Origin: a bacterium
GTDB taxonomy: Bacteria; UBP14; UBA6098; B30-G16
Assembly: GCA_021161555.1 (NCBI GenBank)
Contig: JAGHAI010000152.1
Location: forward strand, 1 to 32,740
Reading direction: 5' to 3'
DNA: 32,740 nt
The position numbers were made by a program, and so were the translations under genes. Below, piece after piece: positions 1 through 32,740 of the stretch. How positions within the stretch are numbered: the stretch's first letter is position 1; every line of letters begins with the position of its first letter. Under the pieces are notes generated by a model. The model was not told the origin of the DNA and searched no databases. It worked only from the letters and a program-made list of their open reading frames with translations.

Positions 1-296
1 GCGACCCGTTTATAACATCTAAAAGGACGAAGGAAGTTTCTCTTGGTGTGCAGCCCGTTCCATCAACTGACAATATAAGCGTCGTCGGAATTGTTCAATC
101 GGGGAACACGAGAATGGCACTGATGCAGGATAATTCGGGTTTAAGTTATATTATGTCGCCTGGCGACACTGTGGAAAATGGATTTTGCAAAACAGTGACC
201 GATACTTCCGTGGTCTTCAGTATATTTGAGTTCGGGCAGGAAAGAAAAGTGGAATTACCACTAATAAAACCTGAAAAACAAAAGGGAACACCATAA
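1..296 (+). CDS. pilP: PilP-like type IV pilus lipoprotein, C-terminal part (5' end outside window)
   Basis: The reading frame (codons in phase with base 3) is open to the left edge of the window, so this is the tail of a longer gene; an internal GTG at 48 is not a likely start. The visible product begins with D-P-F, followed by a small beta-rich domain with VVGIVQSGNTRMALMQD and a later 'MSPGDTV' turn. This order (DPF, then V-G...ALVQD, then GD) is what I know from PilP, the inner-membrane lipoprotein that links the PilMNO platform to the PilQ secretin through a C-terminal beta-sandwich. The next gene on the same strand is a PilQ-like secretin, as in the usual pilMNOPQ order, which supports the call. 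Sequence similarity in PilP is low, so the context carries much of the weight. Confidence 0.7.
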   Translation, partial: DPFITSKRTKEVSLGVQPVPSTDNISVVGIVQSGNTRMALMQDNSGLSYIMSPGDTVENGFCKTVTDTSVVFSIFEFGQERKVELPLIKPEKQKGTP

Positions 297-415
297 ATTC
301 TTGTGAAAATGAATTTTTTATTTTATATTTTTATAATAAAATGATAAATGGCATAGCGAAGTAAAAAAAATCAGTTTTTTCGCACTTCTCATAATATAAT
401 TCATAAGGGGATTAT

Positions 416-1756
416 ATGAGAGCAAAGTTCACATATTTGGTATTGTTTTTTATCGCGTTATTTGTCTCGGTTTATGCACAGAACAATAATTATTCCTTCG
501 AGCGTGGAGTTCCACAGTTGTGTGAAAACTGCGGTGGCTGTCCTTCTGGAACGCTCTCAATATGTATATGTTTCGACAAGCTCGTCTTCCAGAACGCTGA
601 CATTCGCGCCATTTTTGCATTATTGTCCGATACTGGAAATGTAAACATCGTCGTTGACCCCGAACTATCGATAAAGGTCTCATTGAAACTTGAAAATGTG
701 TCGTGGTGTCAGGTTTTCAGCCTCCTTCTTGACCTATATAACCTTCGTGCTGTTCAGAAGGAAGGATATCTATATGTCCTATCAAACGACAAATACTGGT
801 CGCTGAAATTTGGCACGATAGAGAATCAGACGAGGGAAAAGCAACTTAAATCGACTGAAACGAGAACATATCGCCTGACTAACATAATGGCATCCGATAT
901 TCAGGACATAATCAACAATCTTCTGTCGAGCAAGGGGCATGTCAGCGTCGATAATGCGACGAACTCGCTCATCGTAACAGATATCCCGGACCAATTTTCC
1001 ACAATTGAAGCGGTAATCGATTCGCTCAATGTATCGACTATGCAGGTCAAGGTCGTAATAAGAATGCTTCAGATAGAGAAATCCGCTCTGAAGGAACTTG
1101 GGCTTGACCTCTCCATCACCAGAACGGACGGCAAATTGACAGGTAGTTCAAATATGGATTTAGTTTCCAGTGTTCCGAGGGGGGAAATTACATGGGACAT
1201 TATAAGCGGTAATTTCGATTTCGATGTTAAGTTAAGTGCTGCCATATCCGAGGGCAAGTCGAGAATCCTCGATGAGAAAACCTGTGTGGTGTTGAACCAC
1301 CAGAAATGCATTCTGTTTTCTGGAAAACAAATTCCAATAAATATGCTTGACCCGTCGGGCAATACAGTTACCACATTTTATCAGGTCGGGAATAAACTCG
1401 AGGTTACTCCAAATATAGTATGCGACAGCAGGACGATGACCTGTGAGGGGATAACAGAAACCGGCGATGTGGTGAATATGGACATTCATTTTGAACGAAG
1501 CGGATACAATCCGGCTGCCACTTCCCCTGGAGGATACGATATAACAACGCGCTCGCTTGATACAAAAGTCATTGTGAATTCGGGAGATATTCTTGCCATC
1601 GGAAGTGTGATTACAAACGAGTTCCAATACAGCGAATCGGGAGTGCCTATCTTAAAAGACATTCCGTTGCTTGGAGAACTATTTAAGTATCGGAATAGAT
1701 CTGTCAAAAACACTGTTATCACGATAATAGTTACACCTGAAATCCTGACACCATAA
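416..1756 (+). CDS. pilQ: PilQ-like secretin, compact form
   Basis: Outer-membrane secretin that would form the gated pore for the type IV pilus (or a related type II-like system). Residues 1-21 are a signal peptide ending in V-Y-A. Residues about 55-125 look like an N0/STN-type domain (VFQNADIRAIFALLSDTGN), 149-205 like a secretin N1 domain (TYRLTNIMASDIQDII), and 245-445 like the secretin barrel. The barrel ends with the hallmark VPILKDIPLLGELF and TVITIIVTPEIL. At 446 residues it is short compared with proteobacterial PilQ (around 700), lacking the AMIN domains. Between the signal peptide and N0 there is a cysteine cluster (C36, C39, C42, C50, C52), which is unusual. The ATG is preceded by AAGGGG. 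The gene follows pilP by 119 bases and precedes kdsB by 28. Confidence 0.88.
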   Translation: MRAKFTYLVLFFIALFVSVYAQNNNYSFERGVPQLCENCGGCPSGTLSICICFDKLVFQNADIRAIFALLSDTGNVNIVVDPELSIKVSLKLENVSWCQVFSLLLDLYNLRAVQKEGYLYVLSNDKYWSLKFGTIENQTREKQLKSTETRTYRLTNIMASDIQDIINNLLSSKGHVSVDNATNSLIVTDIPDQFSTIEAVIDSLNVSTMQVKVVIRMLQIEKSALKELGLDLSITRTDGKLTGSSNMDLVSSVPRGEITWDIISGNFDFDVKLSAAISEGKSRILDEKTCVVLNHQKCILFSGKQIPINMLDPSGNTVTTFYQVGNKLEVTPNIVCDSRTMTCEGITETGDVVNMDIHFERSGYNPAATSPGGYDITTRSLDTKVIVNSGDILAIGSVITNEFQYSESGVPILKDIPLLGELFKYRNRSVKNTVITIIVTPEILTP

Positions 1757-1784
1757 TATTTTTTAAAGATACTGGAGGGAATAA

Positions 1785-2516
1785 TTGCGAGTTTTAGGAG
1801 TTATACCGGCGAGGTATTCATCGACAAGATTTCCTGGCAAGATGCTTGCCCCGATACTCGGGAAACCACTCGTTTTATGGACTTATGACGGCGCAAAAAC
1901 TTCCACGCTGCTCGACCATCTCATCATCGCCACCGATGATGAACGGATAGCGGATACTGCTGAGCTGCACGGCGCGGATGTTATAATGACATCGCCATCC
2001 TGTAAAAATGGCACCGAAAGGGCAGCAGAAGTGGCGAAGAAACTGCATCTATACGATATAATCGTAAATATTCAGGGCGATGAACCTCTGATAAATGGCA
2101 AGATAATCGATGCGCTGGTCGAGGACATAATTTCCCACCCCGACGCTGGAATGGCGACGATTACAGCACCAATTCCATCCGAAAGGCAGTGGCGCAACGC
2201 CGATGTCGTAAAGGTGGTCACGGATAAAAACGGGTTCGCGCTGTATTTTTCCCGCTCGCCCATTCCTCATCGAAGAAACAACACGATAATACCACAACGA
2301 CACATTGGCATCTATGCGTATCGATGGGAAGATCTTTTGCGAATATCCCGCTTAGGTGTTTCCCCTCTGGAAAGAGAAGAAGGTCTCGAGCAACTTCGCG
2401 CACTTGAATATGGAGTGAAAATTCACTGCCACAAAATTCCGGAAGCGGAGCAACTGATAAGCGTCGATAGGGAAAAGGACATAAGAAAGGTCGAGCGGGC
2501 ACTGAAAAAGCGATAG
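1785..2516 (+). CDS. kdsB: 3-deoxy-manno-octulosonate cytidylyltransferase (CMP-Kdo synthetase)
   Basis: KdsB activates Kdo with CTP to give CMP-Kdo and pyrophosphate, the donor used by KdtA/WaaA in building the LPS inner core; it acts in the cytoplasm. The N terminus carries the nucleotide-binding signature V-I-P-A-R-Y-S-S-T-R-F-P-G-K (residues about 6-19), followed by ATDDERI, then NGTERAAEVA and NIQGDEPLI, whose Asp is the expected metal ligand. At 243 residues it has the normal family length. The start is a TTG at 1785: GGAGGGA lies just upstream (1774-1780) and translation from there begins exactly at the conserved MRVLGVIPAR. It is 28 bases after the secretin gene and probably cotranscribed with it. 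kdsA is encoded 21 kb away in the same window. Confidence 0.96.
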   Translation: MRVLGVIPARYSSTRFPGKMLAPILGKPLVLWTYDGAKTSTLLDHLIIATDDERIADTAELHGADVIMTSPSCKNGTERAAEVAKKLHLYDIIVNIQGDEPLINGKIIDALVEDIISHPDAGMATITAPIPSERQWRNADVVKVVTDKNGFALYFSRSPIPHRRNNTIIPQRHIGIYAYRWEDLLRISRLGVSPLEREEGLEQLRALEYGVKIHCHKIPEAEQLISVDREKDIRKVERALKKR

Positions 2517-2703
2517 TTTATAATCTTTTAAAAATTCGCTCATCTCATAAAAAACACTGTAGTTGCGGATTTGCGAGATATAGCACATAGAAAATAACAA
2601 AATCTCACAACAATCCAGATACATAAACATTAAAAAATTTCCTGTGCAGAGCGTTGTCTTAATCTTCGTAAGCCAATTTCAAACAAATTTTTTCATTTTT
2701 TTA

Positions 2704-2731
2704 TTGACATTTTTGAGCCCCTGGATAATAT
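2704..2731 (+). promoter_or_regulatory. Candidate sigma-70-type promoter for the RND pump gene
   Basis: A perfect TTGACA at 2704-2709 is followed after 16 bases by TAATAT (2726-2731, 4 of 6 matches to TATAAT); an overlapping GATAAT (2724-2729) matches 5 of 6 but at a short 14-base spacing. The predicted transcription start would fall within the palindrome just downstream. That is the expected arrangement for a repressor that blocks initiation. The promoter use is an inference. Confidence 0.4.
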
Positions 2732-2734
2732 TAC

Positions 2735-2748
2735 TGACCGAGCAGTCA
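2735..2748. promoter_or_regulatory. Near-palindromic operator, TetR/AcrR-like
   Basis: TGACCGAGCAGTCA is a near-perfect inverted repeat with arms TGAC and GTCA and inner C-G positions conserved in both half sites. TGACYG...CRGTCA-type palindromes are typical of operators bound by TetR/AcrR-family repressors, which often control RND pumps. It directly adjoins the candidate -10 element. No TetR-family gene is present in the window, so the regulator would be encoded elsewhere. Confidence 0.45.
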
Positions 2749-2858
2749 TTTTATAAATTATGGGTCATATTCTAAAAAAGAAAATTGGAGAATTTTTTGC
2801 AACCAATCTGGTTTATGTAATGTGATGATATTTAATTAGATAAAATGGAGGTTTTGTC

Positions 2859-5800
2859 GTGTCGATACCAGAATTTTCCGTCAAGCGTCCCGTGACAATT
2901 TCGATGCTCATCGGCATCGTTCTCGTTCTGGGGCTTTATTCCTATTTAAATATCGGTCTCGATATGTTGCCCGATATTTCCTATCCCACTGTTTCGGTTA
3001 TGACGACCTGGCAGGGAGCGGCACCCGAAGATGTTGAAAAACAGGTCACAAAGCCGATTGAGGAAATGCTTTCCCTTGTCAGTCGTGTTAAAACGGTAAA
3101 ATCCGTCACGCGCGAGGGTATGTCCATCGTTATGGTAGAATTTGAATGGGGAACTAATATCGATTTTGCGGCGCAGGATATCCGCGACCAGATTAGCATC
3201 TTCAAAAAGATGCTTCCCGAGGATATAGACGAACCTGTCGTGTTCAAATTCGATGTGTCGATGATGCCAATCGCTATGTATGCCTATGCAGGCGATATGG
3301 ACCTGAACCGACTGCACGATATTGCAGAAAACATAATAAAAACACGCATAGAACGAGTTGACGGCGTTGCTTCCGTTTCCATCTGGGGCTGGCGCGACAA
3401 GGAAGTTCACATCCTGCTCGACCCTGGAAAAATCGCCGCTATGGGAATTGACCCACAGCAGATAAAGATGGCGATTATGTTCAATAATGTCAATCTTCCT
3501 GCTGGATATCTCGTGAAGAGGAACAAAGAATACTTACTCAGAACATACGGGGAATACACTTCTCTCGACGATATAGGAAACATTATTATTGGCGTGTCTA
3601 AAAGTTATAAGCCAATTTATCTGCGCGATATCGCCACGATAAAGTTCGGCAACACCGAAAAACGTGGTATAACTCAGGTCGAAGGCAAAGATGCCCTGTG
3701 GATAATGATTTCCAAAGAATCGGGCGCAAATACGGTAAATGTGATGAAACGCGTCCTCAAAGAGGAAAAGAAATTGAAGGAAATGTTGCCTCAGAACACG
3801 AAGTTATACCGAATGTTCGATATGTCGGAAATCATCCGCAGGATAATTTCGCGAACCACCAACAACGGCATAGTTGGAGCGATACTCGCTATGCTCTTTA
3901 TACTCATTTTCCTTCGTTCCTGGCGACCAACGATAGCAATCAGCATAGCGATTCCACTGTCCATTATCGCCACATTTATCGCAATCTATGCGGCAGGATA
4001 CACTCTGAACATTATGACTATGGTCGGTCTTGCGCTCGGCGTCGGGATGCTCGTGGACAACGCTGTCGTCGTAATTGAAAACATATATCGTCTCATAGAA
4101 GGCGGAAAGGATAGAATCACAGCCGCCGGAGTTGGCGCAAAACAGGTTGGAATGGCAATAACGGCATCCACATTGACGACCATCGCTGTATTCTTACCCG
4201 TTCTATTTATACCTGGTATTACAGGGCAGTTATCCCGTGGTCTTGCGCTGACGATTGTTTTCGCGTTGTTGAGTTCACTTTTCGTCGCACTGACAATTGT
4301 CCCTGTTATCGCCGCGCAGATATTCAAACGGCAGAAAAGCGCAGGAATGGAAACCACAAAATGGTTCGCAAAATTAAAACAATCTTACGGCGGCGCATTA
4401 GCCTGGTGCCTCGACCACAGAGCAATCACACTGATTTTGGTGTTCTTCCTTTTCATCGGTTCGCTGGCTTTATATCCTGCAATCGGCGGCTCATTTATAC
4501 CAAAAGTTGACCAGTCATTCGCTCAATTATTCTTCCAGATGCCGCAGGGAACGACACTGGAAGAAACAAACGAAATCGGACAGCAACTTGTGGATGTTGT
4601 GAAGGATGACCCCGATGTTCTGTTCACCAGTATGGTCGTCGGAGTCGCTTCGGGAAGTGAATTCGACCTCGCTATGGGAGGTCAGGGAACGCCGACAAAT
4701 GTGAATGAAGGCGAAATATTTCTGCGTCTGAAGTTCAAGGAAAAACGCAGGCGTTCCAGCGAACAGATAGTTGATGAAGTCCGCAGGGCATTCCCAAAAT
4801 TGAAAAATGCAAAGCTCACATCGATAGATATGAGTTCGCAAACAATGGGTGGAGCAATCGAAGGAGATATCAGCGTGAAAATCTTCGGGGATGACATAGC
4901 GACCCTGCAAAAACTGGCACGATATGTCGAAGACGAATTGAAAAAAGTCGATGGCGTGGGCGATATGGTGCTTTCGTTCAAGCGTGGTCGCCCGGAGATG
5001 AGAATTATCGTCAACAAGGACAAGTGCGCCCGTGTGGGACTATCGATTGGGCAGGTCGCAAATGCCAATAAGACATATACCGTCGGCTCGTTCGCCGGAA
5101 GGTATAATGATGTAAACAAACAAATAGACATAAAAATTAAACTGGACGAAAAGGACAGGAAAAACCTTTCGCAAATTATGTCTCTTCCCCTAATAACGCA
5201 AAATGGGAAAACAATTCCTCTGTCGCAGGTGGCACAAATCATCGATACAATAGGTCCACCCGAGATACAGCACGAAGAACAGAAACGAATGGTCGCCGTC
5301 AATATAACTGTGGCGGAAGGACATAACCTGCGCAAGACAACGGCACGGATTAAGCAAAAAATGAACGAAATTTACAATTCGCCTCACTGGAAAGAAGGTT
5401 ATGTCTATGACATCGGCGGGCAGGCTGACCAGATGAATGATTTATTCAAGTGGATGATGATTGCTATCGTCGTGGCGTTTCTGCTCGTGTATATGGTTAT
5501 GGCATCGCAGTTCGAATCGTTCCTGCATCCATTCGTCATAATGTTCACACAACCACTTGCCATAATCGGCGTTATGTGGGCTTTGTTTTTGACTGGCACT
5601 GATTTATCTCTGCCTTCATTTATGGGATTGGTCATCCTCGCGGGAATTGTCGTCAACAATGGGATTGTTATGGTCGATTTCATCAATCAATTGCGGAGAA
5701 ATGAAGGTCTCGATATGCGAACGGCAATAGTAGAAGCGGGCAAGTTGAGGATAAGACCCGTCCTCATTACTGCGCTGACCACGATTGTGGGAATGGTACC

Positions 5801-5996
5801 GATGGCTCTTTCCACCAGTCAGGGCGCAGAAATGCGCGCTCCAATGGCAATAGCGGTAATCGGCGGGCTGACAAGCGCAACATTCCTCACGCTCCTCGTG
5901 ATACCTGTTGTGTATTCCCTGTTCGAAAAAGTATCGGTGCGGACATCGAATGGGATTAAGAAAATTCTCGGCACAGCAGACGAAGATGCCATTTAA
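2859..5996 (+). CDS. RND-family efflux permease (HAE1/AcrB superfamily)
   Basis: Inner-membrane proton-driven pump component of the resistance-nodulation-division superfamily. The length of 1045 residues is normal. The first membrane helix is at about 11-31, then a periplasmic porter domain starting LDMLPDISYPTVSV with the typical APEDVEKQVTKPIEE stretch, a helix cluster at about 335-490, a second periplasmic loop and a final helix cluster at about 865-1025. The TM4 proton-relay region reads GVGMLVDNAVVVIEN, with Asp400 followed by Asn401 rather than the Asp-Asp of AcrB, as in SwrC-like pumps. The start is GTG at 2859 with GGAGG seven bases upstream. No membrane-fusion protein or TolC-like gene lies beside it, so the pump either works with distant partners or alone. 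The substrate cannot be told from sequence: drug, lipid or other hydrophobic export are all possible. Confidence 0.93.
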   Translation: MSIPEFSVKRPVTISMLIGIVLVLGLYSYLNIGLDMLPDISYPTVSVMTTWQGAAPEDVEKQVTKPIEEMLSLVSRVKTVKSVTREGMSIVMVEFEWGTNIDFAAQDIRDQISIFKKMLPEDIDEPVVFKFDVSMMPIAMYAYAGDMDLNRLHDIAENIIKTRIERVDGVASVSIWGWRDKEVHILLDPGKIAAMGIDPQQIKMAIMFNNVNLPAGYLVKRNKEYLLRTYGEYTSLDDIGNIIIGVSKSYKPIYLRDIATIKFGNTEKRGITQVEGKDALWIMISKESGANTVNVMKRVLKEEKKLKEMLPQNTKLYRMFDMSEIIRRIISRTTNNGIVGAILAMLFILIFLRSWRPTIAISIAIPLSIIATFIAIYAAGYTLNIMTMVGLALGVGMLVDNAVVVIENIYRLIEGGKDRITAAGVGAKQVGMAITASTLTTIAVFLPVLFIPGITGQLSRGLALTIVFALLSSLFVALTIVPVIAAQIFKRQKSAGMETTKWFAKLKQSYGGALAWCLDHRAITLILVFFLFIGSLALYPAIGGSFIPKVDQSFAQLFFQMPQGTTLEETNEIGQQLVDVVKDDPDVLFTSMVVGVASGSEFDLAMGGQGTPTNVNEGEIFLRLKFKEKRRRSSEQIVDEVRRAFPKLKNAKLTSIDMSSQTMGGAIEGDISVKIFGDDIATLQKLARYVEDELKKVDGVGDMVLSFKRGRPEMRIIVNKDKCARVGLSIGQVANANKTYTVGSFAGRYNDVNKQIDIKIKLDEKDRKNLSQIMSLPLITQNGKTIPLSQVAQIIDTIGPPEIQHEEQKRMVAVNITVAEGHNLRKTTARIKQKMNEIYNSPHWKEGYVYDIGGQADQMNDLFKWMMIAIVVAFLLVYMVMASQFESFLHPFVIMFTQPLAIIGVMWALFLTGTDLSLPSFMGLVILAGIVVNNGIVMVDFINQLRRNEGLDMRTAIVEAGKLRIRPVLITALTTIVGMVPMALSTSQGAEMRAPMAIAVIGGLTSATFLTLLVIPVVYSLFEKVSVRTSNGIKKILGTADEDAI

Positions 5997-6014
5997 GAAA
6001 TGGAAATCACAGGC

Positions 6015-6030
6015 GAATAAATTTTTATTC
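6015..6030 (+). terminator. Weak AT-rich hairpin after the RND gene
   Basis: GAATAAA and TTTATTC form a perfect 7-pair inverted repeat around a two-base centre, 19 bases after the RND stop codon. It is AT-rich and has no following T-run, so it is at best a weak transcription-end or mRNA-protecting structure. Confidence 0.2.
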
Positions 6031-6150
6031 ACACAAATCCTGCATTAAAAAGCCTTTTCTCAATCAGGGCGCAGATGGATTTGGGCAAAATTTTAAACTT
6101 GCAAAAGTTAAAATATCCTTTAATCTTTTCAATCAAGGTTTTTTTAAAAA

Positions 6151-7158
6151 ATGCTCAGGTTTGCGAATACATACGCAGTTGTATTGTGGCTGGGTGTTCC
6201 CGTTTTGATATTGCTCTTCTGGTTTGCCGATGCAATTCGCCGCAGGGCACTCGAAAAAATCGGCGACAGCGCACTCATAAGACGGGCTATATTGCAATTT
6301 ATCCCTTCCCGAAGGAGATGGAAAAGAGTTTTTTTGCTGCTGGGATACTCTTTCTTCGTGCTCGCAGCGATGAGACCTCAGGTGGGAACAAAACTGGAAA
6401 AAGTCAAGCGTGAAGGAATAGACATCGTCTTCGCCCTCGATGTATCAAAATCTATGCTGGCGGAGGACCTAAAGCCGAACCGCCTTGCGAATGCAAAGAG
6501 TGAAATACGCGCATTTATCAACCACCAGACGAGCGACAGAGTTGGACTCGTCGTATTTGCGGGAGATGCTTTTTTAGCCTGCCCTCTGACAATTGATTAC
6601 GACGCGTTTCTTATGTTCCTCGAATCCGTCGATATCACATCTGTCGATGCACCCGGAACAGATATAGCGCGCGCAATAGACATTTGCAAACAAGCATTCA
6701 CCGACGACAAACCAAGATACAAGGCGATAATTCTCATCACCGACGGCGAGCAGACGGCACCAGGAGACCCGATTTCATCCGCCATAGATGCGCAGAAGTC
6801 GGGGATAAGAATTTTTACTATTGGCGTTGGAACTCCAACCGGTGCGCCAATTCCCGTTAAGGATGCGTCGGGAAACATCGTGGGATATAAGAAGGACGAA
6901 AATGGCGCAATCGTCACTTCACACCTCGACGGAGCCACCCTAACTGAAATCGCCGAAAGAACAGGCGGAAAATACTTTCCCGCACGACCTGGTAGCGAGG
7001 AGTTGCGAAAAATTCTCGCCGAAATAGACAAAATGGGAAAAAGAGAAATGGAAAGCATAACCTTTTCTCACTACGACGAGAGATTTTACTATCCTCTCGG
7101 AGCGGCGATAATCTTTTTATTCCTTTTCTGGATATTTCCCGAAAGAAAGCGAAAATAA
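6151..7158 (+). CDS. batA: BatA-like von Willebrand factor A membrane protein
   Basis: The N terminus (MLRFANTYAVVLWLGVPVLI) contains a membrane helix at about 8-26, with a second at about 60-75, followed by the AAMRPQVGTKLE motif seen before the VWA domain in BatA/BatB proteins. The VWA domain (about 90-290) has a complete MIDAS metal site: D-V-S-K-S at 97-101, Thr170 in PGTD and Asp198 in TDGE. A last helix spans about 313-330, giving the usual BatA topology and length (335 residues). Bat proteins were named for Bacteroides aerotolerance and commonly sit in an operon with a MoxR ATPase, a DUF58 protein, BatB and TPR proteins. None of those is adjacent here, so the gene has been separated from its usual partners. 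No strong ribosome binding site is visible. The next gene starts 17 bases downstream. Confidence 0.85.
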   Translation: MLRFANTYAVVLWLGVPVLILLFWFADAIRRRALEKIGDSALIRRAILQFIPSRRRWKRVFLLLGYSFFVLAAMRPQVGTKLEKVKREGIDIVFALDVSKSMLAEDLKPNRLANAKSEIRAFINHQTSDRVGLVVFAGDAFLACPLTIDYDAFLMFLESVDITSVDAPGTDIARAIDICKQAFTDDKPRYKAIILITDGEQTAPGDPISSAIDAQKSGIRIFTIGVGTPTGAPIPVKDASGNIVGYKKDENGAIVTSHLDGATLTEIAERTGGKYFPARPGSEELRKILAEIDKMGKREMESITFSHYDERFYYPLGAAIIFLFLFWIFPERKRK

Positions 7159-7175
7159 AAAATGCCTCGCCATAG

Positions 7176-7835
7176 ATGATGAATATTAACAGGACAGAAG
7201 CAAAAGAAATAAAGAAAATATATACATCGATAAAACCTGCCATAGAAGCACGGATGGAGGATTTTTCACGGCTTGGACGATACGACAGCGACGAAGATAT
7301 TTTCGCTGAACTTACATTCTGCCTTTTCACTCCGCAATCGAAGGCAAAATCGTGCTGGGCTGCCGTTCAAAATTTACTGCGAAAAAAACTGCTCTTTAAG
7401 GGCAGTGCAGAAGAAATCGCGGAAAATATAAAAAACATAAGATTCAGGAACAACAAGGCGAAATATGTCGTCTATGCTCGAAATCTCTTTCGCCCAGCAG
7501 GACAACTTGATATAAGAGAGGAAATCAAAAAATTTTGGCACATCAGAGAAGCCAGAGACTGGCTTGTGAAAACAGTCAAAGGATTCGGATACAAGGAAGC
7601 AAGTCATTTTCTGCGCAACATTGGATACGGAGAAAACCTCGCCATCCTCGACAGACATATTTTGAAAAATCTAAAACTTCTCGGAGCAATTCTGGAAATC
7701 CCTAAAAATATTTCCGTCAAAAAGTACTTTGAAATCGAACGAAGGTTTGCAGTTCTTGCAGAAATTTTAAAAATTCCCGCCGCACACCTCGATTTAGTTC
7801 TCTGGTATAGAGAAGTCGGAGAGATTTTTAAATAA
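7176..7835 (+). CDS. ogg: N-glycosylase/DNA lyase, Ogg2 family (8-oxoguanine repair)
   Basis: Predicted bifunctional base-excision repair enzyme that removes 8-oxoguanine and nicks the DNA backbone. The 219-residue length fits the Ogg2 family known from Methanocaldococcus and some bacteria. The helix-hairpin-helix reads VKGFGYKEASHFLRNIG, with Lys140 as the expected Schiff-base nucleophile, and Asp159 in LAILDRHIL as the catalytic acid of the HhH-GPD superfamily. The N-terminal FAELTFCLFTPQSKA segment is also typical of the family. Two in-frame ATGs (7176 and 7179) are equally plausible starts; neither has a strong Shine-Dalgarno. The gene lies 17 bases after batA and is probably cotranscribed; no functional link is evident beyond possible oxidative-stress relevance. 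Confidence 0.88.
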   Translation: MMNINRTEAKEIKKIYTSIKPAIEARMEDFSRLGRYDSDEDIFAELTFCLFTPQSKAKSCWAAVQNLLRKKLLFKGSAEEIAENIKNIRFRNNKAKYVVYARNLFRPAGQLDIREEIKKFWHIREARDWLVKTVKGFGYKEASHFLRNIGYGENLAILDRHILKNLKLLGAILEIPKNISVKKYFEIERRFAVLAEILKIPAAHLDLVLWYREVGEIFK

Positions 7836-7897
7836 TTAGATAAATAGTTTCCGCGTTTTTGTCCTGTGTAATTGGATTTTCGCAGAATATCTCAAAT

Positions 7898-9109
7898 CTA
7901 ATAGAACTCATATCTCAAAGAGAGCGATATGTATGATGTCGAAATGTCGTCCTCGGGAGTTGTATGCCATTCGGGAAAATACGATGCGGAGAGGTCGGCG
8001 CGGATATTTTTTAAAATCCAGACCGAGCTCACTGCGGAGAAATCGACGAAATTGTAATCGGAAAAAGAAATGCCCGTATCGGGCGCAGATTGATAAAATC
8101 TCTTTCCCGGCTCGACTGTTAAAAAAAGCCAGAACTTGTTGTAGTTGAAACAATTGATTGAAATTTCAGCGCCCCAATCGGTGTAGTTTTCCATTGCGTA
8201 TTCTTCCGCCGCAGACTGCATTGAAAACAATGGTCCTGCGGAAAAATTCCACATTCCCCAATCGGTTCCCGCTGTCAGTGTGGTCTTGAGCCAGAAGTAA
8301 TCGAAATATACCTCGTCCTGCACATCGTAATTTCGACTTTCAATTTCAATCGAAGGCTCCACCATCACGCCAGGAAATGAAAGGGACAACTGCGAAGTAG
8401 TCCACATTGAAGCATAAGAACCCAGTTCCGTTTCCGACGGGAAATGCTTTCTGTCATATTCTAACCACACTTCTCCGAAATTGCCACCTGTCCACAATTT
8501 TGACAGCGACATTTGAATCTGTCTTCTGTCGTAATTCGCGTCGGCGGAATCGGGAACGCTGCGATATGAGTAGCACCATCCTGCCTCGCCATCTGCTCCC
8601 AGAAATGTAAACGAATAGGATATTTTTGAACGCAGGAGGTCATAGTTGTAATAGTAGCTCGATGTGGTCTCATATCTCTTTCCTTCCACCCACAATCGGG
8701 CGGAAATTTTTCTTGCGCCAAAATCCTGCGAAAGTTTTAAGTTAAAGCGATGCTTGCCATATCCTACAATGCTCTCGTCATTGTGATATGAAAATCTTCC
8801 CTCGATGATTTCCGAACCTTCTATTTCAAAAAGTTGAGATGCGAAGTTCCATCGGGCGACAAGTTGCGTCCAGGTGCTTTTGTCCCCGATGTCGGTGGAG
8901 ATTTCACCGCGAAGTGTGTGAGAACCGTATTTCTTCTCGTAATTGCCATCCAGCAAAAATTTTCCCTCGCTGGTAAGTGCGGTGGTATCATCTTCGAGAA
9001 TATTATATCTCTGTGATATAAAGGAACCGCCGACGCCAACCCTGAGCCAGGGAAGTTCGCAAAAACCAAGTGATACAACGAGAAAAACTATACCATAAAA
9101 ACTTTTCAT
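7898..9109 (-). CDS. Predicted outer-membrane beta-barrel protein of unknown function
   Basis: I do not recognise a named family. The 403-residue product begins with a short signal peptide (MKSFYGIVFLVVSLGFC). The rest is a succession of alternating polar/hydrophobic beta strands rich in Tyr, Trp and Phe, with short turns and longer polar loops. It ends in ISLSLRYEFY, the kind of aromatic C-terminal strand used as a BAM recognition signal. There are no repeats and no enzymatic motif. The stretch LFEIEGSEIIEGRFSYHND and the following strands resemble outer-membrane barrels of about 14-18 strands in general terms. It is convergent with the glycosylase gene and divergent from the transketolase gene. 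Surface channel, structural porin or adhesin are all possible. Confidence 0.7.
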   Translation of the reverse strand: MKSFYGIVFLVVSLGFCELPWLRVGVGGSFISQRYNILEDDTTALTSEGKFLLDGNYEKKYGSHTLRGEISTDIGDKSTWTQLVARWNFASQLFEIEGSEIIEGRFSYHNDESIVGYGKHRFNLKLSQDFGARKISARLWVEGKRYETTSSYYYNYDLLRSKISYSFTFLGADGEAGWCYSYRSVPDSADANYDRRQIQMSLSKLWTGGNFGEVWLEYDRKHFPSETELGSYASMWTTSQLSLSFPGVMVEPSIEIESRNYDVQDEVYFDYFWLKTTLTAGTDWGMWNFSAGPLFSMQSAAEEYAMENYTDWGAEISINCFNYNKFWLFLTVEPGKRFYQSAPDTGISFSDYNFVDFSAVSSVWILKNIRADLSASYFPEWHTTPEDDISTSYISLSLRYEFY

Positions 9110-9144
9110 AGGATAAAAATAGATTTTAAAAATCTTTTGGCAAT

Positions 9145-9174
9145 TTGATAATTGATTTTACCAGAAAATATTAT
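9145..9174 (+). promoter_or_regulatory. Candidate promoter for the transketolase gene
   Basis: TTGATA (9145-9150) and TATTAT (9169-9174) each match the sigma-70 consensus at 5 of 6 positions with an 18-base spacer, in the divergent intergenic region. Transcription would start near 9182, leaving about 30 bases before the GGAGG-preceded ATG at 9213. Confidence 0.45.
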
Positions 9175-9212
9175 TTCTTAATTACAATTTGCACATAACG
9201 GAGGAACAGCCG

Positions 9213-10067
9213 ATGAAAATCACAGATACTTCGCGTCTTGAAGAAATAGCGCGACGGGTTAGATTTGACATAATCAAGATGACCTATCACGCTGGTTCGG
9301 GACATCCTGGCGGTTCGCTTTCGATTGCGGACATTTTGACGGCTCTATATTTTAATGCGCTCAACCACGACCCGAAAAATCCAGAATGGAACGATAGGGA
9401 TAGAGTAATTCTGTCCAAGGGGCACGCCTGTCCGGCGCTTTATGCGGTTCTTGCCGAAGCGGGATATTTTCCCCGCGAAGAGCTGTGGACACTCCGTAAA
9501 TTCGGTTCGCGACTTCAGGGGCATCCCGCCGTCGATAAAGGATTGCCAGGAATAGAAATTTCCACAGGTTCACTTGGACAGGGGCTTTCAATCGCTGTTG
9601 GAACAGCACTCGCGGGGAAAAAACTTGATGATGCAAATTGGAATGTCTATGCCATTCTCGGCGACGGAGAAATCGAAGAAGGACAGGTGTGGGAAGCATT
9701 TATGGCAGCAGGACATTATCACCTCGACAACCTCATCGCGATAATCGATAACAATGACCTGCAGATAGATGGTTTTGTGTGCGATGTGATGAACATCCAT
9801 CCAATTCCTGATAAGTTGAAGGCATTTAACTGGCAGGTTTTCGTCGTGGATGGACATTCAATTCCAGAGATAATCGATGTGGTAGAGGAAGCGAAGAAAG
9901 TGAGAGGGACGCCGAAGGCAATTATTGCAAAGACGGTTAAAGGAAAGGGTATATCCTATATGGAAAATGTCGCCGACTGGCACGGCAAAGCACCCAACAG
10001 AGAACTGGCTCTTAAAGCAGTGGCAGAACTCGGATTCCCAGAAAGCGCACTCGACAATGACATATAA
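9213..10067 (+). CDS. Transketolase, N-terminal subunit (thiamine-diphosphate domain)
   Basis: This is the pyrophosphate-binding half of a two-gene transketolase, the pentose-phosphate enzyme that moves two-carbon units between sugar phosphates. The 284-residue product has the hallmarks of the N half: SGHPGGSLS near residue 29, [30 protein letters not shown], and the TPP/Mg motif starting G-D-G at 150-152 and ending I-D-N-N at about 178-181. It stops where the N subunit normally ends. The ATG at 9213 is chosen because GGAGG (9200-9204) lies eight bases upstream; a TTG at 9189 in the same frame would precede that site and is unlikely. The C-terminal subunit usually follows directly, but here an unrelated gene follows, so the partner must be elsewhere. 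A paralogous family (DXPS-like or sulfopyruvate-type) is less likely given the motifs. Confidence 0.9.
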
Positions 10068-10121
10068 TAAATCCCTATTTGAGCGATATTGTGCGAATAA
10101 AATAAAAAAGAGAAAAATTTC

Positions 10122-10150
10122 TTGCTTATCTATAATCGATAGACTAAATT
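10122..10150 (+). promoter_or_regulatory. Candidate promoter for the 10181 gene
   Basis: TTGCTT (10122-10127) and TAAATT (10145-10150) are separated by 17 bases in the AT-rich gap after the transketolase gene. The matches to consensus are 4 of 6 each, so this is only suggestive. A strong AAGGAGG ribosome binding site follows before the ATG at 10181. Confidence 0.3.
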
Positions 10151-10180
10151 TTTTCAAATTTGTTATAAGGAGGACAATTT

Positions 10181-11308
10181 ATGGGTCATGTTTACATTCC
10201 GGGTTTGAAGGTCGCTGAATATGAACTTGTGCGCAAAAGCAGAGTTCTTCCTCTCAAGGGCGAAGTCGTGGTAAAGGAAGGGGATTTCGTCGAGCCGGAT
10301 ACTATTGTGGCGAGAACTTTTTTGCCCGGCGCAGTTCAGGCTATAAATGTTGCCGGGATGCTTTCGGTTGACCCCGAAGATGTGCTGATGTATATGAAGA
10401 AAAAACAGGGTGATTCCTTTTCAAAAGATGAAATTCTTGCCGAAAGCAAAGGCATTTTAGGACTTTTCAAAACGCAGATAAAAGCGCCCTTTAAGGGGTC
10501 TGTGGAAAATGTCTCCAACATCACAGGTCAGGTTATCCTGCGCGCTGAACCCGTTCCTGTGGAAGTGAAAGCATACATACCGGGCGTTGTATCGAAAATA
10601 TTTCCCGAAGAAGGCGTGGAAATTGAAACCTGGGCGACATTCGTTCAGGGGATTTTTGGCGTTGGCGGTGAAAGATTTGGAACGCTTAAACTCCTCGTGG
10701 AAAATCCCGAAGATGTGATAACCGACGAACTTATCGATGGCACCTGCGAAGGGAAAATCATAGTCGGCGGCGGAATGGTTACTTCATCAGCAATTAAGAA
10801 GGCTGAACAGGTCGGTGTCGTCGGCATAGTCGTTGGCGGAGTAGAGGCTCAAGACCTGACGCAATATCTCGGATACGATATAGGCGTGGCAATTACAGGT
10901 TCCGAAGATATACCGCTGACTCTCGTGATTACGGAGGGCTTTGGACACATTCCAATGGCACAGAAGACATTTTCGCTTCTCAAAAAATATGATGGACATC
11001 AGGCATCTATGAACGGTGCAACACAGATTAGAGCTGGCGTGATAAGGCCAGAAGTAGTCATTAAACAGGATGAACCATCAGACGAGATAAAACAAAAATC
11101 GACAGGTCAAATTGCAGGAATAGAAATCGGTTCTATGGTGCGGGTGATTAGAGTTCCATATTTTGGAAAAATTGGGAAAATCAGCGCTCTGCCTGCGGAA
11201 TTGCAGCAACTCGAAAGCGAAACACACGCCCGCGTGTGCGAAATTGAGTTCGACGATGGAACGAAGGCAATCGTTCCCCGTGCAAACCTCGAGATGATTG
11301 AAGAATAA
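10181..11308 (+). CDS. Uncharacterised protein with barrel-sandwich-like and KOW/SH3-like segments
   Basis: I do not recognise a named family. There is no signal peptide or membrane helix, so a cytoplasmic location is likely. Residues about 5-55 and 75-125 contain repeats of a pattern seen in barrel-sandwich hybrid (RnfC, lipoyl-like or RNA-polymerase) folds: V-V-K-E-G-D-F-V-E-P-D-T-I-V-A and later IKAPFKGSVENVSNITGQVIL. Residues about 188-292 form a Gly/Val-rich alpha/beta segment (KIIVGGGMVTSSAIKKAEQ, then GVVGIVVGGVEAQDL) that recalls swivelling domains but without an identifiable catalytic residue. The last 60 residues (IGSMVRVIRVPYFGKIGKI ... EIEFDDGTKAIVPRANLEMI) look like a KOW/SH3-like barrel. 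AAGGAGG precedes the ATG. It stands 175 bases upstream of the FN3/DUF6754-like gene on the same strand and is probably part of the same functional cluster; that link is inferred from position only. Confidence 0.6.
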   Translation: MGHVYIPGLKVAEYELVRKSRVLPLKGEVVVKEGDFVEPDTIVARTFLPGAVQAINVAGMLSVDPEDVLMYMKKKQGDSFSKDEILAESKGILGLFKTQIKAPFKGSVENVSNITGQVILRAEPVPVEVKAYIPGVVSKIFPEEGVEIETWATFVQGIFGVGGERFGTLKLLVENPEDVITDELIDGTCEGKIIVGGGMVTSSAIKKAEQVGVVGIVVGGVEAQDLTQYLGYDIGVAITGSEDIPLTLVITEGFGHIPMAQKTFSLLKKYDGHQASMNGATQIRAGVIRPEVVIKQDEPSDEIKQKSTGQIAGIEIGSMVRVIRVPYFGKIGKISALPAELQQLESETHARVCEIEFDDGTKAIVPRANLEMIEE

Positions 11309-11483
11309 TTGTTAAATCAGCAAACGGGGATTGTGAAAAATATTGATGTGCAATAACAGCTTTGACGATAGGAACATTCATAACCCTGCTTTCTGAATTC
11401 GATTATTGAAACTGTTTTCATCATCGATTTTGACTTATTAAATTTATAGATGTAGATATAAATTAAGAAATCGGGAGGCATTG

Positions 11484-14210
11484 ATGAAAAGGCTCACCTC
11501 AGTTTTTTTGATTTTTCTCATTATCACATTCGCTTTTGCTCTGGCGAACAGCTCTTACGCTCCGAAACCGCAAACACCAAAGTTAATCGACATTCCAGGG
11601 GATGCGGGAACAAATGTTCTCTTGCAGTGGCGTCATTTCGAAACCGTGCCAGGAATACGATACGATATTTTGCGCAGCGAGGATGGAAAAAACTTTGAAG
11701 TAATTACGCCTTTGCAGACAAAGACAATCACCTATGAACCACAGGACCAGCCCGAAAACGATGTATCCGACCTTGGATATTTTCTCGTGCTTGTTCCTCA
11801 GGAAAACGACCTTCCCATCGCCAGGGTGATAAAAGCCACCGAAGAAAATCGGGATTCCATCATTTCTGCCGGCGGAAAGAAAATACTGCGCGTTGAACTC
11901 GGTGTTCCGCCGCTGGAAGAAATGGAAAAACTCCCAAATAAGTTCGCACTCGGAGATTTCTATCGTGTGATACCGGATGAGGAAATTGCGAACCGTCCTC
12001 AGCCTATGACCGTGCCTCAAAAACTTTTTGATGCGCTCGGGATAAAAATCCCATCGCTTGGAGATGTCAGTATTGAACTGACGCCGAAAGCGGAGGAACT
12101 TGAATTCGTCCGAAAAGGAAAGAGAATTCTCGCCGCTGGCGAAGACAATATGCCTCTCACGCTCAAGTATGGCAAACAAATCGTCTCCTTCGTCACCGAA
12201 GACGCGAGATACACGGTGAAAAGTGATAATATACAGTTTCTCGACCGAAAGAGCGATAAGCGCGATATGGAGGCGGGAAAACATTACATCTATAAAGTGC
12301 GGCTTTATCAGAAGGACATTCCCATAAAAAAGATCTATGTCGATAGCGATACCGCAGGAATCACGCCGCAGGATGAGCCACCTGTGGTTCCAGATAAAAT
12401 CGAGGCGCTTTACGATAGAAAAAGCAACACAGCGGTCATCCACATAAACCAGACAAGTGGTCTCAGTGCATTCTTCGACAATAAGACATATACGATATTC
12501 AAAACTACGGCAGAAGATACCGCCTGCGAAAGGGGAAGCGAAATTCGCAAAGTCAGCGCTTCCATCCGTGCTGTCATTTTGAAAGATGTGGATTCCACAG
12601 ATGTTTTATATATCGTCGTTGAAGATGAGGGAGGACAGACAACCAAGACCGGACTCATTCCCCTGACCCCTGTGGAACTTGAAAAAATTTCACTTCCACC
12701 CAATCTTCGCGTTCGCGATGTCGAAAATGACCGGGGGCAGCAAATCGCCATCCGCTGGGACCCACCGACACTTGCCGTTGGATATTCCGTGGAAGATGTC
12801 GCTCCAAAGATGATGCAGGAAAAAGTTGCTTCTAAAAATATATTTTACCTGCCCACCGAAAAGGGCGGAACACTATTTGTGGCAGAAGACCCATCACAGG
12901 TTCCCGATGGCGCAAGAAAGGTGTTGAATCTCTCCTACACAGTTCCTGGCGGGAAAAAAGTGCTGAAGATAACATATCAAATGTGGACAAATTCCGAAGA
13001 TAAAGCACTTTATGGAGAATTTTCCCTCGATGGTAAGGACAAAATCGACAAGGACAATACCGGCGAACTGCAATTTCGAAACATTGCCGAAGGCGAATAT
13101 TCGCTTATTGGACACATAATAAAGAGCAGCGGCAGCAGGCTCAAAAATCCCGAAGCGAACATCGATATGAAGATAGATGCCACGCATATTCACTCAGTTC
13201 CGATAGATGTTCCACCTTACATTTATTACATATATCGCGGCACTGACGCTGAAGACCTGTCAACTTTTGAATACGTAGGAAAGGTCGGTGCCGATGCCCG
13301 CGAATTCAAAGACATCTTTGATGATTATAAAACAGCGCATCACAAATATTATTACATTGTTCAAGCTATTGGTCCTGATGGCGCTGTGGCACAATCCGAA
13401 CCGCTTGGACCTGTGGAAGGAATCTCCAACTGGTTCAACACGAGCAAACTCGTGATATTTTTCGGCGTTCTCGTATTTGTGGGAGTTGCGCTATTCTTCA
13501 TCTATCACGCCAAAAGAGGCAAACAGTTTTACATTAGACCAATTGCCGGTATCGTCCACATCGATGAAGCGCTTGGAAGAGCAACCGAAATGGGAAAACC
13601 CATCGTGTATATCACAGGATTGGGATATATAGACGATATAGCAACTCTTTCATCGATAACAATTCTCGGAAGGGTGGCGCGCAAAGCCGCTGAATATCAA
13701 TGTAGAATTTTTGTCCCCTGCTATACTCCGCTGGTTATGATTGTGGCTCAGGAAACCGTTCGCAACGCTTTTCTTGACGCTGGTCGTCCCGACCTGTATA
13801 ATGAGGAAGATGTTTATTACATTGCTGCACAACAGTTTGCGTATGCGGCTGCCGTTTCTGGATTGATGATTCGAGAAAAGAGCGCCGCCAATTTCTTTAT
13901 GGGAAGATTTTACGCTGAATCGCTCATCCTGGCGGAGACAGGTGCTTCCACTGGCGCGATTCAGGTTGCAGGAACGGACGATATGACGCAACTGCCGTTT
14001 TTCATCACCGCCTGCGACTACACGCTAATTGGGGAAGAACTTTATGCTGCATCGGCATATCTTTCCAATGACCCGATGCAGCGAGGTTCGCTTAAAGCAC
14101 AGGACTTTTTGAAGGCTATAGAAATGATACTTCTCGTTGTCGGTTCTCTTGCGGCAACCGCTGGAATGTGGTGGTTCACAAACGCATTCCGCGCACTCGG
14201 TGGAGATTAA
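11484..14210 (+). CDS. Large FN3-containing membrane protein with C-terminal DUF6754-like domain
   Basis: A 908-residue protein. Residues 1-21 form a signal peptide or anchor. A long extracytoplasmic part has fibronectin-III-like segments: one at about 30-115 containing YDILRSEDGKNFEVI, another from about 405 with LRVRDVENDRGQQIAIRWDPP, and one before the membrane with YIYRGTDAEDLSTFEYVGKV. A membrane helix at 656-678 is followed by KRGKQFYIRPIAGI and an alpha/beta domain (about 680-875) containing KPIVYITGLGYIDDIATLSS, then a last helix near 880-902. From memory the C-terminal part corresponds to Pfam DUF6754, of unknown function; an HMM search would settle this. The ATG at 11484 is preferred over the adjacent TTG at 11481 because GGGAGG (11473-11478) sits five bases before it. 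Three small membrane-protein genes follow at spacings of 54, 13 and 24 bases, consistent with one operon and one complex. Confidence 0.75.
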   Translation: MKRLTSVFLIFLIITFAFALANSSYAPKPQTPKLIDIPGDAGTNVLLQWRHFETVPGIRYDILRSEDGKNFEVITPLQTKTITYEPQDQPENDVSDLGYFLVLVPQENDLPIARVIKATEENRDSIISAGGKKILRVELGVPPLEEMEKLPNKFALGDFYRVIPDEEIANRPQPMTVPQKLFDALGIKIPSLGDVSIELTPKAEELEFVRKGKRILAAGEDNMPLTLKYGKQIVSFVTEDARYTVKSDNIQFLDRKSDKRDMEAGKHYIYKVRLYQKDIPIKKIYVDSDTAGITPQDEPPVVPDKIEALYDRKSNTAVIHINQTSGLSAFFDNKTYTIFKTTAEDTACERGSEIRKVSASIRAVILKDVDSTDVLYIVVEDEGGQTTKTGLIPLTPVELEKISLPPNLRVRDVENDRGQQIAIRWDPPTLAVGYSVEDVAPKMMQEKVASKNIFYLPTEKGGTLFVAEDPSQVPDGARKVLNLSYTVPGGKKVLKITYQMWTNSEDKALYGEFSLDGKDKIDKDNTGELQFRNIAEGEYSLIGHIIKSSGSRLKNPEANIDMKIDATHIHSVPIDVPPYIYYIYRGTDAEDLSTFEYVGKVGADAREFKDIFDDYKTAHHKYYYIVQAIGPDGAVAQSEPLGPVEGISNWFNTSKLVIFFGVLVFVGVALFFIYHAKRGKQFYIRPIAGIVHIDEALGRATEMGKPIVYITGLGYIDDIATLSSITILGRVARKAAEYQCRIFVPCYTPLVMIVAQETVRNAFLDAGRPDLYNEEDVYYIAAQQFAYAAAVSGLMIREKSAANFFMGRFYAESLILAETGASTGAIQVAGTDDMTQLPFFITACDYTLIGEELYAASAYLSNDPMQRGSLKAQDFLKAIEMILLVVGSLAATAGMWWFTNAFRALGGD

Positions 14211-14264
14211 ATTTATTAAAATCAAAAAATGAACTTTGCAAAATAACGATAGGGAGGTTAGAAT

Positions 14265-14912
14265 ATGTTCTGGAAGAAAAAAGTGCCACTGATAATAGTC
14301 TTCATTATGGGTTTTGTAATGGCATTGCAATATTTTATTCCGTCCGATTTTTCACAGAAATTCTACGATACCTATCTGGATTGGGGAATTGTGATAGGAA
14401 TTTTCGGCGGAGTTCTTGGATACTTCAGTTTTTTCCGCGTGCACATTCACAAAGTTACCAAAAAAGCTCCGAACTGGCAATTTTCTCTCATTTCAATTTT
14501 ATGCAGTTTGCTTATGGTGGTGGCAGCACTGCTCGGCGGACGGGGAACGGGAAGTCTTTTTATGCAATTGTTCCTATACACAAGCGCTGCAATTAACGCC
14601 ACGGTGTTTTCACTTCTCGCGTTTTACATTTCCTCTGCTGCATACAGAGCATTCCGTGCCCGCTCGACGCAGGCAGCTGCGCTCCTACTTGCCGCTGTTA
14701 TTATGATGCTCGGAAGAGTTCCAATCGGTGATTCCATAAGTTTCTGGACGCGCTGGGGTTTGCCGTCTATAAATGAAATTTCTCAGTGGATACTTAATGT
14801 GCCGAACCTCGCGGCGAAGCGGGCAATCATACTCGGCGTTGGACTCGGCTCACTGTTGATGTCTCTGAAAATTATCCTTGGAATAGAAAGAACATATCTC
14901 GGTTCGGAATAA
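14265..14912 (+). CDS. Polytopic membrane protein of unknown function, DUF6754-cluster
   Basis: I do not recognise a family. The 215-residue product has about six predicted membrane helices: roughly 7-24, 40-57, 72-90, 100-123, 131-152 and 185-205. It has a positively charged loop (FFRVHIHKVTKKAPNW) between helices two and three. A GGRGTG motif lies between helices three and four, and RVPIGDSISFWTRWG follows helix five. There are no enzyme motifs, no ATP-binding site and no transporter signature. GGGAGG (14252-14257) lies seven bases before the ATG. The next gene begins 13 bases after its stop, with the ribosome binding site right behind the stop codon, so translation is probably coupled. Likely a membrane subunit of a complex with its neighbours. 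Confidence 0.65.
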   Translation: MFWKKKVPLIIVFIMGFVMALQYFIPSDFSQKFYDTYLDWGIVIGIFGGVLGYFSFFRVHIHKVTKKAPNWQFSLISILCSLLMVVAALLGGRGTGSLFMQLFLYTSAAINATVFSLLAFYISSAAYRAFRARSTQAAALLLAAVIMMLGRVPIGDSISFWTRWGLPSINEISQWILNVPNLAAKRAIILGVGLGSLLMSLKIILGIERTYLGSE

Positions 14913-14925
14913 AGGAGGAGTTTTT

Positions 14926-15753
14926 ATGAAATTCTTGGCTAAGCTGGAAAAACTTGACCGCAGGATAATATACATAATCATCACCATTGCGGTCGTGCTG
15001 CCGTTTTTCTTTCGGATGGGACTGCCTATTTCCGTCTCGCCCGAAGTGAAATCGGTTTATGATTTCATAGATGGGCTGACACCGAGCGATTGTGTATTCA
15101 TTTCAGGAGACTATGACCCACAGGTAGATGCGGAATTGTCGCCGATGTTCGACGCAATCGTGCGGCACTGCTTCGAAAAAAATGTGAAAGTAATTGTGGC
15201 AAATGTATTCAATCTGCAGGGCATCGGACTTGTCGAGCCGAGATTGAAGAAACTGGCGGAAGAATATCACAAGGTATATGGCGTAGACTATGCTTTTCTC
15301 GGGTGGAAACAGGGATTTAGCCTGCTCGTTATGGGTATGGGTGAAAATTTTAAGAAGACCTGGGAAACGGATTATTACGGCACAAGGCTGGAAGACCTGC
15401 CGATTACTCAACCAATCAGGAACTACGACCAGATTGCTCTCGTAGTTGACTTAACTGGCAGTGGTGTTTTCGGCGCATGGATTACCTATGCTTATGTTCA
15501 ATATCGTCAAAAAATTGCCGCAGGAATAACTGCTGTTATGGCAGCTGATGCCTATCCACAATTGCAGGCGGGACAGCTCATAGGTCTTCTCGGTGGGCTT
15601 CGCGGTGCCGCTGAATACGAACAATTGATTCATCATCCTTCCCTTGGTTCTGTGGGGATGGAAGCACAGTCCTGGGCACACATTGCTATTATATTGTTCA
15701 TTATACTCGGAAATATCGGATATTATGCCGCAAAGAAAAATAAGGAAAAATAA
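14926..15753 (+). CDS. Membrane-anchored alpha/beta protein of unknown function, DUF6754-cluster
   Basis: The 275-residue product has an N-terminal membrane helix (about 14-31) and a C-terminal helix (about 251-268) followed by a lysine-rich tail. They flank an alpha/beta domain of about 210 residues. That domain begins SDCVFISGDYDPQVDAELSP and continues NVKVIVANVFNLQGIGLVEP and GVDYAFLGWKQG, alternating strands and helices in Rossmann-like fashion. A later region reads ALVVDLTGSGVFGAWITYAY. By eye the order resembles the C-terminal domain of the 11484 protein (KPIVYITGLGY ... CRIFVPCYTPLVMIV ... EDVYYIAAQQ), so the two may be paralogous; this is an inference. GGAGGAG (14914-14920) lies five bases before the ATG. 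I know no characterised homologue. Confidence 0.65.
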   Translation: MKFLAKLEKLDRRIIYIIITIAVVLPFFFRMGLPISVSPEVKSVYDFIDGLTPSDCVFISGDYDPQVDAELSPMFDAIVRHCFEKNVKVIVANVFNLQGIGLVEPRLKKLAEEYHKVYGVDYAFLGWKQGFSLLVMGMGENFKKTWETDYYGTRLEDLPITQPIRNYDQIALVVDLTGSGVFGAWITYAYVQYRQKIAAGITAVMAADAYPQLQAGQLIGLLGGLRGAAEYEQLIHHPSLGSVGMEAQSWAHIAIILFIILGNIGYYAAKKNKEK

Positions 15754-15777
15754 ATATAAAATATATCGGAGGTCAGA

Positions 15778-16410
15778 ATGCACATAAACACTGATATATG
15801 GGTTCTAATAGCGGTGTTTTTTACGCTGTCAGTATATACATTTTTGTGGAAGGATAATCCACTCTACAAATTTGCAGAATCGGTAACCGTCGGTATTGGT
15901 ATGGGTTTTGCCCTTGTTCAGTGGTGGAATCTTTCAGTCGTGGACAGGTTCTGGGTGCCTCTGACCACCAGAGGAGCAGCTGGATATGTTCTCATCATCC
16001 CTGCAATTATGGGGCTTATGATGGTGACGAGAATTATTCCCCGCTTTGCGTGGATGTCGAGATATGCGCTTGCGTTTACAATTGGTGCTGGCAGCGGTAT
16101 GGTTCTTCCGCGAGCTATACAGGCGAATGTTCTTCAGCAATTATATGCGACAATGCTGCCAATCAATGTTTCCTGGACAGGCATAATGGTAAATTTATTC
16201 ATCGTTGTCGGCGTTCTTGCAGGATTGATTTATTTCTTTTTCTCAAAGGAACACAAGGGTGTCTTTGGAGGAATTGCCAACATAGGAATATGGTTTCTTA
16301 TGGTGGGTTTCGGTGCCACATTCGGATACACTGTAATGGCTCGTCTCTCGCTGTTCATCGGAAGAGTGCTTTTCATCCTGCGCGATTTCCTCGGTATGCA
16401 GCTGTTCTGA
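15778..16410 (+). CDS. Polytopic membrane protein of unknown function, last gene of DUF6754-cluster
   Basis: The 210-residue product has about six membrane helices (roughly 7-24, 33-50, 68-85, 95-110, 131-153 and 162-205, the last perhaps two). It has the loop SVVDRFWVPLTTRGAAGYV and a motif IIPRFAWMSRYALAFTIGAGSGMVLPRAI in the middle. Gly-x-Gly patterns inside helices (TVGIGMGF, TIGAGSGM, MVGFGATFG) suggest tightly packed helices. No known transporter or enzyme signature is visible. GGAGG (15768-15772) precedes the ATG by five bases and the gap to the upstream gene is 24 bases. It would complete a set with the 11484, 14265 and 14926 genes. The next gene downstream (16467) lacks a good ribosome binding site. 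Confidence 0.65.
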   Translation: MHINTDIWVLIAVFFTLSVYTFLWKDNPLYKFAESVTVGIGMGFALVQWWNLSVVDRFWVPLTTRGAAGYVLIIPAIMGLMMVTRIIPRFAWMSRYALAFTIGAGSGMVLPRAIQANVLQQLYATMLPINVSWTGIMVNLFIVVGVLAGLIYFFFSKEHKGVFGGIANIGIWFLMVGFGATFGYTVMARLSLFIGRVLFILRDFLGMQLF

Positions 16411-16466
16411 TAACTGGTCTTCAGTCCTTTTTATAACATTTGTTCTAACGACAAATTCTATTTATT

Positions 16467-17261
16467 ATGTGTAAAATTACTTCACCCTCATATATGATAT
16501 TATTTTCATTCTTATCTATCCTGTCCGTTTTTGCATCAGATGATGTAAATATAAAGAGCGAGCAGGCAGAACTTTTTCTTATGCGGAGATTGGCGAAGGA
16601 ATTTCCCGCAGGTGCAGTCGTGGATGCAAAAGGGGCAATTTATTTTTCAACGCTCGACACGATGATAAAATCGCACATTTCCTGCCGATTTTCATTCGAC
16701 CCGAAAAGGCTATGGCATCCTGAAAGCGAAGCAATTGTGAAAAACTTTTTCAATGCCGGCGGAGTTTTCGTTCCGTTTCAGGATTCCACACAGAATATCA
16801 TATCAAAACGGGCAATCAGCCAGATTGCCGAACTGATTTCATATCCCTTTTTCATAGCATCCAAACGATTTAAGGGATATAATTTCACCGTTCGGAAAAA
16901 ATTTACCGAAATCAACGGAATTCGCTGTATAAAAATCTCGGTAAAGCCGAATTCCGATGAGAACCTTGAAGAATCGCCGATGACGGGGAACATATACATC
17001 GCTGATGATGAAGTTCACAGAATTGTTAGATTTGAACACCGAATACGAAGAAGTGGCGTTGAACAACTTATATGGTGGGATTTTAAAAATCTGGGCGAAT
17101 TTGACTTTCCATATAAGATTACGGCATCCCTCTCGACAGAAATGTGCGGTATGAACTATGAAACGATGATTAAAACATATTTTGCTGACCTGCAGCTTAT
17201 GATGCCATTCGATACTTCAAAACCAGTTCCCCGTAAGGAAACAACCACACAGACAAAATAA
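16467..17261 (+). CDS. Secreted LolA-like / outer-membrane lipoprotein-sorting-like protein
   Basis: The product (264 residues from the ATG at 16467) has a signal peptide whose hydrophobic core is MILFSFLSILSVFA, cleaved near S-V-F-A. The ATG at 16494, at the start of that core, is an equally reasonable start; neither has a clear Shine-Dalgarno. The mature part looks like the half-barrel of LolA/LppX/RseB-type periplasmic proteins: FNAGGVFVPFQDSTQNIIS, then GIRCIKISVKPNSDENLEES, GNIYIADDEVHRIVRFEH and later FDFPYKITASLS. Proteins of this fold bind lipids or lipoprotein acyl chains. The assignment rests on strand pattern rather than exact motifs. It lies 56 bases after the membrane-protein cluster and 17 before a PLP enzyme gene on the same strand, so it might be an extra member of the cluster, but this is weak. 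Confidence 0.55.
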   Translation: MCKITSPSYMILFSFLSILSVFASDDVNIKSEQAELFLMRRLAKEFPAGAVVDAKGAIYFSTLDTMIKSHISCRFSFDPKRLWHPESEAIVKNFFNAGGVFVPFQDSTQNIISKRAISQIAELISYPFFIASKRFKGYNFTVRKKFTEINGIRCIKISVKPNSDENLEESPMTGNIYIADDEVHRIVRFEHRIRRSGVEQLIWWDFKNLGEFDFPYKITASLSTEMCGMNYETMIKTYFADLQLMMPFDTSKPVPRKETTTQTK

Positions 17262-17278
17262 AATGCGGAGGATAAATT

Positions 17279-18457
17279 ATGTCGATAGAACGCCGGAGTG
17301 AAATGTTATACCTCGACAACGGAGCCACAAGCTACCCCAAGCCTGAAGCGGTGATAGAGAGTTATGCGAAATATCTGCGCGAAGTTGGGGCAAGTCCATC
17401 TCGCGGGGGATACGAAACCGCAATCATCGCCGGAAGAAAAGTCTTTGAAACGCGGATGAACATATCAAAACTCTTCGGTTCGTCAAATCCCGAGAGAATA
17501 ATTTTTACCAAAAACGCCACAGAAGCGCTCAATCTCGCCATCTTCGGGATTCTGTCCGATGGGGACAGCGTCGTCACCACAAGAATGGAACACAACGCCG
17601 TCATCCGTCCACTTATGCAACTGGAACGAGAAGGTAAAATAAAAATACACTGGGCAAAACTGACCGACAGGGGAAGACTTGACATCGAGCATCTATTTGA
17701 GCTCATATCCAGCAATAAAGTAAAACTTGTCATCACCACAGGTATGGCGAATGTCACGGGAGTGGTTGTTCCGTTCTGGGAAATTGGGAAATTTTGCAGG
17801 GAGCGCGACATTCTATATCTCGTAGATGGCGCGCAACTTGCCGGTTCATATCCCGTCAATGTTGAGGAAGACTTCATCGACCTGCTCGCCTTCACAGGAC
17901 ACAAATCACTGTATGGAGTGCCCGGCACGGGTGGTCTCTACATAGGAGACAGAGCGGAAAAGCACATCAAACCTCTCATCTGGGGCGGCACAGGTGGATA
18001 TTCAGAATTACCCGATATGCCCGACCTGATTCCCGACAAATATGAAGCGGGCACGCCGAACACACCAGGCATCGTCGCCCTTGGCGAAGGAGTAAGATGG
18101 TTGCTCGAAAAGGGCGTTGAAAGCATTCATCTTCATAAAAAGGAATTGCTCCGCATCGTCCTCGATGGATTGAAGAAAATCGACGGAGTAAATCTCTTCG
18201 GTCCCGATGACGATGTTGACCGTTCCTCGACCATACCTTTCACCATCGATGACATAAAACCACAAAAAATTGCACAGCTTCTGTGGAATAGATATAAGAT
18301 TGCGATTCGAGCGGGTCTGCACTGTGCGCCGCATATTCATCAAGACCTCGGCGCACCCGATGGCACGGCAAGACTTTCATTCGGCGCTTTCAACACAAAA
18401 GAGGACGCAGAATATGCTATAGCTGCTGTGGAGGAAATCGCAAAAGAACAAAAATGA
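17279..18457 (+). CDS. Class V aminotransferase / cysteine desulfurase family protein (SufS-like, EF2568-type)
   Basis: PLP-dependent enzyme of the cysteine desulfurase branch. MLYLDNGATSYPKPEAVIE at 9-27 is the classic N-terminal motif. His105 in TRMEHNAVIRP would stack on the cofactor, Asp183 in LVDGAQLAG would bind its ring nitrogen, and Lys209 in FTGHKSLYGVPGTGG is the Schiff-base lysine. Cys349 in AGLHCAPH aligns with the persulfide cysteine region of SufS-like proteins. The 392-residue length fits the subfamily I know as EF2568-type cysteine desulfurase-like proteins. No sufBCDU, iscU or nifU gene is near. Its sulfur acceptor is therefore unknown, and selenocysteine or cysteine-sulfinate lyase activity cannot be excluded. 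GGAGG (17267-17271) sits seven bases before the ATG. The histidine kinase gene follows 51 bases later. Confidence 0.87.
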   Translation: MSIERRSEMLYLDNGATSYPKPEAVIESYAKYLREVGASPSRGGYETAIIAGRKVFETRMNISKLFGSSNPERIIFTKNATEALNLAIFGILSDGDSVVTTRMEHNAVIRPLMQLEREGKIKIHWAKLTDRGRLDIEHLFELISSNKVKLVITTGMANVTGVVVPFWEIGKFCRERDILYLVDGAQLAGSYPVNVEEDFIDLLAFTGHKSLYGVPGTGGLYIGDRAEKHIKPLIWGGTGGYSELPDMPDLIPDKYEAGTPNTPGIVALGEGVRWLLEKGVESIHLHKKELLRIVLDGLKKIDGVNLFGPDDDVDRSSTIPFTIDDIKPQKIAQLLWNRYKIAIRAGLHCAPHIHQDLGAPDGTARLSFGAFNTKEDAEYAIAAVEEIAKEQK

Positions 18458-18508
18458 TTTTAATTATATACCCGGTCGTAAGTTAATTACGATGACCAAT
18501 GATGAATT

Positions 18509-19243
18509 ATGCTTATAATTCTGGTAATATCTTTTCTCCTCGGTGTTCTTCTGGGGTTTTTCCTGTTTCGGCGAAGAAAGATATTGGTGAAATATGGCGG
18601 CGAAGATATATCAGAACTTGCCCGCTCGCTGGCTCACGAAATAAGAAATCCCTTAAACACCATAAGAATGAACCTGCAGCTCATTCAGGAAGAACTCGGC
18701 GATGATGAACGATATAAGAAAAGGCTTGCCCGAATGGAAGATGAACTTCTCCGCCTCGATGGGATTTTGAAAACTTTTCTGGATTATTCGCGCCTGCCGA
18801 CGCCAAAATTCAAGAAAATAGACCTGAATGCGGAAATAATCCGCATTGTTGACATCGTTAGAGCGCGCAGTGAAAATATCGACATAGAGGTTCATCTCGC
18901 CGATAACCTGCCGAAAATAAAGGCAGACCCCGATATGGTGGCGGAAGTTATGCACAACATATTGAAGAACGCAATAGATGCATCGCCCGAAGGGGGAATA
19001 ATCCACATAGAGACAGCGCGAATTAAAGGCGGTGTATCAATTGCCGTTTCCGACAAAGGCACAGGAATTCCGCCGGAAATGCTCGATAAAATATTCAAAC
19101 CCTATTTTTCCACAAAGCGCGGCGGAGTTGGGATTGGAATGGCGGTTGTGAAAAAAATCGTAGAGCTGCACAGCGGAAAAATCAGGGTTCAGAGCAGAGT
19201 TGGCAGTGGAACTCGCATCATCATCGAACTGCCGATTATGTGA
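18509..19243 (+). CDS. Membrane-anchored sensor histidine kinase with no sensor domain
   Basis: The 244-residue product has a single N-terminal membrane helix (about 2-20, ending in FRRRK). The dimerisation/phosphoacceptor helix carries His43 in LAHEIRNPLN. A HATPase domain follows with N-box Asn154 (MHNILKNAIDA), G1 box SDKGTGIPPE near 181-190, the F box FKPYFSTK and the G2 box GVGIGMAV. All catalytic boxes are present, so it should be active. There is no periplasmic or PAS sensing domain, so a signal would have to come through the membrane helix or a partner protein. No response-regulator gene is adjacent, making this an orphan kinase. An in-frame stop lies two codons upstream of the ATG at 18509, which fixes the start; the Shine-Dalgarno is weak. 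The kinase core is similar to NtrB/AtoS-type kinases that pair with sigma-54 activators, as an inference. Confidence 0.9.
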   Translation: MLIILVISFLLGVLLGFFLFRRRKILVKYGGEDISELARSLAHEIRNPLNTIRMNLQLIQEELGDDERYKKRLARMEDELLRLDGILKTFLDYSRLPTPKFKKIDLNAEIIRIVDIVRARSENIDIEVHLADNLPKIKADPDMVAEVMHNILKNAIDASPEGGIIHIETARIKGGVSIAVSDKGTGIPPEMLDKIFKPYFSTKRGGVGIGMAVVKKIVELHSGKIRVQSRVGSGTRIIIELPIM

Positions 19244-19354
19244 GACATTGCCGTATTTTGCAAATTGCAAAGGTATATTTATAGAAAAATTTACCACATC
19301 GCCGATAACAAAAAGGTTGATTTTTGGCATAAAAATTGCTGTATTTTAATCGAG

Positions 19355-19885
19355 ATGGTATATGTAAATCGGCATAGGAATAAAAATGGTTTCACCCTCG
19401 TGGAACTTATGGTGGTGGTTGTTATAGTTGGAGTTCTTGCCTCGCTCGCTGTTGCGCGCTATCGAATCGCCACGCAAAAGTTCAAAATTGCGGAAGCGAC
19501 GCTGTGGTGCAACAGAATTGCAAAGGCAATCGACACGATGGGTTCCGAAACAGGTGAATATCCCGGGCATACCCCTGCTGGTTTCGTCTGCTACTGGGCG
19601 CATAATGAAGTCTGGGATTTGAACAGCGGGAGAGCGGGGTTAGTTCACGATGACCCCGATAATCCTTTTCCCGAATGGAACGGACCTTACATCAACAAGG
19701 TTCCACTTGACCCCTGGGGAAATAAATATGCCTGGGATTCCGACTATTATCTGCGAGATGAGAGGAAATGGGTTGCCGCTGTGATTTCCTTCGGTCCCAA
19801 TGGTAGAGGACCAAATCACTACGACGACGATAATATCATCGTAATTGTCACAGCCGAAGAACTTCCGCCTGAATACTACGAATAA
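19355..19885 (+). CDS. GspG-like pseudopilin (type II secretion / type IV pilus-like prepilin)
   Basis: The product has a prepilin signature: a short basic leader ending NRHRNKNG, then mature FTLVELMVVVVIVGVLASLAV. Cleavage by prepilin peptidase falls between Gly12 and Phe13, with the conserved Glu17 at mature position 5. The C-terminal part contains INKVPLDPWGNKYAW, the proline-aspartate-tryptophan-glycine-asparagine pattern of GspG-type major pseudopilins, and an acidic PNHYDDDNI stretch that could belong to their calcium site. From the ATG at 19355 it is 176 residues. A longer frame back to a TTG at 19265 would add a non-leader-like extension before the signature and is rejected. No other type II secretion genes are nearby, so it may assemble with the pilus system whose secretin is at 416-1756, or be one of several scattered pilin-like genes. 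Confidence 0.87.
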   Translation: MVYVNRHRNKNGFTLVELMVVVVIVGVLASLAVARYRIATQKFKIAEATLWCNRIAKAIDTMGSETGEYPGHTPAGFVCYWAHNEVWDLNSGRAGLVHDDPDNPFPEWNGPYINKVPLDPWGNKYAWDSDYYLRDERKWVAAVISFGPNGRGPNHYDDDNIIVIVTAEELPPEYYE

Positions 19886-19945
19886 ACAAAAAGATGCTTA
19901 GTTTATTCACGAGGGGAATAGATAACTTCCAAATATTTTGTTTCT

Positions 19946-19974
19946 TGCACCATACAATACTGGTGTGATTTTTT
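19946..19974 (+). terminator. Possible rho-independent terminator after the pseudopilin gene
   Basis: TGCACCA (19946-19952) can pair with TGGTGTG (19961-19967) around an eight-base loop; two of the seven pairs are G-T wobbles. A run of six T follows. The position, between convergent genes, is right for a terminator, although the stem is short. Confidence 0.45.
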
Positions 19975-19990
19975 AATACACCGATGCACC

Positions 19991-21127
19991 TTAAGTGAAA
20001 AATTCCCCGATTTTTTCTTTAACATAGTCCTGCATCTGTCTCGTCAATTCGGGATAAACTGGAATGGCAATGGTATGTTGGGACGCATAGACGCTGTTTG
20101 GAAACTCGCTGTCGCTGTATGCAAGATGTGAAAAGCATTTCTGCCTGTGGAAGGGAACAGGGTAATATACTTTGCACCCAATTTCATTTTCATTCAAAAA
20201 GTCGAGCAGTTCATCTCTTCTATCCCTCACCGAAATCACATACTGATTGTAGATGTGAAAATCCCTGCCGTATTTTGGATAGGGGGTTTTCACTCCATCG
20301 ATTTTCAAATTCATATCGTAATATTTGGCATTTTCTCTTCTCATTTCGTGCCATCTTTCAAGATGAGGTATTTTAACCAGAATTGCCGCCGCCTGTATTG
20401 CATCAAGTCTAAAATTGCCGCCGACGAAGGAATGAAAATACCGCACTTCCTCGCCGTGATTTCGCAGCGATTTTATCCTCTGATACAGTTCTTCATCATC
20501 AGTTACGACCACACCGCCATCGCCGATTGCTCCAAGATTTTTCGACGGGAAAAACGAAAAACATCCCAGAAGCCCCATTTGACCGGCCTTTTTCACACCA
20601 TCCTTCGAAGGATATTTTGCCCCAATCGCCTGCGCAGAATCTTCAATAACCGGAATTTCATATCGTTCCGCTATCGATAAAATAGAATCCATATCAGCAC
20701 ACTGCCCGTAAAGATGAACGGGTATAATTGCCTTCACCTTCTTTATGTCGTCTTTATTTCTGGAAAACCAGTTTTCCAGATGTTCGGGAGAAATATTATA
20801 TGTATCGGGGTCTATATCGACGAATACAGGCTTTGCCCCAGCGCGGGATATAACTCCTGCGGTGGCGAAGAACGAGTAGTCCGTCGTTATAACGATGTCG
20901 CCATATCCAATATTGAGAGCCATCAACGAAACCAGAAGTGCATCAGTCCCTGAAGACACCCCCACGGCATATTTCGTTCCGACATATTTTGCTATTTCCT
21001 CTTCACATCTTTCCACCATCGGTCCGCCGATGTATCTCGTCGATTCTATTACATCGTCTATCGCGCTCTTCAAATCCTCTCGAATAGTTTCGAGTTGAGC
21101 CTTCAGGTCGAGCATTGGAACTTTCAT
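19991..21127 (-). CDS. DegT/DnrJ/EryC1/StrS-family sugar aminotransferase
   Basis: PLP-dependent aminotransferase acting on nucleotide-linked keto-sugars in the synthesis of surface polysaccharides. Lys196 in FSFFPSKNLGAIGDGG is the Schiff-base lysine, Asp163 in VIEDSAQAIGA the pyridine-binding aspartate, and SSGTDALLVSLMAL (about 58-71) the phosphate-binding loop. At 378 residues it has the usual length. The sequence resembles WbpE/WlbC-type enzymes that make 2,3-diamino sugars, but the substrate cannot be fixed from sequence. No sugar dehydrogenase or acetyltransferase is adjacent, which is unusual because these genes normally sit in polysaccharide clusters. The ATG is preceded by AGGAGG on the minus strand, and the gene is divergent from the M50 protease gene. 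Confidence 0.93.
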   Translation of the reverse strand: MKVPMLDLKAQLETIREDLKSAIDDVIESTRYIGGPMVERCEEEIAKYVGTKYAVGVSSGTDALLVSLMALNIGYGDIVITTDYSFFATAGVISRAGAKPVFVDIDPDTYNISPEHLENWFSRNKDDIKKVKAIIPVHLYGQCADMDSILSIAERYEIPVIEDSAQAIGAKYPSKDGVKKAGQMGLLGCFSFFPSKNLGAIGDGGVVVTDDEELYQRIKSLRNHGEEVRYFHSFVGGNFRLDAIQAAAILVKIPHLERWHEMRRENAKYYDMNLKIDGVKTPYPKYGRDFHIYNQYVISVRDRRDELLDFLNENEIGCKVYYPVPFHRQKCFSHLAYSDSEFPNSVYASQHTIAIPVYPELTRQMQDYVKEKIGEFFT

Positions 21128-21214
21128 TATTGCCTCCTGTCAAATTCATCGGAAAAAAACTGTGTATATATAATATCGCAAGAAATTTTAAAAATACAAA
21201 GATTTCCGAATATC

Positions 21215-21243
21215 TTGACAGAACCTCCTGATATGAGTAGATT
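21215..21243 (+). promoter_or_regulatory. Candidate promoter for the M50 protease operon
   Basis: A perfect TTGACA (21215-21220) is followed after 17 bases by TAGATT (21238-21243, 4 of 6). Transcription would begin near 21250, which is downstream of the first ATG (21247) but upstream of a second ATG (21268) with an AGGA just before it. This favours 21268 as the real start of the protease. Confidence 0.45.
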
Positions 21244-21267
21244 TCTATGCAATTATTTTCAGGAAAA

Positions 21268-21879
21268 ATGTTCGATATATCTAATTTAATATTATGGGTT
21301 CCGGGTCTTCTTCTGGCTTTGACCGTCCACGAATATTCACACGGTCGAGTTGCCTATGCTCTGGGAGACCCGACGCCAAAAAGAGCGGGAAGGCTCACGC
21401 TCAATCCCATTTCACATCTCGATGTTATGGGAACCATCGCGATATTTTTATTTCACATCGGCTGGGCAAAACCAGTGCCGATAAACCCATATTTTTTCAA
21501 AAATCCGAGAAGAGACATCGTTCTGGTTTCCATCGCTGGACCTGCTGCAAATTTTTTCGCAGCACTCGCATCGGGAATTATTTTAAAGATCCTCACTATG
21601 CTCGGGCAGTATCACTCATATCTGTGGCTGATGTTCTTATACACGATGGACATAAATGTAATTCTTATGGTGTTCAATCTCATTCCCATTCCGCCGCTCG
21701 ATGGCTCAAAAGTTCTCTTCAATCTGGCAAATATGCGAGAATCAACAATCTTCACGATGGAACGAATTGGTCCGCCGATTTTGTTCGCCGTGATTTTCCT
21801 CGGCGCTCTTTCAGGATTCAACATCTTATGGATTATCATATATCCTGCTGTGATGACTTTTCACTTATTTTTCGCATAG
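21268..21879 (+). CDS. Site-2 protease family M50 intramembrane metalloprotease
   Basis: Small multi-pass metalloprotease of the S2P/SpoIVFB/YwhC group, which cut membrane-bound substrates within the bilayer. The zinc motif V-H-E-Y-S-H-G (HExxH) is in the first hydrophobic region, about 21 residues into the chosen product. The third ligand region reads FNLIPIPPLDGSKV, a typical NxxPxxxLDG motif. GDPTPKRAGRLTLNPISHLD after the first motif is a family trademark. No PDZ or CBS domain is present, making it the minimal type of about 200 residues. An ATG at 21247 would add seven residues (MQLFSGK). The later ATG is preferred because AGGA precedes it and the candidate promoter would start transcription between the two. 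It is followed 13 bases later by a small membrane protein, then by a TPR gene and kdsA. Its substrate is unknown. Confidence 0.9.
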   Translation: MFDISNLILWVPGLLLALTVHEYSHGRVAYALGDPTPKRAGRLTLNPISHLDVMGTIAIFLFHIGWAKPVPINPYFFKNPRRDIVLVSIAGPAANFFAALASGIILKILTMLGQYHSYLWLMFLYTMDINVILMVFNLIPIPPLDGSKVLFNLANMRESTIFTMERIGPPILFAVIFLGALSGFNILWIIIYPAVMTFHLFFA

Positions 21880-21892
21880 CGGAGGAAATTTT

Positions 21893-22084
21893 ATGAGAAT
21901 ATATGGAAGGAGAAAGGTGAAAATTTCCGCAAATGCAGAGGACGAAGACGAAAAGAAACTGGTCAGATTGGGGCGCGTCGACCGCTCCCGATATCCAAAG
22001 GGGACTTTCTGGATTATCTTTGCAGCCTGCGGGGCGCTGTTGCTGTGGATGATTATGAAATTCTTTCTATTGCTGACGCAATAA
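21893..22084 (+). CDS. Small single-pass membrane protein of unknown function
   Basis: The 63-residue product has a basic and acidic N-terminal half (RRKVKISANAEDEDEKKL) and one membrane helix (about 39-59, FWIIFAACGALLLWMIMKFF). The N-terminal side is expected to be cytoplasmic by the positive-inside rule. No family is recognised. It is a real gene rather than a chance frame: GGAGG (21881-21885) sits seven bases before the ATG, directly after the stop codon of the M50 gene. The next gene (TPR) begins 35 bases later. It may be an accessory subunit or regulator of the neighbouring membrane protease, but nothing in the sequence proves that. Confidence 0.7.
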   Translation: MRIYGRRKVKISANAEDEDEKKLVRLGRVDRSRYPKGTFWIIFAACGALLLWMIMKFFLLLTQ

Positions 22085-22119
22085 TTATAGGAAAACCTTG
22101 ATAGAATAAAACAGGCTAT

Positions 22120-23817
22120 ATGAAAATTTTAGTTCGCATAATAATAGCAATCCTGCTGGCGATTTTTTTGGTGCTTTTGTGCGCTCGTTCTGTCCACACG
22201 GAAGAGCGAAAAGGCTATTCCGAACTGGAACATTTCTGCAATGGAGTTGTGGACTGGTATCTTCTTTTCGACCCACGAGCGGCACTTATGGAATTCATCC
22301 TCGCGGAGACATACGACCCTATGGACGCGCAGTTGAAAAAATCGATAGCGGAAGTGTATCTCGATATGGGAAATTATAGCCAGTCGCTGTTGAAGGCACA
22401 GGAAGCGATGACATACATCGACGATGATGGCGAACTATATCGAATTGCGGCGCTCGCAGCGGCAGGTATGAAAAACTGCAAACTTTCGAGAAAATACGCA
22501 CAAAGGGCATATTTTCCAACACAGGACGAATATCTTCAAATAGTGTGGTGCTTTGTGGATAACGAACAATATAGCACCGCCATTTCTATGTGCAGAAATG
22601 CGCTGAAGGAACATCCTCATTCATCCACACTGTGGGCTGCACTGGGGAAAATCTACATATCCATAGGGGAAGTGGAAAGAGCACTCGAGCCGACGAAAAA
22701 AGCGCTCGAACTAAATCCTCAGGATGACCAGGCATACATTCAACTGGCGAACATTTACATAAAAATCGGGAAATTCCGCGATGCGATGAAAGTTCTCGAC
22801 AGATATGTCCACCTCTTTCCAGATGACAGGTCGGTCTTCGAGCAGTATATGGAGCGGGCACTTATGTTCGATAGCCTGCGGGATGCAAGATCGGTGGTGA
22901 GCAGATTCATAGCGCGCTTTCCCGACGGAGAAATCGAAGCACTGGAAGGATACGCTTCTGCTGCCTATGTTCAGGGAAACTACGGTGAAGCACTGAATAC
23001 ATTCCAGCATCTCGTAGAAATCACGGATACATCCGAGCCGAATTATCTCTATTTCATCGGCAAGTGCTACGATGAACTGTGGTGTCCAGAATCGGCGGCG
23101 GTGATGTACAAAATAGCAATAGAAAAAAATCCATCTCCCGACCTGTGGACTGACCTCGCGCTTGTCTGGGCGAGAATGGACGAGCCCGAAAGTCTTCTCA
23201 TTACGCTGAAAGATGCATCATCGCAATTTCCTGACAGCGCTGTTCTGTGGTATTGGGGCGGCGTCGCACTACGGGGCGTGGGTATGTGGAATCTCGCGAC
23301 GCACTGGTTCAGTGAAGCACTGAAATTCAATCCCGACGATGTGCAGACGCTGTTCTCTCTCGCTGATACCAGAGAAAGAGCGGGCTACCGCTCCGAATCA
23401 ATCGCATTGTTCGAAAAAATAAACCAGCTGAATCCCGACGACCCCACAATTCAAAATTATCTTGGCTACATCCTCGTTGACGACAGCGTCAGGATTGAAT
23501 ACGGCAAGCAATTGATACAAAAAGCACTCACAGCAGAACCCGACAATCCCGCATATATCGATAGCTACGGATGGGCTTTTTACAGGGAAGGAAAAATTAA
23601 AAAGGCGTTGTCTTACCTGAAGAAGGCAGAAGAACTATTCGGCGACGATTCGGAAATATTATTTCACCTTGCGAAAGTTTATGCGGCACTCGGCGACATC
23701 GAAAACGCGAGGAAATATGCGATAAAATCCATTCAGATAAATCCGCAGTATGTAAAGGCGAGATATTTTTTACAGATGATAGCAGGAGATAGCGATGAAA
23801 AAAGTGAAAATAGATGA
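22120..23817 (+). CDS. Membrane-anchored TPR-repeat protein
   Basis: The product (565 residues) starts with a hydrophobic helix (about 4-22, VRIIIAILLAIFLVLLCARS) that may be an anchor or an uncleaved signal. It is followed by about a dozen tetratricopeptide repeats, for example LWAALGKIYISIGEVERALE then KKALELNPQDDQAYIQLANI, and near the end SEILFHLAKVYAALGDIENA. TPRs bind other proteins; in the periplasm or at the inner membrane they often serve as assembly scaffolds for envelope complexes. No enzymatic domain is present. Its last 23 bases overlap the start of kdsA, whose ribosome binding site lies within this gene, so the two are translationally linked. LPS-assembly scaffolds such as LapB are also TPR proteins encoded by envelope operons, but the repeat sequences alone do not show such a role here. 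Confidence 0.85.
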   Translation: MKILVRIIIAILLAIFLVLLCARSVHTEERKGYSELEHFCNGVVDWYLLFDPRAALMEFILAETYDPMDAQLKKSIAEVYLDMGNYSQSLLKAQEAMTYIDDDGELYRIAALAAAGMKNCKLSRKYAQRAYFPTQDEYLQIVWCFVDNEQYSTAISMCRNALKEHPHSSTLWAALGKIYISIGEVERALEPTKKALELNPQDDQAYIQLANIYIKIGKFRDAMKVLDRYVHLFPDDRSVFEQYMERALMFDSLRDARSVVSRFIARFPDGEIEALEGYASAAYVQGNYGEALNTFQHLVEITDTSEPNYLYFIGKCYDELWCPESAAVMYKIAIEKNPSPDLWTDLALVWARMDEPESLLITLKDASSQFPDSAVLWYWGGVALRGVGMWNLATHWFSEALKFNPDDVQTLFSLADTRERAGYRSESIALFEKINQLNPDDPTIQNYLGYILVDDSVRIEYGKQLIQKALTAEPDNPAYIDSYGWAFYREGKIKKALSYLKKAEELFGDDSEILFHLAKVYAALGDIENARKYAIKSIQINPQYVKARYFLQMIAGDSDEKSENR

Positions 23818-24595
23818 TGTCGAATTTGGCGGGGCAAGGAGAGTTCTGGTTGCAGGTCCCTGCGCCATTGAATCGGAAGATATGGCAATGAAAACCGCAC
23901 AGACGCTGGCGGAAATCACCGATAAGTTGAACATCCCGTTTGTGTTCAAGGCGTCCTACGACAAGGCAAATCGTCTTTCTATAGAATCAGGTCGCGGGCT
24001 GGGATTTCCAAAAGGGCTGCTCGTTCTTCGTTCCGTCAGGGAAAAGGTTGGTGTGCCTGTTCTGACCGATGTTCACGAGACATATCAGGTTGAAGCTGCT
24101 GCATCCGTTGCCGATATCTTGCAAATTCCCGCATTTCTTTGTCGCCAGACAGACCTCGTCGTTTCGGCGGCATCCACAGGAAAGGCGATAAACATAAAGA
24201 AAGGGCAGTTCCTTGCGCCGCAGGATATGCAATACATTGCACAGAAGGCGCTTTCTACCGGCAACGATAAGATAATTCTCACCGAGCGCGGTTCATCGTT
24301 TGGCTATCACGATATCGTGTTCGACCCGCGAAGCATCGTGATAATGAAGGATTCTGGATATCCCGTGCTTGTGGATGCCACGCATCTCTGTCAACAGCCC
24401 GGCGCCGGCGGTGGAAAGACCAGCGGAAACAGAAGATTTTCCCTTCCCTTTGCAAAAGTGGCTTTTGCACTCGACGCCGATGGAATTTATATGGAAGTCC
24501 ATCCCGACCCGCAGAACGCCATCTCGGATAAGGATGTGCAGATACCTCTCAACAGCGTGGAAGATTTTTTAAAAACGCTGGATTTTTCCCGATAA
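23795..24595 (+). CDS. kdsA: 3-deoxy-8-phosphooctulonate synthase, metal-dependent type
   Basis: KdsA condenses phosphoenolpyruvate with arabinose 5-phosphate to give Kdo 8-phosphate, the first committed step to Kdo of LPS. Family landmarks are present in order: VAGPCAIES, FKASYDKANRLSIES, TDVHETYQVEA, IPAFLCRQTDLVVSA, KKGQFLAPQDM, TERGSSFGYHD and DATHLCQQPG. The expected metal ligands of the class II (metal-dependent) enzymes are all present: Cys23 in GPCAIES, His197, Glu234 and Asp245. The E. coli-type metal-independent enzymes have Asn in place of the cysteine, so this is the Aquifex-like type. The length of 266 residues is usual. AGGAG (23784-23788) lies six bases before the ATG and inside the upstream TPR gene, with a 23-base overlap. 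No kdsD or kdsC gene is seen nearby; kdsB lies at 1785-2516. Confidence 0.96.
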   Translation: MKKVKIDDVEFGGARRVLVAGPCAIESEDMAMKTAQTLAEITDKLNIPFVFKASYDKANRLSIESGRGLGFPKGLLVLRSVREKVGVPVLTDVHETYQVEAAASVADILQIPAFLCRQTDLVVSAASTGKAINIKKGQFLAPQDMQYIAQKALSTGNDKIILTERGSSFGYHDIVFDPRSIVIMKDSGYPVLVDATHLCQQPGAGGGKTSGNRRFSLPFAKVAFALDADGIYMEVHPDPQNAISDKDVQIPLNSVEDFLKTLDFSR

Positions 24596-24630
24596 CACAT
24601 CAAGCATCGTTCGTACAATGTTTCCATACA

Positions 24631-27207
24631 TCACTTAAATTCGTATCCCCAGCGCAGATTAAAATACCTCGTTTTCATATTAGATACTCCATAAGTAATA
24701 AACAATGGTCCAATAATGGTTTCCAGTCCAATCCCTGCACCGCTGCACCATATCGTCTTGGATGCCTCCGGCGGCATATCCTTCGACCACAGATTGCCCA
24801 TCGCTCCGCCGGAAAGAAAATACAATCTCTTCATTCGCCCTGTAAAATTGATGCGGATGTTTATCCCGGCATTCAAGATGTCATCTCCGAGAAGTTCATC
24901 CCCGCGAAAGCCCCAGATGTGATGCTTTTCGCCAATTGAAAATTTTTCAAAAAATGGCGGCGTGCCTGCAATATGCCCGCCAATTATCCACTCGTTCAGC
25001 GTGAACCAGCTTATCGTCTGATACATCCCGAGCCGCGCAAAAAATTTCGTGAACGATGTCTGCCCGCCCAGTATGTCCTGACTGGTCTCAAACGAAAGTT
25101 GATAAAAATTACCCTTCGTGGGAAATTGCTTTTTATCGTAAGAATCGACGACGGAATGAAGCCGCAACTTGTGAACTATGTAATGCTCAACATTGTCCTC
25201 ATTCACCGAAGCAACTCTGATTCTCTGCGTCTCAATTTCGCCCAGCAATGTTCCCAGTTTGCGCAACTGATGTCCAAACGCAACTCTGCCGCCATACTGC
25301 TCAACCCAATCGCTGTTCGTTATCTCAAAATTGTGAAAGTGGTCGTATTTCTCACGATGATAGAGCGCATAAAATTGAGATGTGAGCATAGTCTTCCATA
25401 TTCTATCCGCACCGATGGAAATAGAAGCGTCCTGCCTTCGTTCCCCACCATATCCTTCCAGACCGATGCGAAGCGCAGTTCCAAATAGATTGTCGTCGAA
25501 AATGCCGACCGCTCCTTCGCTGCGGTTCTTCTGGTCGTATCTTATGCCGAACCGAATGGCGATGTTCGGCTTCTCCTGAACCCTCACGGTGAGAACCACT
25601 CCACCGCTATCTCCCGGCGCGAGGTCATAGTTGACCCACTGGAAAAGACCGGTGGAATAGAGGGAAGAAATGCCACTCTGAACGCGATTTTGATTGAACA
25701 TTTCTCCCGCTTCGACGCCAAAATGACTTGCCAGAACCCAATGGTGGGTTTGCTCATTCCCCGAAAAGAAAACTTTTTCTATCCTGCAGGGATTAAGTTT
25801 CGCGAACAGCGTATCGCCGGAAAGATAGATTGTGTCCCACCTCGCCAGCGTAAATCCTCGTCTGTGCAACGCAATCGGAACCGAATCGAGATAGAAAACT
25901 ATACTCGGAAAATCCACATCGCAAAAATCCCGATGGCGAAATTTTTTCAAAACATCTTCGCAAACTTCACTTTCTGGAGAAATCACCACATTGCATATTT
26001 TTGGAAAAATTTTTCCCTTTATGTGCATAACATTCGGCGAACCAGACGACAGCGAACACACAACTTCGCTGAACCAACCAGAATTTGCAAGGTTTTGCGC
26101 TATCGCAATTATAGAATCTCTCGTATATATACCTGGCAGAGGCTCCGAAAAAGAATCGGGAATACAGGGAAGCATATTGCATACCGAATCGATTACGATT
26201 TCCCCTGCTGAAACATCGTTCACCGCCAGTTCGATTTCGGGAATCATCTTTTCCGCAGCCTTTCGCCCGCGAGAAATGATTTCTTCCGCATCGCCAAAAT
26301 CTGTGGAACGCCTATCTTTCAAATCTGGCTCTATCCACACATCCGCAATATTCTTTTCACTTTCGATTATATCTCTTTGCATAATTGTCGTCGCCTGTTC
26401 TGCGAGAGCGGACGGGTCTGTCAAATCAGTTTCCACAATGAGGTCTGCCGTGGTGTTGACGGCGATTATCTTCTTGCAGCCCAATTCTCTCGCCACTTCC
26501 ACAGGAACTGGCATCTTCAAACCGCCATCCACGGCAAGATGCCCGTTTACAGGAAATGGCTGAAATATCAGCGGGACGCCAATCGATGCTCTCATCGCTT
26601 CGCCGAGATTTCCATCGCTCAAAACAACAGCATTCCCCGTCGCTATGTCAGTTATCACACTGCGGAATGGTATTGGAAGGTTGTCGAAATCCTTATCGGC
26701 AAGCACATTCGCCGATGCGGTGAACTCCGAAAGCAGGTCTAAAAGGCGCTGCGCAGAAAGATAGCCCGAAGGAATGTATGGCTTCCAGTTCTTCAGTCTT
26801 ATCGTCAAAAAATATTGTTCCGCGCTTTCCCGCTGTGTCAAAAAAATAGATGTTCTCTTTGAAGCATCGCTCAAAAACGAGCCCAAATCGAGCGATGTCG
26901 CAAGGCTTTCCAGTTCGGACGGAGAATATCCCGCCGCATATAGCCCACCGACAATTGCACCGATACTCGTCCCGATTACGATATCGGGATGAACGCCAAT
27001 GCTGTCGAGAACCTGAAGAACACCAATTTGAGCCAGTCCACGAGAACCACCACCCGAAAGGACAAGAGCAATACCACACCCCTCCAATTCAACACTATGT
27101 TCCGAAAATCTTGCCCTGCGCAGTGGGTCTATGCGAATCACAAAATTTTTTCCGAAAAGTGCGGAACATAAAAAAAATATTATGAGAACGAACCCGATTT
27201 TCTTCAT
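24631..27207 (-). CDS. Patatin-like phospholipase fused to POTRA and outer-membrane barrel (type Vd autotransporter-like, PlpD/FplA type)
   Basis: An 858-residue surface protein that combines three parts. A signal peptide (1-19) is followed by a patatin lipase domain (about 43-330). It has the oxyanion loop SGGGSRGL, the nucleophile Ser81 in G-T-S-I-G, and Asp227 in the D-G-G motif, completing the Ser-Asp dyad. POTRA-like repeats follow, at about 360-400 and a clear one at 475-545 (IEKVFFSGNEQTHHWVLA), then a BamA/Omp85-type barrel (about 548-858) with NLFGTALRIGLEGYGGE and a C-terminal RWGYEFK strand. This is the layout of type Vd (patatin-like) autotransporters such as PlpD and FplA, although some relatives keep the lipase in the periplasm. 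It probably hydrolyses phospholipids at the cell surface or in the periplasm. It is convergent with kdsA and preceded on its strand by a broken gene. Confidence 0.9.
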   Translation of the reverse strand: MKKIGFVLIIFFLCSALFGKNFVIRIDPLRRARFSEHSVELEGCGIALVLSGGGSRGLAQIGVLQVLDSIGVHPDIVIGTSIGAIVGGLYAAGYSPSELESLATSLDLGSFLSDASKRTSIFLTQRESAEQYFLTIRLKNWKPYIPSGYLSAQRLLDLLSEFTASANVLADKDFDNLPIPFRSVITDIATGNAVVLSDGNLGEAMRASIGVPLIFQPFPVNGHLAVDGGLKMPVPVEVARELGCKKIIAVNTTADLIVETDLTDPSALAEQATTIMQRDIIESEKNIADVWIEPDLKDRRSTDFGDAEEIISRGRKAAEKMIPEIELAVNDVSAGEIVIDSVCNMLPCIPDSFSEPLPGIYTRDSIIAIAQNLANSGWFSEVVCSLSSGSPNVMHIKGKIFPKICNVVISPESEVCEDVLKKFRHRDFCDVDFPSIVFYLDSVPIALHRRGFTLARWDTIYLSGDTLFAKLNPCRIEKVFFSGNEQTHHWVLASHFGVEAGEMFNQNRVQSGISSLYSTGLFQWVNYDLAPGDSGGVVLTVRVQEKPNIAIRFGIRYDQKNRSEGAVGIFDDNLFGTALRIGLEGYGGERRQDASISIGADRIWKTMLTSQFYALYHREKYDHFHNFEITNSDWVEQYGGRVAFGHQLRKLGTLLGEIETQRIRVASVNEDNVEHYIVHKLRLHSVVDSYDKKQFPTKGNFYQLSFETSQDILGGQTSFTKFFARLGMYQTISWFTLNEWIIGGHIAGTPPFFEKFSIGEKHHIWGFRGDELLGDDILNAGINIRINFTGRMKRLYFLSGGAMGNLWSKDMPPEASKTIWCSGAGIGLETIIGPLFITYGVSNMKTRYFNLRWGYEFK

Positions 27208-27282
27208 CCTTAACTTCTCTGCGGAGAAATTTTTTAAATTACGCCCAAATTGACTACGAAAAATATTGCCGTTATGGCAGAA

Positions 27283-27586
27283 TTACCTGACGAGAACAAC
27301 CGTTCCTTCGCACAATACCTCACCATCTTCGCTGAAGATAATATACAAATAAATCCCCGATTTCAAAGGCTTTCCCGAACTATCTGTGCCATTCCACTTT
27401 CTGATGTCAAAATCTTCGGGCTGCGCAATTGGACCGATTTCATCCTCGAAGACAGGGCAATTTCTCATATCAAATATCTTCAATAAAGCAGGCTTGACGA
27501 ACATCCTCAGTCGCAAATGGCTATTAAAACAGTATCTTCACAGCCGTGATTATCAGGAATAAAGAACAATATTTTAAAAATTTCAC
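27283..27586 (-). pseudogene. Short secreted gene with FlgD-like C-terminal domain, interrupted by a one-base frameshift
   Basis: On the minus strand, a GTG at 27586 preceded by GGAGGGGG opens a product starting MKFLKYCSLFLIITAVKILF, a good signal peptide, which then hits a stop. In the adjacent frame, from a point just downstream, the sequence reads LRLRMFVKPALLKIFD, later KWNGTDSSGKPLKSGIYLYI and ends EGTVVLVR. That is a clear FlgD-like/type IX-style C-terminal module. Removing one base from the run of four A on the plus strand (27526-27529, T on the coding strand) joins both parts into one frame of about 100 codons (signal peptide directly followed by the module). It may be a decayed remnant of a larger exported protein, a sequencing or assembly error, or a slippage site. 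It lies 75 bases upstream of the patatin gene on its strand. Confidence 0.6.
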
Positions 27587-27619
27587 AATTCCCCCTCCAA
27601 TGACTAATTAAACCGACAA

Positions 27620-28561
27620 TTACGCGGATTTTTTCTTCAATCTATCGAGGGAATTTTCAGCCTTCATCTTCACAAAAGGCGAATTATCCCACAGAGAATG
27701 CTTCAACATATTCGCCACACGCCAGTTTCCACGAAAATATCCGAGCGCTTCGCAGGCGAACCCTCTTATTTGAGGACTCGTGTCCTGCAGAAACTTTTCA
27801 AGCGTCGGCAGTGCATCTTCGTCCTTCAGAGCACCGAGCAATACTATAAGGTGATATTTTTCAGGTGTTTCCGCCGAGTCGACCTTCGCAAGGGCAATTT
27901 CAAGCGCTTTTTTAGAATCAATTTTCGATATTGCATTCTGCGCCGTGTATCTGACGGCATAAGAAGAATCGGACAACAGGGAGAACAGCGGTTCTATTGC
28001 GCGTTCGTCCTTCAATCTTCCCAGGGAAAGAGCCGCAAGTCTTCGAACGGATGCAATCGTATCCGTGAGTGCATCTATTAAAATCGGCACGGCAGCGGTA
28101 TCTCCCAACCTTCCGAGAGCATAGCACGCCGATGCGCGAAGACCTGGATAGCCATATCTTGCGGCGACCATCAGCGGCGGGACTGCATCCCTGTTGTGCG
28201 TGCTGCCGAGAATTCTCGCGGACAACGAGGCAATACCCTTATTAGTATCGGCGAGAGCCATTATCAAATACGGCACAGCATCGTCCCCGATGGCACGAAG
28301 GGCGCGCTCTGCCTCGCGAACCTTACGAATGTTCTTTCGCCCAAGCTGCGAAATCAAAAATGGAACTGCCTTTTCGCCGCACCTGGCAAGTTTTTTGCGC
28401 GCCTTCTCCCCTTTCTTATAAAGTCTCACATCACCAGCGGAAGCAAGCAGAAACCAGTGCCGTATCTTCTCCATCGAGGCGGCATAGCCATCCGAAAAGA
28501 ACACAATAAGAATCAAAAAAGATAAAATAATCCTGCTGTTTTTAAGAACACAGTGCCTCAT
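27620..28561 (-). CDS. Exported HEAT-repeat protein
   Basis: From the ATG at 28561 the product is 313 residues. It has a signal peptide (about 1-28, basic start then ILSFLILIVFFSDGYA) and a long series of HEAT-like repeats: CGEKAVPFLISQLGRKNIR, AIGDDAVPYLIMALADT, DAVPPLMVAARYGYPGLRAS, ALGRLGDTAAVPILIDAL, and so on to the C terminus (LWDNSPFVKMKAENSLDRL). HEAT solenoids bind other proteins; related PBS-lyase-type repeats occur in phycobilisome enzymes, but nothing here suggests that. The frame is open further upstream to 28714, but that extension overlaps the upstream gene and lacks a leader-like sequence, whereas GAAGGGA sits just before 28561. It lies 40 bases downstream of the large secreted protein and may be cotranscribed with it. 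Confidence 0.85.
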   Translation of the reverse strand: MRHCVLKNSRIILSFLILIVFFSDGYAASMEKIRHWFLLASAGDVRLYKKGEKARKKLARCGEKAVPFLISQLGRKNIRKVREAERALRAIGDDAVPYLIMALADTNKGIASLSARILGSTHNRDAVPPLMVAARYGYPGLRASACYALGRLGDTAAVPILIDALTDTIASVRRLAALSLGRLKDERAIEPLFSLLSDSSYAVRYTAQNAISKIDSKKALEIALAKVDSAETPEKYHLIVLLGALKDEDALPTLEKFLQDTSPQIRGFACEALGYFRGNWRVANMLKHSLWDNSPFVKMKAENSLDRLKKKSA

Positions 28562-28601
28562 AAAATTCCCTTCTGCGCTCAGTTTATTCCGATGATTTTC
28601 G

Positions 28602-31600
28602 TCATTTAATAAGTGTAATTTTCCGCTTAAACATATTTTCCTGCATTCGCAAAACCACAAAATAGACACCCGAAGACACCGCAGCGCCATTATCATCGTT
28701 TCCATCCCACACAAGTCTGTTCAGCCCTGGAATTCCTTCGCCTGAAAACAATCTTTTTACCAATGTGCCAGATATGTCATAAATATCTACATCAACTTTC
28801 TGCGAACCTGGTAAGTAAAACTGTATCTCCGTAGTTGCATTGAACGGATTCGGCTTGTTTGGAAGAAGAGAAGCAACTTTGGGCAGATGAGAAACCGAAA
28901 TTTTTAAAAATTCGTTTTTTGCCACATAACCCGTCATTTCCGACATATCTGCAGACACATCACCGTCGATGAGAACAAAGGAATAACCCTGTGGAATTGC
29001 ACTTTTATCCCATTCAAGCCTTGTTCCCGGGGAAAGATTTACGATAAAATCTCCATCCGGTTTCGCATCCCTTTCAAGACGATAGTTTTCGCATACAAAT
29101 GCAGGTTGACTTTTTTCCACATCAGGCGGTTGAGGCGGAATTATTCTGTCCATCTCATCAATCCCATACGAAGCATTTTCATCGAGCGCAATCGTAATGA
29201 GTTTTCCATCAGCATAAATATTAAACAGATTTTTCGGCTCACTGTACTTTTTTCTCATCAAAACATCGCCACCGCCGAAGGACAACATACATTCAGATGT
29301 CGCAAAAATCCAGTATCCACGCCCGACAAAGAGAGTATCGCCTGCAAAAGCATATTCATCCACCCCACAGGCGTCATACCAGTATATATTATCCGCAAGT
29401 ATTGCGCCATCAGGAACGGTGGACAGCGAGTCAACCAGGAAAAATCCGTCATCGTTTGCGGGCGTGCCGACCATATTCCACCCAGGCCATAGATGAACAT
29501 CAACCGATGGAACATCCATACCAGCCATATTCACCGCGCAGGAATCAAGTGTGAACACCCAGAAAGCCTTGCCAACCGATGGTCCGGGCAAAATATCATA
29601 AACAAAATGAAGAGGATTATACCAATAGCCATCCGTTAGCGCACCAGGAATGATTTCCCTTATCAGCATATCATCGGTGGGCAGAATTGGAAGACTCAAC
29701 ATATTCCACCCAGGACAGACATACAGCGTATCCCTGTGAAGTGAAGTCCGCAGAAAATCTATCGTTATCTGAACGGAATCAAGGAACCAGAAGGTCGTAT
29801 CGCTGTGCATATCGAGAGTTATATTGCCGGATGTCGTCGTGTATGTCAGTGTAAGCATTCCATCGGGCAGACCCGTTGGATTCCAGTAAACAAACACAGT
29901 ATCCCCCGGATATGTAGCGTATGCAATCCAGGTAATTGCGGTGTCGTCTGCACTGCGGAAATCGCGCTCGAGCCTATCGACAGCGGGATGTTCAGGGTCA
30001 TCGATTGGAAACCAGACATTCAGGTCGCCAGGGGAAGGCGGCAGACCTATCAAATCTATCGTGGAATCGTATCCATCGGTCGCTCCTTCCGCAGCTCCAA
30101 ATGTGAGCGAACTCATAGGAAGGTTCTTCGTCCAGAAATACATCGTGCCAGTCCATTCGGTCGCTTCCCAGCAGGATGTGAAAAAGCCATCTTCAGTATT
30201 CGCCATAAGCGCACCATCGTTAAAAGAGGCATCTTCAAAGGTAAGCGTTGAATATGCACCGAGATGAGAACCGACCAGGCAACTGATGTAGAACAAAACC
30301 CCCTGTCCAACAAGTTCACTTCCGCTGCCGGACACTTCCACAATGCCATATTCCGGCAATGACATATCGAGGTCGCCCCAGCCCGATGTGAGCGAACCAT
30401 CCTCGATAATATCGACAGGCGTGAGGACAGAGGGAAAATAACCGACAGAAATGTCGAACGATGTGATGCCCATTCCCGTGACATCTTCGATGGTCACGGG
30501 AATATCGATAACATCGCCAGGGCATCCTGTGGTGTCGCAAAGCCAGACATCCACTATATTTATGGTGAAGCACCAATCGTATGTCTCTTCGATGTGATTT
30601 GCATCGCAGTAGTCGGGGTCGGTGTCCGCAACATCGACAACAGAACAGCAAATAGTATCGCCGTCTTCCAGGGGAATTTCAGCCACATCGGGAAAAAACG
30701 CAAGAACGCCGTCAGAAAATGTGAGACAGTCATCATCTATGGTGTATTCCGTCCCGTCCACATCGAACACAATTGAAGCCGGCTCGACATCTCGCTCGCC
30801 ATCGACAATGTGAACTGTTATGTAGCCGAAATCCGTCGTTCCAAGAACTGCACCATCCGTCGGATATTCATCCGACACGACAGGCGGAGCAAGGTCAACG
30901 AAGAAAGTGCCGAACACATCTTCGAGGTCGCAGCCTATCGTATCCCGCGCATAAACTATTCCCCAGCTGTGATAACTACCATTTACCCAGTCTTCCGCAG
31001 GGGTGAAAATAAGACTGTCCCCAACCAGAGCAATGCGGGAATCGGAAAGGTCAAAAGTATCGCCATCGACGGCGAAAAGAAATGAATCAAGTTCGTTCGG
31101 CGAGTCAAAATACATCGTCAGCTGCAGGTCGGGACAGGAAATGACTGCATCATCAAATGGCGTTCCAATTTCACCATAAGGCGCAATAATTTCAGGAAGC
31201 CAGAATTCACGGCAGGCACTGAAAACAGTATCAATCGAAACGGAAGTAACATATACACAGATGGAATCGTGTTCTATTGGCGGATGTTCGGTGTCAATTC
31301 TTATGTGCCAGCTCGCATTTCCAACTTCGCCAGGCGAAAGCAGTGTCGTGGTGAAAGGTTCGGTAGGAGAATATCCCGTATCAACTGAAAGTCCTTCTGG
31401 AAGAATTATCGTCGCCATCGGGTCGCTCAGAGCGACGCCAGTGCCGTTCGTGAATGTCGCGAGAAGTTCAAATGGATTTTCAGTATATTCGCAATTTTCA
31501 ATGGACGGGAAAACAGGTATGTTTATCAGCAATTCCCCCGACAATGGTTCTCCAAGTCCGAAATATGTTGCCACGATAAGTGTTTCTCCCGGGCAAACTT

Positions 31601-32471
31601 CTTCGGGATACCACCAGATAAGCACCGATGAGTCATCGTAGGGGGAATGAGAAGGCGCCAGGTCCCAATCTATGTGATAGAAAGTAGGCCAGGAACCAAC
31701 GGCAAAACGGCTTGGTGGAACGGCATCAAAACCACACATAATACCCAGTGCAACAAGAGCATCAGGGTCTGTGATGTCCTCATAAGCATACCAATAACAA
31801 GGGAATGGCAGAGTATCTATATTCCAGAAATCCTCTTCAATGCCGGAATATCCGAGAATCGTGGAAAGTTCAGCGGCATCATTTCCGGCAATGTCCGTAT
31901 CAAGCTGGAGGAGAACACCGATATTGTGGCAGGTGGCGTCATTGTTTATGATGATGTATTTTATGAAAATTGTCCCTGTTGTGTAGGTTGGATATTCGAG
32001 ATATACAGGCTGAAGCCACTGATACACATCAACATCCATTCCTGGAATTTCATATCCGCCGTAAAAATAGTTCGAGTCAGTATTTGTGGGCCAGGTCATT
32101 TCCACCATACCAGGAGAAAGCGGATTCATAGATGTGCAGGAAGGTCCGCCACCAGGTGCCTTATAGGATTCCCCATCGACGCGCACAATGACATGTGAAG
32201 ACCACGGTGAAACCGGATATAAATATGTCAGGCACTCTCCATCGGGATATGTGCCGATGTTAAACCTGCCATAATCGACATCGGTAGTATTTTCATTAAC
32301 CTGAACGCCGATATAGTCATTGTGGATGAATAGAAGCTTTCTGCCACTTTCTCTCCCCCCGGAAGGATGAAGCGAGCGCTTCCAGGCAGAATATCTCGTC
32401 CCTTCGTATTCTCCGCCAGAGGCTAACAAAAATGCCATAGACACCAATATTAAAATTTTTAAACCGCGCAT
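28602..32471 (-). CDS. Very large secreted multidomain protein with cohesin-like domain and C-terminal sorting module
   Basis: A 1289-residue exported protein. The start is the ATG at 32471, where GGGGGTG precedes it and a signal peptide (MRGLKILILVSMAFLLASGG) follows; an ATG nine codons upstream is rejected. The N-terminal ~350 residues are an unrecognised beta-rich domain. Ig-like segments follow (DLAPPVVSDEYPTDGAVLGT), then at about 636-775 a cohesin-like domain (CPGDVIDIPVTIEDVTG ... FDISVGYFPSVLTP). Two similar segments with P-G-W-N-M near 917 and 994 come next. The end (about 1203-1289) is a FlgD-like module starting LPNKPNPFNATTEIQFYLPG with WDGNDDNGAAVSSGVYFVVL and closing KRKITLIK, as in type IX-sorted or related exported proteins of FCB-like bacteria. 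It is rich in Asp, Cys and aromatic residues. Cell-surface adhesion or binding is likely, but the ligand is unknown. Confidence 0.85.
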   Translation of the reverse strand: MRGLKILILVSMAFLLASGGEYEGTRYSAWKRSLHPSGGRESGRKLLFIHNDYIGVQVNENTTDVDYGRFNIGTYPDGECLTYLYPVSPWSSHVIVRVDGESYKAPGGGPSCTSMNPLSPGMVEMTWPTNTDSNYFYGGYEIPGMDVDVYQWLQPVYLEYPTYTTGTIFIKYIIINNDATCHNIGVLLQLDTDIAGNDAAELSTILGYSGIEEDFWNIDTLPFPCYWYAYEDITDPDALVALGIMCGFDAVPPSRFAVGSWPTFYHIDWDLAPSHSPYDDSSVLIWWYPEEVCPGETLIVATYFGLGEPLSGELLINIPVFPSIENCEYTENPFELLATFTNGTGVALSDPMATIILPEGLSVDTGYSPTEPFTTTLLSPGEVGNASWHIRIDTEHPPIEHDSICVYVTSVSIDTVFSACREFWLPEIIAPYGEIGTPFDDAVISCPDLQLTMYFDSPNELDSFLFAVDGDTFDLSDSRIALVGDSLIFTPAEDWVNGSYHSWGIVYARDTIGCDLEDVFGTFFVDLAPPVVSDEYPTDGAVLGTTDFGYITVHIVDGERDVEPASIVFDVDGTEYTIDDDCLTFSDGVLAFFPDVAEIPLEDGDTICCSVVDVADTDPDYCDANHIEETYDWCFTINIVDVWLCDTTGCPGDVIDIPVTIEDVTGMGITSFDISVGYFPSVLTPVDIIEDGSLTSGWGDLDMSLPEYGIVEVSGSGSELVGQGVLFYISCLVGSHLGAYSTLTFEDASFNDGALMANTEDGFFTSCWEATEWTGTMYFWTKNLPMSSLTFGAAEGATDGYDSTIDLIGLPPSPGDLNVWFPIDDPEHPAVDRLERDFRSADDTAITWIAYATYPGDTVFVYWNPTGLPDGMLTLTYTTTSGNITLDMHSDTTFWFLDSVQITIDFLRTSLHRDTLYVCPGWNMLSLPILPTDDMLIREIIPGALTDGYWYNPLHFVYDILPGPSVGKAFWVFTLDSCAVNMAGMDVPSVDVHLWPGWNMVGTPANDDGFFLVDSLSTVPDGAILADNIYWYDACGVDEYAFAGDTLFVGRGYWIFATSECMLSFGGGDVLMRKKYSEPKNLFNIYADGKLITIALDENASYGIDEMDRIIPPQPPDVEKSQPAFVCENYRLERDAKPDGDFIVNLSPGTRLEWDKSAIPQGYSFVLIDGDVSADMSEMTGYVAKNEFLKISVSHLPKVASLLPNKPNPFNATTEIQFYLPGSQKVDVDIYDISGTLVKRLFSGEGIPGLNRLVWDGNDDNGAAVSSGVYFVVLRMQENMFKRKITLIK

Positions 32472-32740
32472 ATTACACCCCCATCTAAAAATCACCATTT
32501 CTTCCCAGCAGAATAACCCTGTGTTATCTTTAATTTACATTTTCTGCTGTCCTGACTTCCCTCTCTTCACAGAATAATCTTAAAGTCTTCTGCGAAATTT
32601 CTAACTTATTGAATAATAATGATATGTATCACCATTTTTTGATTTTTTACCTCAAATCTACTTCGTTTTGCCTAATATCGGTTTTTTCATCTTCCTTTTT
32701 ACCATATTAGAGAATATTTCATAGGGTGTTTTCGTTCCCC

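Follow-up and report, generated by a model that had tools for sequence, protein, structure and literature searches.

A DUF6754 protein and its gene neighbors point to a probable, undescribed cytoplasmic-membrane complex

Five adjacent genes and their surroundings

The window analyzed here is the complete 32,740-nucleotide stretch of contig JAGHAI010000152.1 (assembly GCA_021161555.1), from a bacterium of the lineage UBP14, UBA6098, B30-G16. Five consecutive plus-strand open reading frames (ORFs), which we call A to E, were confirmed at the coordinates assigned to them in the initial annotation; they are listed below with the basis for each assignment.

Gene A, 10181..11308, plus strand: 375 aa, soluble; probable barrel-sandwich start, alpha/beta middle and KOW-like end; pairs with M, a MutL-family protein (ORF).
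Gene B, 11484..14210, plus strand: 908 aa; signal peptide, long extracytoplasmic FN3-like part, transmembrane helix (TM), cytoplasmic DUF6754 domain, TM (ORF, PF20539, charge bias).
DUF6754 domain in B, 13425..14186, plus strand: Rossmann-like alpha/beta domain with many invariant polar residues.
Gene C, 14265..14912, plus strand: 215 aa, six TM, both ends predicted inside (ORF, charge bias).
Gene D, 14926..15753, plus strand: 275 aa; TM, extracytoplasmic Rossmann-like domain, TM (ORF, charge bias, AlphaFold2).
Gene E, 15778..16410, plus strand: 210 aa; six TM, perhaps seven, with the N-terminus predicted to lie outside (ORF, charge bias).

The gaps within the last four genes (54 bp for B-C, 13 bp for C-D and 24 bp for D-E) match the original description exactly, and A and B are separated by 175 bp. 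Shine-Dalgarno sites had been reported for B to E only; these are present, and A has one as well, the stretches from A to E reading aaggagg, cgggagg, gggagg, aaaggagg and cggagg. An ATG start gives B its 908 residues, and a TTG at 11481 would give 909.

The suggestion that B is DUF6754-like proved right. Its residues 648–901 match PF20539 in Pfam with E = 1.7e-113 and 378.4 bits against a cut-off of 27, covering profile positions 3–256 of 257; the C-terminal 254 residues are a full-length member of the family. The FN3 label proposed for the upstream part fits by eye, but the window protein has no significant Pfam score for it; an fn3 signal was seen in one Cloacimonadota homolog of B only, below threshold (E = 8e-4). 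A, C, D, and E have no family match in Pfam or NCBIfam, and B, D, and A have no convincing sequence relatives in the PDB. For A, the SBHM/KOW label depends on weak matches (E 0.04–0.5) to SPT5 and the beta' subunit of RNA polymerase. A falls into a conserved family, A5, whose alignment columns are 63% identical on average, C carries the motif AxFSLLAFYIxSAAYRAFRAR, and D has a conserved DRR before its first TM.

Several other genes in the window were recorded. A 264-aa secreted protein with no family match (F, 16467-17261) follows E; it was considered as a sixth member and rejected, as homologs turned up in the window's closest relatives and nowhere else. On the minus strand lie a 403-aa ORF without a Pfam match at E<=1e-3 (7898-9109), an 858-aa patatin phospholipase fused to POTRA domains and an Omp85 barrel (24631-27207), and a 1298-aa protein with cohesin, FlgD_ig, and a Por_Secre_tail-like C-terminus (28602-32498); genomes of the window's class encode dozens of such sorting-tail proteins each. 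In relatives of the window (L031, L032, L039) the module is followed by a class-V aminotransferase and an indolepyruvate ferredoxin oxidoreductase-like gene, the latter being replaced in the window by a histidine kinase.

Linkage, co-inheritance and copy number across genomes

We surveyed 35 loci from other genomes together with 80 named loci, meeting at least 567 relatives. The order DUF6754 protein, C, D, E is the same across the surveyed loci with few exceptions, and 130 intact B-C-D-E modules could be assembled from the loci read. Of 150 B genes, 137 adjoin C, with a median gap of 12 bp; 132 of 138 C genes adjoin D (1 bp), and 134 of 137 D genes adjoin E (3 bp). Because the loci were fetched through DUF6754, the counts that involve B are biased; the co-occurrence searches described below are free of that bias. 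Carriers belong to at least 14 named candidate or recognized phyla, which are mostly uncultured; among the carriers are Zixibacteria, WOR-3/Stahlbacteria, TA06, Fermentibacteria, Eisenbacteria, CSSED10-310, Mcinerneyibacteriota, Cloacimonadota, Hyd24-12, Edwardsbacteria, Poribacteria, Latescibacterota, Effluviviacota, Planctomycetota (Scalindua, Anammoxibacter), Armatimonadota, and an Oligoflexia bin. B itself ranges from 266 to 1160 aa.

With dozens of homologs per protein in the same order, the arrangement of A to E is far beyond chance. The gene-neighborhood comparison proposed at the outset thus found the same four genes side by side in more than 100 loci and at least 14 phyla, and neither scattered homologs nor matches to known transporter families were seen. 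The initial annotation had proposed a dedicated complex of five genes. B-C-D-E stands as its core, but A belongs to a separable unit with a further protein, M.

The functional unit is in fact larger than the five window genes and takes in P, S, and M as well as A to E, seven or eight components in all, six of which have no significant Pfam entry. In many phyla the gene immediately before A encodes M, a protein of ~600 aa (adjacent for 24 of 27 M genes). M has a significant full-length match to PF13941 ‘MutL’ (439 bits), with M proteins generally scoring 390–460 bits over profile positions 1–450, and it contains the ASKHA-type motifs DCGSTTTK, VDIGGATTD, and GSGGV. Upstream of M are S, a small protein of ~90–120 aa with the motif PAxxFLES-KPLNFxGSQ, and P, with two TM and a weak YcxB-like match; S and M are adjacent in 21 of 25 cases and P and S in 17 of 17, with short gaps or overlaps. 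M, S, and P had gone unnoticed because none of them is encoded within the window. In the same genome, other contigs carry S (at G000:C48:8649-8897) and P (at G000:C29:3359-3736); M is present in a genus-mate (G001).

Several genomes encode, beside separate M and A, fusions of the two, 930–1013 aa long, at the following positions.

M-A fusion, L146:5726-8617.
M-A fusion, L147:894-3932.
M-A fusion, L148:8559-11426.
M-A fusion, L149:7659-10424.

No B-C-D-E genes were found next to these fusions in the stretches read, and they may put M-A to a second, soluble use.

A different gene order occurs in another phylum, that of genome G075, whose members include complete genomes such as G102. There, S-B-C-D-E-M-A form one tight operon (L166, L167, L168, L171), and L169 has the same order except that A is elsewhere, at L170; the loci of diverged A homologs in this phylum include L163 and L170. 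A was found in 21 of 22 DUF6754-positive genomes of the phylum and, mostly in diverged form, in 22 of 59 genomes in which DUF6754 was not detectable (p = 2e-6). The latter may have a diverged DUF6754, or A may have another role. In most genomes of this phylum M has lost part of its nucleotide motifs, and therefore ATP turnover cannot be general to the system. D reaches 870–1508 aa here (L166, L168, L169) through an added N-terminal part, which in L168 and L169 starts with a zinc-ribbon-like CxxC...CxxC and fits an N-in orientation.

Co-occurrence was assessed by Fisher test in a sample of 98 genomes around the window; counts are given as both, first only, second only, and neither. DUF6754 is present in 34 genomes and D in exactly those 34 (B/D 34/0/0/64, p = 4e-27). 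This perfect phyletic agreement backs the reading of one system, and it persists when the count is restricted to the 81 genomes from outside the window's class, with close to one genome for each family (18/0/0/63, p = 2e-18). A occurs in 30 of the 34 DUF6754-positive genomes and in one incomplete genome without DUF6754 (B/A 30/4/1/63, p = 9e-20), and B/M gives 28/6/5/59 (p = 8e-14). S was found in 31 of the 98 genomes and P in 28; the only DUF6754-negative genome with A, S, or P is G012, which belongs to the window's class and is 80% complete. DUF6754 occurs in 16 of the 17 genomes of that class and in none of 14 well-known control genomes. Searches for M came up empty in the window's genome (92.8% complete), G022, G073, and G092, as did those for A in G073 and G092, which means that B-C-D-E may work without the M-A platform.

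Copy numbers separate the two units. B-C-D-E is present in one to three copies per genome, while P, S, the ~600-aa M, and the ~375-aa A almost always occur just once in the sampled genomes that have them, extra M-A fusions aside; one M-A platform may thus be shared by several specialized membrane modules. The three tandem modules of Zixibacteria fall into separate clades and are old paralogs. Among complete modules, distances computed for B, C, D, and E are correlated with one another (r 0.69–0.77), and the four genes of one module share their nearest paralog in 63–70% of cases vs. 44% by chance.

That the genes are unrelated housekeeping genes merely kept together in one lineage is highly improbable: the window flanks (aminotransferase, histidine kinase, transketolase) are indeed unrelated, but the idea is already refuted by the fact that the genes are linked in at least 14 phyla, occur in two orders, and are inherited together even where they lie apart.

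Predicted folds and comparison with known systems

Structures were predicted with AlphaFold2 from alignments containing only window and fetched-locus proteins. Residues 646–908 of B, comprising the DUF6754 domain and both anchors, were modeled with pLDDT 92.9 and pTM 0.86, and D with pLDDT 95.2 and pTM 0.90. The two models have the same order of elements (TM, helix, six strand-helix units, TM) in a Rossmann-like layout. D had been singled out as a doubly anchored alpha/beta protein; it is one, but not alone, since the DUF6754 domain of B is likewise anchored at both ends. Foldseek searches of the PDB returned nothing at E<=1e-3 for either, only generic Rossmann matches with a TM-score of at most 0.54; both touch the same generic Rossmann proteins, e.g., the Moco carrier protein (TM-score about 0.5). 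Profile comparison detected no homology between B and D or between C and E (hhalign probability 1.5–6%). Counts of K and R residues place the DUF6754 domain inside and the D domain outside, and the N-terminus of C inside and that of E outside. Polar residues invariant in DUF6754 are (A6 numbering) R40, R54, E57, Q139, R152, E167, E173, Q182, Q191, D200, E206, E207, D229, and K232.

M shares the full-length match and the ASKHA motifs with MutL/GlmL (PF13941), which assists the coenzyme-B12 enzyme glutamate mutase as an accessory protein. It differs in being ~600 aa rather than ~460–500 aa long, and unlike the glutamate mutase accessory proteins it adjoins A and S, not mutase genes. Genomes with a classical short MutL (G065, G093, G094, G046) all lack DUF6754, and our search of the GlmL literature found nothing on the M subfamily. 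A link to glutamate mutase was rejected, its subunit E (PF06368) being above cut-off in one of 98 genomes only (G093, with a short MutL and no DUF6754).

Cytoplasmic ASKHA proteins also serve as scaffolds of inner-membrane complexes, GspL in type II secretion and PilM in type IV pili. By analogy, M would be an ASKHA-fold cytoplasmic partner of a membrane complex, with nucleotide motifs decayed in one phylum, and the system may work like these scaffold systems at the inner membrane. It is probably not itself a type II secretion or type IV pilus platform, as no PilM, GspL, PilN, PilO, or GspF family is present in the locus; clustering of neighborhoods revealed no secretin, pilin, or secretion ATPase that recurs in the surveyed loci.

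RNF and NQR likewise combine a pair of oppositely oriented six-TM subunits with an outer domain and a soluble subunit. C and E with their opposite predicted orientation, the outer domain of D, and the probable barrel-sandwich part of A resemble these redox-driven ion pumps superficially, in layout only. We consider such a pump extremely unlikely here, because Pfam and NCBIfam gave no Rnf-Nqr, FMN-binding, or NQR2_RnfD match, Pfam gave no Fe-S match, and the six-TM pair C and E has no conserved cysteines; the sequence evidence speaks against it.

The sorting-tail proteins in the window raised the question of a link to the type IX secretion system (T9SS), which is not required: nine DUF6754-positive genomes (G019, G023, G027, G031, G049, G050, G075, G092, G097) have no match to the C-terminal sorting domain PF18962, and others (G017, G060, G069, G094) have many such domains but no DUF6754. 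Anti-phage defense and a phage or plasmid origin were also rejected, with no match in PADLOC-DB or PHROGs and none on phages or plasmids.

A proposed membrane machine and its alternatives

That these genes form one functional system is well supported. Comparison at the sequence level points to two linked gene orders, co-inheritance even where the genes are unlinked, co-duplication of B-C-D-E, and fusion of M with A. A physical complex is likely, although co-occurrence could also reflect one pathway without physical association. On balance, we favor the view that A to E belong, together with P, S, and M, to a single undescribed complex of the cytoplasmic membrane with seven or eight components.

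In the arrangement we propose, C and E would form a polytopic membrane core, and B and D would each have a TM-Rossmann-like-TM part, with the B domain predicted in the cytoplasm and the D domain outside; B would also contribute an extracytoplasmic arm. M, with its ASKHA fold, and the adaptor A would make up a cytoplasmic platform, one of which may serve one to three B-C-D-E modules. We infer that M-A docks on the DUF6754 domain and that nucleotide binding by M-A alters the state of the C/E core. The invariant R, E, Q, and D residues of DUF6754 may line a pocket for a ligand, which would be passed to, or sensed together with, the outer D domain.

What such a complex does can be suggested only tentatively; an energized or switch-driven machine for transport or assembly is one possibility, as opposed to an enzyme or a sensor. 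Taking all parts together, it might represent an unrecognized class of membrane machine, in which M-A, as a nucleotide-switch platform with an ASKHA fold, drives a pseudo-symmetric assembly of B, C, D, and E, two topologically alike Rossmann-type domains on opposite faces hand over a substrate, and up to three modules share a platform; we offer this joint reading as a speculative one.

It is unlikely, in our estimate, that the system is instead a membrane-bound enzyme, with DUF6754 catalytic in the cytoplasm, D binding or delivering the product outside, and M-A serving in repair or activation, as reactivases do for B12 enzymes. The very high conservation of DUF6754, with its many invariant acidic and amide residues, would suit a catalytic domain, and M does belong to PF13941, a family named for a glutamate mutase accessory protein. 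However, the glutamate mutase E subunit is above cut-off in no DUF6754-positive genome, B and D match no known enzyme family or fold, and two polytopic subunits would be unusual for an enzyme activator system.

We regard as still more doubtful a role in sensing or signaling, where the B arm and the outer D domain would bind a ligand and so change a cytoplasmic DUF6754-A-M state that other proteins read. Domains on both sides of the membrane, the variable length of B, and the chance that M in one phylum is a scaffold without ATPase activity are all consistent with a sensor. Against this, no output domain (kinase, cyclase, or DNA-binding) is conserved beside the locus in more than 100 loci, and presence in 16 of 17 genomes of the window's class better fits a housekeeping machine.

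We found no description in the literature of the module, partners, or topology of DUF6754/PF20539, and to our knowledge the complex is undescribed. The Pfam entry describes a single domain of unknown function; B adds to it a module, partners, and a topology, and DUF6754 thereby gains a context. Annotations of ~600-aa proteins beside DUF6754 as ‘MutL/glutamate mutase’ are probably misleading. The system is near-universal in the window's class, and what were separate hypothetical proteins become a defined complex open to expression, purification, and structure solution.
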